A stretch of DNA of 64,000 bases from Limimonas halophila (GTDB taxonomy: Bacteria; Pseudomonadota; Alphaproteobacteria; Kiloniellales; Rhodovibrionaceae): contig NZ_FNCE01000002.1 of assembly GCF_900100655.1 (NCBI RefSeq), positions 1-64,000 on the forward strand, read 5' to 3'. Below the pieces are notes generated by a model, which was not told where the DNA came from, searched no databases, and saw nothing but the letters and a program-made list of their open reading frames with translations. Position numbers and translations under genes: made by a program. Within the stretch, counting starts at the first letter, position 1, and every line of letters starts with the position of its first letter. Below are positions 1 to 64,000 of this stretch, one piece after another.

Positions 1-362
1 CGCAGAAGGCGACCGAGGACATCTCCGCGCGCATCAACAAGGTGCAGAGCGAGACCAGCGAGGCGGTGACGGCGATCGAGCGCATCGCTTCCAGCGTCAA
101 GCAGATCGACGAGACGGCGTCCTCGATCGCCTCGGCGATGGAGGAGCAGACCGCCTCCACCCAGGAGATCGCGCGCAACATCGAGGAAGCCTCGGCCGGC
201 GCGCAGGAGGTCACCAACACCATCGGCGAGGTGACCCAAGCCGCCGACACCACGGAATCCACCGCCAGCGAAGTCCTGTCCAGCGCCGACGACATCAACA
301 AGCAGGCCCAGACGCTGCGGGACAAAACGAGCGAGCTCTTGAGCAGTCTGCGAGCGGCCTGA
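1..362 (+). CDS. Methyl-accepting chemotaxis protein, C-terminal end (partial)
   Basis: This is the last ~120 residues of a chemoreceptor; the gene begins before the window and the reading frame enters at base 3. The translation is an uninterrupted heptad-like helix rich in Ala, Ser, Thr and Glu, with segments such as SAMEEQTASTQEIARNIEEA and GEVTQAADTTESTASEVL. This is typical of the distal coiled-coil signalling arm of MCPs that follows the CheA/CheW-binding hairpin. No CheR-docking pentapeptide is visible at the C-terminus, which ends SSLRAA. Sensor and membrane parts are outside the window, so the ligand cannot be inferred. It converges on the minus-strand threonine ammonia-lyase gene. 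Confidence 0.85.
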   Translation, partial: QKATEDISARINKVQSETSEAVTAIERIASSVKQIDETASSIASAMEEQTASTQEIARNIEEASAGAQEVTNTIGEVTQAADTTESTASEVLSSADDINKQAQTLRDKTSELLSSLRAA

Positions 363-388
363 CGCCGGCGCGGACGGAGCCGCGCACG

Positions 389-421
389 AAAAAGGGGCCG
401 CGGGCAATGGCCCGCGGCCCC
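389..421 (-). terminator. Rho-independent terminator for the threonine ammonia-lyase gene
   Basis: A perfect 12-bp stem (394-405 with 410-421, arm GGGGCCGCGGGC) closes a 4-base loop. On the minus strand it is followed by a run of five T (389-393 read in reverse). It lies between two convergent genes; the T-run orientation fits termination of the minus-strand gene, though the hairpin could also slow transcription from the chemoreceptor side. Confidence 0.8.
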
Positions 422-449
422 AATGCGTTCGGCGGTTGCCGCGTCGTGG

Positions 450-1712
450 TTACGGCAGCGACGGGCCGTCCGCGGAGATGCTGGACAGCACGCGGGTGTG
501 GAAGCCGCCGCCCTCGAGGGCGGAGACGATCTCGCGGACGTGCGTGCTGTTGCGCGTCTCCACCACGGCGTCGATCTCCGCCTTGCGCACGGGCACGTCG
601 TGGAAGAGGCGCTGGTGGTAGATCTCCACGATGTTGCCGCCGGTGTCGCCGATGAGGCCCGAGAGGCGCGCCAGCACGCCCGGCGCGTCGGTGATGTCGA
701 TGCGCAGGCGCACCAAACGGCCGTCGCGCACCAGCCCGCGCATCAGCACCGAGGCCAGGATGCGGGTGTCGATGTTGCCGCCGCAGATGACGAGCCCGAC
801 CTTGCGGCCGGCCAGGCGCTCGCGGTTCTTCGACAGCGCGGCCAGCGGCGCCGCGCCCGCGCCCTCGGCGACCGTCTTCTGATACTCGGACAGCGTGGAG
901 ACGCCGCCCTCGATGCTGGCCTCGTCCACCAGCTCGATCTGGCTGACGAGGTTGCGGATGACCTTGGTCGTCAGCTCACCCGGCTTCTTCACGGCGATGC
1001 CGTCGGCGAGGCTGACGCCGCCCGAGGTCGCCGGCAGGCCGTGGATGTGCTGGTACATCGAGGGGAAGAGCTCGGCCTCGACGCCGATCATCTCCACCTC
1101 GGGGTTCAGCGACTTGGCGGCGATGGACGTGCCCGAAAGGACACCGCCGCCGCCGATGGGCGCGATGATGGTGTCCAGCTCCGGCTGATCCGCCATCATC
1201 TCCAGGCCGATCGTGCCCTGGCCGGCGAGCGTCTTCGGGTCGTCGTAGGGGTGAACGTAGGTCAGGCCCTCGGCGTCCATCAGCTCCTGGGCCTTCTCGC
1301 CGGCCTCGTCGATGGTGTCGCCGTACTGGATGACGCGGGCGCCGAAGTCGCGCGTGCGCTCCACCTTGCTGAAGGGCGCGGAGGTGGGCATGACGATCGT
1401 GGCCGGGATGCCCAGGCGCTGGGCGTGGTAGGCGACGCCCTGGGCGTGGTTGCCGGCCGACTTGGCGATCACGCCGGTCTTCTTCTGCTCGTCCGACAGC
1501 GAGACCAGCTTCACGTAGGACCCGCGGTCCTTGAAGGAGCCGGTGTACTGCTGGTTTTCCAGCTTCAGGTAGACCTCGCACCCGAGCATCGCGGACAGCC
1601 GCGAGGCGGGGATCAGGGGCGTGCGCACCACGTTGCCCTCGAGGGTCTCGGCTGCGGCCCGGATGTCGTCCAGGGTGCAGCCCACGTCCGTGGCGACTTC
1701 GGCAACGCTCAT
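450..1712 (-). CDS. ilvA: Threonine ammonia-lyase (threonine dehydratase) with C-terminal ACT domain
   Basis: A PLP-dependent enzyme that deaminates L-threonine to 2-oxobutanoate, the entry step of isoleucine synthesis (or threonine catabolism). The product is 420 aa. The PLP lysine is K61 in GSFKDRGS, the phosphate/Asn loop SAGNHAQG is near residues 85-92, and the glycine-rich PLP phosphate loop reads PIGGGGVLSG. An ACT-like domain of ~80 residues (RLRIDITDAPGVLARLSGLI) closes the protein, so amino-acid feedback control is likely. I chose the ATG at 1712 because AGGGAGAG lies just upstream and the core begins there; a longer frame up to 1844 has no homology-like sequence. The single ACT domain leaves the biosynthetic versus catabolic role open. 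Confidence 0.92.
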   Translation of the reverse strand: MSVAEVATDVGCTLDDIRAAAETLEGNVVRTPLIPASRLSAMLGCEVYLKLENQQYTGSFKDRGSYVKLVSLSDEQKKTGVIAKSAGNHAQGVAYHAQRLGIPATIVMPTSAPFSKVERTRDFGARVIQYGDTIDEAGEKAQELMDAEGLTYVHPYDDPKTLAGQGTIGLEMMADQPELDTIIAPIGGGGVLSGTSIAAKSLNPEVEMIGVEAELFPSMYQHIHGLPATSGGVSLADGIAVKKPGELTTKVIRNLVSQIELVDEASIEGGVSTLSEYQKTVAEGAGAAPLAALSKNRERLAGRKVGLVICGGNIDTRILASVLMRGLVRDGRLVRLRIDITDAPGVLARLSGLIGDTGGNIVEIYHQRLFHDVPVRKAEIDAVVETRNSTHVREIVSALEGGGFHTRVLSSISADGPSLP

Positions 1713-1773
1713 GATGGCGACTCTCCCTGCGCGTTTGTGGCTTGCTGCGATACGCGCCGCGTGACCGCCGCGG

Positions 1774-4161
1774 CTATCGCTCGGGCGAATGGTGCGCGGG
1801 AAGAAGCCGCAATGTGCGGTCCGACGCTTTGCTGTCGCCGACAAGCTTTAAATACTTTCCGTCGCGCCAGGGGCGAGCCAGGTCCATGTAGTGGGGCGAA
1901 AGCGGGTTGCTGGACTGGCCGCCGGCAATCATGAAGCGCGAACTGCCCGGCGGGCGGCTCAGGTCGTGCAGGCTGCGCAGGCCCGCCCCGTGAACGTGTT
2001 CGTAGCGTTCGCCGAAGGCCGCGCTGTAGCGCATGCCGCCGCGGTTGACCGTCTCGTCGCCGCCCGGCGTCGCCAGATCCGGGTGCAGCAGCCCGCCGAG
2101 CACCGGCACACGCGACAGCAGGGTGTGGGGGAGTGTGGTGCGGTGCGCGTCGCCCCACCGCCACGACCGAACGTCGCCGCCGAAGCGGTCTTCAAGCCTG
2201 GTGAGCGCGGTTTCCAGCGCTTGTCCCGCGACGCGGGCGCACGGCCCGGCCGTGTCCTCGGGCGCGGCATCGCGGCACCAACCGCCGGCGCCGGCGAGCG
2301 CGCGGCGCAGGCGGCGCGGCTCGGGCCGGGCGAAGTCCGTGAACAGCGGACCCAGCGGCTCCGCGAAGAGGGCGCGGTTCAACATGTCCAGCCACGCCGT
2401 GAAGATCAGCGGCGCCGCCGTGTCGGTCGCCATCCCGCCGTCCCACTGGCGCAGGATGTCCAGGGCCGGGGCGGTTTCCCCGCTCGCCGGCGCCAGCCGC
2501 AGCAGGCGGTCGCGCAGCAGGCGTGGCGCCGCGCCCATGGTATCGAGCTGGATGGCCTCCATCGCGTCGAGTGTCAGCGGCCGCTCGGCGCGGTCGAGCA
2601 GGCGGCCGATGCGCTCGGCCCGGTCCGGTGGCGGCCAGTGCGCGGCCAAGCTGTAGGGGTAGGCGTCGGCAACCAAGCGGTTGTTCGCGTTGACGAGGCG
2701 GCCGCGCTCCGGGTTCACGCTTTGCGGCAGGGCATCGCGCGGGATGAAACGCTCCCACCCGCGGCCCTGTTCCCACCCCGGAATGGGCAGCATGCCGTTG
2801 CCGTTCTTGCGCACCGGCACGCGCGCCGGGGCCGTGACGGCGATATTGCCGGCGTCGTCGGCCAGGAAGATGTTCTGTTGCGGCGCGCCCGCGTGGTCCA
2901 GGGCCGTCAACGCCGCATCGACACTGCTCGCGGCATTGACGCTTCGGATGGCGTCGAGCGTGCGGTCGTCGGGCCGCAGCGCCGGCCAAGCCAGCGCCAG
3001 CACGGAGCGCGGGCGGGTGGCCGCGCCGGCCTCGGGCACGGCGTCGGAGATCACGGGGCCGTGGCGGGAGCGGCGCACCTCGACGGTCACGGGCTCGTCC
3101 TCGCCGCGAACGGCGATGTGCTCGGTGCGCGTTTCGAAGGCGCGGGTGCCGCCGGGCACGCGGTAGCGGTCCCGGTTCTGCGGCGCGAGCTTTTCGATGA
3201 AGAGGTCCTGGGTGTCGCTGTGCGTCGTCGTCAGGCCCCAGGCGAGGTGCTGGTTGCGCCCGGCGACGTGGAAAGGGATGCCGGGCGAGGTCGCGCCCAC
3301 GAGGGTCATTTCCGGCGTTTCGATGCGCGCCAGGTACCAGTACCCCGGCGTTTGCAGGCGCAGGTGCGGATCGTTCGCCAGCATCGGCCCGCCGCCGGCC
3401 GTGCGCGTGCCGTCCACGGCCCAGGCGTTGGAGGCGGAAACGTCCGTGGCCCCCTTCGGCAGCAGGCTCGCCAGCTCGCCCAGCGGCAGGTCCAGCGAGG
3501 ACAGGATCGTGGTCGCCGCGGTTTCGGGGTAGGAGGGGCGCAGGGTGTCGATTTGCGACGGCGACAGCCGGTCGGCCAGCCGGGCGTTGGTGATCTCCTC
3601 GCGCCAGTTGCCGGAGAGCTGGAGCTGCATGATGTGCAGCCACGCCAGGCTGTCGGCGGCCGTCCACGGCTCGGGCTCGCCCACCACCTGCAACACCGGC
3701 GGCAGCACGGGGTCGCGCGCCAGGAAGGCGTTGACGCCGTCGGCGTAGGCGTCGAGCGCCGCGCGCGTCGGCTCGCTGAGGTGCTGGAGCTGCTTCTTCG
3801 CCAACTCGCGGAAGCCAAGGATGCGCATCAGCTTGTCGATGCGCAGCGTGCCCGCGCCGGCGAGTTCCGACAGCTTGCCGTGGGCCACCCGGCGCACCAT
3901 GGCGAGCTGCATCAGCCGGTCCTGGGCGTGCAGGAAGCCCAGCGCCGCATGGGCGTCCCGACGCGAGTCGGCCGCTATCGTGGGGATGCCGTGGTCGTCG
4001 CGCGTGACGGTCACGGGCGCGTCCACGGCCGCGATGTCGATCTCCCCGCTGGTTTGCGGCAAGGATTGGCGCAGATAGCCGTAGCCGGCCGCGCCCGCGA
4101 TCACGGCCAGGATCAGGACCGCGGCGGCGATCCGCCCGGTCCAGCGCAAAACAGCTCGCAC
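1774..4161 (-). CDS. Penicillin acylase family protein (Ntn-hydrolase)
   Basis: About 795 aa, the usual size for this family, whose members cleave amide bonds in beta-lactams, acyl-homoserine lactones or other acylated amines. An N-terminal hydrophobic helix (WTGRIAAAVLILAVIAGAAGYGYL) anchors or exports the precursor. The alpha chain shows VTVTRDDHGIPTI and a helical region. The autocatalytic processing site is at SASNAWAVDG, where the Ser before Asn-Ala-Trp would become the beta-chain N-terminal nucleophile, followed by MLANDPHL. The start is taken as GTG at 4161, preceded by CTGGAGA at good spacing; the frame is open further upstream to 4263. Substrate cannot be read from sequence: quorum-quenching acylase and penicillin amidase are both possible. 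It sits 61 bp upstream of ilvA on the same strand. Confidence 0.85.
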   Translation of the reverse strand: MRAVLRWTGRIAAAVLILAVIAGAAGYGYLRQSLPQTSGEIDIAAVDAPVTVTRDDHGIPTIAADSRRDAHAALGFLHAQDRLMQLAMVRRVAHGKLSELAGAGTLRIDKLMRILGFRELAKKQLQHLSEPTRAALDAYADGVNAFLARDPVLPPVLQVVGEPEPWTAADSLAWLHIMQLQLSGNWREEITNARLADRLSPSQIDTLRPSYPETAATTILSSLDLPLGELASLLPKGATDVSASNAWAVDGTRTAGGGPMLANDPHLRLQTPGYWYLARIETPEMTLVGATSPGIPFHVAGRNQHLAWGLTTTHSDTQDLFIEKLAPQNRDRYRVPGGTRAFETRTEHIAVRGEDEPVTVEVRRSRHGPVISDAVPEAGAATRPRSVLALAWPALRPDDRTLDAIRSVNAASSVDAALTALDHAGAPQQNIFLADDAGNIAVTAPARVPVRKNGNGMLPIPGWEQGRGWERFIPRDALPQSVNPERGRLVNANNRLVADAYPYSLAAHWPPPDRAERIGRLLDRAERPLTLDAMEAIQLDTMGAAPRLLRDRLLRLAPASGETAPALDILRQWDGGMATDTAAPLIFTAWLDMLNRALFAEPLGPLFTDFARPEPRRLRRALAGAGGWCRDAAPEDTAGPCARVAGQALETALTRLEDRFGGDVRSWRWGDAHRTTLPHTLLSRVPVLGGLLHPDLATPGGDETVNRGGMRYSAAFGERYEHVHGAGLRSLHDLSRPPGSSRFMIAGGQSSNPLSPHYMDLARPWRDGKYLKLVGDSKASDRTLRLLPAHHSPER

Positions 4162-4379
4162 GTCGGCGTCTCCAGGTATCGGCGTGAGTCGGAACCCGTC
4201 CGGGGCAGGGCGGCGCCTGGCGGGCGCGCCGTCAAGCCGGTTGTCGCGCGCATCTTGACACACCGGCGTGCGTGCGGTTGAGACACGGCTTTCATCCCCG
4301 CTTGCGCAGCGCGATCAGGGCAGGGCGAGCCTGCCGGGACCCGTTTCGTGTTCGGCCGCGGCACGCCGCTGGAGGTGTC

Positions 4380-5537
4380 ATGCAGACCCTGCTCGACCGT
4401 GAGCGCTTCGACGACGCCGACGCCGTGGTGCGCGCGCTCCAGCCCGCCTATCCCGTGTACTGCCTGCGCCCGCACGTCATCGATGCGGCGGCGCGGCATT
4501 TCGTGGCCCACATGCCGGGCGACACGCTCTATGCCATGAAGTGCAACCCGCACCCGCGCGTCCTCTCCGCCGTGTCCGAGGCCGGGGTGCGGTCGTTCGA
4601 CGCCGCCTCGCTGCCCGAGATCGCGCAGGTCATGGGCCTCTCGCGCGGCAACGAGGCCTGCTACATGAACCCGGTGAAGCCGCCGGGGGCCATCGCCACG
4701 GCCGCGCGCGACTACGGCGTGCGCGTGGTGTCCGCCGATCACGCCGAGGAGGTGGTGAAGATCGCCGCCGAGATCCCGGACCCGGCGGCGACGACCGTGG
4801 CCGTGCGCATCGCCACGCCCGGCACCGAGGCGGAGATGGACCTCTCCGGCAAGTTCGGCGCCGCGCCCGGCGAGGCGGCGCGGCTGATGCGCCTGGTCGC
4901 CGAGCACGGCATGCGGCCCGGCATCGCCTTCCACGTGGGCTCGCAGTGCCGCTCGCCCGCCGCGTACACGCGCGCGCTCGATCAGGTGGGGTCGGTGATC
5001 AGCGAGGCCGGGGTGCGCCCGGCCTGCGTCGACATCGGCGGCGGTTTCCCCGCGCCCTACGGCAGCGCGACGCCGCCCCTGGCCGATTTCGCCGACGCGG
5101 TTCGCAGCGCGCTGGACGGCCTTGATCTGCCGGGGGACTGCCGCATCATGGCCGAGCCGGGCCGGGCGATCGTGGCGCAGGGGATGTCGCTGCTGGTTCA
5201 GGTGCACCTGCGTGCGGGCCGGCGGCTCTACATCAACGACGGCGTCTTCGGCAGCCTGGGCGAGGTCTCGATCGTCGGCCTGCGCCCGCCGGCGCGCGTG
5301 GTGCGGCCCACCGGCCCGGCGCCCGCGGCGGAAACCCAGGTGTACGAGATCGCGGGGCCGACCTGCGATTCCGTCGACATGATCCCGGAAGCCTTCGAGC
5401 TGCCCGCCGACATCGCCACGGGCGACTGGATCGAGATCGACTGCATGGGCGCGTATTCGAACGCCCTGGCCTCGCGCTTCAACGGCTTCGACCCCTGCAC
5501 CTTCGTCGAGGTGGGCGACCCGCCGCCCTGTTCGTGA
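4380..5537 (+). CDS. Ornithine/diaminopimelate-type PLP decarboxylase (probable ornithine decarboxylase)
   Basis: A 385-aa fold-type III (group IV) PLP decarboxylase. The PLP lysine is K54 in YAMKCNPHP, the glycine phosphate loop reads CVDIGGGFPAPYG, EPGRAIVA follows, and GPTCDSVD carries the catalytic Cys329. CDSxD is characteristic of ornithine decarboxylases, which convert ornithine to putrescine, so ODC is the best call over diaminopimelate decarboxylase. Start ATG at 4380 is preceded by GGAGG. The gene is divergent from the acylase gene. A TTGACA hexamer at 4255-4260 could be part of its promoter, but no good -10 box follows. Confidence 0.88.
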   Translation: MQTLLDRERFDDADAVVRALQPAYPVYCLRPHVIDAAARHFVAHMPGDTLYAMKCNPHPRVLSAVSEAGVRSFDAASLPEIAQVMGLSRGNEACYMNPVKPPGAIATAARDYGVRVVSADHAEEVVKIAAEIPDPAATTVAVRIATPGTEAEMDLSGKFGAAPGEAARLMRLVAEHGMRPGIAFHVGSQCRSPAAYTRALDQVGSVISEAGVRPACVDIGGGFPAPYGSATPPLADFADAVRSALDGLDLPGDCRIMAEPGRAIVAQGMSLLVQVHLRAGRRLYINDGVFGSLGEVSIVGLRPPARVVRPTGPAPAAETQVYEIAGPTCDSVDMIPEAFELPADIATGDWIEIDCMGAYSNALASRFNGFDPCTFVEVGDPPPCS

Positions 5538-5599
5538 TCCTCCGCCGCGTTGGCGGCGAAGCGTGCGGTGCCATATCCTCGCAGTGAGGAGAGATCGCG

Positions 5600-6466
5600 A
5601 TGGTAACGCAAACGGTGCCGCGCCTGGACCACGTGCTGGGCTTGTCCACGGCCGGGTTCCACCGGCTCGCTTACGCCGACTGGGGCGAGGCCGACAGCCC
5701 GGCGTGCGTCTGCGTTCACGGCCTGACGCGCACGGGGCGCGACTTCGACGCGCTGGCGGAGGCGCTGGCGCCCAACCGCCGCGTGCTCTGCCCCGACGTG
5801 GCCGGGCGCGGGCGCAGCGACTGGCTGGCCTCGGCGGAGGCCTACACCTACCAGCAGCACATGGCCGACCTGACGGCAGTGATCGCGCGCGCCGGCGCCG
5901 ACGGCGTGGACTGGGTGGGCACCTCGATGGGCGGCATCCTGGGCATGCTGATGGCGGCGCAGCCGGGCACGCCCATCCGCCGGCTGGTCCTGAACGACGT
6001 CGGGCCCTTCATCCCGCGCGAGGCGCTGCTGCGCATCGGCGAGTACGTGGGCACGGACCCGAGTTTCTCCGACTTTGATGCCGCCGTGGCCTACCTGCGG
6101 CGGGTGAGCGCGCCCTTCGGCGATCTGCCGGACGGTCACTGGCGTCATCTCACCCGGCACTGCGTGCGCCCGGACGGCGCGGGCGGCTACCGCCTGCACT
6201 ACGATCCGCGCATTGGCGCCGCCTTCCAGGATCCGGACGCGCTTGCCGACGTTGACCTTTGGCAGGTGTGGGATGCCATCGCGTGTCCCGTGCTCGTGGT
6301 GCGCGGGGCGGAGAGCGATCTGCTGACGGCCGACACGGCCGAGGAAATGACGACCCGCGGGCCGGGTGCCGAGGTCGTGACCGTGCCGGACACCGGGCAC
6401 GCGCCGCCGCTGCTGTCGGACGCGCAGATCCGGCCGGTCGCCGACTGGCTGACCGCGCGCGGCTGA
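5600..6466 (+). CDS. Alpha/beta-fold hydrolase
   Basis: A 288-aa cytosolic hydrolase with a complete alpha/beta-hydrolase signature. The oxyanion-region motif is VHGLTRTGRDF, the nucleophile elbow GTSMGG puts Ser at residue 109, an acidic residue lies near VVRGAESDLL, and the catalytic His is in DTGHAPPLL close to the C-terminus. The substrate is unknown. GAGGAGAG shortly before the ATG supports the start. Its stop codon overlaps the start of the next hydrolase gene (TGATG), so the two are probably translated together. Confidence 0.88.
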   Translation: MVTQTVPRLDHVLGLSTAGFHRLAYADWGEADSPACVCVHGLTRTGRDFDALAEALAPNRRVLCPDVAGRGRSDWLASAEAYTYQQHMADLTAVIARAGADGVDWVGTSMGGILGMLMAAQPGTPIRRLVLNDVGPFIPREALLRIGEYVGTDPSFSDFDAAVAYLRRVSAPFGDLPDGHWRHLTRHCVRPDGAGGYRLHYDPRIGAAFQDPDALADVDLWQVWDAIACPVLVVRGAESDLLTADTAEEMTTRGPGAEVVTVPDTGHAPPLLSDAQIRPVADWLTARG

Positions 6467-7452
6467 TGCGGGCACCATCCGACGGCATCGACAGCTTCCG
6501 CCCGCGTCCGCCCTGGTGGACGGGCGATTTGCAGACCGTGCGCAACGCGGTCGTGCGCCCGCGCGTGGACCTCTCGTCCTGGCCGGAAGCGCGGCTGTGG
6601 CTGCCGGTGCAGGGCGGCGACTGGCTGGCGGCGGCCTTGCACGCGGGCGAGCGGATCGGCCACGCGCCGCCGGTGGTGCTGATCCACGGGCTGTGCGGCT
6701 GCGAGGATTCCGCCTACGTCCGCGCCAGCACGCGGTTTTGGCTCTCGCAGGGGCATCCCGTTCTGCGCCTGAACCTGCGGGGAAGCTGGCCCTCGCGCCC
6801 GCACTGCGCCGGGCACTACCACGCGGGGCGCAGCGAGGACCCGGCGGCGGCGCTGCGGGCCTTGATTCAGCGGCAGCCGGCGATCGCGCGAACCGGGGTC
6901 GTGGTCGTCGGCTATTCCCTGGGCGGCAACCTGCTGATCAAGCTGCTGGCGGAGGCGGGCCGCGAGCTGCCCATCCGCGCCGCGGCGACAGTGTCCGCGC
7001 CCATCGACCTCGCCGCGACGACACGGCGCTTCAACCGCCTGCGCAACGCGCCGTATCGCTGGTGGTTGCTGACGCTGATGAAGCGGGAAGCCCTGGCACC
7101 TCCGGCCGAGATCTCCGACGCCGAGCGCGCGGCCATCGACCGCGCGCGCACGCCGGCCGACTTCGACGACGGCTTCATCGCGCCGCGCTTCGGCTTCGGC
7201 GACTGCTGGGACTACTATGCCCGGTGCAGCGGCGAGCGCTTCCTGCCGGCCGTCCCGCTGCCGCTGCTGCTGATCCACGCCGCCGACGATCCCTGGATTC
7301 CGGTTGGGCCGTACGAACGCGTGCATTGGGACGCCAATCCGAACCTGACGCCAGTTTTGACTCCGGGCGGCGGGCACGTCGGCTTTCACGCCGCCGGGGA
7401 CGGCGACCCCTGGCACGACCGCCGCATCGCCGCCTTTCTGGCCGATCTGTAA
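6466..7452 (+). CDS. YheT-family alpha/beta hydrolase
   Basis: A 328-aa protein resembling the YheT/EMB8 group of hydrolases. It opens with FRPRPPWWTGDLQTV, a motif seen at the start of that family, where hydrophobic residues may contact membrane lipid. PVVLIHGLCGCEDS follows, then the nucleophile elbow VGYSLGGNLL, an Asp in HAADDPWIP and a His in GGGHVGF. The start ATG overlaps the upstream stop by one base. Physiological substrates of the family are poorly known, so I leave it as a hydrolase. Confidence 0.88.
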   Translation: MRAPSDGIDSFRPRPPWWTGDLQTVRNAVVRPRVDLSSWPEARLWLPVQGGDWLAAALHAGERIGHAPPVVLIHGLCGCEDSAYVRASTRFWLSQGHPVLRLNLRGSWPSRPHCAGHYHAGRSEDPAAALRALIQRQPAIARTGVVVVGYSLGGNLLIKLLAEAGRELPIRAAATVSAPIDLAATTRRFNRLRNAPYRWWLLTLMKREALAPPAEISDAERAAIDRARTPADFDDGFIAPRFGFGDCWDYYARCSGERFLPAVPLPLLLIHAADDPWIPVGPYERVHWDANPNLTPVLTPGGGHVGFHAAGDGDPWHDRRIAAFLADL

Positions 7453-7544
7453 CCGAATTCGGGCAACAGCCTTGGCGCGCGCCGGTCATCCCGGCAAACT
7501 GCGCGCCCACGTTCGACGATCGGCGAGCCCACACGGAGGCCCCC

Positions 7545-8846
7545 ATGACCGCCAGCGACAATCCCCATCCCGAGACGATCTGCCTGCACGCGGGCTTCGA
7601 CCACGATCCCGCGACGGGGGCGGTGGCGCCGCCGATCTACCAGACCACCAGCTATCAGTTCGAGGACACGGAGCACGCGCGCCGCCTGTTCGCGCTGGAA
7701 GAGCCGGGGAACATCTACACCCGGATCATGAACCCCACGAACGACATCCTGGAAAAGCGCATCGCCGCGCTGGAAGGCGGCGCGGCCGGGCTCGCGGTGT
7801 CGTCGGGGCAGGCGGCCTCGACGCTCAGCATCCAGAACATCGCGCGGGCCGGCGACAACGTCGTCTCCTCGACGGACCTCTACGGCGGCACCTGGAACCT
7901 CTTCAACCACACCCTGCCGCAGCAGGGCATCGAGGTGCGCTTCGTCGATCCGGCCGATCCGGAGGCGTTCCGCCGCGCCTCGGACGAGAAGACGCGCGCC
8001 TGGTACGCGGAGACGCTGCCCAACCCGAAGCTGCAGGTCTTCCCGATCTCGGAGGTCGCGGCGATCGGGCGCGAGATGGGCATCCCCCTGATCGTGGACA
8101 ACACGGCCGCGCCGGTGCTGTGCAAGCCGCTGGAGCACGGGGCGGCGGTCGTCGTCTACTCCACCACGAAGTACATCGGGGGCCACGGCACCTCGATCGG
8201 CGGGATGATCATCGACGGCGGGAATTTCCCGTGGGAGCAGCATCCCGAGCGCATCCCGCTGCTCAACCAGCCGGACCCGAGCTACCACGGCGCGGTGTGG
8301 ACCGAGGCGGCGAAGCCGCTCGGCCCCATCGCCTACGCGCTCAAGGCGCGCACGACGCTGCTGCGCGACCTCGGCTGCGCCATGAGCCCCTTCAATGCGT
8401 TTCTCTTCATTCAAGGGCTGGAGACGCTGCCGCTGCGCATGCGCACGCACTCGGAGAACGCGCGGCAGGTGGCGGACTATCTGGCCGAGCACCCGGCCGT
8501 CTCGCGCGTGATCTATCCCACGCACCAGGAGCCCAAGTTCCGCGAACGCGCGGACATGCACCTGCGCGGCGGCTATGGCGGCCTGCTCGGCTTCGAGCTG
8601 AAGGACGGCGCGGCGGCCGGCCGCAAGTTCATTGAGCAGCTCAAGCTGTTCTACCACGTCGCCAACATCGGCGATGCGCGCTCCCTCGCCATCCATCCGG
8701 CGACGACGACGCACTCCCAGCTTTCCGAGGAGGAACAGCTCGCCACCGGCACCTCGCCGGGCTACGTGCGCCTGTCCATCGGCCTGGAACACATCGACGA
8801 CATCAAGGCCGATCTGGCCCAGGCCCTGGAGGCGGCACGGGGGTAG
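7545..8846 (+). CDS. metY: O-acetylhomoserine aminocarboxypropyltransferase (sulfhydrylase)
   Basis: A 433-aa Cys/Met-metabolism PLP enzyme. It catalyses direct sulfhydrylation of O-acetylhomoserine to homocysteine in methionine synthesis. The hallmark N-terminus ETICLHAGF, the segment IYTRIMNPTNDILEKRIAALEGG, and the PLP lysine K209 in STTKYIGGHG are all present. The length near 430 residues favours the MetY subgroup over cystathionine gamma-synthase (~390). The start ATG at 7545 is preceded by GGAGG. I looked for a SAM riboswitch in the ~90 bp upstream and did not recognise one. Confidence 0.9.
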   Translation: MTASDNPHPETICLHAGFDHDPATGAVAPPIYQTTSYQFEDTEHARRLFALEEPGNIYTRIMNPTNDILEKRIAALEGGAAGLAVSSGQAASTLSIQNIARAGDNVVSSTDLYGGTWNLFNHTLPQQGIEVRFVDPADPEAFRRASDEKTRAWYAETLPNPKLQVFPISEVAAIGREMGIPLIVDNTAAPVLCKPLEHGAAVVVYSTTKYIGGHGTSIGGMIIDGGNFPWEQHPERIPLLNQPDPSYHGAVWTEAAKPLGPIAYALKARTTLLRDLGCAMSPFNAFLFIQGLETLPLRMRTHSENARQVADYLAEHPAVSRVIYPTHQEPKFRERADMHLRGGYGGLLGFELKDGAAAGRKFIEQLKLFYHVANIGDARSLAIHPATTTHSQLSEEEQLATGTSPGYVRLSIGLEHIDDIKADLAQALEAARG

Positions 8847-9023
8847 GTGCCGCGCTGGCGCCTGCACTCGCTTGGTGTGCGCGGCTCAGGGTTCATCACG
8901 ATCGGTTGACGATCGGCGTGTTTTCGTCGTCCCAACCGTTGCGCGCGGCGTTCCCCGGTGTTGGTATTGCCGTGGAGGCACTGTGTGGCAGGCAGCGCGG
9001 TGCCGCAGGCCAGGGAGGCCCGC

Positions 9024-10229
9024 ATGGCGGTACGGGAGCACGCTCGAACGGACGGCGACTGGTACGTCCCCACGCTCGACGAGGTGCGGGAGATCGTCCG
9101 GCGCCACGGTTTGTACCTCGCGGGCCGCGCGGGCGGACGGCGCGCCGATCTGTCGTTCACCGACCTGCGCGGCTTCGACCTGGAAGGGCTCGACCTCTCC
9201 CACGCCGAGCTGACGGGCGCGGTCCTGCGCAAGTGCAACGCGCGCGGCGCCACCTTCAGGGGCTCATCCCTCTTCATGGCCGATCTGCGCGCCTGTGTGC
9301 TGGACAGCGCGGTGTTGGACCGGGCCGACCTGCGCGGCGCCTCCCTGCGCGCGGCACAGTTGAACGACGCCAGCGCCGTGGACTGCGACATCCGCCCGGC
9401 GCGCATCGCCGTGTCGGACGGCGGTAGCTACCGCGACCTGGAACACGCCGCCGACGCCGACGTCATTCCCGCCATGGCGGCCAAGCTCAGCGCGCGTCGC
9501 GCGCGCATGACCTGGGCGCGCCTGGGCGAGTCACAGGCCATGCGCGCCGATTTCAGCGAAACCGATCTGCGCCAAGCGAACTTCAGCCAGGCGACCCTGG
9601 TGCAATGCGTCATGCAGTCGGCGCGGTTGACCGGTGCGAACCTTGAGGGCTGCGACCTCTCCAACGCCGATCTCGCCGCGGCGAACCTGGAGGGCGCGCG
9701 CTTCGACGGGGCGCGGCTGCAGGACACGGACGTGCGCGGTGCCGTGATGGACGAGCACGTGCGGCAGTCCGGGCTGTTCTGGGAAGCGAAGCTTGACGAG
9801 CGCGGCGACGAGGCCGATGCGGTGGCCGTGGCCGACATCCTCGCGGCCCACGAAACCTGGCTGAATTCCAACGGCGAGCGCGGGCACCGGGCCAACCTGG
9901 CGGGCCGCGACCTGCGCGGGCTGGACATGACGGGCGCGCACCTCGCCATGGCCGATCTGTCCGACGCGAAGCTCGCGGATGCGGACCTCGCGCGCGCCGA
10001 ACTGGCGATGGCGGATCTCTCGCGCGCCGATCTGACCAGCGCCAATCTGCACCAGGCCGATCTGCGCGGGGCCAAGCTGGTGGAGGCGAACCTGAGCCAC
10101 GCCAACCTGCGCGCCGCGCGCACGCAGGCGCTGGCGATCAAGGGCGCGTTCTACCGCGTGGACGCCACGGACGCGCGCTTCGACGGCGCCGACCTGCGCG
10201 GCTGCGACCGCGAGAACCTCGGGTTTTAG
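9024..10229 (+). CDS. Pentapeptide-repeat protein with internal duplication
   Basis: A 401-aa protein made largely of A(D/N)LxX five-residue repeats, which fold into a right-handed quadrilateral beta-helix. Three repeat blocks are visible: about residues 41-125, 172-242 and 290-400. Two non-repeat segments end in the same motif, HGLYLAGRAGGRRADL (28-43) and HETWLNSNGERGHRANL (276-292), suggesting an internal duplication of a 'cap plus helix' module. Start ATG at 9024 has GGGAGG upstream. No signal peptide is seen, so it is probably cytosolic. Function is unknown. Its last bases overlap the end of the convergent DUF29 gene by 4 bp. Confidence 0.85.
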   Translation: MAVREHARTDGDWYVPTLDEVREIVRRHGLYLAGRAGGRRADLSFTDLRGFDLEGLDLSHAELTGAVLRKCNARGATFRGSSLFMADLRACVLDSAVLDRADLRGASLRAAQLNDASAVDCDIRPARIAVSDGGSYRDLEHAADADVIPAMAAKLSARRARMTWARLGESQAMRADFSETDLRQANFSQATLVQCVMQSARLTGANLEGCDLSNADLAAANLEGARFDGARLQDTDVRGAVMDEHVRQSGLFWEAKLDERGDEADAVAVADILAAHETWLNSNGERGHRANLAGRDLRGLDMTGAHLAMADLSDAKLADADLARAELAMADLSRADLTSANLHQADLRGAKLVEANLSHANLRAARTQALAIKGAFYRVDATDARFDGADLRGCDRENLGF

Positions 10230-10696
10230 AGCTTCTCGCGCACCGTGCGTTCCGCCGCCTCGACGCTGAAATCGGCGGCCAGCAGATCGTCGAGGGCAAA
10301 GGGGCAGGCGAGGTCGCGCGGCAAACCGGCTTCGCCGTGTTCCGCCATAAGGGTGTTCGCGTTCGTCAGCGCCGTGGCCCACAGCGCGTCGAGATCGACG
10401 TGCTGGCGCAGGCCGGGCGAATAGGCGTCGCGCGCCTGATCCTGGTGTTCGCGCGCCTCGACGATCCAGTGCGCGCGCGGCGCGTCCGCCGGGCTGCCGG
10501 CCAGCTTGCACAGGTGGACCAGAAGCTGGCGCAGATGCGCGCGCAGCTCCCGCAATTCCCGCTTGCCCAAGTCCGCGACCTCGTCGGCGAGATGCTGCGT
10601 GTCGAGATGGTTGCGCCCCCGCAGCGATCGCAGGCGTTCGGCCTGCTGCTGCGTCCAGGTGTAGAAGTCGGTCTCGTACAGGCGTTCGTCCGGCAT
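10226..10696 (-). CDS. DUF29 family protein
   Basis: A 156-aa protein that fits DUF29, a family of helical proteins common in cyanobacteria and alphaproteobacteria with no assigned function. Recognisable features are the opening YETDFYTWTQQQAERLRSL, then HLADEVADLGKRELRELRAHLRQLLVHLCKL and the closing CPFALDDLLAADF. No catalytic motif is evident. It is convergent with and overlaps the pentapeptide-repeat gene by 4 bp. Its upstream region carries the inverted repeat at 10776-10803. Confidence 0.8.
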   Translation of the reverse strand: MPDERLYETDFYTWTQQQAERLRSLRGRNHLDTQHLADEVADLGKRELRELRAHLRQLLVHLCKLAGSPADAPRAHWIVEAREHQDQARDAYSPGLRQHVDLDALWATALTNANTLMAEHGEAGLPRDLACPFALDDLLAADFSVEAAERTVREKL

Positions 10697-10775
10697 CGTC
10701 CAATCGCCCGCCTTGGCTGCCCGAAGCAGCAGTCTACACCCTCACCGTCGAGCGTGACTAGAGCAGATCGCCGTA

Positions 10776-10803
10776 AAGCAGAATCACCCGCGTGATTCTG
10801 CTT
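10776..10803. repeat. Perfect 12-bp inverted repeat with nearby direct half-copy
   Basis: AAGCAGAATCAC (10776-10787) and its exact reverse complement (10792-10803) flank CCGC. A near-copy of one arm, CGTGAATCTGCT, recurs at 10811-10822, 20 bp from CGTGATTCTGCT at 10791-10802. It lies between the end of mfd and the start of the DUF29 gene, both on the minus strand. It could be a weak mfd terminator (only a short T stretch follows) or a protein-binding palindrome. Confidence 0.6.
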
Positions 10804-10894
10804 GCTCGTGCGTGAATCTGCTCGCACTGGAAAAACAGGAGCCTAGCGTGAGATTTCCAACTTTCTCGGCAAACACGATTTCACGCACGATGCT

Positions 10895-13800
10895 CTATGC
10901 CGCTGCCTCTTGCTTGGCGATCTTGGCCAGCTTGTTCAGCAGCTGGTGGATGCCCTTGATGCGCTCCTGCGGCTCGTCCCAGCGGCGGCGGTAGACCAGC
11001 TTCTGGTCCTCCGGGCGCAGGTGGACGGTGCCCACCTCCTGCTTGACGAAGTCCACCAGCCCGCCGGGGTTGGGGAAGGTGTCGTTGTGGAAGGCGAGCA
11101 CGGCGCCTTTGTGCCCGGCGTCGATCTTTTCCACGTTGCAGTCGCGGCAGAGCTGCTTGATCGCCACCACTTCCAGCAGGTTCTCCACCTCGCCGGGCAG
11201 CGGGCCGAAGCGGTCGATCAGCTCGCTGGCGAAGGCGTCGATCTCGCTTTGGTCCACCAGATGCGCGATGCGCCGGTAGAGGCTGAGCCGCACGTTCAGG
11301 TCCGGCACGTAGTGATCCGGGATCATCACCGAGGTGCCGACGTTGATCTGCGGCGTGAAGCCCTGCTCGGCCTCCGCCTTGGCGGTGCCCTTGGCCTCGG
11401 ACACGGCCTCTTCCAGCATCTGCTGGTAGAGTTCCACGCCCACTTCCTTGACGTGGCCCGACTGCTCCTCGCCCAGCAGGTTGCCGGCGCCGCGGATGTC
11501 GAGGTCGTGGCTGGCGAGCGTGAAGCCCGCGCCCAGGTGGTCGAGCTGCTGCATGACGTGCAGGCGCTTTTCGGCCGCGTCCGTCAGTTTGGCGTTGGGC
11601 TTGAGCGTGAGGTAGGCGTAGCCGCGCAGCTTGGAGCGGCCGATGCGCCCGCGAAGCTGGTAGAGCTGCGCCAGCCCGTACATGTCCGCCCGGTGGACGA
11701 GCAGCGTGTTCGCGGTGGGCACGTCCAGGCCGCTTTCGATGATGTGCGTGGACAGCAGCACGTCGATGCGGCCCTCGTAGAAGTCCGTCATGATGGTTTC
11801 CAGCTCGCGCGCGCTCATGCGCCCGTGCGCGACGGCAACCGTGACCTCCGGCACCAGCTTGGAAATCCGCTCGTAAAGTTCGTCGAGGTCCGAGATGCGC
11901 GGGGCGACGTAGAAGGTCTGCCCGCCGCGCCAGTGTTCGCGCAGGATGGCCTCGCGCACCACCACGCCGTCGAAGGGCAGGACGAAGGTGCGCACGGCCA
12001 GCCGGTCCACCGGCGGCTGCGAGATCACGGACAGCTCGCGCACGCCGGACAGCGACAGTTGCAGCGTGCGCGGGATGGGCGTCGCGGTGAGCGTCAGAAC
12101 GTGCAGGTCGCCGCGGAACTCCTTCAGCTTTTCCTTCTGCTTGACGCCGAAGTGCTGTTCCTCGTCCACGATGACGAGGCCCAGGTCGCGGAAGTCCACG
12201 CTCTTGTTGAGCAGCGCGTGCGTGCCCACGACGACGTCCACGGTGCCGTCGCGCAGCCCGCGCTTCACCTTGGTCTGCTCGTTCTGCGAGACCATCCGCG
12301 AGAGCTGCTTCACCTCCAGCGGATAGCCGGAAAAGCGGGACTTGAAGGTGTCGTGGTGCTGGCGCGCCAGAAGCGTGGTGGGGCAGATCACGGCCACCTG
12401 CTTGCCGTTCATCGCCGCCACGAAGGCCGCGCGCAGCGCCACCTCCGTCTTGCCGAAGCCCACGTCGCCGCAGATCAGGCGGTCCATGGGCTTGCCGGCG
12501 GTCATGTCGCCGAGCGTGTCCTCGATGGCCTGGAGCTGGTCGTCCGTCTCGGCGTAGGGGAAGCGGGCGCAGAACTCGTCGTAGGCGGCCGTCGGGATCT
12601 CCATGGGCTCCAACGTGCGCACCTGGCGCTCGGCGGCGATGCGCAGCAGCTGGTCGGCGATCTCCTTGACGCGCTCTTTGACCTTGGCCTTGCGCGCCTG
12701 CCAGTTGCCCTGGCCGAGCTTGTCCAGCTGGACGCCCGCGTCCTCGGAGCCGTAGCGGGACAGCACCTCCAGGCTCTCCACCGGCACGAAGAGACGGTCG
12801 TCGCCGGCGTAGGTGACCTTGAGCATGTCGTGGGGCGCGCCCCCGACCTCCAGGTTCACCAGGCCGTCGTAGCGCCCGATGCCGTGCTCCGCGTGCACGA
12901 CCAGATCGCCGTCGTGCAGCGTGGAGACGTCGGTGAGGAAGTTGTCCGCCTTGCGCTTGCGCCGCGCCGGGCGGGCGATGCGCTCGCCCAGGATGTCCTG
13001 CTCGGAAATCACCGAGGCGTGGTCGCCGACGAAGCCGTGCTCCAGGCTGAGCGTGACCAGCGCCACGGCGTCCGCCGGCAGCTCCCGCGCCTCCGCCCAG
13101 GTCTCCACCGGCGCCAGCTTCGCCAGGCCGTGATCGGTGAGCACGCTGCGCAGGCGCTCGCGCGAGCCCTGGGTGTAGCCCGCGATGGCGACGCGGCGGC
13201 CCGCCTGCTGGTCCTGGCGGATCGTGGTCTGGAGGGTGAGGTAGGGCTCGCCTTCCTCGCCCTTCTTGCGCGCGGCCGTGAAGTCGTGGCCCGGCGCGCC
13301 GCCGGAATCCAGGATGTGCGGGGCGGTGGACGGTGCGGCGAAGGGCGAGAGCGAGGCCACCCCGCGCCCGTCGTCCAGTGCGGCGTCCCAGTCCTCCGCC
13401 GTCAGGTAGAGCAGTTGCGGCGGCAGCGGATTGTAGGTGCCGGCATCCAGCTCGCCACCGCGCTGCACGGTGCGCCGCGCCTCGTAGAACTCCCCGATGG
13501 TTTCCAGGCGCTGGTCGCGCAGCTCTTCGGCCTGGCGGTCCAGGCTCACCGGCGTGTGCTCGGGCAGGTAGTCGAGCAGGGTGTCCAGCCGGTCGTAGAA
13601 CAGCGGCAGCCAGTGCTCCATGCCCGCGTACGGCCGGCCCTCGCTGACCGCGAGGTAGAGGGTGTCGTCCTTGGCCGGCTGGCCGAAGAACTCGCGGTAG
13701 CGCGTGCGGAAGCGTTGGATGGTGTCGTCGTTGAGCACGACCTCGCTGACGGGCTTGAGCGTGAAGTCCGTCAGCTCGCCCGAGGTGCGCTGGGACAGCG

Positions 13801-14398
13801 GATCGAAGGTGCGGATCGTCTCCAGCTCGTCGCCGAAGAAGTCCAGGCGCAGCGGCTCCGCGCGCCCCGGCGGAAAGACGTCCACGATGCCGCCGCGGAT
13901 GGCGTATTCCCCGGCCTCGCCGACGGTGTCGCTGCGCACGTAGCCGTTGGCGGCGAAGAACTGCGTCAGGCGCTCGGGATCGCACTGATCGCCCAGGCCC
14001 AGGTGCATGACCCGCTCGGTCAGCGCCTCGCGCGGGGCCAGCCGCTGCACCAGCGCGTTGACCGTGGTGAGCACGATGCGGCCGGCTTGCGGCCCGGCTT
14101 CGCTTTGCAGGCGGGTGAGGGTGTCGACGCGCTCGGCGACGACGTCGCGGTGCGGGCTGACGCGGTCGTAGGGCAGGCAGTCCCACGCCGGGACCTGCAC
14201 CACCTCGACGTCCGGCGCGAAGAACGCCAGCGCCTCGTGGATGCGGCTCATGCGGGCGTCGTCGCGCGCCACGTGGAGCACCGGCGCGCCCTCGCGGGCG
14301 GCCGCCGCCTCCGCCAGCAGCCAGGCATCGTAGCCTTCGGGCGCGCGCGCGATCACCCAGCGCCCGCCCTCGTCGAAGGCGCGCGCGAGCGCGTTCAC
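10895..14398 (-). CDS. mfd: Transcription-repair coupling factor (Mfd)
   Basis: An ATP-dependent translocase that removes RNA polymerase stalled at lesions and recruits UvrA. The product is ~1167 aa, the normal length. It has the UvrB-like N-terminal region, a CarD-like RNA-polymerase interaction domain (LHDGDLVVHAEHGIGRYDGL), and RecG-like helicase motifs: Walker A GDVGFGKTE near residue 643, DEEQHFG, TATPIPRTL and QLRGRIGRS. A C-terminal TRCF domain follows. I place the start at GTG 14398, giving a GTGA overlap with the sdhE stop; an in-frame GTG at 14434 is also possible. The mfd-sdhE-recG neighbourhood is common in alphaproteobacteria. Confidence 0.95.
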   Translation of the reverse strand: MNALARAFDEGGRWVIARAPEGYDAWLLAEAAAAREGAPVLHVARDDARMSRIHEALAFFAPDVEVVQVPAWDCLPYDRVSPHRDVVAERVDTLTRLQSEAGPQAGRIVLTTVNALVQRLAPREALTERVMHLGLGDQCDPERLTQFFAANGYVRSDTVGEAGEYAIRGGIVDVFPPGRAEPLRLDFFGDELETIRTFDPLSQRTSGELTDFTLKPVSEVVLNDDTIQRFRTRYREFFGQPAKDDTLYLAVSEGRPYAGMEHWLPLFYDRLDTLLDYLPEHTPVSLDRQAEELRDQRLETIGEFYEARRTVQRGGELDAGTYNPLPPQLLYLTAEDWDAALDDGRGVASLSPFAAPSTAPHILDSGGAPGHDFTAARKKGEEGEPYLTLQTTIRQDQQAGRRVAIAGYTQGSRERLRSVLTDHGLAKLAPVETWAEARELPADAVALVTLSLEHGFVGDHASVISEQDILGERIARPARRKRKADNFLTDVSTLHDGDLVVHAEHGIGRYDGLVNLEVGGAPHDMLKVTYAGDDRLFVPVESLEVLSRYGSEDAGVQLDKLGQGNWQARKAKVKERVKEIADQLLRIAAERQVRTLEPMEIPTAAYDEFCARFPYAETDDQLQAIEDTLGDMTAGKPMDRLICGDVGFGKTEVALRAAFVAAMNGKQVAVICPTTLLARQHHDTFKSRFSGYPLEVKQLSRMVSQNEQTKVKRGLRDGTVDVVVGTHALLNKSVDFRDLGLVIVDEEQHFGVKQKEKLKEFRGDLHVLTLTATPIPRTLQLSLSGVRELSVISQPPVDRLAVRTFVLPFDGVVVREAILREHWRGGQTFYVAPRISDLDELYERISKLVPEVTVAVAHGRMSARELETIMTDFYEGRIDVLLSTHIIESGLDVPTANTLLVHRADMYGLAQLYQLRGRIGRSKLRGYAYLTLKPNAKLTDAAEKRLHVMQQLDHLGAGFTLASHDLDIRGAGNLLGEEQSGHVKEVGVELYQQMLEEAVSEAKGTAKAEAEQGFTPQINVGTSVMIPDHYVPDLNVRLSLYRRIAHLVDQSEIDAFASELIDRFGPLPGEVENLLEVVAIKQLCRDCNVEKIDAGHKGAVLAFHNDTFPNPGGLVDFVKQEVGTVHLRPEDQKLVYRRRWDEPQERIKGIHQLLNKLAKIAKQEAAA

Positions 14399-14670
14399 CC
14401 GTTCACGGGGTCGATCCGTTGATTGCACAGCCACCGCAGCAGGTCCGTGTCGTGCTCGGGCGTGGGATCTTCCAGGCCGGTGATCCAGGCGTAAAGCGTG
14501 GCGTCCGGCACCTGGAGAAGCGCCTCGTAGCGTTCCAGTTGCTCGGGGGTCAAGCTGGCGAGGTGGCGGTCGGCGAAGGTGCCGATCAGCAGGTCCATCT
14601 CCCGCGTGCCGCGGTGCCAGCTCATGAAATAGGCGCGCTTGCGCCGCGTCTCGAGGTCGCTGCCGGTCAT
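14395..14670 (-). CDS. sdhE: Succinate dehydrogenase flavinylation factor SdhE (DUF339)
   Basis: A 91-aa protein of the SdhE/SDHAF2 family, which promotes covalent FAD attachment to succinate dehydrogenase subunit A. The family core is clear: RRKRAYFMSWHRGTREMDLLIG, whose RGxxE is the conserved flavinylation motif, then LERYEALLQVPDATLYAWI. The start ATG at 14670 has GGGGAGA upstream. The gene runs directly into mfd (GTGA overlap) and is divergent from recG, so its control region overlaps the recG 5' region. Confidence 0.9.
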   Translation of the reverse strand: MTGSDLETRRKRAYFMSWHRGTREMDLLIGTFADRHLASLTPEQLERYEALLQVPDATLYAWITGLEDPTPEHDTDLLRWLCNQRIDPVNG

Positions 14671-14791
14671 CGGCCTGTCTCCCCTGTGCTGTCTGGATAT
14701 AAGCGAACCTGCCCCAGCTGTCACGGCTTGGGGTGGCGGCGCGTGCCTGCTATGGGATCGCGGGACGCCGCGAGACGGGGAGGGAGCAGCC

Positions 14792-16873
14792 CTGCGCCCG
14801 CAGATCCTCAATCCGCTGTTCGCCGGGATCACCACGCTCAAGGGCGTCGGGCCGCGCAACGCCAAGGCGTTCGCGAAGCTCGCCGGCGAGCGTGTGGTGG
14901 ATCTGTTGTGGCTGCTGCCCACGGGCGTCATCGACCGCAGCCACGCCCCCAGCGTGCGCGAGGCCGAGGACGGCCGCGTCGCCACGCTGACGGTGCGCGT
15001 CGAGGACCACCGCCCGCCGCGCTCCCAGCGCGCGCCCTACCGCGTCATGTGCATGGACGACACCGGCGTGCTGGAGCTGGTGTTCTTCAACGTGAAGGGC
15101 GACCACCTCACGCGCCTCCTGCCGGTGGGCGAGTGGCGCGTGGTCAGCGGCAAGGTCTCGCACTACCAGGGCCGGGTGCAGATCCAGCACCCCGACCACG
15201 TCGTCCCGCCCGAGCAGCGCGGCGAGGTGCAGGGCGTGGAGCCGGTGTATCCGCTCACCGCCGGGCTGGTGCTGAAGGTGGTTCGCAAGGCCATCCGCGC
15301 GGCGCTGTCGCGCACGCCCGACCTGCCGGAATGGCTTGACCCCGCGCACCGCGAGCGCGAGGGCTGGCCCGTGTGGCGCGACGCCGTCGAGGCCTCGCAC
15401 GCGCCGCAACGCGAGGCCGACCTGCAACCCGACACGCCCGCCCGGCGGCGGTTGGCTTACGACGAATTCCTGGCCAACCAGCTCGCGCTCGCCCTCGTGC
15501 GCCGCCAGCAGACGCGCCTGAAGGGCCGGGCGATCCAGGGCGACGGGCACCTGCGCGCGAAGGCGCTCGCGGCGCTGCCCTTCGAGCTGACGGGCAGCCA
15601 GCGCGAGGCGGTGCACGAGGTGCTGGCCGACATGGCCGCGCCGCACCGCATGCTGCGGCTGCTCCAGGGCGACGTGGGCAGCGGCAAGACGGTCGTGGCC
15701 GTCCAGGCCATGCTGGCGGCGGTGGAAGCCGGCTGTCAGGCCGCCGTCATGGCGCCGACGGAGGTGCTCGCGCGCCAGCACTTCGCCACGATCCAGCCCA
15801 TGGCGGAAGCGGCGGGCGTTGAGACGCTGCTGCTCACCGGCAAGGACACCCGCGCCGCGCGCCAGCAGGCGGTGGAAAAGCTGCGAACCGGCGCCGCCGG
15901 CATCGCCGTGGGCACGCACGCGCTCTTCCAGCAGTCCGTGGAATTTCACGACCTCGGGCTGGCGGTCATCGACGAGCAGCACCGCTTCGGTGTGCACCAG
16001 CGCATGTCGCTCCAGGCGAAGGGGAAGGGCGTCGACGTGCTCGTGATGACCGCCACGCCCATCCCGCGCACGCTGCTGCTGACCTCCTACGGCGACATGG
16101 AGGCCTCGCGCATCACGGAAAAACCCGCGGGCCGGCAGCCGGTGGACACGCGCACCGTCTCCCTGGACCGCATTTCGGAGGTGGTCGACGGCGTCGCCCG
16201 CGCCATGGACCAGGGCAGCAAGGTCTTCTGGGTGTGCCCGCTGGTGGAGGAGAGCGAGCAGACCGACGTTTCGGCGGCGGAAGAGCGCTATGCGGTGCTG
16301 AAGGAGCGCTTCGGCGGGCGCGTCGGCCTCGTCCACGGCCGCATGAAGAGTGCCGAGAAAGAGCGCGTCATGGCGGCCTTCCGCGACGGCGACGTGGACC
16401 TGCTGGTCGCCACGACGGTGATCGAGGTCGGCGTGGACGTGCCCGCCGCGACCCTGATGGTGATCGAGCACGCTGAGCGCTTCGGGCTGGCGCAGCTTCA
16501 TCAGTTGCGCGGCCGCATCGGGCGGGGTTCGGCCCGCAGCACCTGCGTCCTGCTGTACCAAGGACCGCTCGGCGAAACGGCGCGGGGACGCCTGCGCATC
16601 ATGCGCGAGACGGACGACGGCTTCCAAATCGCGGAGGAAGACATGCGCCTGCGCGGGGCCGGCGAGGTGCTGGGCACGCGCCAGAGCGGCTTCCCCGAGT
16701 TCCGCGTGGCCGATCCGGGCGCGCACGAGGACCTGCTCGCCGTAGCTCGCGACGACAGCCAGCTCGTCCTCCACCGCGACCCGGAGCTTCAGGGCGAGCG
16801 CGGGCAGGCGCTGCGCGTGCTCCTCTACCTCTTCGAACGCGACGTCGCCGTTCGATATTTGCGATCCGGGTAA
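14792..16873 (+). CDS. recG: ATP-dependent DNA helicase RecG (apparent CTG start)
   Basis: RecG remodels stalled forks and branched DNA. The N-terminal wedge region starts LRPQILNPLFAGITTLKGVG; helicase motifs follow: GDVGSGKT near residue 293, DEQHRFG, TATPIPRTLLL and QLRGRIGRGS. No ATG, GTG or TTG is in frame between a TTG at 14639, which lies antisense inside sdhE, and a GTG near 14890, which would delete conserved residues. A CTG at 14792 is preceded at ideal distance by GGGGAGGG and gives 693 aa, the usual RecG length. I therefore take CTG as the probable start; the TTG at 14639 (744 aa) is the alternative. Confidence 0.92.
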   Translation: MRPQILNPLFAGITTLKGVGPRNAKAFAKLAGERVVDLLWLLPTGVIDRSHAPSVREAEDGRVATLTVRVEDHRPPRSQRAPYRVMCMDDTGVLELVFFNVKGDHLTRLLPVGEWRVVSGKVSHYQGRVQIQHPDHVVPPEQRGEVQGVEPVYPLTAGLVLKVVRKAIRAALSRTPDLPEWLDPAHREREGWPVWRDAVEASHAPQREADLQPDTPARRRLAYDEFLANQLALALVRRQQTRLKGRAIQGDGHLRAKALAALPFELTGSQREAVHEVLADMAAPHRMLRLLQGDVGSGKTVVAVQAMLAAVEAGCQAAVMAPTEVLARQHFATIQPMAEAAGVETLLLTGKDTRAARQQAVEKLRTGAAGIAVGTHALFQQSVEFHDLGLAVIDEQHRFGVHQRMSLQAKGKGVDVLVMTATPIPRTLLLTSYGDMEASRITEKPAGRQPVDTRTVSLDRISEVVDGVARAMDQGSKVFWVCPLVEESEQTDVSAAEERYAVLKERFGGRVGLVHGRMKSAEKERVMAAFRDGDVDLLVATTVIEVGVDVPAATLMVIEHAERFGLAQLHQLRGRIGRGSARSTCVLLYQGPLGETARGRLRIMRETDDGFQIAEEDMRLRGAGEVLGTRQSGFPEFRVADPGAHEDLLAVARDDSQLVLHRDPELQGERGQALRVLLYLFERDVAVRYLRSG

Positions 16874-17099
16874 ACGGTGGGCCGTTTAATCCCGTCCGAA
16901 CGCCATCAATGCGGGCGTTTCGGACTCCAGGCCCATATCGGCTGCCGAAAACGGTGGGCCGTTTAATCCCGTCCGAACGCCATCAATGCGGGCGTTTCGG
17001 ACTCCAGGCCCATATCGGCTGCCGAAAACGGTGGGCCGTTTAATCCCGTGAGAACGCCATCAATGCGGGTGCCCGGCACCAGGCCGATATCGGCCGCCG
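16872..17099. repeat. 77-bp tandem repeat, 2.9 copies
   Basis: Two identical 77-bp units (16874-16950 and 16951-17027) and a diverged third (17028-17099) follow recG immediately; the first unit overlaps its stop codon. Each unit holds a small stem (AAACGG-TGGG-CCGTTT) and a larger imperfect stem (TCCGAACGCC with GGCGTTTCGGA). No open frame spans it. It fills most of the recG-to-kinase gap; the remaining ~118 bp before 17218 hold no recognisable feature beyond the probable kinase promoter. Function is unknown: structured RNA, stacked terminators and a binding array are all possible. Confidence 0.85.
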
Positions 17100-17217
17100 T
17101 GGTTCCATCGGTGTTTGAATGGGCCGCGGGTTTCGACGGCTACCCGAATAGGGTACAAATTTTGGCGTGCTTGCCAGATACAGCGAATTGCGACCGACAC
17201 GTTTGACGCCGCGAACC

Positions 17218-19149
17218 ATGCGCCTGATCGCCCGAACCGCCTCTGCCGCGGCAACCGTGCTGGTGGCGCTCGCGGTGCTCGTGATCGCTGCGCCGGTGCA
17301 GGCGGAGGGGAAACGGGTGCTTTTGCTGAGCGCCTATCACCCCACCTTCTCGCACGTTGACGACCAGATCGAAGGCGTTCGGGCGGGCCTCGCGAAAGCC
17401 GGGCTGGGCGAACACGCCTATCAGCTCGACGTCGAGTTCATGGACACGAAGCGCTTTCCCGAGCAGCGCAACGTCGCCGAGTTCCGCAGCCGCCTTCGCT
17501 ACAAGCTCGCCAACGCCCCCGAATACGACCTCGTCATCGCCGCGGACGACAACGCCCTGACGTTCGCGCTGGCCGAGCAAAAGGGCATGTTCGCGGAAAC
17601 CCCGATCGTGTTCCTGGGTGTCAACGACCGCGACCTCGCGCGGCGCCAGCAATCGAACCCCGGCGTCACAGGGGTTGTGGAGTCCAGCTCCATGGCCGGC
17701 ACCTTGCGCCTGATGCGTCGGCTGACAGCGCAAGACGGGGCGGTCCATGTGATCAGCGACGCCAGCACGACGGGCCGCGCGTTGCTGGAGCGGCTGCGCA
17801 CGGTGGTAGCGGACATCCCCGCCATCGAGCTGAAGGTCATTTCACTGGCGGAGATGACGTTTGCCGAGTTCGAGCGCCGCTTGGCGGCGCTGCCGCCGGA
17901 GAGCGACCTGTTGCTGCTGTCCGCGTTTCAGGACGAAAGCGGGCAAACGCGCAGCTTCGAGCGAAGCCTGGACGCGATCGTCAGCCACACCGACGCTCCC
18001 GTGTATTACCTCTGGCGCAAGGGCATCGGTGAGGGCCTGCTGGGCGGCCGGGTGGTGAGCCACCGGGTGCAGGGGCGTGTTGCCGGCCACATGGCCGGCC
18101 GGATTCTCCAGGGCACCGCCCCAAGCGAGATCCCGGTTCAAACTGAAAGTCCCAACCGCGTCATCTTCGATTACACGCTCTTGGATCGCTACGGCATCGA
18201 TCCTGCGGCGCTTCCCGAGGACACCATCCGCGTCAACGAGCCTGAGCGGGTGTGGGACACCCACCCCTATCTGGTTCTTGCGGCGACAGTGATCGGGGTG
18301 CTGCTGCTCATGATCATCGCGGGGCTGGTTGTGTTCGCGCGCTTGCGTCAGCGCACGGCCCAGCGCCTGGCGTGGTATCAGCGAGAACTGGAAAACAGCC
18401 TGGAGGAACGCACCCGCGCCCGCGACGAAGCCGAGCGGGCCAACGCGGCCAAGTCCGACTTCCTGGCGTCAATGAGCCACGAACTGCGCACGCCGCTCAA
18501 TGCCGTGATCGGTTATGCCGAGATCATGGAGCAGGAACTGATGGGGCCGCTGGGCCAACCGCAGTACCGCGACTACGTGCGCGACATCCGTGCCAGCGGC
18601 GAGCACCTGCTGGAGCTGGTGAACGACGTCCTCGACCTCTCCAAAATCGAGGTCGGGCGCTACGAGTTGAACGAGCGGGACGTGCCGATTGCCGAGGTGG
18701 TGCAGCAAGCCGTCGCGATCGCCCGCCCCAAGGCCAACGCCAAGGGGCTGGCGCTCGCCAACCACGTAACCGACGGCTTTCGGGTGTGCGCGGACGAGCG
18801 TGCGCTCCGCCAGATCCTGTTGAACCTGCTGACCAACGCCGTGAAATACACGCCCGAAGGTGGCCGCGTGAGCGTCGAGGCCACGGCCGACGGCCCTGTA
18901 TCGATCACGGTGCGTGACACGGGCACGGGGATCGCGCAGGCGGATCTGGACAGCATCTTCGAGCCGTTCAGGCAAGGCGAAAACGCCCGTTACCACCGCA
19001 AGCAGGGCACGGGCATCGGGCTGGCGGTGAGCCGAAAGCTGGCCCTGATGCACGACGGCGATCTGGAGTTGCAAAGTGAGGAAGGCGTCGGGACCGCCGT
19101 GACCCTGTACCTGCCGGAAAGCCGGGTTGTGGCAGCGGCAGCAGCGTAA
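17218..19149 (+). CDS. Sensor histidine kinase with ABC-type periplasmic binding domain
   Basis: About 643 aa. A signal sequence (MRLIARTASAAATVLVALAVLVIAAPVQA) precedes a ~300-residue domain resembling ABC_sub_bind periplasmic proteins (KRVLLLSAYHPTFSHVDDQIEGVRAGL; VIAADDNALTFAL; PIVFLGVNDRD). One transmembrane helix follows at about 350-372, then a short coiled coil. HisKA has SMSHELRTPLN with phospho-acceptor His421, and the HATPase domain has the N-box NLLTNAVKYTPEGG and G-boxes. There is no receiver domain and no response-regulator gene beside it, so its partner is elsewhere. The ligand is unknown. The start was chosen at ATG 17218 because the signal peptide begins there. Its end faces the convergent quinone oxidoreductase gene. 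Confidence 0.88.
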   Translation: MRLIARTASAAATVLVALAVLVIAAPVQAEGKRVLLLSAYHPTFSHVDDQIEGVRAGLAKAGLGEHAYQLDVEFMDTKRFPEQRNVAEFRSRLRYKLANAPEYDLVIAADDNALTFALAEQKGMFAETPIVFLGVNDRDLARRQQSNPGVTGVVESSSMAGTLRLMRRLTAQDGAVHVISDASTTGRALLERLRTVVADIPAIELKVISLAEMTFAEFERRLAALPPESDLLLLSAFQDESGQTRSFERSLDAIVSHTDAPVYYLWRKGIGEGLLGGRVVSHRVQGRVAGHMAGRILQGTAPSEIPVQTESPNRVIFDYTLLDRYGIDPAALPEDTIRVNEPERVWDTHPYLVLAATVIGVLLLMIIAGLVVFARLRQRTAQRLAWYQRELENSLEERTRARDEAERANAAKSDFLASMSHELRTPLNAVIGYAEIMEQELMGPLGQPQYRDYVRDIRASGEHLLELVNDVLDLSKIEVGRYELNERDVPIAEVVQQAVAIARPKANAKGLALANHVTDGFRVCADERALRQILLNLLTNAVKYTPEGGRVSVEATADGPVSITVRDTGTGIAQADLDSIFEPFRQGENARYHRKQGTGIGLAVSRKLALMHDGDLELQSEEGVGTAVTLYLPESRVVAAAAA

Positions 19150-19159
19150 CCTCGCCAGC

Positions 19160-19747
19160 TTACCGCGCCGCGCGGCCGAGCCCGCGCATGCGGGCGAGCC
19201 ACTTTTCGCGGTGGGCGGCGGCGCTGTCGACGCTGCCGACGAGGCTGTCGCGCACGGGGCCGATGCCGCAGAACTTGAGGATGTTGCGCTCCAGGCTGCG
19301 CAGGCTGTGCGCGCCGAACCACCAGCGGTAGGCGAAGGCCGGCATGCCCATCGTGACGACGACGCGGGCCGAGCGGCCGGTCAGACGGCCGTTGGGAAAG
19401 CCCTTCTTCTCGTAGGAAAACGCGAAGCCGGGGCGGAAGACCTGTTCCAGAAAGCCCTTGAGCAGCGCCGGCATCGTCCCGAGCCAGAGCGGATAGATCA
19501 GGACGATGTGCTGTGCCCGCTCGACGGCCGCCTGGGCGCCGGCGATGGCGGCCGGTGGCTCTGTTTCGGTGAAATCCTGCTGTGAGCGGACGAGTGGGAA
19601 ATCCAGCTCGGCGACCGCCACCCGTTCGACCGTGTGGCCGCCGGCTTCCGCGCCCTCGGCGTAGGCGTGGGCCAGCGCGTGGCCGTAGTGTCCGCCCGCC
19701 GGATCGGGATGGCCCTGGATGATGAGGATGCGCGTGGGATCGGCCAT
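19160..19747 (-). CDS. NAD(P)H quinone oxidoreductase / flavodoxin-fold family
   Basis: A 195-aa flavoprotein of the Flavodoxin_2 family (NQO/MdaB/KefF-like), expected to reduce quinones with two electrons using FMN or FAD. It starts RILIIQGHPDPAGGHYGHALAHAY, the dinucleotide-binding start of the family. IVLIYPLWLGTMPALLKGFLEQVF follows, the typical segment around the flavin, then GRSARVVVTMGMPAFAYRWWFGAH. ATG 19747 starts the homologous region. It ends ~10 bp from the convergent kinase gene, and its upstream region is the duplicated repeat. Confidence 0.85.
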   Translation of the reverse strand: MADPTRILIIQGHPDPAGGHYGHALAHAYAEGAEAGGHTVERVAVAELDFPLVRSQQDFTETEPPAAIAGAQAAVERAQHIVLIYPLWLGTMPALLKGFLEQVFRPGFAFSYEKKGFPNGRLTGRSARVVVTMGMPAFAYRWWFGAHSLRSLERNILKFCGIGPVRDSLVGSVDSAAAHREKWLARMRGLGRAAR

Positions 19748-19772
19748 GCGCGGAGTGTACCGCCCGTGACGG

Positions 19773-19888
19773 GACGCCGATAGCTTCCAAGCTCGGTGGC
19801 GAGACCACCGAAACGTATATTCGACCAGCGCGATATCGCGGATGGCCTCACCGACGCAGCGTGACAAACGCCGGTATCTTTCAAGCTA
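19773..19888. repeat. Intergenic A-B-A repeat, copy 1
   Basis: Modules: A (GACGCCGATAGCTTCCAAGC, 19773-19793), B (37 bp, 19818-19854, centred on GCGATATCGC) and a diverged A (about 19867-19888, CGCCGGTATCTTTCAAGCTA). The whole arrangement is repeated ~190 bp downstream. It lies upstream of the quinone oxidoreductase gene. Confidence 0.8.
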
Positions 19889-19961
19889 CCATCGGATAGG
19901 AGTCCCCGCGCTCGCCGCGACTTGCGTGGCGCTGATGCTTTCGACCGACGTGGCGCGACAG

Positions 19962-20075
19962 GCGCCGATAGCTTCCAAGCTCGACGGAGAGGACGTCGGG
20001 GCATTTATTCGACCAGCGCGATATCGCGGATGGCCTCACCGAAGTCTCGTGACTGACGCCGATAGCTTCCAAGCT
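19962..20075. repeat. Intergenic A-B-A repeat, copy 2
   Basis: Second copy of the same arrangement: A at 19962-19983, B at 20006-20042 (identical to copy 1 over its 37 bp), and A at 20055-20075. The last A module runs into the stop codon of sufA. Together the copies fill the ~325 bp between the quinone oxidoreductase start and sufA; no gene is evident in the gap. Confidence 0.8.
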
Positions 20076-20412
20076 ATATGGTGAAGCTTTCGCCGCAGCC
20101 GCAGCGGCCCTTTTCGTTGGGGTTGTTGAAGACGAAGCCGCTTTCGATGCGCCCTTCCTGATAGTCGATCTGCGCACCGAAGAGGAACATGATCGAGGAG
20201 GGCTCCAGGTAAATCTTCACGCCCTTGTCCTCGATCTCGTCCTCGTTCTCGCGCTTTTCGTGGGCGTACTCGAAATGGTAGCTGAGCCCGGAACAGCCCT
20301 TGGTGCGCACACCCACGCGGAGCGCCTGCACGGGCTCGTCGCTCTGGGCGATGAGCTCCTTCATGCGGTTCGCGGCGTTGTCGGTCAGCGTGACCAGGGC
20401 CGGACTCATCAT
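20074..20412 (-). CDS. sufA: Fe-S cluster A-type carrier / insertion protein (SufA/HesB family)
   Basis: A 112-aa A-type carrier that accepts clusters from the SUF scaffold and passes them to apoproteins. The three conserved cysteines are present: one in RTKGCSGLSYHF and two in the C-terminal GRCGCGESF. It is the last gene of the suf operon, ~105 bp after the sufT-like gene. Start is the first of two adjacent ATGs (20412, 20409) behind AGGAAAGGG. Its stop codon lies at the edge of an intergenic repeat. Confidence 0.92.
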   Translation of the reverse strand: MMSPALVTLTDNAANRMKELIAQSDEPVQALRVGVRTKGCSGLSYHFEYAHEKRENEDEIEDKGVKIYLEPSSIMFLFGAQIDYQEGRIESGFVFNNPNEKGRCGCGESFTI

Positions 20413-20517
20413 CGGTGTGTCCCTTTCCTCAAATCGGCGTGGCCGGCGCACGGCCATAATGCAGTCTAACGCGTGTGCCGCGACGGCCCAACACCAGGAC
20501 GCGTGGGGGTTTTTCCT

Positions 20518-20910
20518 TCACCCGAGCCCGAGGGCCAATTTCGCGTCCTCGCTCATCTTTTCCATCGTCCACGGCGGCTCCCAGGTCAGCGTGACCGTGA
20601 CCTTGCCGGTGCCGGGGACGGTGGACACGGCGTCCGCGACCTGCTGCGGCATTTCCGCGGCCACGGGGCAGGCGGGCGTGGTCAGTGTCATCAGGACATT
20701 GACGTCGCCGTTGTCCTGAATCGCCATGTCGTAAATCAGGCCGAGGTCGTAAAGGTTCACCGGAATTTCGGGATCGTAGACCTCGCGCAGCGCGGCGATC
20801 ACGCGATCGTCGTCCGCGATCTGGCTGGTGTCGGTGAGTGCTTCGCCGGCCGTCGCCTGGGAGCCCTCGGTCTCCTCGGGGTCGGTCGGCATGCCAAAGA
20901 CGGGATCCAT
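20518..20910 (-). CDS. sufT: SUF system Fe-S maturation protein SufT (DUF59/MIP18 family)
   Basis: A 130-aa MIP18/DUF59 protein. The family helps Fe-S protein maturation, especially under high Fe-S demand. The core reads YDPEIPVNLYDLGLIYDM, then TLTTPACPVAAEMPQQV, whose Cys is the conserved reactive residue, and closes with TLTWEPPWTMEKMSEDAKL. About 35 extra residues precede the domain. Start ATG 20910 has AGGAGG. Position between sufU and sufA supports the SufT assignment. Confidence 0.9.
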   Translation of the reverse strand: MDPVFGMPTDPEETEGSQATAGEALTDTSQIADDDRVIAALREVYDPEIPVNLYDLGLIYDMAIQDNGDVNVLMTLTTPACPVAAEMPQQVADAVSTVPGTGKVTVTLTWEPPWTMEKMSEDAKLALGLG

Positions 20911-20955
20911 CGTCGTCCTCCTGCCGCAGCGTGCGGCGCGTTGTCTGATCGCGAC

Positions 20956-21420
20956 CTACTCGGTCGAAATCTCGCCCTGGTCGTGCGCGGCGGCATCCAG
21001 GGTGTGCCAGGCCAGGGTGGCGCACTTGACCCGGGTGGGGAACTCGCGAACGCCCGAGAGGACCTGGAGCTGCTCCAGGGCGTCCTTGTCCACGTCCTCG
21101 GGGATGTCGGGATCGTCGTGGGTGCACATCTCGTGGAAGGCGTGGAAGAGCTTTTCCACCTCGGCCACGCTCTTGCCCTTGACGATCTCCGTCATCATCG
21201 AGGCGGACGCCAGCGAGATGGCGCAGCCCTGACCGCGGAAGCTGACGTCGCCGATGCGCCCGTCGCCGTCCGTGTGCAGGTAGATCACGAGCGTGTCCCC
21301 GCACATCGGGTTGTGGCCGTGCGCCATGTGGTTGGCGTCGTCGAGCGAGCCGAAGTTGCGCGGGTTCTTGCCGTGATCGAGGATGACTTCCTGATACAGC
21401 TCGCGCAGTTCGTCCATCAT
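20956..21420 (-). CDS. sufU: SUF Fe-S scaffold / sulfur-transfer protein SufU
   Basis: A 154-aa IscU-like protein of the SufU subgroup, which receives persulfide sulfur from SufS. Conserved zinc/sulfur ligands are seen in NPMCGD, GQGCAIS and RVKCATLAW, and the ~20-residue insert typical of SufU lies between the last two. The start ATG overlaps the sufS stop (TGATG), indicating coupling with its partner desulfurase. This fits SufU better than NifU, as no ferredoxin-like or Nfu domain follows. Confidence 0.92.
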   Translation of the reverse strand: MMDELRELYQEVILDHGKNPRNFGSLDDANHMAHGHNPMCGDTLVIYLHTDGDGRIGDVSFRGQGCAISLASASMMTEIVKGKSVAEVEKLFHAFHEMCTHDDPDIPEDVDKDALEQLQVLSGVREFPTRVKCATLAWHTLDAAAHDQGEISTE

Positions 21421-22697
21421 CAGCCGAAAATCTCCTTCACCACCCCGAGCGCGTCCGCGAGCTGGTCGATTTCCTCGTGGGTGTTGTAGATGCCGAGCGA
21501 GGCGCGGACCGTCGAACTGATGCCGAAGCGCTCCATCGCGGGCTGGGCGCAGTGGTGCCCGGCGCGGATCGCCACCCCGGCCCGGTCCACGATCGTGCCC
21601 ACGTCGTGGGCGTGCGCCTGGTCCATCGTGAAGGAGAGGATGCCCGCCTTCTCCGGCGCGCGGCCATGGATGCGCAGGCCCTCGATAGCGTCCAGGCGCT
21701 GCGTGGCGTAGGCCAGCAGCTCGGCCTCATGCGCGGCGACGTTCGCCATGCCCAGCTCGGCCAGGTAGTCCACCGCCGCGCCCAGGCCGATGACCTCGAC
21801 GATGGCGGGCGTGCCCGCCTCGAACTTGTGGGGCGGCTTCTTCCAGGTGGACTGCTCGAAGGTCACGCTGGCGATCATCTCGCCGCCGCCCTGGTAGGGC
21901 GGCATCTCGGTGAGCAGGTCGTAGCGGCCGTAGAGCGCGCCGATGCCCGTCGGCCCGTACATCTTGTGCCCGGAGAAGGCGTAGAAGTCCGCGCCGAGGG
22001 CCTGCACGTCCACCGGCTGGTGCGGCACGGCCTGGCAGCCGTCCACCACCACGACCGCGCCCTGGGCGTGCGCCGCCGCCGCGATCTCCTGCACGGGCAC
22101 GACCGTGCCGAGCGCGTTGGAGACCTGGCTGATCGCCACGATCTTCGTGCGCGGGCCGATCAGGTCGATGACGTCCTGCGCCGTGACGCTGCCGTCGTCG
22201 CCGATGGGTGCGACCTTGAGCTGCACGCCCTTCTCGTCGCGCAGCAGCTGCCAGGGCACGATGTTGGAGTGGTGCTCCAGGTGGGTGAGCACCACCTCGT
22301 CGCCTTCCTGGCAGAAGCGGCGGCCGTAGCTGCTGGCCACGAGGTTGAGGGCCTCGGTGGCGCCGCGCGTGAAGACGATTTCCTCGCTGCGCGCGGCGTT
22401 GATGAAGCCCGCGACCTTGTTGCGCGCTGCCTCGAAGGCATCCGTCGACCGCTGGCTAAGCTGGTGCACGCCGCGATGCACGTTGGAATAGTACTGCTCG
22501 TACACCGCCGTCATGGCGTCGACGACCGGCTTGGGCTTCTGGCTGGACGCGGCGTTGTCCAGGTAGGCGAGCGGCTTGCCGTGCACGCGCTGGTGCAGGA
22601 CCGGGAAGTCCGCGCGCACACGCGCCACGTCCAGGCCGACCGCGCCCGTCTCGCCGTGTCGGGCCAGGGTGTCGGATGCCTCGCTCATCGCGCTCAT
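21420..22697 (-). CDS. sufS: Cysteine desulfurase SufS
   Basis: A 425-aa group II cysteine desulfurase that takes sulfur from cysteine and passes it to SufU. The N-terminal family sequence (VRADFPVLHQRVHGKPLAYLDNAASSQKP) is clear. The PLP lysine is in FSGHKMYGPTG and the catalytic Cys in RAGHHCAQPAM. ATG at 22697 is used because GAGGGAG lies just upstream; an in-frame ATG at 22688 is the alternative. It starts 9 bp after sufD ends and overlaps sufU by one base. Confidence 0.95.
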   Translation of the reverse strand: MSAMSEASDTLARHGETGAVGLDVARVRADFPVLHQRVHGKPLAYLDNAASSQKPKPVVDAMTAVYEQYYSNVHRGVHQLSQRSTDAFEAARNKVAGFINAARSEEIVFTRGATEALNLVASSYGRRFCQEGDEVVLTHLEHHSNIVPWQLLRDEKGVQLKVAPIGDDGSVTAQDVIDLIGPRTKIVAISQVSNALGTVVPVQEIAAAAHAQGAVVVVDGCQAVPHQPVDVQALGADFYAFSGHKMYGPTGIGALYGRYDLLTEMPPYQGGGEMIASVTFEQSTWKKPPHKFEAGTPAIVEVIGLGAAVDYLAELGMANVAAHEAELLAYATQRLDAIEGLRIHGRAPEKAGILSFTMDQAHAHDVGTIVDRAGVAIRAGHHCAQPAMERFGISSTVRASLGIYNTHEEIDQLADALGVVKEIFG

Positions 22698-22705
22698 GCG
22701 CTCCC

Positions 22706-24034
22706 TCACGCCGGGGTGCGGTTCAGCCAGTCGCGGACCTGGTGCATGAAGGCCTCGCGCAGGTGGTCGTTGGTCATCTCCTGCACGACCTCCGCCAGGA
22801 AGGACTCCACCAGCATGCGCCGGGCCGCGCCGTAGGGAATGCCGCGGCTGCGCAGGTAGAAGAGCGCGTCCCGGTCCAGCGCGCCCGCCGTGGAGCCGTG
22901 GCTGCACACCACGTCGTCCGCATAGATCTCCAGCTCCGGCTTGGCGTCGATCTCGCACTCGTCCGAGAGCAGGAGCGCGCGGGAGAGCTGGTTGCCGTCG
23001 GTCCGCTGCGCGTCGGGATGGACGTGCAGCTTGCCCTGGAAGACCGCGCGGCTCTTGCCGGACAGCGCGCCCTTGAAGATCTCGCGGCACCAGGTGTCGG
23101 GCACGGTGTGCTCGATCAGCGTGGTGTTGTCGCAGTGCTGCTTGCCGTGCTGCAGGTAGCCGCCGTTCAGGCGCGCGTCGGCGTGCGAGCCCTCCAGGCG
23201 GACGTGCAGCTCGTTGCGCGACAGCTTGCCGCCGATCGACAGCCCGAAGCCGTCGTAGAAGCCGTTCTCCTGCACGCGGCCGTGCAGCGTGTGGACGTGG
23301 AAGGCGTCCTCGTTCTCGCCCTGCAGCTTGTAGTGGTGCAGCTTTGCGCCGCGGTCCACGTAGAACTCGGTGACGCTGTTGGCGAAGGTGGTGCCGGCGG
23401 ACACGCCCACGTGGTGCTCGACCAGCGTGGCCTCGCTGCCGGGCTCCATCACGAGCAGGTTGCGCGGGTGGTAGGCCAGCGCCTCCTCACCCGACGCCGC
23501 GAGAGACACCACCTCGATGGGCTCGTTGACCTTCGCGCCCTCGCGGACGCGCAGCACCAGGCCGTCGCGCGTGAAGGCGGTGTTGAGGTGGTAGAAGGGC
23601 TGGTCCTCGTGCTTCTCGGCGATTTGGCCGAAGTGCCGCTCGACGAAGGCCGGGTCGGTTTCCAGCGCCTGCTGCAGGCCCATCACCTCGGCGCCGTCGG
23701 GCAGGCGGCCCAGCCGCGACAACTCCGCGCGGAAGCGGCCGTTGACGAAGACCGCGCGGTGGCCCGCCTTCTCGCCGATCAGGCTGGGCACGGCGTCGAT
23801 CTCCACGCCCGCGGTGTAGTCCGTCGCCGGGTGGAAAACGGTGCGCTCCAGCGGGCGCAGGTTGGTGTACTTCCAGGATTCCACCTTGGGCGTGGGGAAG
23901 CCCAGCTCGCGGAAGCGCTCGATGCCGGCGCGGCGCAGCGCCGTCAGCCACGGCAGGTCGTGGCCGGGCAGGGCGCGCGCGTTCGACAGCGCGTCGAACT
24001 GCTCGCTGAAGGGTTGCTGAAGGCTCTCGCTCAT
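22706..24034 (-). CDS. sufD: Fe-S cluster assembly protein SufD
   Basis: A 442-aa SufBD-fold scaffold partner of SufB and SufC. The protein has the family's central beta-helix (PLERTVFHPATDYTAGVEIDAVP; NLLVMEPGSEATLVEHHVG) and the conserved C-terminal portion KPELEIYADDVVCSHGSTAGALDRDALFYLRSRGIP, which carries the conserved Cys-Ser-His. It also ends with the usual helical segment (LVESFLAEVVQEM). It lies between sufC and sufS, as expected. Confidence 0.95.
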   Translation of the reverse strand: MSESLQQPFSEQFDALSNARALPGHDLPWLTALRRAGIERFRELGFPTPKVESWKYTNLRPLERTVFHPATDYTAGVEIDAVPSLIGEKAGHRAVFVNGRFRAELSRLGRLPDGAEVMGLQQALETDPAFVERHFGQIAEKHEDQPFYHLNTAFTRDGLVLRVREGAKVNEPIEVVSLAASGEEALAYHPRNLLVMEPGSEATLVEHHVGVSAGTTFANSVTEFYVDRGAKLHHYKLQGENEDAFHVHTLHGRVQENGFYDGFGLSIGGKLSRNELHVRLEGSHADARLNGGYLQHGKQHCDNTTLIEHTVPDTWCREIFKGALSGKSRAVFQGKLHVHPDAQRTDGNQLSRALLLSDECEIDAKPELEIYADDVVCSHGSTAGALDRDALFYLRSRGIPYGAARRMLVESFLAEVVQEMTNDHLREAFMHQVRDWLNRTPA

Positions 24035-24071
24035 CGTCGTCTCGGCTCCCGTTGGCCGGCGGGGATCACGG

Positions 24072-24827
24072 TTACGCGGCCTGGCGCTCGAACTGCGCGT
24101 AGCCCTCTTCCTCCAGGCGCAGCGCCAGCTCCTTGTCGCCCGTCTTCACCACCTGGCCCTTGACCATGACGTGCACGTAGTCCGGCACGACGTAGTTGAG
24201 CAGGCGCTGGTAGTGCGTGATCATCAGCATCGAGCGCTCGGGCGAGCGCAGGGTGTTCACGCCGTCCGCGACCGTGCGCAGGGCGTCGATGTCCAGGCCG
24301 CTGTCCGTCTCGTCCAGCACGGCCAGCGTCGGCTCCAGGGCCGCCATTTGCAGCACCTCGGCGCGCTTCTTCTCGCCGCCGGAGAAGCCGGTGTTCACCG
24401 AGCGCCGCAGCATGTCGTGCGGGATGCCCAGCTCGTCGCAGCGCTGGCGCATCTGCTTGGTGAACTGCATGGGGTCGACTTCCTTGCCGCCGCGCGCCTT
24501 CTGCACGGCGTTGACCGCCTCCTTGAGGAAGGTGGTCATGGTCACGCCCGGGATCTCGATGGGGTACTGGAAGGCGAGGAAGAGGCCGACGGCGGCGCGC
24601 TCCTCGGGCTCCATTTCCAGCACGTTCTGCCCGTTGAACAGCACCTCGCCCTGAGTGACCTCGTAGCCCTCACGGCCCGTGAGCACGTGCGCGAGCGTCG
24701 ACTTGCCCGAGCCGTTCGGGCCCATGATCGCGTGCACCTCGCCCGCGTTCAGCGACAGGTTGACGCCGCGCAGAATCTCCGTGCCCTCGACCTCGGCGTG
24801 CAGGTCCTTGATTTCCAACAGCGCCAT
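24072..24827 (-). CDS. sufC: Fe-S cluster assembly ATPase SufC
   Basis: A 251-aa ABC-type ATPase that powers the SufBCD scaffold; it is soluble, not a transporter. Walker A is GPNGSGKSTLAHVL, the ABC signature reads FSGGEKKRAEVLQ, and Walker B is LAVLDETDSGLDIDAL, with the Asp-Glu-Thr-Asp-Ser-Gly form typical of SufC. Start ATG 24827 opens MALLEIKDLHAEVEG. It follows sufB by ~110 bp and precedes sufD by 37 bp. Confidence 0.96.
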   Translation of the reverse strand: MALLEIKDLHAEVEGTEILRGVNLSLNAGEVHAIMGPNGSGKSTLAHVLTGREGYEVTQGEVLFNGQNVLEMEPEERAAVGLFLAFQYPIEIPGVTMTTFLKEAVNAVQKARGGKEVDPMQFTKQMRQRCDELGIPHDMLRRSVNTGFSGGEKKRAEVLQMAALEPTLAVLDETDSGLDIDALRTVADGVNTLRSPERSMLMITHYQRLLNYVVPDYVHVMVKGQVVKTGDKELALRLEEEGYAQFERQAA

Positions 24828-24938
24828 GGCGTCCTCGATCTCTCCGTCGTGTGTCCGGTTTTTTTTCGGACGCGCGCCCCCGCGAGCCCGTGCGGCCCCG
24901 GAAGCGCGCGTGTGTGTTCGGTGGCCGGTGCCGGCGCG

Positions 24939-26396
24939 TTAGCCGACGCTGCCCTCCAGCGAGATGCCGACCAGCTTCTGCGCCTCGACGGCGAACTCCA
25001 TGGGAAGCTGCTGCAGCACCTCGCGGGCGAAGCCGTTGACCACGAGGGCGACGGCCTGCTCCTCGGAAAGGCCGCGCTGGCGGCAGTAGAAGAGCTGGTC
25101 CTCGCTGATCTTCGAGGTCGTGGCCTCGTGCTCCACGCGGGCGCTGCGGTTGCGGCTCTCGATGTAGGGCACGGTGTGCGCGCCGCAGGTGTCGCCGATC
25201 AGCAGGCTGTCGCACTGCGTGAAGTTGTGGGCGTTCGCCGCCTTGGGCGAGACGCGCACCAGGCCGCGGTAGGTCTGGTCCGCCTTGCCGGCCGAGATGC
25301 CCTTGGAGACGATCCGCGACTTGGTGTTCTTGCCAAGGTGGATCATCTTCGTGCCGGTGTCGGCCTGCTGATGGTTGTTGGTGATGGCGATGGAGTAGAA
25401 CTCGCCCACCGAGTTGTCGCCCTGCAGGATGCAACTCGGGTACTTCCAGGTGATGGCCGATCCCGTCTCCACCTGGGTCCACGAGATCTTGGATTTGTCG
25501 CCCCGGCAGGCGCCGCGCTTGGTGACGAAGTTGTAGATGCCGCCCTGGCCGTCCTCGTCACCAGGGTACCAGTTCTGCACCGTGGAGTACTTGATCTCGG
25601 CGTCGCCGAGGGCGACCAGCTCAACCACGGCGGCGTGCAGCTGGCTCTCGTCACGCTGGGGCGCGGTGCAGCCCTCCAGGTAGCTGACGTAGCTGCCCTC
25701 GTCGGCGATGATGAGCGTGCGCTCGAACTGTCCGGTGTTTTCCGCGTTGATGCGGAAGTAGGTGGACAGCTCCATGGGGCACTTCACCCCCGGCGGCACG
25801 TAGACGAAGGAGCCGTCGGTGAAGACCGCGCTGTTCAGCGTGGCGAAGAAGTTGTCCGAGTAGGGCACGACGCTGCCCAGGTACTTCTTTACCAGCTCGG
25901 GATGGCTCTGAATGGCCTCCGAGATGGAGCAGAAGATGATCCCGTGCTCTTCCAGCTTCTGCTTGTAGGTCGTGGCGACCGAGACGCTGTCGAACACCGC
26001 GTCCACGGCGACCCCGGCCAGCATCTCCTGCTCGCGCAGCGGGATGCCCAGCTTCTCGTAGGTCTCCAGAAGCTTGGGATCGACCTCGTCCAGGCTCTGC
26101 GGCGCGTTGTCCTGGCCCTTGGGCGCGGCGTAGTAGTAGGCGTCCTGGAAGTCGATGGGCGGCACGTTGACCTTCTGCCAGGACGGGTGCTTCATCGACA
26201 GCCAGTGCCGGAACGCCTTCAGGCGCCACTCCAGCATCCACTCCGGCTCGCCCTTCTTCTGGGAAATGAACCGGATGATGTCCTCGTTGAGGCCCTTCGG
26301 GGGACGCTCCTCGTCGATCTCGGTCACGAAGCCGTACTTGTACTTCTGGCTCGTGACCTCCTGGACCTGCTCGACCGTGTCAGCCGTGGCAGCCAT
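24939..26396 (-). CDS. sufB: Fe-S cluster assembly protein SufB
   Basis: A 485-aa SufBD-family scaffold subunit on which the nascent cluster is built. Family blocks include [53 protein letters not shown], and the C-terminal [25 protein letters not shown]; the conserved Cys and Glu residues of the SufB core are within these stretches. It is the first structural gene after the regulator, 73 bp downstream. Confidence 0.96.
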
Positions 26397-26469
26397 TGTG
26401 TCTCTCCCGATTGTCGCGCGGTGCGCGAGGCCCGCACGTTGGCGCTTGTCGATCCGTGTGGCCGCGGCG

Positions 26470-26937
26470 TCAGCCGGCTTGACCGGCGGTGACCGTGGCG
26501 TGGTCGTCGTCGGACCCGGACAGCGAGGGCACCGAGTCCTCGATCATTTCCGCGAGGCTGACCTGCGTCAGCGCGTCGTGGATGGCCCGATTCACCTTGT
26601 TCCAGGCCCCGCGCATGGGGCAGATTCCCTCCGCCTCGCAGCAGCCCGGCGCGGTGTCCACGCAGGCGGTTAGGGCGATCGGCCCTTCAAGCGCCTGCAC
26701 GATCTCGGCGACGGATATCTCGGCGGCGGGCCGCGTCAGCGCGTAGCCGCCGGCGGCACCGCGGTGGGAGTCCACGATGCCCTCGCGCGTGAGCGTGTTG
26801 AGCACCTTCGCGACCGTGGGCAGCGGCACGCCGGTGGACCGCGCGATGCGTTGCGCGCTTTGCAACGCACCGTCGGGCGGACCCAGCTGCGACATGACCA
26901 CCACCGCGTAGTCCGTCAGGCGGTTGAGTCGGAACAT
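26470..26937 (-). CDS. Rrf2 family transcriptional regulator of the suf operon
   Basis: A 155-aa Rrf2 protein related to IscR and SUF-linked regulators. A winged helix occupies the first ~85 residues ([46 protein letters not shown]). The sensing loop holds C92, C99, C100 and C106 ([18 protein letters not shown]), consistent with Fe-S cluster binding. As the first gene of the suf transcription unit it probably autoregulates it. A possible promoter in the 86 bp upstream pairs TTGATT with TATGTG at 16-bp spacing on the minus strand, but this is weak. It could also respond to redox state rather than cluster supply alone. Confidence 0.9.
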
Positions 26938-27023
26938 CGCGCGGCCTCGATAGCCTGGGCTGTGAAATCCAGAGCGATCTCGTCTGGTATCACCACATAA
27001 AGGCTGTGGCGCAGAAATCAAGC

Positions 27024-28169
27024 CTAGACTGGGTGGGGGTTGCGGACCGCCGCCAGCGTGATCGCGAGGGCCGCGCCGCTGGTGCCGGCGGCCAGGAGGA
27101 AGGCCGTGCCCCCGGCAAGGTCGTACACCCAGCCGGCCGTCAGGGTCATCAGCCCCATGGCGAGCCCACCCGAGACGGCGGCGTAGACGCCCTGGGCGGT
27201 GGTCTGCAGGCCCGCCGGCGCATGGCGGGTGAGGAAGTACATCGCGCCCAGGTGGGCCGCGCCGAAGGTCAGCCCGTGCAGCCACTGCACCGCCGCCAGC
27301 GCGGGTACGCTGGTCGTCGCCGCGAGGGTGGTCCAGCGCGCGAGGCCGCCCACCCCCGCTGCCAGCAACAGCCCGCGCGGACCCAGCCGCGCCACGGCGG
27401 CGCCGCCGACGGCGAAGAGCAGGATCTCGGCCACCACCCCTTCCGTCCACAGCCACGCGACGACGGGTGGCGCGATCCCGGCGGCTTTCCAGTGCACGGC
27501 GGAAAACGCGTAGTAGGCGGCGTGGCTGGCCTGAAGGCACGCGCCGGCAGCCAGGAAGGCAAGGTACTGCCGGTCGCGGAGCAGGGCGGTAACCGGCGCG
27601 CGCCGGCTGCGGTCGGCGGGCCGCTCCGCCGGTGGCAGCACCGGCGCCGCCAGGACGATCGCGACAAAGGCGAGCAGCACAGCTACCGGGATCAGGTCGG
27701 GCCCATGGCCCGCGAGGCTTTCGCCGATCCCGAGCACTCCGGCGATGAAGGCCAGCGAACCCCACAGCCGCAGCCGTCCGTAATCGAGCCCGCCCGCCGC
27801 CACCGCGGCCATCGTCTGGCTCTCGCCGAGCGGGATGACGGCCTGGAAGCTCGCGAACAGCAGCAGGTGGCAAACCAGGATGGGCCAGAAGCCCGTGGCG
27901 CTTTGAACGGCGACGGCCCCGATGGCGGCGAGTGCGGCCAAACCGGCGATCACGCCGCGGCGGCGGCCCAGGCGGTCGGCGAGATGTCCGGCGACGGGGT
28001 TGGCCGCGCTCTTGGCCCAGGTGCCCAGCGCCATCAGCGTGCCGATGGCCGCCGGCGAGAGGCCGCGATGGTCCAGATAGACCGGCCAGAACGGCAGGAA
28101 GATACCGAGCGCGAGAAACACGGCCGCATAGAACGCGGCGAAGGGCAGGGCAGCGCGCAGCCGCGTCAT
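27024..28169 (-). CDS. MFS transporter (HcaT / MFS_1-like family)
   Basis: A 381-aa membrane protein with about 12 hydrophobic helices. It begins LPFAAFYAAVFLALGIFLPFWPVYLDHRGLSPAAIGTL, which resembles the 3-phenylpropionate permease HcaT and related MFS_1-like transporters. The cytoplasmic loop motif between helices 2 and 3 reads GHLADRLGRRRG. Substrate is unknown. It ends 86 bp before the Rrf2 regulator on the same strand; whether they share a transcript is unclear. Confidence 0.85.
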   Translation of the reverse strand: MTRLRAALPFAAFYAAVFLALGIFLPFWPVYLDHRGLSPAAIGTLMALGTWAKSAANPVAGHLADRLGRRRGVIAGLAALAAIGAVAVQSATGFWPILVCHLLLFASFQAVIPLGESQTMAAVAAGGLDYGRLRLWGSLAFIAGVLGIGESLAGHGPDLIPVAVLLAFVAIVLAAPVLPPAERPADRSRRAPVTALLRDRQYLAFLAAGACLQASHAAYYAFSAVHWKAAGIAPPVVAWLWTEGVVAEILLFAVGGAAVARLGPRGLLLAAGVGGLARWTTLAATTSVPALAAVQWLHGLTFGAAHLGAMYFLTRHAPAGLQTTAQGVYAAVSGGLAMGLMTLTAGWVYDLAGGTAFLLAAGTSGAALAITLAAVRNPHPV

Positions 28170-28270
28170 GGCGTTCCGGTGGCGAGGGCCGGTATGGCGG
28201 GAATGGCCGCCCCGCGGCGGAGCGCGGGCCGCCCCCGGGCGTCACACCGGGATTTTATACCGTCGAGTTG

Positions 28271-28473
28271 ATGAAATCATCGACCCTAACCCCCTCTATT
28301 ATCTCCCCCTTGCACGCCACAGGCGTGCCACTGCGTGTGGCGCGCCTGCGGCGCGCGAGGCGAGCGAAGCTCGCCTGTCCCCCTTACAGAGGCAAAGCGG
28401 GAGATGGGTTTTCGGGCGTCAGTCCGAAACCCAGCAGGGGATGGGGCTATGCTCTCGCAGCGTATGATTTCAT
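28271..28473. mobile_element. MITE-like element with 10-bp terminal inverted repeats and four hairpins
   Basis: The 203-bp element is bounded by ATGAAATCAT and its reverse complement ATGATTTCAT. Inside are four successive stems: 28312-28328 (GCACGCC arm), 28340-28356 (GCGCGCC arm), 28358-28376 (AGGCGAGC arm) and 28406-28432 (GGGTTTTCGG with CCGAAACCC). No ORF or transposase is present. A clear target-site duplication was not found. It fills most of the ~317 bp between the DEAD-box gene stop and the MFS start; the rest of that gap shows nothing recognisable. Confidence 0.65.
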
Positions 28474-28486
28474 TGGCTCGCGGGTA

Positions 28487-30406
28487 TTACAGCGTTGCGG
28501 ACTCGGGCACCGGCTTGAGCAGGAAGGCCGGCGTGTGATCGCCGAAGGGCTTGGACTTGCGGCCGTTCGGCACCTGCTCACCCACTTTGGATTCCCGCTG
28601 ACGCTCGGGCAGCGTGGACCCCGGCTGCTGCGGCGCCGACTTGGCGGTCTTGCCGCCCTTGCCCTTGCCCTTGGCGGCCTTGTCCGGCTTGTCCTGAGTC
28701 GTGTCCGGCTTGTCCTGCGCCTTGGCCTCGCGCTCGGCCGGCTGGGCGTCCCCGTCCTCGGGCTGTCCGTTCGCCGCCTGCGCGGGCTCGCTGTCCGCCT
28801 CGACGGGCTGCGCCGCGGCTTCAGCCGTGTCGCCGCCGTCCGCCTGCTGCTGACGGCCCTTGGTGCGCCGACGGCGACCGCCGCGCGTGCGGCGGCTTCG
28901 GCTGCCGGCCTTGGCCTTGTCCTCGCCGTCGGCTTGCGCGGCGGTGTCGGTTTCGGCATTCGCCTCGGCGGCGGCCGGCGCCGCGTCCCGCGCCGCCGCC
29001 GCAGCGCGCTGCTCGCCGGCCGTGTCCGCCGGTTGCGAGGCCTCGACGGACGCGGCCTCCGCCGGCGCGGGCTCGCCTGCACCGTCGGTCTGAGCCGTGG
29101 CCGCGGCTTCCGGCTCGCCGGTCTGCTGGGTGTCCGCCTCGGCGGTCTCGGGTTGCTGCTTGCGGCGGCGGCTGCGGCGGCGCTTGCTGCTCTTGCCGCC
29201 GTCCTTCTGCTTGCCCGCGTCCGCGTCCTTGGTCTTGGCGCCGTCGCTCTGGATGGGGCCCTCGACCTCGTCGCGGCCGAGCACACGCACGTCGGCCAGC
29301 TCAACCGGCGGGATCTCGCCGCCGAGCGTCTTTTCGATCGTCGCCAGGGTCTTGGCGTCGGCCGGGGTGGCCAGCATGAACGCCTTGCCCGAGCGGCCGG
29401 CGCGGCCCGTGCGGCCGATGCGGTGGACGTAGTCCTCGGCGTTGTTGGGCACGTCGTAGTTCAGGACGTGGCTGCAATCCGGGATGTCCAGCCCGCGCGC
29501 GGCGACGTCGGAGCACACCAGCAGCTTGCTGTGCCCCTGGCGGAAGCGCTCCAGCGCCTCCATGCGCGAGCCCTGATCCATGTCGCCGTGCAGCTCGTCG
29601 ACGGACAGCTCGCGCTTCTTCAGCGCCTGCGCCAGCGAGCCCACGTCGCGCTTGCGGTTGCAGAAGATCAGCCCGCGCTCGGGCTGTTCGCTGTCCAGCA
29701 GGCTGTTCAGGGCCTTGCGCTTGTGCTGACCGGGGCAGCGGATGAGGCCCTGCGTCACCGTCTCGGCCGCCGAGGCGGGCGGGGTCACCGACACCTCCTT
29801 GGGATTGATCAGGAATCGCTCGGCCAGCTTCCGGATTTCCTTCGGCATCGTGGCCGAGAACATCAGCGTCTGCTTGATGGGCGGAAGCAGTTTGACCAGC
29901 CGCTCGATGTCCGGGATGAAGCCCATGTCGAGCATGCGGTCGGACTCGTCGATGACGAGGATTTTCACGTCGGCGAGCAGGATGCGCCCGCGATCGAAAA
30001 GGTCGAGCAGGCGGCCCGGGGTGGCGATCAGCACGTCGACGCCGCGGTTGAGCTTCTTTTCCTGCTCGCTGATGGAGGTGCCGCCGATCAGCAGCGCCTT
30101 GCTGAGCTTGTGGTTCTGGCCGTACTTGTCGAAGCTTTCCGCCACCTGCGCGGCCAGTTCGCGCGTGGGGGCCAGGATCAGCGAGCGCGGCATGCGCGCC
30201 TTGGCCCGCCCCTCGGCCAGCACGTCGATCATGGGCAGCGTGAAGGAAGCGGTCTTGCCGGTGCCCGTCTGGGCGCAGCCCAGGATGTCGCGCCCGCGCA
30301 GAACGTGCGGGATGGCCTGCTGCTGGATGGGCGTCGGCTCGGTATAGCCGGAATCGGAAAGCGCCCGGAGAAGCTCGTCGCTGAGCCCCAGTTCCTCGAA
30401 TGTCAT
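28487..30406 (-). CDS. DEAD-box-family ATP-dependent RNA helicase (motif II is DESD)
   Basis: A 639-aa RhlE/DeaD-like RNA helicase. Q motif TEPTPIQQQAIP, motif I AQTGTGKT, PTRELA, TPGRLLD, motif III SATMP, ARGLDIP and HRIGRTGRAG are all canonical. Motif II at residues 153-156 reads DESD rather than DEAD; the Ser codon is at 29942-29944. The helicase core ends near residue 375 and is followed by a ~260-residue low-complexity tail with alternating basic clusters (SSKRRRSRRRK, SRSRRTRGGRRRRTKGR) and acidic/Ala-Gln stretches, as in RNA-binding tails of this family. Likely roles are ribosome biogenesis or mRNA turnover in the cold. The stop codon lies next to the MITE-like element. Confidence 0.92.
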   Translation of the reverse strand: MTFEELGLSDELLRALSDSGYTEPTPIQQQAIPHVLRGRDILGCAQTGTGKTASFTLPMIDVLAEGRAKARMPRSLILAPTRELAAQVAESFDKYGQNHKLSKALLIGGTSISEQEKKLNRGVDVLIATPGRLLDLFDRGRILLADVKILVIDESDRMLDMGFIPDIERLVKLLPPIKQTLMFSATMPKEIRKLAERFLINPKEVSVTPPASAAETVTQGLIRCPGQHKRKALNSLLDSEQPERGLIFCNRKRDVGSLAQALKKRELSVDELHGDMDQGSRMEALERFRQGHSKLLVCSDVAARGLDIPDCSHVLNYDVPNNAEDYVHRIGRTGRAGRSGKAFMLATPADAKTLATIEKTLGGEIPPVELADVRVLGRDEVEGPIQSDGAKTKDADAGKQKDGGKSSKRRRSRRRKQQPETAEADTQQTGEPEAAATAQTDGAGEPAPAEAASVEASQPADTAGEQRAAAAARDAAPAAAEANAETDTAAQADGEDKAKAGSRSRRTRGGRRRRTKGRQQQADGGDTAEAAAQPVEADSEPAQAANGQPEDGDAQPAEREAKAQDKPDTTQDKPDKAAKGKGKGGKTAKSAPQQPGSTLPERQRESKVGEQVPNGRKSKPFGDHTPAFLLKPVPESATL

Positions 30407-30736
30407 GCGCCGGTTCGTGCGCCCTTTCTGTTGATCGCCGCCGACCGCATGGGCGATCCGTTCATATCAGTCCGGTATCGTCCAAACGTTCCCGCGTGGG
30501 ACTTGCCATCCGATCGGCGTACGCGAACGGGATGCGAGACTAAGCGGAAAATGTGGTCGGGAGGATAAAGGGTCAACCACCCGTGTCAATTACACGCGGA
30601 TGACCGCACATCCCGGCTGAAAAGCCGCGTGCCCGCGGCCATACGGCGCGTCGGTGTTGCGCGCCGGTGGTTGCCGTGCTCGGCTGTGCGAGGTGTTTTC
30701 CCACCACTGCCATCCGTGAACCAGCCATCGGGGACC
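30407..30736. other. 330-bp divergent intergenic region, no gene recognised
   Basis: This gap separates the minus-strand helicase gene from the plus-strand hydrolase gene and should contain both promoters. I see no convincing -35/-10 pair, no tRNA-like or riboswitch-like fold and no repeat shared with the other gaps. An open frame continues upstream of the hydrolase ATG to 30629 but its sequence is not hydrolase-like. Confidence 0.5.
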
Positions 30737-31429
30737 ATGACGCCCATCGTTTTTCTGCCCGGCCTGCTCAACGACGCGGCCCTGTGGTCGCATCAAGTCG
30801 CGGGACTGGCCGACATCGCTGCGCCGCAGGTGGCCGACCTGACGCGCCACGACACCGTCGCCGACATGGCCGCGGCCACGCTCGCCCAAGCTCCGGATCG
30901 CTTCGCGCTCGCCGGTTTGTCGATGGGCGGCTACGTCGCCTTCGAGATGCTGCGCCAGCAGCCCGAGCGCATCACGCGCCTGGCCCTGATCGATACGCGC
31001 GCGAGCCTGGACAGCCCGGCGGAGACGCAGCGCCGCCAGGGCTTTGTGCGGCTGGCGCGCACCGGCAAGTTCAAGGGCGTCACGCCGCGCCTGCTGCCGG
31101 CGCTGCTGGACGAAGCGAACCTCAACGACGAGACGCTCACGCAAACCGTCACCGGCATGGCGCAGCGCGTGGGGCGCGAGGCCTTCATCCGCCAGCAAAC
31201 GGCGATCATGCACCGGCCCGACAGCCGGCCGCTGCTGCCCGCGATCGACAAGCCGACGCTCGTGGTGTGCGGCCGCAACGACGCGCTGACCCCTGTGGTC
31301 GAGCACGAATTCATGGCCGAGCGGATCCCCGACGCCGACCTCGTCGTGCTGGCGCGCGCCGGCCACCTGGCCCCGCTGGAGCGGCCCGCCGCCGTCACCA
31401 ACGCCCTGCGCGGGTGGCTGACGGGATAG
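30737..31429 (+). CDS. Alpha/beta-fold hydrolase
   Basis: A 230-aa compact hydrolase. PIVFLPGLLNDAALW opens the fold, the nucleophile elbow is LAGLSMGGYVAFE, the acidic residue is in VVCGRNDALTP, and the catalytic His is in RAGHLAPLE. The start ATG at 30737 is chosen because the fold begins immediately; GGGGA precedes it. It converges on parE with ~40 bp between. Substrate unknown. Confidence 0.87.
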   Translation: MTPIVFLPGLLNDAALWSHQVAGLADIAAPQVADLTRHDTVADMAAATLAQAPDRFALAGLSMGGYVAFEMLRQQPERITRLALIDTRASLDSPAETQRRQGFVRLARTGKFKGVTPRLLPALLDEANLNDETLTQTVTGMAQRVGREAFIRQQTAIMHRPDSRPLLPAIDKPTLVVCGRNDALTPVVEHEFMAERIPDADLVVLARAGHLAPLERPAAVTNALRGWLTG

Positions 31430-31469
31430 GCCCGGCCGGCCGCCTCACACCGTCAGGGCAGGGCCTGGC

Positions 31470-33461
31470 TCACACGTCCAGCGTGTCGCTCTCCACGAAG
31501 CGGGCGCGGTCCTGGATGAAGGTGAAGCGCGCCTCCGGGCTGCGGCCCATCAGCCGGCCCACGAGCTGTTCGGTTTCCGAGGCGTCGCCGCTGGGATCGG
31601 GCGAGCTGTGGTCGGCGATGGTGACGCGCAGCAGCGTGCGGCCCTCCGGCGACATCGTGGTGGCGCGCAGCTGCTGCGGCGGCATCTCGCCCAGGCCCTT
31701 GAAGCGGCTGACCTCGACGGAGTCGGGCTTTTTGAACCGCTCGGCCAGCAGCTCGTCCTTGTGCGCCTCGTCGCGGGCGTACATCACCGTCTTGCCGTCG
31801 CTCAGGCGGTAGAGCGGCGGCTGCGCCAGGTACAGCCGGCCCGCGCGCACCAGCGGTTCCATCTCGCGGTAGAAGAAGGTCATCAGCAGCGAGGCGATGT
31901 GGGCGCCGTCCACGTCGGCGTCGCACATCACGATGACGCGCTCGTAGCGCAGCTTTTCCGGGTCGCACTGGCCCCGCGTGCCGCAGCCGAGCGCTTGGGT
32001 GATGTCGTTCACTTCCTGGTTGGCGCGGCGCTTGTCGCCCGAGGCGCTCTCCACGTTCAGGATCTTGCCCTTGAGCGGCAATACCGCCTGGGTTTCGCGG
32101 TCGCGCGCCTGCTTCGCCGAGCCGCCGGCGGAATCGCCCTCGACCAGGAAGATCTCGGTGCCGTCCCGGCGCGAGCGGCTGCAGTCCGAAAGCTTGCCGG
32201 AAAGCCGGGGCTTGCGGGAGGCGTTCTGGCGCTTCTGCTCGCGCTCCTTGCGCCGGCGCTGGCGCTCCTCGCTGCGCTCGACGATGCGCTCCAGCAGGGC
32301 GCGGCTGCGCTCCGGCCGGGCCGCGAGCCAGTGATCGACGTGGTCCTTCACCGCCTGCTCGACCAGCTTCGTCGCGTGCGAGGACGCCAGCCGCTCCTTG
32401 GTCTGGCCCTGGAATTCCGGGTTGGGGATGAAGAGCGACAGCAACACGCAGGCGCCGCCGAGCGCGTCCTCGGCCGTGATGTTGCCGGCCTTCTTGACGT
32501 TCGCGATCTCGCCGTAGGTCTTCAGCCCGCGCACCAGGGCGTTGCGCAGCCCGGTCTCGTGCGTGCCGCCCTGCGGCGTGGGCACGGTGTTGCAGTAGGA
32601 GCTGGCGAAGCCTTCCTCGTCGCGCGGCCAGGCGATGGCCCACTCCACGCTGCCCTGGCCGTCGGGCAGCTCGGCGCGCCCGGCCAACGGCTCCGCCGTC
32701 AGCGTCTCGCGGTCGCCGATCTGCGCGGTGAGCGCGTCGCGCAGGCCGCCGGGGTAGTAGAGGTCGGCGCTGTCGGGGCAGGTGGCCGCGTCGGTTTCCG
32801 TCAGCAGCTCGCCGGCGCAGCGCCAGCGGATCTCCACGCCGGCGTAGAGGTAGGCCTTGGCCCGCGCCATGCGGTAGAGCGTGGCCGGGCGGAAATGGGC
32901 GTGATGGAAGATCTCGGCGTCGGGCACGAAGGTGATCGTCGTGCCGCGCCGGTTGGGCGCGCTGCCCACCTCCTCCAGCCCCGTCACGGGCGTGCCGCGG
33001 CGGAAGGTCTGACGGTAGAGACGGCGGTTGCGCGCCACCTCGACGGTCAGCTCGCTGGCGAGCGCGTTCACCACGGAGATACCCACGCCGTGCAGGCCGC
33101 CCGCCGTGGCGTAGGCCTTGGCGTCGAACTTCGCGCCAGCGTGCAGGGTGGTGAGAATCACTTCCAGCGCCGAGCGCTCGGGCGCCTTGGGGTGCGGGTC
33201 CGTGGGGATGCCGCGGCCGTTGTCGTGGATCGTCACGACGTTGCCGGGCGCCACGGACAGCTCGATGCGCGAGGCGTGGCCGGCCACGGCCTCGTCCATG
33301 GCGTTGTCCAGCACCTCGGCGACGAGGTGGTGCAGGGCGCGCTCGTCCGTTCCGCCGACGTACATGCCGGGGTGACGGCGCACGGGCTCCAGGCCTTCCA
33401 GAACCTCGATGTCGGCGGCGCTGTAGGCCAGTTCGGGCTGGGAATCGTCGGGTGCGACCAT
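31470..33461 (-). CDS. parE: DNA topoisomerase IV subunit B
   Basis: A 663-aa GHKL-ATPase type IIA topoisomerase subunit that decatenates chromosomes together with ParC. It has VLEGLEPVRRHPGMYVGG, the ATP-site sequences EVLDNAMDEA and IHDNGRGIP, the GGLHGVGISVVNAL loop, and the TOPRIM sequences FLVEGDSAGGSAKQARDR and MCDADVDGAHI. The mid-600s length without the GyrB-specific insert favours ParE over GyrB. Start ATG 33461 is placed just before the conserved region; the frame stays open to 33533 and the ribosome-binding site is not obvious. Confidence 0.93.
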   Translation of the reverse strand: MVAPDDSQPELAYSAADIEVLEGLEPVRRHPGMYVGGTDERALHHLVAEVLDNAMDEAVAGHASRIELSVAPGNVVTIHDNGRGIPTDPHPKAPERSALEVILTTLHAGAKFDAKAYATAGGLHGVGISVVNALASELTVEVARNRRLYRQTFRRGTPVTGLEEVGSAPNRRGTTITFVPDAEIFHHAHFRPATLYRMARAKAYLYAGVEIRWRCAGELLTETDAATCPDSADLYYPGGLRDALTAQIGDRETLTAEPLAGRAELPDGQGSVEWAIAWPRDEEGFASSYCNTVPTPQGGTHETGLRNALVRGLKTYGEIANVKKAGNITAEDALGGACVLLSLFIPNPEFQGQTKERLASSHATKLVEQAVKDHVDHWLAARPERSRALLERIVERSEERQRRRKEREQKRQNASRKPRLSGKLSDCSRSRRDGTEIFLVEGDSAGGSAKQARDRETQAVLPLKGKILNVESASGDKRRANQEVNDITQALGCGTRGQCDPEKLRYERVIVMCDADVDGAHIASLLMTFFYREMEPLVRAGRLYLAQPPLYRLSDGKTVMYARDEAHKDELLAERFKKPDSVEVSRFKGLGEMPPQQLRATTMSPEGRTLLRVTIADHSSPDPSGDASETEQLVGRLMGRSPEARFTFIQDRARFVESDTLDV

Positions 33462-33531
33462 GCGCGCGAACGTACGGTGCTCCCGCGCGCACCGCAACAA
33501 ACGGCGTTCGCGGAAAATGCGCCCGGGGCGC

Positions 33532-33566
33532 ATAAAAACGGGGCCGCGCGATGTGGGCGCGGCCCC
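33532..33566 (-). terminator. Rho-independent terminator of glnA
   Basis: A perfect 10-bp stem (GGGGCCGCGC at 33540-33549 with 33557-33566) closes a 7-base loop and is followed on the minus strand by GTTTTTAT. It lies 27 bp after the glnA stop codon. Confidence 0.85.
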
Positions 33567-33592
33567 CGAAAAACGCGCAGTAAGCGGGGCGC

Positions 33593-35002
33593 TTACACGC
33601 TGTAGTACATGTGGAACTCAATCGGGTGGGGGCTGGTCTCGAAGTTCGTGACCTCCTCCCACTTGAGCTCCAGGTAGCCCTCGATCTGGCTCTTGGTGAA
33701 GACGTCGCCCTGCGTCAGGAAGTCGTGATCCTGCTCCAGGGCTTCCAGCGCCTGCCGCAGCGAGCCGGCGACGTTCGGCACGCCCTGCAGCTCTTCCGGC
33801 GGCAGGTCGTAGAGGTTCTTGTCCATGGCCTCGCCCGGGTGGATCTTGTTGCGGATGCCGTCCAGGCCGGCCATCAGCATCGCCGAGAACGCCAGGTAGG
33901 GGTTGGCGGACGGATCCGGGAAGCGGACCTCGACGCGCTTGGACTTCGGCGAGTTGCTGTGCGGGATGCGGCACGCGGCCGAGCGGTTGCGGCCCGAGTA
34001 GGCCAGCAGCACCGGCGCCTCGAAGCCCGGGACCAGGCGCTTGTAGCTGTTGGTCGTCGGGTTGGTGAAGGCGTTGAGCGCGCGGGCGTGCTTGATGAGG
34101 CCGCCGATGTAGTGGAGCGCGGTTTCGCTCAGGCCGGCGTACTGCTCGCCCGCGAACGTGGGCTTGCTGTCCTTCCACACGGACTGATGGACGTGCATGC
34201 CCGAGCCGTTGTCACCGAAGACGGGCTTGGGCATGAAGGTCGCCGTCTTGCCGTAGGCGTGCGCAACGTTGTGCACGACGTACTTGTAGATCTGCATGTT
34301 GTCGGCGCAGCGCACGAGCGTGTCGAAGTTCACGCCCAGCTCGTGCTGGGAGGGGGCGACCTCGTGGTGGTGCTTCTGCACCTCCAGGCCCATCTCCTCC
34401 ATCACGGTCGTCATCTCGGCGCGCAGGTCGGTGCCCGCGTCCACCGGCGGAACCGGGAAGTAGCCGCCCTTCACGCGCGGACGGTGGCCCAGGTTGCCGC
34501 CCTCGAAGTCCGCGCCCGACATGTACGGGCCTTCCTCGGACTGGAACTCGTAGAAGCACTTGTGCATCTCGGTGCCGAAGCGGACGTTGTCGAAGACGAA
34601 GAACTCCGGCTCCGGCCCGAAGACCGCCTTGTCACCAAGGCCGGTCTGGCGCAGGTAGGCTTCGGCGTTCTTGGCCGTGGTGCGCGGATCGCGCTCGTAC
34701 GGCTGGCCGGTGCTCGGCTCCAGCACGTCGCAGAAGAGGATCAGCTGCGGCTGCGCCGCGAAGGGATCCATCGTCGCGGTGCTCAGGTCGGGCTGGATGT
34801 TCATGTCCGACTCGTTGATGACCTTCCAGCCCTCGATCGAGGAGCCGTCGAACATGATGCCCTCTTCGAGGGTATCCTCGTCGATCTGGCTGCTGTGCAG
34901 CGAAAGGTGCATCCACTTGCCGCGCGGATCGGTGAACCGCAGGTCGACGTACTGGACGTCGTTGTCCTTAATCATTTGTTGGACTTGTTCGAGACTGCTC
35001 AT
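33593..35002 (-). CDS. glnA: Glutamine synthetase type I
   Basis: A 469-aa GSI-beta dodecameric enzyme that makes glutamine from glutamate, ammonia and ATP. Family motifs are [33 protein letters not shown], the ATP-binding [16 protein letters not shown] and NRSAACRIP. The adenylylation Tyr in [10 protein letters not shown] is residue 398 counting Met, equal to the regulatory Tyr397 of enteric GS, so control by GlnE is expected. ATG 35002 begins [20 protein letters not shown]. It lies 180 bp downstream of glnB, probably in the same transcript. Confidence 0.97.
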
Positions 35003-35042
35003 GGTCGTCCCCGTCTTGGCTCGCGTGGTTCTTTCAGACGTG

Positions 35043-35074
35043 GACAGCGGATGGACCCGGGCCCGTCCGCTGTC
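35043..35074. repeat. Inverted repeat in the glnB-glnA gap
   Basis: GACAGCGGA (35043-35051) pairs with TCCGCTGTC (35066-35074) around a 14-base loop. A second smaller stem (GGCGGC-GGAAT-GCCGCC) lies further towards glnB. No T-run follows on the minus strand, so these may be processing or attenuation structures in the glnBA mRNA rather than a terminator. Confidence 0.5.
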
Positions 35075-35182
35075 GTGAAGGGGTGAACGGCTGTCGGCCC
35101 TGCGGCTGCCGGGAGGCCGGCGGCGGAATGCCGCCATCGCCGGCCGCCCCGGACGGTCCGGGCGCGGGCTGCCGGTGGTTGG

Positions 35183-35716
<534 letters not shown>

Positions 35717-35841
35717 TCATGTTTTAAGCAGGGTGCCGAGCGGGCGTGCAGCCATCGGTGCTGCTACAGGTGATGCCTGCCGTGCGGGGCGCGATCAAGT
35801 GGCATCAACACGGCGCATGGCTTTCAGGGGAGAACGAATTC

Positions 35842-35870
35842 TTGACGGGCGGTGCGCCGGTGGTTACGTG
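35842..35870 (+). promoter_or_regulatory. Candidate sigma-70 promoter for tRNA-His
   Basis: TTGACG (35842-35847) and TACGTG (35865-35870) are separated by 17 bp, ~20 bp before the tRNA. An 8-bp palindrome (CACCACCG-GTT-CGGTGGTG, 35874-35892) runs from the expected transcription start into the tRNA 5' end. Confidence 0.55.
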
Positions 35871-35889
35871 CTGCACCACCGGTTCGGTG

Positions 35890-35966
35890 GTGGGCGTAGC
35901 TCAGCCGGTCAGAGCGCACGGTTGTGGTCCGTGAGGTCGAGGGTTCGAATCCCTCCGTCCACCCCA
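35890..35966 (+). tRNA. tRNA-His (GTG)
   Basis: Cloverleaf with acceptor GTGGGCG/CGTCCAC, anticodon loop centred on GTG and T-loop GGGTTCGAATCCC. The base before the acceptor is G (35889) and the discriminator is C, giving the G-1:C73 pair diagnostic of histidine tRNA. CCA is encoded (35964-35966). Confidence 0.95.
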
Positions 35967-36079
35967 CCTTTTTCCTCGCCGATTGCCATTCTCGCGAAAG
36001 CTCGGTTCCTGACCGCGAGCAACAGCTGTGGGAGAGGTTGCCACGGCCGCGGAAGCGCGCAAAAGCGCGGCCAATCCGG

Positions 36080-36487
36080 TCACTTGGTTTTTGTGATAAG
36101 GTCCCAGAGCGCCTTGCGTGCCCGGGGACTGATGCCGAGCACCACACCGGCCGCGAACGCGCCGCCAGCCACGGCCGGCGCATGTTTGCGAAGCGTGGGC
36201 TGCAAGTCCCTGAAAAGGGCGAGAAGCGTGCCGATGTCGTCACCGCCGGCGCTGCTGGGCTTTGCCGGCTTGCGCGGCGCCGTGAACGCGCGCGCGAGCA
36301 GGAAGAGAATGGCCATCAGGATCAGGGCGAGAACGCCGAGGATCGCCGCGGCGGCAGCCGGTGGAACCATGCCAGCGAGGACCTGGTAGAGCGCCGCCGC
36401 GAGCAGCCCGATGCCGCCGAGCCCCACCAACACGCCGAGCAGCGCGAACGTCAGCCCGAGCAGGACGTGCGTCAGCCGATCGACCAT
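36080..36487 (-). CDS. Small membrane protein, phage-holin-superfamily-like
   Basis: A 135-aa protein with two strong hydrophobic helices (LLGLTFALLGVLVGLGGIGLLAAALYQVLAG and AAAAAILGVLALILMAILFLLA), then a basic linker and a third weaker Gly/Ala segment (AVAGGAFAAGVVLGIS). This layout resembles the cell-envelope 'phage holin family' or DUF1469-like proteins often found beside DUF883 proteins, and the neighbour upstream is one. Function unknown; no phage genes are nearby. Confidence 0.65.
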   Translation of the reverse strand: MVDRLTHVLLGLTFALLGVLVGLGGIGLLAAALYQVLAGMVPPAAAAAILGVLALILMAILFLLARAFTAPRKPAKPSSAGGDDIGTLLALFRDLQPTLRKHAPAVAGGAFAAGVVLGISPRARKALWDLITKTK

Positions 36488-36638
36488 GGCGGGCGCTCCC
36501 GTGTGCTGCTGATGGCCCAGGGGCCGGGGGTACAGGGCCGTGGCGTGGCGGAAAATGCGGGAAGCCGCCGGAGCGCGCGCCGCGCCCCGGCGGTTATCCT
36601 GTCCCGATCGCGACTGCGGATGTGCTGTCCCGCACGGC

Positions 36639-36911
36639 TTACCGGCGGGACTGCAGCAGCAGGCCCGTGATCAGACCGCCGGCAAAGGCTGCGAGCACGC
36701 TGACCAGGGGGCGGGCCTCGACCTGGGTCTCTAGCGCGCGCTCCGCCTGGATGGCGCGCTCGCGCGCGGACCCCGCGGACTCGCGCAGCCGGGCGTAGGC
36801 GGACTCCCCGCGGCTCGCCGCCAGGTCCTTCACGCTGTCCGCGACGTTGCTGAGATCCTCGCGCAGCTGGCTAACTTCGCTGCGGAGCTTGTCGACATCC
36901 TCGTCCGCCAT
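36639..36911 (-). CDS. DUF883 (ElaB/YqjD-type) membrane-anchored protein
   Basis: A 90-aa protein: a hydrophilic coiled coil (DKLRSEVSQLREDLSNVADSVKDLA ...) followed by a C-terminal helix with the family signature RPLVSVLAAFAGGLITGLLLQSRR. E. coli relatives tether ribosomes to the inner membrane in stationary phase; whether this one does is inference. ATG 36911 is preceded by GGGAGG. The membrane protein gene downstream on the same strand may be cotranscribed. Confidence 0.85.
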   Translation of the reverse strand: MADEDVDKLRSEVSQLREDLSNVADSVKDLAASRGESAYARLRESAGSARERAIQAERALETQVEARPLVSVLAAFAGGLITGLLLQSRR

Positions 36912-37102
36912 GGCACGCACCTCCCGTTGTGTTGTGGCAACGAACTCCAAGCAACACGTGGCAAAACCCGGCGGCGGGTTCAAGACGGCAGGTTTTCACA
37001 TTGGGGCAGCGGTCATTAACACTTTGTTGGGCCGTCGTGCTTATCCTTCCGGCCCGTCGCGCCGACAGGCCCGGCGTGCAGCAAGCCCAGCGGAATCCAA
37101 CC

Positions 37103-38641
37103 ATGCGAGCGCACCTGGTCACCGCCGTCGTTGCCATCGTGATGGCCGCCCCGCTGGCCCGGCCGGCCGCGGCGGGCCCGTACGCGGAAGGGTATCGCGC
37201 CTTTCAGGCCGGGGACTACGTCCGAGCGCGCGAGGCCTGGAAGCCGCTGGCCGAAGACGGCAAGGTCCGCGCCCAATATGGCCTCGGCGTCATCCACGAG
37301 CGCGGGGCGCAGGGCAAGCCGGACCTGAAAGCGGCCGCGCGCTGGTACACGAAAGCCGCCGATCAGGGCCATCCCGGGGCGCAGAACAACCTCGCGCTGC
37401 TGTACGCGCAGGGCAACGGCGTGCAACAGGACCGCGCCAAGGCGGTCAGGCTGTGGAAGCAGGCCGCGAAAGCCGGGCACCTGATGGCGCAGTTCAACCT
37501 GGGGCTGGCCTACTACCGCGGGCGCGGCGTGGCCGAGGATCAGGCCGCGGCGCTCGACTGGTTCCGCAAGGCGGCCCGCAGCGGGCTGCCCAACGCGCAG
37601 TACGCGCTCGGGCAGATGTACCGCCTGGGCATTGCGGTGCCGAAGAACGAGGGCAAGGCGCTCGCCTGGTACACCCGCGCCCAGAACCAGGACTACACCA
37701 AGGCCGCAAAGATGGCGGCCAGCCTGCGCAAGGAAGGCGTGACGCCAAGCGAGATCGAGTCCGTGCGGACGGCTGACAGCTCGACCGACACCAGCCGGAC
37801 GGCGAGTGGCTCGCCCAGCAGCACCGCCAACGGCAACGGCACGGAGGGCAACGGCACGGAGGGCAACGCCACGACGGCAGATCGCGCGACGGAGGCCGCG
37901 GACTCGGCCGATGCGGTCATCGCCAGCACGGAAGAAGGGTTGTCGCAAAGTCAGGACGGCCCGCAGCAGCAGGCGCACGCACAAACCGAAGGCGGCGAAA
38001 CGGTTACCCCCGGCGCTGACGACGCCAGCGAGGACACTGTCAACGGAACGGCGACGGAAGCCGCCAGTGGCTCGCCCGGGCAGGCCGAGACGCCGAGCAA
38101 TGGTACGGCGACCGGCGAGTCCGGCGACGACGGCGAGCCGTCGGTGGAGCAGGCAGCGGCGATAGAGGCTAACACAGCCGGGAACGGAGAGGCCGACGGC
38201 GGCATCGCGTCGAGCGAGCCGGCGCAGACGCAGCAGGCAAGCGCAGATGACACCGCCGAGACTTCAACCGGTGGCGATACCAATGGGACGGCGGAACCCC
38301 AGGCAGCCACCACCGAGGCGGTGGCCGAGGACGGCGGCAGTGATGCTGACGGCCAGGATGGGACGGCGAAGAACCCGAAGGATGGGGTGCGCGTCTGGCT
38401 CGGTTCGCTGCAGACCCGCAAGGGCGCGGCCAAGCACTGGTCCAACATGCGCGAGCAGTTCCCGCAGATCCTCAGCAGCGCCGACGTCCACTACCAGAAG
38501 ATCCAGCTGGACGAGCAGGGCACCTTCTTCCGCGTGCTGGCCGGTCCCTATGCGGACAAGACGGCGGCCAAGGACATTTGCCGCGCCATGAAGGCCAAGA
38601 AGGACGGCGCCTTCTGCCAGGTCCACCGCCCGGACGTGTGA
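37103..38641 (+). CDS. Sel1-repeat and SPOR-domain envelope protein
   Basis: A 512-aa secreted protein. A signal peptide (MRAHLVTAVVAIVMAAPLARPAAA) precedes Sel1-like/TPR repeats at about 27-215, for example AAARWYTKAADQGHPGAQNNLALLYAQGNGVQQDRAKAVRLW. A ~210-residue low-complexity linker rich in Gly, Thr, Asn, Ser, Ala, Glu and Gln follows, with a local GNGTEGNGTEGNATT repeat. A C-terminal SPOR-type domain (about 427-510; VWLGSLQTRKGAAKHWSNM ... FFRVLAGPYADKTAAKDIC) should bind denuded peptidoglycan, which places the protein at division sites or the cell wall. The combination suggests a periplasmic scaffold. Its partner is unknown. Confidence 0.85.
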   Translation: MRAHLVTAVVAIVMAAPLARPAAAGPYAEGYRAFQAGDYVRAREAWKPLAEDGKVRAQYGLGVIHERGAQGKPDLKAAARWYTKAADQGHPGAQNNLALLYAQGNGVQQDRAKAVRLWKQAAKAGHLMAQFNLGLAYYRGRGVAEDQAAALDWFRKAARSGLPNAQYALGQMYRLGIAVPKNEGKALAWYTRAQNQDYTKAAKMAASLRKEGVTPSEIESVRTADSSTDTSRTASGSPSSTANGNGTEGNGTEGNATTADRATEAADSADAVIASTEEGLSQSQDGPQQQAHAQTEGGETVTPGADDASEDTVNGTATEAASGSPGQAETPSNGTATGESGDDGEPSVEQAAAIEANTAGNGEADGGIASSEPAQTQQASADDTAETSTGGDTNGTAEPQAATTEAVAEDGGSDADGQDGTAKNPKDGVRVWLGSLQTRKGAAKHWSNMREQFPQILSSADVHYQKIQLDEQGTFFRVLAGPYADKTAAKDICRAMKAKKDGAFCQVHRPDV

Positions 38642-38684
38642 TCGGCGCCTTGTTTCCCGCCGCAGTGTGGCCACCTGAACAGGT

Positions 38685-39653
38685 ATGCCGCCACGCTTCA
38701 CCATCGACACTGAGCGCATCGAAGCCAATCGGCGCCGGAACACGTGGCACGCCATCGTCCTGATCGCGGCCATGGTGGCCCTGGTGGCGGCCGTCGGATG
38801 GTTTTTCGCTGGACCGTACGGGCTGGTCTGGATCGTTCTTCTGGCGACCGTGATGTTCGCCATCGGCCCGCGGCTGTCCCAGCGGGTGATGCTCCAGATC
38901 TACGCGGCATCGCCCCTCAGTCGGCGGCAAGTGCCGCTGCTTTACGACCTCACGGACGAGTTGCGCGACCGGCTGGACCTGCGGCGCGACGTCCGGCTGT
39001 TCTACATTCCCAGCCGGCTGATGCTCGCGTTCACGGTGGGCGGGCGCGAAGAGGTCAGCGTCGCCGTCAGCGACGGGCTGCTTCGCGGGCTGACGGGGCG
39101 CGAGCTCTCGGGCGTACTGGCGCACGAGCTGAGCCATGTGGCCCACGGCGATCTGCAGCTCATGGCGCTGGCGGATTTCGTCACCAAGGCGACGCGAACG
39201 ATGGCGCTCGTGGCGATGCTGCTGATCGCCATCAACCTGCCGTACATCATGGAGGAGAACGTGGCGATCCCGTGGCCGCCGATCGCGCTGCTGGCGGTCG
39301 CGCCCATGGTGAGCCTGCTGCTCCAGCTCGGGCTGTCGCGGGCGCGGGAGTACGACGCCGACGTCAGCGCGGCCTACCTCACAGGCGATCCGGAGGGGAT
39401 TGCCAGCGCACTCCAGAAGATGGAGGCACAGCAACGGCGCCACTGGGAAACCCTCCTCGGCCGCAGCGGCACCATCAAGGAACCCTCGCTGCTGCGCACG
39501 CACCCGGATACCGAGGAGCGGGTGCGCCGCCTGGGCGAGTTGGCCGTGCCGCGCGACGAGGAGCTGCCCGAGATCCCCGACGATCTGGAGCCCCCGGGCG
39601 ACGGCCCTGTGCGCCGCAAGCCCAGCCGCCGCATGCACGGCTTCCGCTACTGA
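38685..39653 (+). CDS. M48 family membrane zinc metalloprotease (HtpX-like)
   Basis: A 322-aa membrane protein with two N-terminal transmembrane helices, the zinc site HELSH at about 147-151, and two further helices at about 166-185 and 192-212. The third zinc ligand Glu is in SRAREYDADVSAAYLTGDPEGIASAL. This is the HtpX/M48B arrangement, in which the protease degrades damaged membrane proteins. No heat-shock promoter is visible. It is ~43 bp after the SPOR protein gene. Confidence 0.88.
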   Translation: MPPRFTIDTERIEANRRRNTWHAIVLIAAMVALVAAVGWFFAGPYGLVWIVLLATVMFAIGPRLSQRVMLQIYAASPLSRRQVPLLYDLTDELRDRLDLRRDVRLFYIPSRLMLAFTVGGREEVSVAVSDGLLRGLTGRELSGVLAHELSHVAHGDLQLMALADFVTKATRTMALVAMLLIAINLPYIMEENVAIPWPPIALLAVAPMVSLLLQLGLSRAREYDADVSAAYLTGDPEGIASALQKMEAQQRRHWETLLGRSGTIKEPSLLRTHPDTEERVRRLGELAVPRDEELPEIPDDLEPPGDGPVRRKPSRRMHGFRY

Positions 39654-39725
39654 CGTGGCCGCGTTCGGGCCATGCCGGTTATCGTTCGGCGAAGACGGTG
39701 ATTCGCCGCCGACGGGGGCCTGGCG

Positions 39726-41237
39726 ATGCGCGCGCGCTGTGAGTTGCTGACCACCGATCAGATGTACCGCGCCGACCGCGCCGCCATGGACGGCGGCGTG
39801 TCGGGTGTGACCCTCATGGAAAACGCGGGCCGGGCGGTCGCCCACACGCTCGACGGGCGCGTGCCGCGCGGACGGGTCACGGTGGTGTGCGGGCCCGGCA
39901 ACAACGGGGGCGACGGCTTCGGTGCGGCCCGCCATCTGCGCGCGATGGGCTGGCACGTGCGCGTGGCGCTGCTTGGTGAGACGAGCAAACTCAAGGGCGA
40001 TGCCGCGCACCACGCGGGTCTGTGGGACGGGACGGTCGAAGATCTCAGCCCCGACGTGCTGGCCGATGCCGACGCCGTGGTCGACGCGCTCTTCGGGGCG
40101 GGGCTGACGCGGCCGCTCGAGGGGGCGCCGCAAGCGGTCGTGGCGGAGGTTAACCGGCGCGGCCTGCCGACGGTCGCGGTCGACGTGCCCAGCGGCGTCC
40201 GGGGCGACGACGGCAGCGTGCTCGGCGATACGGCCGTGCGCGCCTTTGCCACCACCACCTTCTTCCGCAAGAAGCCGGGCCATCTGCTGCTGCCCGGCGC
40301 CGAACTGTGCGGCGAGGTGGAGCTGGCGGACATCGGCATTCCCGAGCATGTGCTCGATGCCATCGCGCCGCAGACGGTGGCGAACGACCCGGCCGTGTGG
40401 GGCGCGCACTGGCCCTGGCGCGAGCGCGCGGCGCACAAGTACCGCTACGGCCACGCCGTGGTGTTCGGCGGCGCCACGACCACCGGTGCCGGCCGGCTGG
40501 CCGCCCATGCGGCGCTTCGCGCGGGGGCGGGCCTGGTGAGCGTCGCCGCGCCGCGCGAAGCCCTGCCGGTGTACGCGGCGGAATCGGCCAGCCTCATCAC
40601 CGTGCCGCTCGAGGCCGAGGCCGCGGCCGCCGACATCCTGGCCGACGCGCGCCGCAACGCGCTGCTTCTCGGCCCCGGCGCCGGGGTCACCCAGACGACG
40701 GAAGCCCGGGCCCGGGCGCTGCTGGCGAGCGGCCGCAGCGTGGTGCTCGACGCCGACGCGCTGACGGTGTTCGAAGGCCGCCGCGAGGCCATCGCCGCCG
40801 AACGCGCGGGAACGGCCGTGTTGACGCCGCACGAGGGCGAGTTCCGCCGTCTGTTCCCCGAGCTCGACGGCGACAAGCTCACCCGCGCCCGCGCGGCAGC
40901 CGCGGAGACCGGCGCGGTGGTCGTTCTCAAGGGCTCGGACACCGTGATCGCCGCCCCGGACGGCCGCGCCGCGATCAACGCCAACGCGCCGCCGGAACTG
41001 GCAACGGGCGGTGCCGGCGACGTGCTGTCGGGCATCGTGCTGGGCGCGCTGGCGCAGGGCCTGCCGGGCTTCGAGGCCGCATGCGCGGGTGTGTGGCTGC
41101 ACGGGCAGGCGGCGCAGGGCTTCGGCCCCGGCCTGATCGCCAGCGACCTCCCGCCGCGGCTACCGGGGGCCTTGCAGGCGTTGGCGCGCCGTCAGCCCGG
41201 TTCGCTCCCGAAACGGCATGGCCGTCAGGCCGGTTAA
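39726..41237 (+). CDS. nnr: Bifunctional NAD(P)H-hydrate repair enzyme (epimerase and ADP-dependent dehydratase)
   Basis: A 503-aa fusion of the YjeF_N epimerase and the carbohydrate-kinase-like dehydratase that together repair damaged NAD(P)HX. N-terminal domain: LMENAGRAVAHTL and VVCGPGNNGGDGFGAARHL. C-terminal domain: KYRYGHAVVFGGATTTGAGRLAAHAALRAGAGLVSV, LTPHEGEFRRLFP, VLKGSDTVIAAPDG and the anion-hole ATGGAGDVLSGIV. Length and both domains are complete. Confidence 0.95.
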   Translation: MRARCELLTTDQMYRADRAAMDGGVSGVTLMENAGRAVAHTLDGRVPRGRVTVVCGPGNNGGDGFGAARHLRAMGWHVRVALLGETSKLKGDAAHHAGLWDGTVEDLSPDVLADADAVVDALFGAGLTRPLEGAPQAVVAEVNRRGLPTVAVDVPSGVRGDDGSVLGDTAVRAFATTTFFRKKPGHLLLPGAELCGEVELADIGIPEHVLDAIAPQTVANDPAVWGAHWPWRERAAHKYRYGHAVVFGGATTTGAGRLAAHAALRAGAGLVSVAAPREALPVYAAESASLITVPLEAEAAAADILADARRNALLLGPGAGVTQTTEARARALLASGRSVVLDADALTVFEGRREAIAAERAGTAVLTPHEGEFRRLFPELDGDKLTRARAAAAETGAVVVLKGSDTVIAAPDGRAAINANAPPELATGGAGDVLSGIVLGALAQGLPGFEAACAGVWLHGQAAQGFGPGLIASDLPPRLPGALQALARRQPGSLPKRHGRQAG

Positions 41238-41351
41238 CCGCGTGTTTACGCTGCGTGCGACATCGTATCCCGGCATGCATGGTTCCGGCCCGGTTGCTTT
41301 CGGCTGCTGTGGCGGGACGCCATGCCCCGACCGGCATGAGGAGGTCGCGCG

Positions 41352-41615
41352 ATGCTGGCACCACTCCGTTTGGACATTCTCGGCCGCCGCCAGCGGCGTG
41401 CGCCCATCACGGAAGGCGCCGTCTACCGACGCCGCTCGGGCAACGACGTGATCGAAACCGCGCGCGTGCTGTCGGTGGATCACGATCTGCAGGGCATTCA
41501 GCACGTGCGCTTCCACGTAAACATCTGCCGCGGCGACGTGCCCTTCGTCGACGAGGAGCGGATGCTCAACGTGCACAGCTTCGCGGAGCGCTACGGCCAG
41601 CCGATCGAGGCCTGA
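41352..41615 (+). CDS. Small conserved-looking protein of unknown function
   Basis: An 87-aa ORF with a strong ribosome-binding site (GAGGAGG) just before its ATG and coding-like codon use, so I consider it real. It begins LAPLRLDILGRRQRRAPITEGAVYRRRSGNDVIETARVLSV and has a basic N-terminal part and a more acidic, mixed C-terminal part. No signal peptide, membrane helix or metal motif is seen. It is followed by a rho-independent terminator, so it may be a single-gene unit or the end of the nnr transcript. Confidence 0.65.
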   Translation: MLAPLRLDILGRRQRRAPITEGAVYRRRSGNDVIETARVLSVDHDLQGIQHVRFHVNICRGDVPFVDEERMLNVHSFAERYGQPIEA

Positions 41616-41652
41616 CGGCCACGCACCTTTTGCCCGCGGCGACCGGGTTGCG

Positions 41653-41677
41653 GCCCGCTGGTCCGCGCGGGCTTTTT
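41653..41677 (+). terminator. Rho-independent terminator after the 87-aa gene
   Basis: GCCCGC (41653-41658) pairs with GCGGGC (41667-41672) around an 8-base loop and is followed by five T. An alternative longer stem uses GCCCGCG further upstream. Confidence 0.75.
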
Positions 41678-41711
41678 CAAGCACATTCGCCAAATTCGCC
41701 ACAAACGCGAT

Positions 41712-41727
41712 CTGACCGATCGGTCAG
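41712..41727. promoter_or_regulatory. Perfect 16-bp palindrome, possible operator
   Basis: CTGACCGATCGGTCAG is self-complementary with no spacer. It resembles TetR-family operators in form. It lies between the terminator and the tRNA-Leu promoter, ~25 bp upstream of the candidate -35 box. No TetR gene is in the window. Confidence 0.5.
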
Positions 41728-41751
41728 GGCAAACGGGCTCCCCAGGAGATG

Positions 41752-41780
41752 TTGCGTCGGTGCAAGCTATGCGATACACG
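41752..41780 (+). promoter_or_regulatory. Candidate sigma-70 promoter for tRNA-Leu
   Basis: TTGCGT (41752-41757) and TACACG (41775-41780) at 17-bp spacing, ~20 bp before the tRNA 5' end. Confidence 0.55.
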
Positions 41781-41800
41781 ACGCCTCCGCACCGGCGTCC

Positions 41801-41886
41801 GCGGGCGTGGCGGAACTGGTAGACGCGCTGGTTTTAGGTACCAGTGGGACAATCCCGTGAGGGTTCGAGTCCCTCCGCCCGCACCA
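41801..41886 (+). tRNA. tRNA-Leu (TAG)
   Basis: An 86-base type II tRNA with acceptor GCGGGCG/CGCCCGC, anticodon stem CTGGT/ACCAG around TTTAGGT (anticodon TAG), a variable arm and encoded CCA. It lies 84 bp before tig. Confidence 0.95.
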
Positions 41887-41969
41887 GGGCAGGCGCGCTT
41901 GCCGGCCGCAGAGCCGCACGCCGCACCATCACCCGAACGCGCGACCAAGACGAAGGGGCCGAGTTGGCC

Positions 41970-43313
41970 ATGCAGGTCACCGAGACGCACGCCGACGGCT
42001 TGAAGCGGCAATACAAGGTCGTCGTCGACAAGAACGACATCGATCAGCGAATTCAGGACCGCCTGAACGAACTCGGCCAGGAAGCTCAGATTCCGGGCTT
42101 TCGCAAGGGCAAGGCGCCGATCAGCCTCCTGCGGCAGCGCTTCGGCCGCGCCGTTCAGGGCGAGGTGCTGGAGAAGGCGGTCAACGAGACCTCGCAGCAG
42201 GCGCTGCAGGAGCAGGGCGTTCAGCCCGCCGGCCAGCCGCAGATCGAGGTGCAGTCCTTCGAGGAAGGGCAGGACCTCGAGTACACGATGGACATGGAGC
42301 TGCTGCCCGAGATCGAGCCGATGGACTTTACGCAGCTCGAGCTGGAGCGGCTGAAAGTCTCCATCCCGGACAGCGAGGTCGATCAGGCGCTGGAACGGCT
42401 CGCCGAGCAGTACAAGGGCAACAACCCGATCAGCGAGGACCGGCCGGCCCAGAACGGCGACGTCGTGGTGATCGACTTCCGCGGCCAGGTCGACGGCGAG
42501 GAGCATCCCGCGCTGTCCGGTGAGGACCAGTACGTCGAGCTCGGCGCCGGCCAGATGATCGGCACTTTCGAGGAGCAGCTCGTCGGCGCCAGCCAGGGCG
42601 AGGAGCGCGAGGTCCGGATCACCTTCCCCGAGGACATCGGCAACGAGCAGTTCGCCGGGAAGGAAGCCGTCTTCACCGTCACGGTGAAGGAGATCCGCGA
42701 GCCCGAGCCGGCGGAAGTCAACGAGGAGCTGGCCCAGAAACTGGGCTCGGAGAGCCTGGACGCGCTGCGCCAGAGCGTGCGCGAGCAGCTTCAGCAGGAG
42801 TACGACCAGCTCGCGCGCCAGCGCACCAAGCGTGAGTTGCTCGACAAGCTGGCGGAAAACCACACCTTTGACGTGCCGCCGTCCATGGTCGAGCAGGAGT
42901 TCGACCAGATCTGGAAGCAGATCGAGCAGGACCGCGAGCAGGGCAAGCTCGACGCCGAGGACGCCGAAAAGAGCGAGGACGAGCTCAAGGCGGACTATCG
43001 CCAGATCGCCGAGCGCCGCGTGCGCCTGGGGCTCCTGCTCTCCGAGGTGGGCCGCGAGAACAATGTCGAGGTCAGCCAGGACGAGCTGAACAAGGCGGTG
43101 CTGGAAGAGGTGCAGCGCCACCGCGGCCACGAGCGCGAGGTGTTCGAGTACTATCAGAACAACCCCGACGCCGTGCAGCAGCTGCGCGCCCCGCTTTACG
43201 AGGAAAAGACCATCGACTTCATCCTCGAGCGCGCCAATGTCTCCGAGCGTGAAGTCACGCCGGACCAGCTCCACAAGGAGCTCGGCGACAGCGACGAGAG
43301 CGAGTCGGCGTAA
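41970..43313 (+). CDS. tig: Trigger factor (ribosome-associated chaperone / PPIase)
   Basis: A 447-aa chaperone that binds nascent chains at the ribosome exit. MQVTETHADGLKRQYKVVV opens the ribosome-binding domain, with the signature GFRKGKAP. The FKBP-type domain includes GDVVVIDFRGQVDGEEHPALSGEDQYVELGAGQMIGTFEEQLVGASQGEEREVRITFPEDI. A long helical C-terminal domain follows. The sequence is strongly acidic. ATG 41970 follows GAAGGGG. Upstream of clpP, as usual. Confidence 0.96.
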   Translation: MQVTETHADGLKRQYKVVVDKNDIDQRIQDRLNELGQEAQIPGFRKGKAPISLLRQRFGRAVQGEVLEKAVNETSQQALQEQGVQPAGQPQIEVQSFEEGQDLEYTMDMELLPEIEPMDFTQLELERLKVSIPDSEVDQALERLAEQYKGNNPISEDRPAQNGDVVVIDFRGQVDGEEHPALSGEDQYVELGAGQMIGTFEEQLVGASQGEEREVRITFPEDIGNEQFAGKEAVFTVTVKEIREPEPAEVNEELAQKLGSESLDALRQSVREQLQQEYDQLARQRTKRELLDKLAENHTFDVPPSMVEQEFDQIWKQIEQDREQGKLDAEDAEKSEDELKADYRQIAERRVRLGLLLSEVGRENNVEVSQDELNKAVLEEVQRHRGHEREVFEYYQNNPDAVQQLRAPLYEEKTIDFILERANVSEREVTPDQLHKELGDSDESESA

Positions 43314-43523
43314 CGGGCGCAGAACGTTGCGTCCGCCAGCCGCGACGGGGCGCGGCCCGAAACGCGCCGATCGGACGGTGAGCCCGCTTGCGCGGACCCG
43401 TGCAGGCGGCCACCCGGTCCGATCGAAAGCGACAGCGGGCATGAACGGCCGGCGAGGGGACCGCGGCCCGCCGCCGCGGCACCGCCGGTCTTGCCCGGAG
43501 CCATGGAAACGGGGCAGCAGGCC

Positions 43524-44153
43524 ATGAGTGCGTCAGATATGGAGATGAACACGCTGGTCCCCATGGTGGTCGAGCAGACCAACCGGGGCGAGCGATCCTA
43601 CGACATCTATTCCCGGCTTCTGAAGGAGCGGATCGTCTTCCTGACGGGGCCGATCAACGACAGTGTTGCCAGCCTGATCTGCGCCCAGTTGCTGTATCTG
43701 GAATCGGAAAATCCCAACAAGGATATCTCCTTCTACATCAACTCGCCGGGCGGCGTGGTCTCCTCCGGCTTGGCGGTCTACGACACGATGCAGTACATCC
43801 GCCCGGACGTGTCGACGGTCGTGGTGGGGCAGGCCGCGTCCGCCGGGTCCCTGCTGTCCATGGCGGGCGCCAAGGGCAAGCGCTTCGCGCTGCCCAACTC
43901 CAAGATTATGATCCACCAGCCCTCCGGCGGCTTCGAGGGCCAGGCCACCGACATCGAGATCCACGCCCGCGAGATCCTGGCCACGCGCCAGCGGCTCAAC
44001 GAGATTTACGCGCACCACACGGGCCAGCCGCTCAAGGTCGTCGAGCAGGCGATGGAGCGCGACAAGTTCATGACGGGCGAGGACGCCAAGGAGTTCGGCC
44101 TCATCGACGCCGTGGTGGAGCACCGGCCGGCGCCCAGCGGCGAGCGCGGCTGA
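43524..44153 (+). CDS. clpP: ATP-dependent Clp protease proteolytic subunit
   Basis: A 209-aa serine protease forming the 14-subunit chamber used by ClpX or ClpA. The catalytic Ser106 is in [10 protein letters not shown] and His131 in MIHQPSGG; the Asp lies near [38 protein letters not shown] is the classic N-terminus. An ATG at 43503 would add seven residues; I prefer 43524. It is followed by its own terminator, separating it from clpX. Confidence 0.96.
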
Positions 44154-44171
44154 ACGGGTCTGTCGATCGCG

Positions 44172-44209
44172 TGTCCGCCCCGGCGCCGTTCGCGGTGCCG
44201 GGGCGGACA
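44172..44209. repeat. 13-bp perfect inverted repeat after clpP
   Basis: TGTCCGCCCCGGC (44172-44184) pairs exactly with 44197-44209 around a 12-base loop. There is no T-run, so it may protect the clpP mRNA 3' end ahead of the true terminator just downstream. Confidence 0.6.
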
Positions 44210-44217
44210 TGTGGGCA

Positions 44218-44244
44218 CCGGGTCAGGCGGCTGGCCCGGTTTTT
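44218..44244 (+). terminator. Rho-independent terminator of clpP
   Basis: CCGGGTCA (44218-44225) pairs with TGGCCCGG (44232-44239), with one G-T pair, followed by five T. Another inverted repeat, CGCTACCA-N9-TGGTAGCG (44268-44292), lies between this and clpX and may belong to the clpX control region. Confidence 0.75.
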
Positions 44245-44398
44245 CGTTGTGTCGAAAGCTTGTGCACCGCTACCATTTCGCCATTGGTAGCGCTGTTTCC
44301 GGTCGTGCCGGCGCCGCGGCGTCCGCGATCCCGGGCCAGGCGCTTCGCGGGGTCGGTTGCCGCAGCTAGCTGGCCGACGGTGTTTGCGTGCGAGGCTG

Positions 44399-45664
44399 AT
44401 GACACGAAACGGATCGGGCGAGTCGAAGACCGAGCTGACGTGCTCCTTCTGCGGGAAAAGCCAGCATGACGTCCGCAAGTTGATCGCCGGTCCGACGGTG
44501 TTCATCTGCGACGAGTGCGTTGACCTGTGTCTGGACATCATCAGGGACGAGACGGCCGAGACGGCCCCGGTCTCGCGCAGCGGCGTTCCCACGCCTCAGG
44601 ACATTTGCCGGACGCTCGATGACTACGTGATCGGGCAGCTGCACGCCAAACGCGTTCTGTCCGTGGCGGTGCACAACCATTACAAACGCCTCGCCCACGC
44701 CACGCAGACGAGCGACGTGGAACTGTCGAAATCCAACATCCTCCTAATTGGGCCCACGGGCTGCGGCAAGACGCTGCTGGCGCAGACGCTCGCCCGGATT
44801 CTGGATGTTCCCTTTACGATGGCGGACGCGACGACGCTCACGGAAGCGGGCTACGTCGGCGAGGACGTGGAGAATATCGTCCTGAAGCTGCTGCAGGCCG
44901 CGGACTACAACGTCGAGCGCGCGCAGCGGGGGATCGTCTATATCGACGAAATCGACAAAGTGGCGCGCAAGTCGGACAACCCCTCGATCACGCGCGACGT
45001 GTCCGGTGAGGGCGTCCAGCAGGCGCTGCTGAAGATCATGGAGGGCACCGTCGCGTCCGTTCCCCCGCAGGGCGGGCGCAAGCACCCACAGCAGGAATTT
45101 CTGCAGGTGGACACCTCCAACATCCTGTTCGTCTGCGGCGGCGCTTTTGCCGGGCTCGAGTCTTTCGTCTCCAGTCGGCGACAGGGGTCCTCGGTGGGGT
45201 TCGGGGCGGACGTGCGCGCGCCTGAGGAGCGTCAGACGGGCGAAATCCTGAAGGACGTGGAGTCCGAAGACCTGCTGAAGTACGGGTTGATCCCGGAGTT
45301 CGTGGGCCGCGTTCCGGTGGTGGCGACGCTCGCCGATCTCGACATCGAAGCCCTGGTCGACATCCTGACCAAGCCGAAAAACGCGCTGGTGAAACAGTAC
45401 CAGCGCCTGTTCGAGATGGAGCAGGTGAACCTCGAGTTCACGGACGACGCGCTGCGCGCGGTGGCAGAGTTGGCGCTGGCGCGGAACACCGGCGCGCGCG
45501 GCCTGCGGTCGATTCTCGAACACATTCTCTTGGACGCGATGTTCGAGTTGCCCGGCCTCGATGGTGTGGAAGAGATGGTTATCAACCGGGAAGTGGTCGA
45601 AGGCCGATCGAAGCCGCTTTACATCTACGCGGACCGCTATGCGGGCGCCAACACCGCCAGCTAG
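44399..45664 (+). CDS. clpX: ATP-dependent Clp protease ATP-binding subunit ClpX
   Basis: A 421-aa AAA+ unfoldase. The N-terminal zinc-binding domain has C15, C18, C37 and C40 (CSFCGKS; FICDEC). Walker A is GPTGCGKT (118-125), Walker B VYIDEIDK, the pore loop contains GYVGED, and the ClpP-binding IGF-type loop region and [12 protein letters not shown] follow. ATG 44399 gives the normal N-terminus [15 protein letters not shown]. Because clpP has its own terminator, clpX probably uses a separate promoter in the 245-bp gap. It is followed by a terminator and hup, not by lon. Confidence 0.96.
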
Positions 45665-45670
45665 GGTAGG

Positions 45671-45698
45671 GGGCCACGATGTGCGGTGGCCCGATTTT
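45671..45698 (+). terminator. Rho-independent terminator of clpX
   Basis: GGGCCAC (45671-45677) and GTGGCCC (45686-45692) form a 7-bp stem with an 8-base loop, then GATTTT. Confidence 0.75.
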
Positions 45699-45715
45699 CT
45701 CGGAAGAGGTAGACA

Positions 45716-45744
45716 TTGACCGGCCCGAACGGCGAATCTACACT
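45716..45744 (+). promoter_or_regulatory. Sigma-70 promoter of hup
   Basis: TTGACC (45716-45721) and TACACT (45739-45744) with exactly 17 bp between, ~70 bp upstream of the hup start. This is one of the best -35/-10 matches in the window. Confidence 0.7.
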
Positions 45745-45813
45745 TTGATCGCTCGTTTAATGGGTCGTTAACAGTCGGGCTGTGCGCCCGAAATGGAACT
45801 GGGGGGTTTCGAC

Positions 45814-46086
45814 GTGAACAAAAACGAGCTGATTGACGCTGTCTCCAAAAAGACGGGTCTTACGAAGGCGGATACCGCAAAGGCAGTGGACAGCGTCTTC
45901 GACGAGATCACCGATTCGTTGAAGCAGGGGGACGAGGTGCGTCTCGTCGGCTTCGGGACCTTCTCCGTCAGCACCCGCGCGGCCTCGGAAGGTCGCAACC
46001 CGCGCACCGGGGAGACGATTGAGATTCCGGAAACGAAGCAGCCGAAGTTCAAGGCGGGGAAAGCCCTGAAGGATGCGGTGAACTGA
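45814..46086 (+). CDS. hup: DNA-binding protein HU
   Basis: A 90-aa nucleoid protein. With GTG as start it reads M(V)NKNELIDAVSKKTGLTKADTAKAVDSVFDEI, then VRLVGFGTFSV and the DNA-binding arm EGRNPRTGETIEIPETKQPKFKAGKALKDAVN. The GTG at 45814 is preceded by GGGGGG and gives the exact standard length; an ATG at 45793 would add seven non-family residues. It normally follows lon in alphaproteobacteria but here follows clpX directly. Confidence 0.95.
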   Translation: MNKNELIDAVSKKTGLTKADTAKAVDSVFDEITDSLKQGDEVRLVGFGTFSVSTRAASEGRNPRTGETIEIPETKQPKFKAGKALKDAVN

Positions 46087-46145
46087 CCGATTCCCGCCCT
46101 TGGTTGTCCGCCCTTTTTCGAATCTTTGTCCGATCGGTGCCGCAC

Positions 46146-46221
46146 GGGCGGTTAGCTCAGCGGTCAGAGCGCTCGGTTTACACCCGAGAGGTCGCAGGTT
46201 CGATCCCTGCACCGCCCACCA
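46146..46221 (+). tRNA. tRNA-Val (TAC)
   Basis: A 76-base cloverleaf: acceptor GGGCGGT/ACCGCCC, anticodon loop TTTACAC (anticodon TAC), T-arm GCAGGTTCGATCCCTGC and encoded CCA. Confidence 0.95.
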
Positions 46222-46399
46222 CGTAGGCTTGGCCCGCGGCGCTCGTACGAAGTGTTCGGGTTTCGTTCCTGCCGCCGCTCGCGGCTTGGCGGTGGAGCGA
46301 AAAAAGGGGTGGACAAGACGGGGGCGGATGCGCCAAACCCCGTCTCAGCGGCGGGCGGCGCACGGCCGCGGCCGCTGGAACCGGCGGGATTTCGGCTCC

Positions 46400-46428
46400 T
46401 TGACAGGTGATCCGCTGGTTCGTACATA
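46400..46428 (+). promoter_or_regulatory. Sigma-70 promoter of tRNA-Asp
   Basis: TTGACA (46400-46405) and TACATA (46423-46428) with 17-bp spacing, ending 26 bp before the tRNA. The -35 box is a perfect consensus. Confidence 0.75.
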
Positions 46429-46454
46429 GCGATGTGCCTCGCGACGGGGTTTGC

Positions 46455-46531
46455 GGGGGTGTAGCTCAGCAGGTTAGAGCGCTGGCCTGTCACGCCAGAG
46501 GCCGCGGGTTCGAGTCCCGTCACTCCCGCCA
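46455..46531 (+). tRNA. tRNA-Asp (GTC)
   Basis: A 77-base cloverleaf: acceptor GGGGGTG/CACTCCC (one G-T pair), anticodon loop CTGTCAC (anticodon GTC), T-loop GGGTTCGAGTCCC, discriminator G and encoded CCA. Confidence 0.95.
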
Positions 46532-46745
46532 CCCCGTCCGGCACTTTCCGGTCTTTTCCACAAATTCCATCCGACTTGCCTTTGGTCTGATTGGACTGCT
46601 GCGATATTTCTTCGCGCTGCAGCATCCTTAAGCCGGGCATGGTTGTTTTGTGCGCTCGGTTTCCCCATGCTGTCGCGGCGCTCAGCCGGGCGGCGTACGA
46701 GGGTGCGCCGACGGCCGCGCGCCAAGCAGCGAGGGCGGTGAGGTC

Positions 46746-47111
46746 ATGGAAAGCCTGTTGTTGGAATACCTGCCGATCCTGATCTTCTTCGGCGTGGCGA
46801 TCGGGCTGTCGGTGGTTCTCCTGCTGGCGTCCCAGGTCCTGGCGCGGCAGCGGCCGGATCCCGAGAAGCTGTCCGCGTACGAGTGCGGCTTCGAGGCCTT
46901 CGACGACGCGCGCAGCCGCTTCGACGTACGCTTTTACCTCGTGGCGATCCTGTTCATCATTTTCGATCTCGAGGTGGCCTTCCTCTTCCCCTGGGCCGTC
47001 GCGCTGCCGGAGACCGGTGTGTTCGGCTTCTGGTCGATGGTGATCTTTCTGGCCATTCTCACCGTCGGCTTTATTTATGAGTGGAAGAAAGGCGCCCTGG
47101 AGTGGGAGTAA
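46746..47111 (+). CDS. nuoA: NADH-quinone oxidoreductase subunit A
   Basis: A 121-aa membrane subunit of complex I with three transmembrane helices ([62 protein letters not shown]). The conserved loop [23 protein letters not shown] is present. It opens the 14-gene nuo cluster. A candidate promoter, TTGGTC-N17-TATTTC (46582-46610), lies ~135 bp upstream but is a weak match. Confidence 0.95.
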
Positions 47112-47116
47112 GCGAC

Positions 47117-47656
47117 ATGTACGCGCGCCGCGATCAGCCGCAGCCCGCCGCGCTTGAGAGCTATGACGCGATGCAGGCGCTGGACGACGAGATCAGCGAC
47201 AAGGGCTTCGTCGTCTCGCAGGTCGATAAGTTGGCCGCCTGGGCGCGCTCCGGCTCGCTGTGGCCCATGACGTTCGGTCTGGCGTGCTGCGCCGTGGAAA
47301 TGATGCACACGGCCAACAGCCGCTACGATCTGGACCGCTTCGGCTCAGTCTTCATGGCGAGCCCGCGACAATCCGACGTCATGATCGTGGCGGGCACGGT
47401 GTGCAACAAGATGGCGCCGGCGCTGCGGAAGGTATACGACCAGATGGCCGAACCGCGCTGGGTCATCTCCATGGGCTCGTGCGCCAACGGGGGCGGCTAC
47501 TACCACTACTCCTACTCGGTGGTGCGGGGTTGCGACCGCATCATTCCGGTGGACATCTACGTGCCGGGCTGCCCGCCCACCGCGGAGGCGCTGCTCTACG
47601 GCGTGCTTCAGCTGCAGAAGAAGATCCGCCGGGAAGCCCATCTGGAGCGCCAGTAA
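47117..47656 (+). CDS. nuoB: NADH-quinone oxidoreductase subunit B
   Basis: A 179-aa peripheral-arm subunit carrying the N2 [4Fe-4S] cluster that hands electrons to quinone. Ligands C57 and C58 (LACCAVEM), C122 ([14 protein letters not shown]) and C152 ([12 protein letters not shown]) are all present. ATG 47117 lies 5 bp after the nuoA stop. Confidence 0.97.
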
Positions 47657-47693
47657 GCGGCGCGCGCCCGAACGCCTGGCCGAGGAACACACG

Positions 47694-48314
47694 ATGGCTG
47701 ACGCCGAGACGCTCGCGGACCTGGGAGAGTATATCGCCTCGTCGCTGCCGAACGCGGTCACCTCGACGGCCGTGCGCTTCGGCCAGCTGACGGTCTGGGT
47801 CCAGCGCGAGTCGATCGTGCAGGCGTTGACTTTCCTGCGCGACGATCAGAACTGCCACTTCAAGCAGCTCATGGACATCACCGGGGTCGATTACCCCGAA
47901 CGCGCGGAACGCTTCGAGGTCGTCTACCAGCTGCTGTCGCTGAAGCACAATCAGCGCGTGCGCGTGAAACTGCCGGCGGGCGAGGAGACGCCCGTGGAAT
48001 CGGTTACGGGCGTGTACAGCGCGGCCGGCTGGTACGAGCGCGAGGTCTGGGACCTCTACGGCGTCTTCTTCGCCAACCACCCGGACCTGCGCCGCATCCT
48101 CACCGACTACGGCTTCGAGGGCCATCCCCTGCGCAAGGACTTCCCGCTGACCGGCTTCGTGGAGGTGCGCTACGACGAGGACGAGAAGCGCGTGGTCTAC
48201 GAGCCGGTGAAGCTGCCGCAGGAATTCCGGCACTTCGACTTCATGAGCCCGTGGGAAGGCATGCTGCACCTGCCCGGCGACGAAAAGGCCGAGGGCGAGA
48301 GCGGGACGAACTGA
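47694..48314 (+). CDS. nuoC: NADH-quinone oxidoreductase subunit C
   Basis: A 206-aa subunit (30-kDa family) of the quinone-reducing module. Signature: [50 protein letters not shown]. It is separate from NuoD, unlike the fused NuoCD of enterics. It begins 37 bp after nuoB. Confidence 0.96.
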
Positions 48315-48315
48315 C

Positions 48316-49494
48316 ATGGCGGAATCCACCATCAAGCCGATGACGCTGAACTTCGGGCCGCAGCATCCGGCGGCCCACGGGGTTCTGCGCATGGTCATGG
48401 AGATGGACGGGGAGACGATCGAGCGCGTCGACCCGCACATCGGCCTGCTGCACCGCGGCACTGAAAAGCTGATCGAGTACAAGACCTACCTGCAGGCGGT
48501 GCACTACTTCGACCGCCTGGACTACGTCTCGCCGATGGCGCAGGAGCACGCCTTCGCGCTGGCGACCGAGACGCTGTTGGGCGTGGAGGTGCCGCGCCGC
48601 TGCAAGTTCATCCGCGTGCTGTTCGCGGAGATCACGCGCATCCTCAACCACCTGCTGAACGTGACGACCTACGCGTTCGATGTGGGGGCGATGTCGCCCA
48701 TGCTGTGGGCGTTCGAGGAGCGCGAGAAGCTCATGGAGTTCTACGAGCGCGCTTCGGGCGCGCGCATGCACGCCGGCTACTTCCGCCCCGGCGGCGTGAC
48801 GCGCGACATCCCGGCGGGCCTCGCCGATGACATCGCGGCGTTCTGCGAACGCTTCCCGCAGGTGCTCGACGATATCGAGGACCTGCTCACCGAAAACCGC
48901 ATCTACCGCCAGCGCTCCGTCGACATCGGCAACGTCAGCGAGGAGGACGCGCTGGACTGGGGCTTCTCCGGCCCGATGCTGCGCGCCAGCGGCGTGCCGT
49001 GGGATCTGCGCAAGGCCCAGCCCTACGAGGTTTACGACGAGCTGGACTTCGACATCCCGGTGGGCAAAAACGGCGACTGCTTCGACCGCTACCTGATCCG
49101 CGTGGAGGAAATCCGGCAGTCGCTGCGCATCATCCGGCAGTGCCTGGACAAGATGCCCGAGGGTCCGGTGCGGGCCGACGACCAGAAGGTGACGCCGCCG
49201 CCGCGCTCCGAGATGAAGCGCTCGATGGAGGCGCTCATCCATCACTTCAAGCTCTACACGGAGGGTTTCCACGTGCCGCCGGGGGAAACCTACACCGCCG
49301 TGGAGGCCCCGAAAGGCGAGTTCGGCGTCTACCTGGTGGCGGACGGCAGCAACCGGCCCTACAAGTGTCACATCCGCGCGCCCGGTTTTACGCACCTGCA
49401 GGCGATGGACTACATGTGCCGCGGCTACATGCTGGCGGACAGCGTCGCCATTCTGGGCTCCGTCGACGTCGTGTTCGGTGAGATCGATCGATGA
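48316..49494 (+). CDS. nuoD: NADH-quinone oxidoreductase subunit D
   Basis: A 392-aa 49-kDa-type subunit forming the quinone site with Nuo[16 protein letters not shown] contains the quinone-contacting His, and [33 protein letters not shown] and the C-terminal [11 protein letters not shown] are conserved. It starts 2 bp after the nuoC stop and overlaps nuoE by 4 bp. Confidence 0.97.
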
Positions 49495-50221
49495 GCGTGA
49501 CCACGCATCCCAAGGTCAGCACCCACCGCCAGCCCGAGCCGGGCAACTTCGCCTTCACGGACGAAGAGTGGGCGGAGGCCGAAAAGCATCTGGCGAAGTA
49601 TCCGCCGCACCACAAGGCCAGCGCGGTGCTGCCGTTGCTGTGGATCTGCCAGCGCAAGCTGGGCGGCTACCTCACGCATTCGGCGATCGAGTACGTCGCC
49701 CAAGTGCTGGAGATGGCACCGGTGCGCGTGCACGAGGTCGCGCACTTCTACTCGATGTTCAATCACGAGTACCCTGGGCAGTACTTCATCCAAGTGTGCC
49801 GCACGACGCCCTGCATGGTGCGCGGCGCCGACGACCTGACGGAGATGCTCAAGCGCAAGCTCGGCGTGGACCTGGGTGAGGTCACCGAGGACGGCTTGTT
49901 CTCGGTGCGCGAGGTCGAATGCCTGGGCGCTTGCTGTAACGCCCCGATGGTCCAGATCAACGACTGGTACTGCGAGGACCTCACGCCGGACCGGCTGGAA
50001 AAGGTCATCGACGATCTGCGCGCCGGACGGCCCGTGCAGCGCGGCTCGCAGGCCGGGCGCGTGACCTCGGAGCCGGCCACGGGGCCGACGACGCTCACTG
50101 AGGTCGACGAAGCCGGTCATCCGGACTACCCATTCCGCGAGGGGGCCGAGGCCGAGCCGGCGGAGGTCCGGATCGCGCGCGAACAGGCCGAAAGCGGCGA
50201 GCAGAGCGGCGGAGATACCTG

Positions 50222-50222
<1 letters not shown>
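49491..50222 (+). CDS. nuoE: NADH-quinone oxidoreductase subunit E, with C-terminal extension
   Basis: A 243-aa 24-kDa-type subunit holding the N1a [2Fe-2S] cluster. Ligands are C103, C108 ([10 protein letters not shown]), C144 and C148 ([16 protein letters not shown]). The family core ends near residue 185. A ~58-residue acidic tail follows ([41 protein letters not shown]). The gene overlaps nuoD by 4 bp and nuoF by 1 bp. Confidence 0.95.
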
Positions 50223-51529
<1,307 letters not shown>

Positions 51530-51538
51530 GGAGAGGCC

Positions 51539-53605
51539 ATGCCGACGCTCACGATCAACGGCCGGGACGTCGACGTTCCGGAGGGCATCAACGTCCTCCA
51601 GGCGTGCGAGCTGGCGGGGCACGAAATTCCGCGCTTCTGCTATCACGAGCGCCTGTCGGTGGCCGGCAACTGCCGTATGTGCCTCGTGGAGATGGAGCGC
51701 TCGCCCAAGCCGATCGCGTCCTGCCACATGCCGGCCAAGGACGGCATGAAGATCTGGACGGACAGCGAGAAAACCCGCAAGGCGCGGCGCGGGGTGATGG
51801 AGTTCCTGCTGATCAACCATCCGCTCGACTGCCCGATCTGCGATCAGGGTGGCGAGTGCGATCTGCAGGACCAGGCGATGGCCTACGGCTTCGACCGCTC
51901 GCGCTACCTGGAAAACAAGCGCGCGGTGCCGGAGAAGGAGATGGGTCCGCTGATCAAAACGATCATGACCCGCTGCATCCACTGCACCCGCTGCATCCGC
52001 TTCGCCGCCGAGGTCGCGGGCGTGGAGGAGATCGGCGCGCTCGGGCGCGGCGAGGAGATGGAGATCACCACGCTGGAGCGCGCGATCACCAGCGAGCTCT
52101 CGGGCAATCTGGTCGACATCTGTCCGGTGGGGGCGCTCACCTCCAAGCCCTATGCCTTCTCCGCGCGCCCGTGGGAGTTGCGCAAGACGCCCACCATCGA
52201 CGTGATGGACGCGGTGGGCGCCAACATCCGCGTGGACACGCGCGGACGCGACGTCATGCGGGTGCTGCCGCGCCTGCACGAGGACATCAACGAAGAGTGG
52301 ATCGACGACAAGACGCGCCACGCCTGTGACGGCCTGCGCCGTCAGCGCCTGGACCGGCCGTACGTGCGCAACCGCCGCGGCCGGCTGGAAGAGGTGAGCT
52401 GGGACGAGGCGCTCCAGGCCGTCGCCAAGAAGCTCACGGAGACCCAGCCGGAGCGCGTGGGCGCCATCGCCGGCGACCTGTGCGACGCGGAGTCCATGCT
52501 GGCGTTGAAGGATCTCATGGGCTCGCTGGGCTCTCCGAACCTGGATTGCCGCCAGGACGGGGCGAAGCTCGATCCGTCGGCGCGGGCCGGCTACATCTTC
52601 AACACGACGATCGCCGGAATCGAGGACGCCGACGCCTGCCTCGTCGTCGGCTCCAACCCGCGCCGCGAAGCGGCGATGATCAACGCACGCCTGCGCAAGC
52701 GGTTCCTGCAGGGTGGCTTCCGCGTGGGCGTCATCGGTGAGCCCGTGGACCTGACCTTCCAGATCGACCACCTGGGGGCCGGGCCGGACACGCTGAAGGA
52801 GGTCGCCGCAGGGCGCCACAGCTTCGCCGAGGTGCTGAAGACCGCCGAGAAGCCCATGGTCATCCTCGGGCAGGGCGCGCTGGCGCGGCCCGACGGCGCC
52901 GAAATTCTCGGGCAGGTTCGGCAGTTGGCCGAAGACTTTGGCATGGTCCGCGAGGACTGGAACGGCTTCAACGTGCTGCACACCGCCGCCGGCCGGGTCG
53001 GCGGGCTCGACCTTGGCTTCGTGCCGGGCGAGGGCGGCCGCGACGTCAACGGCATGCTGCAAGCGGCCGAAACGGGCGAATTGGACGTCGTTTACCTGCT
53101 GGGCGCGGACGAAATCGATCCCGACCGCCTGGGCAAGGCTTTCGTGATCTATCAGGGTCATCACGGCGACGCCGGCGCGCACGCCGCGGACGTCATCCTG
53201 CCGGGTGCGGCCTACACCGAGAAGAACGCCACCTACGTCAACACCGAGGGGCGCGTGCAGTTGGCTCGGCTGGCGGCACAGCCGCCGGGGGAGGCGCGCG
53301 AGGACTGGACGATCCTGCGCGCGCTGTCCGAGTACACCGGACGTGGGGCGCTGCCGTACGACAACCTGGGGCAAGTGCGCCAGAAGCTGATCGAGGCGTC
53401 CAAGACCTTCGCCGCGGTCGACCAGCCGCAGCCGGCCGAGTGGCGAAGCTTCGGCAGCGACGGCAGGATGGGCAGCGATCCCTTCACCGCGCCCGTCGAC
53501 AACTTCTACATGACCGATCCCATCAGCCGGAACTCGGAAACGATGGCGCGCTGTACCGCCACCTTCATGACGGCCAACCAGAAGGCGACGGGCACCCATG
53601 GCTGA
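51539..53605 (+). CDS. nuoG: NADH-quinone oxidoreductase subunit G
   Basis: A 688-aa 75-kDa-type subunit with three Fe-S clusters. The N1b [2Fe-2S] ligands are C34, C45, C48 and C62. N5 uses the His/Cys set in the [18 protein letters not shown] region, and N4 the [12 protein letters not shown] and [10 protein letters not shown] cysteines. The C-terminal half is the molybdopterin-oxidoreductase-like domain, shorter than in E. coli as is usual for the mitochondrial type; no N7 cluster Cys set is evident. It overlaps nuoH by 8 bp. Confidence 0.97.
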
Positions 53606-54608
53606 GCTGTGGACAGGGTATCTCTGGCCGGCGATCTTCATCGTCCTGCAGATCGTGGCCGTGCTGGTGCCGCTGCTGCTGGCGGTTGCCTACACCACCT
53701 ACGCCGAGCGCCGCGTGATCGGCGGGATGCAGCTGCGCCGCGGCCCCAACGTGGTGGGGCCGTTCGGGCTGCTTCAGCCCATCGCCGACGGCGTGAAAAT
53801 GGTCTTCAAGGAAACGGTGCTGCCCGCGGGCGCGAACCGCGTGGTCTTCCTGGCGGCGCCGGTCATCACGTTCGTGCTGGCCCTGGTCGCCTGGGCTGTG
53901 ATCCCGTTCGGGCCGAACATGGTGATCGCCGACATCAACGTCGGCGTTCTCTACCTCTTCGCCATCTCCTCGCTCGGCGTGTACGGCATCATCATGGCCG
54001 GGTGGGCGTCGAACTCGAAGTACGCCTTCCTGGGCAGCCTGCGCTCGGCCGCGCAGATGGTGTCCTATGAAGTCTCGATGGGCTTCGTGATCATCAGTGT
54101 AGCGCTGTGCGCCGGCTCGCTGAACCTGACCGAGATCGTCCAGGCGCAGAAGACGATCTGGTTCGCCGTCCCGCTGCTGCCCATGCTGGTGGTCTTCTTC
54201 ATCTCCATCCTGGCGGAGACGAACCGCACGCCGTTCGACCTGCCGGAGGGCGAGTCCGAGCTGGTGGCGGGCTACTTCGTCGAGTACTCCTCGATCGTGT
54301 TCGCGCTCTTCTTCCTGGGCGAGTACGCGAACATGCTGCTGCTGAGCGGCATGACCTCGGTGCTTTTCCTGGGCGGCTGGATGCCCCCGATCGACGTGGC
54401 GCCGTTCACTTGGCTGCCCGGCGCGGTCTGGCTGGCCCTGAAGATCGCCGTCGTCATGTTCCTCTTCATCTGGGTGCGCGCGACGCTGCCGCGGTACCGC
54501 TACGACCAGCTCATGCGGCTGGGCTGGAAGGTGTTCCTGCCGTTCTCGCTGTTCTGGGTGGTGCTGACGGCCGGCGTGCTGGTGAGCTTCGGATGGCTGC
54601 CGGCATGA
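53598..54608 (+). CDS. nuoH: NADH-quinone oxidoreductase subunit H
   Basis: A 336-aa integral membrane subunit (ND1) with about 8 helices, forming part of the quinone chamber and the E-channel. Conserved loops [35 protein letters not shown] and [27 protein letters not shown] are complete. The following 124 bp before nuoI contain no ORF and no obvious terminator. Confidence 0.97.
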
Positions 54609-54732
54609 TCGGCCGGTCCATGCCCGCGCCAGGCCTTGAACCGCGGGGGCGCACGCGTACAGTCCGGCATCGCACGGTGCCGGAGTCCGGACGCGCCGCC
54701 GTCCCGGCGCATCGCCAAGGAGCGTAAGATTC

Positions 54733-55221
54733 ATGCCCGTGCTCGACCGCTACGCGCGCTCGCTCGTGCTCGGTGAGATTGTGAGTGGCTTGGCGCTGAC
54801 CCTTCGGTATCTCTTCAAGCCCAAGGTCACGCTCAACTACCCCTACGAGAAGGGGCCGCTCAGTTCCCGCTTCCGCGGGGAGCACGCGCTGCGCCGCTAC
54901 CCGAACGGCGAGGAGCGCTGCATCGCGTGCAAGCTGTGCGAGGCGATCTGCCCGGCGCTCGCCATCACGATCGAGGCCGAGCCGCGCGAAGACGGCAGCC
55001 GCCGGACGACGCGCTACGACATCGACATGACGAAGTGCATCTACTGCGGGCTGTGCGAGGAAGCCTGCCCGGTGGATGCGATCGTCGAGGGCCCGAACTT
55101 CGAGTTCGCCGCGGAGACGCGCGAGGAACTCTTCTACAACAAGGAAAAGCTGCTCCAGAACGGCGACCGCTGGGAGCAGGAGATCGCCACGCGGTTGGCA
55201 TTGGAAGCGCCGTACCGCTAG
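54733..55221 (+). CDS. nuoI: NADH-quinone oxidoreductase subunit I
   Basis: A 162-aa ferredoxin-like subunit (TYKY) with clusters N6a and N6b. Ligand sets are C63/66/69/73 ([12 protein letters not shown]) and C102/105/108/112 ([12 protein letters not shown]). An amphipathic N-terminal helix region anchors it to the membrane arm. AAGGAG precedes the start. Confidence 0.97.
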
Positions 55222-55296
55222 AGAGGCGACGAGGCGCGGCGGCCCGAGGCATCCGGGCCGCTGGCTTGAGGGGACACTGACTGCCATGGGGCCGGC

Positions 55297-55911
55297 ATGA
55301 TCATCCAGGCCATCTGCTTCTACCTGTTCGCTGCCATCATGCTTGCCAGCGCGGTCATGGTGATTTCCGCGCGCAATCCCGTGCACTCCGTGCTGTTCCT
55401 GATCCTGGCGTTCTTCAACGCGGCGGCGCTGTTCATCCTCATCGGAGCCGAGTTCCTCGGCATGCTGCTGATCGTCGTCTATCTGGGGGCGGTCACAGTG
55501 CTCTTCCTGTTCGTGGTGATGATGTTGGACATCAACATCGCGCGCATGCGGGAGGGCTTCCTGCAGTATCTGCCGATCGGCGCGCTCATCGGGCTGGTGC
55601 TGCTGGCGGAATTGCTGATGGTGCTCGGCGGCTGGGCGTTCGCGCCCCAGGCCGGCGCGGCGGCCCAGGTGCCCATTCCGCCGGCCGATGAGATCTCGAA
55701 CACCGCGGCGCTCGGCCGGGTAATCTACACCAAGTACATCTACCTGTTCCAGGCGGCCGGGCTCGTGCTGCTGGTCGCCATGGTGGGCGCGATCGTGCTC
55801 ACGCTGCGCCGGCGCCCGGGCGTTCAGCGCCAGCGGGTGTACACGCAGAACATGCGCCCGCGCGAGCAGGCCGTGGAACTCAAGAAGGTGCGCAGCGGGA
55901 GCGGTGTGTGA
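55297..55911 (+). CDS. nuoJ: NADH-quinone oxidoreductase subunit J
   Basis: A 204-aa membrane subunit (ND6) with five helices. The conserved third-helix region [27 protein letters not shown] is intact; in known structures its pi-bulge takes part in the proton pathway. Its stop overlaps the nuoK start (TGATG). Confidence 0.96.
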
Positions 55912-56222
55912 TGCTGGACATCGGCCTGGGGCACTACCTCACCGTCGCGGCGATCCTGTTCACGCTCGGCGTCTTCGGCATCTTCCTGAACCGGAAGAAC
56001 GTGATCGTCATTCTGATGTCGCTGGAGCTGATGCTGCTGTCGGTGAACATCAATCTGGTCGCCTTTTCGGTCCATCTGCAGGACCTGGTCGGCCAGGTGT
56101 TCGCGATGTTCGTGCTGACGGTGGCGGCCGCGGAAGCGGCGATCGGGCTCGCCATCCTGGTGATCTACTTCCGGAACCAGGGCACGATCGAAGTCGAAGA
56201 CATCAACTCGATGAGGGGCTGA
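55911..56222 (+). CDS. nuoK: NADH-quinone oxidoreductase subunit K
   Basis: A 103-aa ND4L-type subunit with three helices. The two buried Glu residues are in [19 protein letters not shown] and [18 protein letters not shown] 55911 overlaps the nuoJ stop; a GTG three bases earlier is possible but less likely. Confidence 0.96.
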
Positions 56223-56229
56223 GGTCAGC

Positions 56230-58152
56230 ATGGAGGTCGTTGCCGTCTTTCTGCCCCTGATCGGGGCGGCGCTGGCCGGTTTGTTCGGCGGGGTCCTGGG
56301 GGACCGCGGCTCGCAGCTCGTGACCTGCGGGCTGCTGATCGTCTCCGCCGTGCTGTCGGTGATCGTGTTCGTCGACGTCGCGCTCTACGACAACGCGCGC
56401 ACGACCGAGCTGTTCACCTGGTTCGCCAGCGGCGATCTGGAACTGAGCTGGGCGATCCGCATGGACACGCTCAGCGCCGTGATGCTCGCCACGGTGACGG
56501 TCATCTCGGCGCTGATCCACGTCTACTCCATCGGCTATATGGAGCACGACGCGTCGATCCAGCGGTTCTTCAGCTACATCTCGCTGTTCACCTTCTTCAT
56601 GCTGATGCTGGTGACGGCCGACAACTTCCTTCAGCTCTTCTTCGGCTGGGAAGGCGTGGGCCTCGCTTCTTATCTGCTGATCGGCTTCTGGTACCAAAAG
56701 CCGAGCGCGAACGCCGCGGCCATCAAGGCTTTCCTGGTGAACCGCGTGGGCGACATCGGTTTCGCGCTCGGGATCGCGGCCACCTTCTTCGTCTTCCAGA
56801 CGACCAGCTTCGATCAGGTCTTCGCCGCGGCGCCGGAGATGGCCGACACTGGCTTCTCCTTCCTCGGCATCGAGGCGCCGGCGCTGACGATCATTTCCAT
56901 TCTGCTGTTCATTGGGGCGATGGGGAAGTCGGCGCAGCTCGGTCTGCACACGTGGCTGCCGGACGCCATGGAGGGCCCGACGCCCGTTTCCGCGCTCATT
57001 CACGCGGCGACAATGGTGACGGCCGGCGTCTTCATGCTGGCGCGCGTCTCGCCGATCCTGGAGCAGGCGCCGACGGCGCTTGCCGTCATCACCATCATCG
57101 GCGCCCTAACGGCCTTCTTCGCCGCCTCGGTCGGGATGGTGCAGAACGACCTGAAGCGCGTAATCGCCTACTCCACGTGCAGCCAGCTCGGCTACATGAT
57201 GTTCGCGGTCGGCGTCTCCGCCTACGGTGCGGCTATCTTCCACCTGATGACGCACGCTTTCTTCAAGGCGCTGCTCTTCATGGGCGCCGGATCCGTGCTC
57301 CACGCCATGGACGAGGAGCACGACATGCGGAAGATGGGCGGCATCTGGCGCATGCTCCCGATCACCTACGCGGTGATGTGGATCGGCAGCCTCGCGCTGG
57401 CGGGGATTCCGCCGTTCGCCGGCTTCTTCTCAAAGGACATGATCCTGGAGGCCGCCTACGCCGCACACAGCGGGACCGGCCAGCTCGCCTTCTGGCTGGG
57501 CGTGATCGCCGCGGGCATGACGGCGTTCTATAGCTGGCGCCTCCTGTTCATGACCTTCCACGGCAAGCCGCGCGCCAGCGCCGAGACGATGAAGCACGTG
57601 CACGAATCCCCCAAGGTCATGACGCTGCCGCTGATGGCCCTGGCGGTGGGCGCCGTGCTGGCCGGCTGGCTGGGCTACAGCGCCTTCGTCGGGCACGGCT
57701 TCGAGCACTTCTGGAGCGGCTCTATCCTGGGCCACGAGGCGATCAAGGCGGCGCATCACGTGCCGCTTTGGGTGAAGCTCCTGCCGCTCGTGGTCTCGGT
57801 CGGCGGCATCGCGGTGGCCTACGTGATGTACATCGCGCGGCCCGAGCTGCCGGCGGCCCTGGCGTCGCGCCTGCGCCCGGTGCACGCCTTCCTCTACAAC
57901 AAGTGGTACTTCGACGAGCTGTACGACCTGGTGTTCGTGCGGCCCGCGTGGGCGCTTGGCAACGGGCTCTGGCGTGCGGGTGACATCGCCGTGATCGACG
58001 GCCTGGGGCCGAACGGCGTGTCGTCTGTGGCGCGCGGCCTGGCCCGTCGGGCGAGCCAACTCCAAACCGGCTACGTCTACCACTACGCCTTCGCCATGCT
58101 GATCGGCGTGGTGGCGCTGGTGACTTGGTACATGATGACGCAGATCGGGTAG
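56230..58152 (+). CDS. nuoL: NADH-quinone oxidoreductase subunit L
   Basis: A 640-aa antiporter-like subunit (ND5) with about 14 core helices plus the long lateral helix at the C-terminus. Key stretches are [82 protein letters not shown] and [21 protein letters not shown]. It starts 8 bp after nuoK. Confidence 0.97.
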
Positions 58153-58156
58153 GGTG

Positions 58157-59689
58157 ATGCACGGCTGGCCACTTCTTTCCCTCATCACCTTCCTGCCGCT
58201 TGTGGGCGCCGGGTTCATCCTGACGATCCGCGGCGACGACGAGGTGGTGGCACGCAACGCGCGCTACGTCGCGCTCTGGACCTCGCTGATCACCTTCGCG
58301 CTGTCGCTGTTCGTCTGGTTCGGCTTCGAGCGCGGGACGGCCGAGTTCCAGTTCGTCGAGAAGTCCGAGTGGATCCCGGCGTTCGACATCGCCTACCACA
58401 TGGGTGTGGACGGCATCTCGGTGATGTTCGTCCTGCTGTCGACGCTGCTCATCCCCATCTGCGTCCTGGCGAGCTGGGACGCCATTCATCACCGGGTGCG
58501 CGAATACATGGTCGCGTTCCTGGTGCTGGAAACCATGATGGTCGGGATGTTCTGCGCCCTCGACTTCGTCACCTTCTACATGTTCTTCGAGGGCGTGCTG
58601 ATCCCGATGTTCCTGATCATCGGGGTCTGGGGCGGCTCCCGGCGCGTGTACTCCGCCTTCAAGTTCTTCCTCTACACGCTCGCCGGCTCCGTCCTGATGC
58701 TGCTGGCGATCCTGACGATCTACTTCAAGACGGGCACGACCGACATCGCGGTGCTCTACACGGAGGGCGCGGGCCTCTCGCCCGAGCTGCAGATGTGGCT
58801 GTGGCTAGCCTTCTTCGCGTCCTTCGCGGTGAAGGTGCCGATGTGGCCGGTGCACACCTGGCTGCCCGACGCCCACGTCGAGGCGCCGACGGCCGGCTCC
58901 GTCATTCTGGCGGGCGTGCTCTTGAAGATGGGCGGCTACGGGTTCCTGCGCTTCTCGCTGCCCATGCTGCCCGAGGCCTCCGCGTTCTTCGCGCCGCTGG
59001 TGTTCACGCTGTCCATCGTGGCGGTGATCTACACCTCGCTGGTGGCGCTGGCGCAGGAGGACATGAAGAAGCTGATCGCCTACTCCTCGATCGCGCACAT
59101 GGGCTTCGTCACGGCCGGCATCTTCACGGCGACGACTCAGGGCATCCAGGGCGCCATCTACCAGATGCTTAGCCACGGCATCGTCTCCGCCGCGCTCTTC
59201 CTGGTGGTGGGGGTGATCTATCACCGCCTGCACACGCGGCGCATCGACGCCTATGGCGGGCTGGCGACCCAGATGCCGCGCTACGCGCTGGTGTTCATGG
59301 TGTTTATGCTGGCAAGCGTGGGGCTGCCGGGCACCTCCGGCTTCGTCGGGGAGTTCCTGGTGATCCTCGGCGCCTTCCAGGTGAACACCTGGGTCGCGCT
59401 CCTAATCGCCAGCGGCATGGTCCTGGGCGCCGCCTACATGCTGTATCTCTACCGTCAGGTGATCTTCGGCGCGCTGACGAAGGAGCATCTGCGCAGCCTG
59501 ATGGACCTGCACTGGCACGAGCGGGCCTACTTCGCGCCGCTGATCCTGCTGGTCCTGTGGATGGGCATCTACCCGGTGAGCTTCCTCGACGTCATGAACG
59601 CGTCGGTTCAGGAGCTGATCGGGCACTACGAGGAGAGCCTGGCGCAGTCCGAGGGGACCAGCCTGGCGATGCTCTGGCCGGGCCAATAA
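58157..59689 (+). CDS. nuoM: NADH-quinone oxidoreductase subunit M
   Basis: A 510-aa antiporter-like subunit (ND4). Conserved segments include [75 protein letters not shown] and [18 protein letters not shown] 58157 is chosen over a GTG directly before it. Confidence 0.97.
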
Positions 59690-59702
59690 GGCGAGACGAA
59701 CC

Positions 59703-61172
59703 ATGACACCCGAGGCAGGCATGACCGCAGACGTTGCCGCGATCGTTCCGGAACTCTTCCTCGTGCTCGCCGCGATCGTCCTCCTGATGGTGGGCGTGTT
59801 CCGCGGCCGGGACGCGACGGGCTTGGTCGTTTCGCTCTCGGTGGCGGCTGTGGTGGGAACCCTGGCGCTGCTCTGGCTCGGTCCCGCCGATCACACCGTG
59901 GCGTTCTCCGGGCTGTTCGTGCGCGACGGCTTCGCGACCTTCATGAAGGCGTTGATCCTGATCGGAGCCGGGGTATCGCTGGTGATGGCGTACCGCTACA
60001 TCGAGCGCGAGAACATGGCCCGGTTCGAGTTCCCGGTGCTCATGTTGTTCGCCACGGTCGGCATGCTGCTGATGGTCTCGGCGAACGACCTGATCGCGCT
60101 GTACGTGGGCCTGGAGCTGCAGAGCCTGTCGCTGTACGTCATGGCGGCCTTCCGCCGGGACACCGTACGCTCTACGGAGTCGGGCCTGAAGTACTTCATC
60201 CTGGGTGCGCTGTCCTCGGGCATGCTGCTGTACGGCGCTTCGCTCGTGTACGGCTTCGCCGGCTCCACCACCTTCGGCGACCTCGCCAGCGTCTTTTCGG
60301 AGATTCAGGCAACGGGCGGCGTGCCGTCCGTGGGCGTCGTGGTCGGGTTGGTGTTCATCGCCGCCGGCCTCGCGTTCAAGGTGGGCGCCGTTCCGTTCCA
60401 CATGTGGACGCCCGACGTCTATGAGGGCGCGCCCACGGCCGTGACGGCCTTCTTCGCCTCCGCCCCCAAGGTCGCGGCCATCGCGCTGCTGGCGCGCGTG
60501 ATGATGGGCCCGTTCGCCGACCTCGTGGGACAGTGGCAGCAGATCGTCGTCGCCGTGTCGCTGCTCTCGATGATCCTGGGCGCCCTTGCAGCCATCAACC
60601 AGACGAACATCAAGCGGCTGATGGCCTACTCCTCCATCGGCCACGTGGGCTACGCGCTGGTCGGCCTGGCGGCCGGTACCGAGGCCGGGCTGCGCGGGCT
60701 CGGCATCTACATGGCGATCTACCTGATCACCAACCTGGGCACCTTCGCGGTGATCCTGTGCATGCGCCACAAAGAGCGCATGGTGGAGAACATCGACGAC
60801 CTGAAGGGGTTGTCGCGCACGCATCCCATGATGGCGCTGGCGATGGCGATCTTCATGTTCTCCATGGCCGGCATTCCGCCGCTTGCCGGGTTCTTCGCCA
60901 AGTTCTACGTTTTCATGGCCGCGATCGAGGCCGGGCTGGTCACGCTGGCCGTGGTCGGCGTGCTCTCCAGCGTCGTGGCGGCCTTCTATTACCTTCGCAT
61001 CGTCAAGCTGATGTACTTCGACCAGCCGGCGGAGGCGTTCGACACGCCGTTCGGGCGTGAGATGAACCTGGTGATGGGCGTTTCCGGCGCGCTCGTGCTG
61101 CTGTTCTTCATCTTCCCGAGCCCGGTCATCGGCGGCGCCCGCATGGCCGCGGCGGCGCTGGTCGGCGGGTGA
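59703..61172 (+). CDS. nuoN: NADH-quinone oxidoreductase subunit N
   Basis: A 489-aa antiporter-like subunit (ND2), last of the nuo genes. [76 protein letters not shown] and [17 protein letters not shown] match the family. Only 9 bp separate it from birA, so the transcript probably continues. Confidence 0.97.
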
Positions 61173-61181
61173 GGAGGCATC

Positions 61182-61916
61182 ATGACGGGGCCCGAGCTTC
61201 CCGACGGCTTAACTCTCGTCGAGCGCGACGCGGTCGAGAGCACCAACGACGAGGCCCGCGCGCTGGCCCGCGAGGGCGCGGAAGAAGGCACGCTGGTCTG
61301 GGCGCGCGAGCAGCGCGCGGGGCGCGGCCGGCTGGGCCGCACCTGGAGCAGCCCGCGCGGCAACCTCTACCTGTCCCTCGTGATGGACAGCTCACTGGAG
61401 GCGGCGGCGCAGACCACCTTCGTGGCGGCGCTGGCGCTCTCGGACGCGCTGGACGGGCTCGTGCCGAACGACCATACCGTGATCCTGAAGTGGCCCAATG
61501 ACGTCCTGCTCGACGGCCGCAAGCTGGCCGGCATGCTGGCCGAGTGGGTGCCGGAGGCGGAAAAGCTGGTCCTCGGCGTGGGCGTTAACGTCGCGGCCGC
61601 GCCGGCGGATGCCCAGCACCCGGCCACCACGCTGCGCGATGCGGGCGTCGAGATCGGCGCGGCGGACCTGCTCGCCCGCTTCGCCGGCGAATTCGAGCCA
61701 TGGTGGCGAACGTGGAAGCGGGCGGGTTTCGCGCCCATCCGCGCGGCCTGGATGCAACGGTGCCACCCCATGGGCGAGCGGCTGCAGGTCAACCTGCCGG
61801 ACGAGACGGTCGTCGGCACCTATCAGGGGCTGGGCGAGGACGGCGCGCTCGTCATGGAAACCTGGGACGGGGACAAACGGCGCCTGACGGTGGGCGATGT
61901 CGCGCTCATCGGCTAA
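61182..61916 (+). CDS. birA: Biotin-[acetyl-CoA-carboxylase] ligase
   Basis: A 244-aa biotin protein ligase that activates biotin with ATP and attaches it to the carboxyl-carrier protein. ESTNDEARAL, the nucleotide/biotin loop QRAGRGRLGRTWSSPRGNLYLSL and LKWPNDVLLDGRKLAGML are present. There is no N-terminal helix-turn-helix, so it is a monofunctional enzyme without the repressor role of E. coli BirA. Downstream of nuoN, as in many alphaproteobacteria. Confidence 0.95.
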   Translation: MTGPELPDGLTLVERDAVESTNDEARALAREGAEEGTLVWAREQRAGRGRLGRTWSSPRGNLYLSLVMDSSLEAAAQTTFVAALALSDALDGLVPNDHTVILKWPNDVLLDGRKLAGMLAEWVPEAEKLVLGVGVNVAAAPADAQHPATTLRDAGVEIGAADLLARFAGEFEPWWRTWKRAGFAPIRAAWMQRCHPMGERLQVNLPDETVVGTYQGLGEDGALVMETWDGDKRRLTVGDVALIG

Positions 61917-61925
61917 CCTGCCGCC

Positions 61926-62720
61926 ATGCTGCTCGCCATCGACTGCGGCAACACGAACATCGTCTTCGCGGTCCACGACGGCACGGATTGGCGGGCTTCC
62001 TGGCGGGCGGCCACCCACGCGGAGCGCACGGCCGATGAGTATGCCGTCTGGCTCACCGAGCTGATGGCGCTGAACGGCCTTGGGCCGCATGACATCGACG
62101 GGACGGTGGTCGCGACGGTCGTGCCCGCTGTGAGCCGCGAGCTGCGGCGCCTGTGCCGCGTCTACTTCGGCGGCGAGCCGCTCGTCGTTGGCGATCCCGA
62201 TGTGCGAACCGGCGTGCCCGTGCGCGTCGACCGGCCGGACCAACTCGGCGCGGACCGTCTGGCCAACGCGGTCGCCGGCCACGCGCGCTACGGCGGCCCG
62301 CTGATCGTCGTCGACTTCGGCACTGCCACCACCTTCGACATGGTTGGCGCCGACGGCGGCTACGAGGGCGGCGTCATCGCGCCCGGCATCGACTGCTCGG
62401 TGGACGCGCTCTACGCCGCCACCGCCCGCCTGCCGCACATTCAAGTCCGCCGCCCCGACCGGGTGATCGGCACCAACACGGTGTCGGCCATGGAGTCCGG
62501 CGTCTTCTGGGGCTATATGGGCTTGATCGAAGGCATCCTGGCGCGCATGGAAGACGCCCACGGCGCCGCGCCCACGGTCGTCGCGACCGGGGGGCTGGCG
62601 CCGCTCTTCGTCGATGAAACGCCGCGCATTCACCACGTGGACGCGATGCTGACGCTGGACGGCCTTTGCCAAATCCATGCGCGCAACCGCGCCACGCCAG
62701 CCGCAGGCTCGAAAACGTGA
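61926..62720 (+). CDS. coaX: Type III pantothenate kinase
   Basis: A 264-aa CoaX that phosphorylates pantothenate in the first step of CoA synthesis. The ASKHA-fold phosphate loop MLLAIDCGNTNIVFAVHDG, GADRLANAVAGHARYG, VVDFGTATTFDMV and GGVIAPGI are all present. It lies 9 bp after birA and directly before rnj. Confidence 0.96.
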   Translation: MLLAIDCGNTNIVFAVHDGTDWRASWRAATHAERTADEYAVWLTELMALNGLGPHDIDGTVVATVVPAVSRELRRLCRVYFGGEPLVVGDPDVRTGVPVRVDRPDQLGADRLANAVAGHARYGGPLIVVDFGTATTFDMVGADGGYEGGVIAPGIDCSVDALYAATARLPHIQVRRPDRVIGTNTVSAMESGVFWGYMGLIEGILARMEDAHGAAPTVVATGGLAPLFVDETPRIHHVDAMLTLDGLCQIHARNRATPAAGSKT

Positions 62721-62722
62721 TC

Positions 62723-64000
62723 ATGACGCTTCAACCCGGCCGCGACGATCTCTACTTCCTGCCCCTCGGCGGCACCGGTGAGGTGGGCCAGAACGCCTAT
62801 CTCTACGGCCACGCCGGGTCCTGGCTGCTCGTCGACCTCGGCATCAGCTTCGCCGACGAGCGCCTGCCGGGCGTGGACATTCTGCTGCCCGATCCCGGCT
62901 TTATCGCCGAGCGCCGCGACGAGCTGGCGGGCATCGTCATCACCCACGCCCACGAGGACCACCTGGGCGCGCTGCCCTACCTCTGGGAGCGGCTGCGCGC
63001 GCCCGTCTACGCCACGCCCTTCACCGCGGCGGTGCTGCGGCGCAAGTTCGCGGAGTTCGGAATCGCGGACGCGGTCGAACTGATCGAGATTCCGCAGGGC
63101 GGCCGCTTCCAGGTGGGGCCATACGACCTGGAGTTCGTCACGGTCACGCACTCCGTGCCCGAAGCGAACATGCTGGTGCTGCGCACGGACGCGGGCACGA
63201 CGGTCCACACGGGCGACTGGAAGCTGGACCCCGAGCCGCTGGTGGGCGCGCCCTTCGACCGCGACCGCCTGGCCGCGCTTGGCGACGAAAACGTGCGCGC
63301 CCTCGTCGGCGATTCCACGAACGCGCTGACGCCGGGGCACAGCGGCTCCGAGGCCGCGGTGCGCGAGAGCCTCGTGAACCTGATCGAGGGGCTGACGCAG
63401 CGCGTGGCCGTGACCTGCTTCGCCACCAACGCCGCCCGGCTGGAGTCCGTCGCCAAGGCGGCGGAAGCCAGCGGCCGGCGGCTGGCGCTCGTTGGGCGGG
63501 CGATGCACACGATCGTCCGCGCCGCCCAGGATGTGGGCTATCTTCAGGATCTGCCGCCGCTCTTGGACGAGCGCGAGATCGACTCCGTGCCGCGCGATCA
63601 GCTGCTGCTGCTCGTCACGGGCAGCCAGGGAGAGGCGCGGTCGGCGCTGTCGCGCATCGCGCACGACAACCACCCCTGGGCGGAGCTGGAGTCCGGGGAC
63701 GCGGTGATCTTTTCCTCGCGCATGATCCCCGGCAACGAGAAAGCCATCCACGGCGTGCAGAACCAGCTGATGCTGCGCGGCATCGACGTGCTGACGGAGG
63801 AGGATCACTTCGTCCACGTCTCCGGCCATCCCTGCCAGGACGAGTTGCGCCAGCTGTACGACTGGGTGCGGCCCCAGGTCGCGGTTCCGATGCACGGCGA
63901 GCTTCGCCATCTTCTGGCGCACGAGCGCATCGCGCGAGCCTGCGGCGTGGCGCAGCGGCGCGTGCCCGCGGACGGGCAGTGCATCCGCCTCGCGCCCGAC
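62723..64000 (+). CDS. rnj: Ribonuclease J (partial, 3' end beyond the window)
   Basis: The first 426 codons of a metallo-beta-lactamase/beta-CASP RNase with 5'-exo- and endonuclease activity. The start reads LYFLPLGGTGEVGQNAYLY, the metal motif THAHEDHLGALPYLW (usually HGHEDH; Ala replaces the non-ligand Gly), GDWKLDPEPLVG, and the beta-CASP sequences GDSTNAL and VTGSQGEARSALSRIA; HVSGHPCQDEL and PMHGELRHL follow. The C-terminal domain is outside the window. ATG 62723 lies 2 bp after the coaX stop. Confidence 0.95.
   Translation, partial: MTLQPGRDDLYFLPLGGTGEVGQNAYLYGHAGSWLLVDLGISFADERLPGVDILLPDPGFIAERRDELAGIVITHAHEDHLGALPYLWERLRAPVYATPFTAAVLRRKFAEFGIADAVELIEIPQGGRFQVGPYDLEFVTVTHSVPEANMLVLRTDAGTTVHTGDWKLDPEPLVGAPFDRDRLAALGDENVRALVGDSTNALTPGHSGSEAAVRESLVNLIEGLTQRVAVTCFATNAARLESVAKAAEASGRRLALVGRAMHTIVRAAQDVGYLQDLPPLLDEREIDSVPRDQLLLLVTGSQGEARSALSRIAHDNHPWAELESGDAVIFSSRMIPGNEKAIHGVQNQLMLRGIDVLTEEDHFVHVSGHPCQDELRQLYDWVRPQVAVPMHGELRHLLAHERIARACGVAQRRVPADGQCIRLAPD

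Follow-up and report, generated by a model that had tools for sequence, protein, structure and literature searches.

REP-like repeats are widespread, and the origin and structural upkeep of the families that have no transposase are an open question. REPs lie by the 3' ends of open reading frames and sometimes supply the stop codon itself (PMC3733652). The CGTC REPs, which are typical of alphaproteobacteria, also occur without a transposase (Di Nocera 2013, PMC3733652). For TnpA-REP, it has been proposed that the cleavage dinucleotide is chosen by its complementarity to a guide dinucleotide within the GTAG tag, and altering the guide alters the cut site (PMC8266576). In E. coli, translation is reduced by REPs that lie within 15 nt of a stop codon (PMC12306157).

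The locus described here lies in the window, a 64,000-nt stretch of a Limimonas halophila contig (NZ_FNCE01000002.1, positions 1 to 64,000), where the helicase gene recG runs into a tandem array at 16872-17099. With a period of 77 and 3.0 copies (TRF), the array is by far the top-scoring tandem repeat in the window, and the first-pass annotation was right to describe two identical 77-bp units followed by a diverged third. On the forward strand, unit 1 (16872-16948) consists of a head hairpin and a body referred to as body A, unit 2 (16949-17025) has the same sequence, and unit 3 (17026-17099) is 86% identical to both and has a degraded body. The recG reading frame as listed spans 14639-16873 on the same strand (conserved protein from near 14807) and ends in a TAA at 16871-16873, two bases of which also belong to unit 1, so that the reported overlap of the first unit with the stop codon holds as well. 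The C-terminus of RecG reads ..YLRSG*, and the RecG proteins of the nearest relatives end at the same residues; the recG stop is therefore native and the start of the array is the natural end of the gene. The identity of units 1 and 2 fits the recent duplication that had been suggested, and we infer from it that these two units are the product of a local tandem duplication.

Two hairpins are present per unit: AAACGG-TGGG-CCGTTT forms the head, and GTCCGAACGCC..GGGCGTTTCGGAC forms a stem in the body. The unit 1 head (16871-16893, forward strand), which includes the recG stop, pairs 16871-16877 with 16882-16888 around a TGGG loop (16878-16881) and is followed by ATC (16889-16891) and then by CC (16892-16893), which is complementary to the GG of the loop (16880-16881). 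The heads of unit 2 (16948-16970) and unit 3 (17025-17047) have the same layout on the same strand, with an unpaired A/A at the foot. The body-A inverted repeat of unit 1 (16894-16925, forward strand) recurs at +77 in unit 2; the claim of two stems per unit is accurate, the body stem being good in units 1 and 2 and degraded in unit 3. Within the window the 20-bp head has three matches at up to 3 mismatches, compared with 0 in 100 shuffles, an excess that excludes chance. Folding of a single unit is modest (z -1.9; z -0.6 for unit 3), and the whole array folds more clearly (z -3.3; 0 of 200 shuffles as good), although this value partly reflects duplication because the array fold pairs stretches of the duplicated units with each other. 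Covariation was found for the head, whereas the backing for the body-A stem across body-A copies was not convincing.

One question is whether the array serves the junction at which it sits. Downstream lies a sensor kinase gene (17167-19149, forward strand; domains ABC_sub_bind, HisKA and HATPase_c), a neighbour outside the element, and the position of the array between the two genes, together with its better-than-shuffled fold, would be in keeping with a regulatory leader, terminator or small-RNA gene specific to recG and the kinase. We regard this reading as very improbable. Approximately 95 related units lie at unrelated genes, and the likely kinase start, placed at ATG 17218 from the signal peptide, falls ~120 nt beyond the end of the array, which further weakens the earlier suggestion that the array acts as a leader or promoter of the kinase gene. 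The array showed no promoter-like site, no intrinsic terminator (a GC-rich stem followed by a T run) was found in 16700-17400, where 0.5 would be expected by chance, and Rfam returned no family match above gathering score, with only tRNA/tmRNA-type and sub-threshold matches near elements. Termination of recG read-through is also disfavoured by two other element copies, each followed by an ordinary terminator. With the element present at dozens of unrelated genes, kinase control, termination and a small RNA gain no support, and the units are better described as gene-end REP-like elements than as a switch for the neighbouring kinase gene. Our preferred explanation, which as a whole we hold at somewhat better than even confidence, is that the recG array represents three tandem copies of one member of a dispersed, species-specific, REP-like family.

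A search of the 3.04 Mb genome with the 77-mer, as had been proposed, returned diverged copies on several other contigs, and the core common to them is the head, comprising the first ~23 bp of each unit and present in ~95 copies. The pattern AAACNGNNNNCNGTTTNATCCC has 47 matches in the genome versus 1 for a reversed-pattern control, and a looser head pattern has 78 versus 7. A covariance model built from the head plus 18 nt gave 96 matches in the genome at a cut-off of E<=0.01 and 0-2 in each of 29 relatives, all of other genera; head-pattern counts in relatives are approximately at chance level. In a sample of 385 alphaproteobacterial genomes searched with stricter filters, under which the L. 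halophila genome still yielded 18 matches, no other genome had more than 2 covariance-model matches. Judged by RecG, Ferruginivarius sediminum (Rhodovibrionaceae; 74% identity) is the closest named relative, and as far as the searched genomes show, the family appears to be confined to this species or genus. The array sequence matched nothing in a plasmid and phage search for a horizontal source, nor did a body-B pattern match any of 84,980 species genomes, a set from which the L. halophila genome is possibly absent. The first-pass annotation had reasoned that no copies in relatives and no compensatory change would point to a chance duplication; relatives indeed lack the element, but compensatory change within the genome is strong, and with ~95 copies the notion of a chance duplication fails.

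The family is a mosaic, with at least four body types following the head. Body A, the type at recG, is GCCATNAATGGGGGC..TCCAGGCCC; body B is GTCAYTCGACACCGGCGT..GGGTCTCTCACGACC and contains a hairpin led by TGTC; body C is GTCAG..GGACGCCCG..TCTTGGGGAAGG; and body D is GTTCGAGGTTCTGAGCGG. Units are mostly concatenated in the same orientation, with six clusters convergent and none divergent, and in places (C4:70168/70204 and C5:97581/97600) a second head is fused directly to the foot of the first.

Placement relative to genes follows a pattern. Among 51 clearly coding upstream genes, identified by a simple codon-usage frame call, 48 have a stop codon that is separated from the start of the element by 0-19 nt; in 35 of them the distance is 0-3 nt, and the others stop within the hairpin and use its TGA, TAG or TAA. 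RpsD and PolA, like RecG, reach their native C-termini at the element, and gene truncation by element insertion is excluded for all three. PurB ends in KHERV, which is encoded by the element and differs from the residues that usually end this protein, so that a few C-terminal residues have likely been replaced there, and the same may possibly be true of ArgB and LeuC. Edges of other kinds are also adjoined: an element starts one base past the CCA of tRNA-Leu, another lies antisense to tRNA-Ala and takes in its first base, and further antisense elements adjoin two start codons, those of holA and mutM (names read from N-terminal sequences). Since stops, tRNA ends and start codons are all adjoined, the rule is placement against a gene edge, mostly the 3' edge. 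At C5:39239, the antisense head lies 1 nt from the mutM ATG (MPELPEVE..), with no obvious room for a Shine-Dalgarno sequence outside the element. The polA gene is bracketed by heads at C7:24725 and C7:27578, one near its start (antisense) and one exactly at its stop codon. The ordinary terminators downstream of two other copies place those copies within transcripts; as a general rule downstream terminators do not hold, with 3 found versus 4 in the control.

Other repeats of the genome lie at gene edges too. A second array in the window, on the reverse strand at 19775-20076, carries a hairpin AGCTTGGAAGCT followed by ATCGGCG, with four copies in the window (19775, 19869, 19963 and 20057); contig C5 has another three (15606-15816). 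Of the window copies, the last extends over the TAG that ends an iron-sulfur assembly gene (complement 20074-20457), and placement at gene edges is therefore shared by repeats outside the AAAC-head family. Another dispersed palindrome, TAGAGCAGATCGCCGTAAAGCRGAATCA..TGATTCYGCTTGCTCGTGCG, occurs at L268 4653-4750, in L220 and in the C22:11700 region; the L268 copy begins on the TAG that terminates the gene preceding a group II intron. This complete-looking intron (C9:26930-28930; L268 4935-6935) encodes a 486-aa reverse transcriptase/maturase and sits just past the ordinary terminator that follows a PTS-type gene. Contigs C3, C5, C7, C8, C22, C23, C24, C25 and C26 end in or near elements, with an identical element end common to C7 and C22, and the repeats therefore probably broke the assembly.

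What is conserved in the head is its shape. From 5' to 3' it reads N AAAC NN, a loop of 3-5 nt, N'N' GTTT N', ATC and X'Y', with a stem of 7 bp. Across 45 gap-free copies, 98.8% of stem cells are paired, six of the stem pairs being ascertained because the scan demanded them; the covariation score in these copies is 0.611 versus 0.118 for shuffled data and is lost when the structure is slid. The AAAC/GTTT pairs are near-invariant, 3-4 Watson-Crick forms occur at the foot and at both upper pairs, and three stem pairs covary strongly. Two features that the scan did not require are also maintained. Of 60 copies, 54 keep the foot pair (shuffle maximum 35), and in 56 of 64 the final dinucleotide of the loop is complementary to the X'Y' after the ATC (shuffle mean 26.5, maximum 40). 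The loop-tail types are GG/CC, GC/GC and CG/CG, with GT/AC in one copy (C5:39239). The match is specific to one offset, where it occurs in 68 of 91 heads (z 9.7), many of the 23 misses being register errors of the automatic parse, and is not seen at other offsets. All of these counts are of copies that are related to one another and not of independent events, and heads may pass between bodies as cassettes; only about three independent loop-tail changes can be argued for. The match is unusual, but it comprises just 2 bp. An intramolecular RNA pseudoknot was rejected as its main reading, given the weakness of 2 bp and the 3-nt linker. A linker of 3 nt is sterically unlikely to span a 7-bp stem.

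One hypothesis for this conservation is that the heads form a cis-acting 3' UTR RNA family that the host maintains to tune translation termination or mRNA 3' stability, with mobility merely historical. The sense orientation after genes, the hairpin at or over the stop codon, the two copies upstream of ordinary terminators and hence in transcribed regions, and the lowered translation seen with E. coli REPs 15 nt or less from stops (PMC12306157) all speak for it. However, relatives with the same genes have no such elements, and heads adjoin a tRNA and start codons in antisense. Moreover, the stems contain as few G-U pairs (10 of 637 cells) as mismatches (8), although most stem pairs were ascertained. 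Typical RNA families are not so poor in G-U pairs. We consider this explanation unlikely.

The same arms, almost wholly Watson-Crick paired and poor in G-U and other mismatches, would be expected of neutral relics that hairpin-templated correction (quasi-palindrome mutagenesis) has kept regular and spacer deletion has brought to the gene edge, with no present enzyme or function; elements against genes on either side are what spacer deletion would leave. This hypothesis does not account for a loop dinucleotide that tracks a dinucleotide outside the stem, nor for a fixed AAAC/GTTT and ATC beside varying pairs, and we find it improbable.

We return to the reading of the array as copies of a dispersed REP-like element. 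The AAAC-head elements are probably mobile: repeats that carry no genes would have settled at the edges of genes, most of them directly at a stop codon. The recG array is probably part of the transcript of that gene, at the beginning of its 3' UTR, and by analogy with the E. coli REPs near stop codons, a hairpin at the stop could change how the recG message is translated or degraded. The shape of the head would most likely be kept because a mobilising enzyme recognises the folded single strand, a mode of recognition that the parallel with the TnpA-REP guide also suggests. The loop dinucleotide may somewhat resemble the guide sequences of TnpA-REP and IS200/IS605 transposases; it is complementary to the tail dinucleotide, as a guide and cleavage-site pair would be, cleavage being only putative here. 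A RAYT/IS200 transposase was rejected as the mobiliser, since PF01797 (Y1 transposase, RAYT) has no match in the genome while positive controls were detected, and no other enzyme was found linked to the heads. A retro-type origin was likewise set aside, the sole reverse transcriptase match of the genome being the group II intron maturase, which shows no visible link to the heads. A bolder proposal is a new structure-recognised mobile or target class, in which a guide dinucleotide in the loop must match a dinucleotide 3 bases past the foot, a non-Y1 enzyme acts, and insertion at gene boundaries is preferred. We offer it tentatively and rate its chances as low.

The covarying stem and the loop-tail match provide a quantitative signature for which every proposed enzyme or RNA function has to account, and the repeats lie exactly on gene boundaries, stop codons included, at ~60 loci in one genome. 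In practical terms, such repeats alter predicted C-termini and coincide with several contig ends of a draft assembly.

How does the family compare with described systems? Integron attC sites are recognised by structure and are located directly after gene stop codons. The AAAC elements share this emphasis on structure over sequence and the position right after stops, but their hosts are core chromosomal genes and tRNAs instead of cassettes, and the GTTT-N-AT of the head is incompatible with the GTTRRRY core. The BIMEs of enterobacteria are likewise intergenic mosaic arrays of palindromic units and other motifs, although the AAAC units run head to tail without alternating orientation and are built from different modules.

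The resemblance to CGTC REPs includes dispersed palindromes with complementary stem variants near the 3' ends of open reading frames, short loops of 4-5 nt, the lack of a dedicated transposase, and a body-B hairpin whose first bases, TGTC, are among the listed CGTC-tag variants. The AAAC head, however, has no CGTC, TGTC or CCTC tag at its foot, and its 7-bp stem has a conserved AAAC/GTTT. Where CGTC REPs have AT at stem positions 1-2 and a CCA-like tail, the AAAC head has a variable foot pair followed by AAAC and a tail of ATC plus a dinucleotide. CGTC REPs are mostly head-to-head dimers, whereas AAAC units share one orientation, and a loop-tail dinucleotide coupling is not described for them in PMC3733652.

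GTAG REPs with a RAYT are also gene-end palindromes, and their tag can supply a TAG stop. The AAAC heads carry no unpaired GTAG or close variant at the foot; the 3' foot instead reads NAT-C-X'Y', and at the 5' foot there is gene sequence that varies. This genome has no Y1 transposase/RAYT (PF01797). With a short palindrome (7-bp stem) present in 96 copies and extragenic at gene edges, the family has the general features of REPs, and we describe it as a new REP-like type, a mosaic palindromic element in the recG 3' UTR. In GTAG REPs a guide dinucleotide at the foot matches the cleavage dinucleotide (PMC8266576), whereas the putative guide of the AAAC head lies in its loop, and the TnpA-REP guide is the closest parallel we found to the loop-tail coupling.
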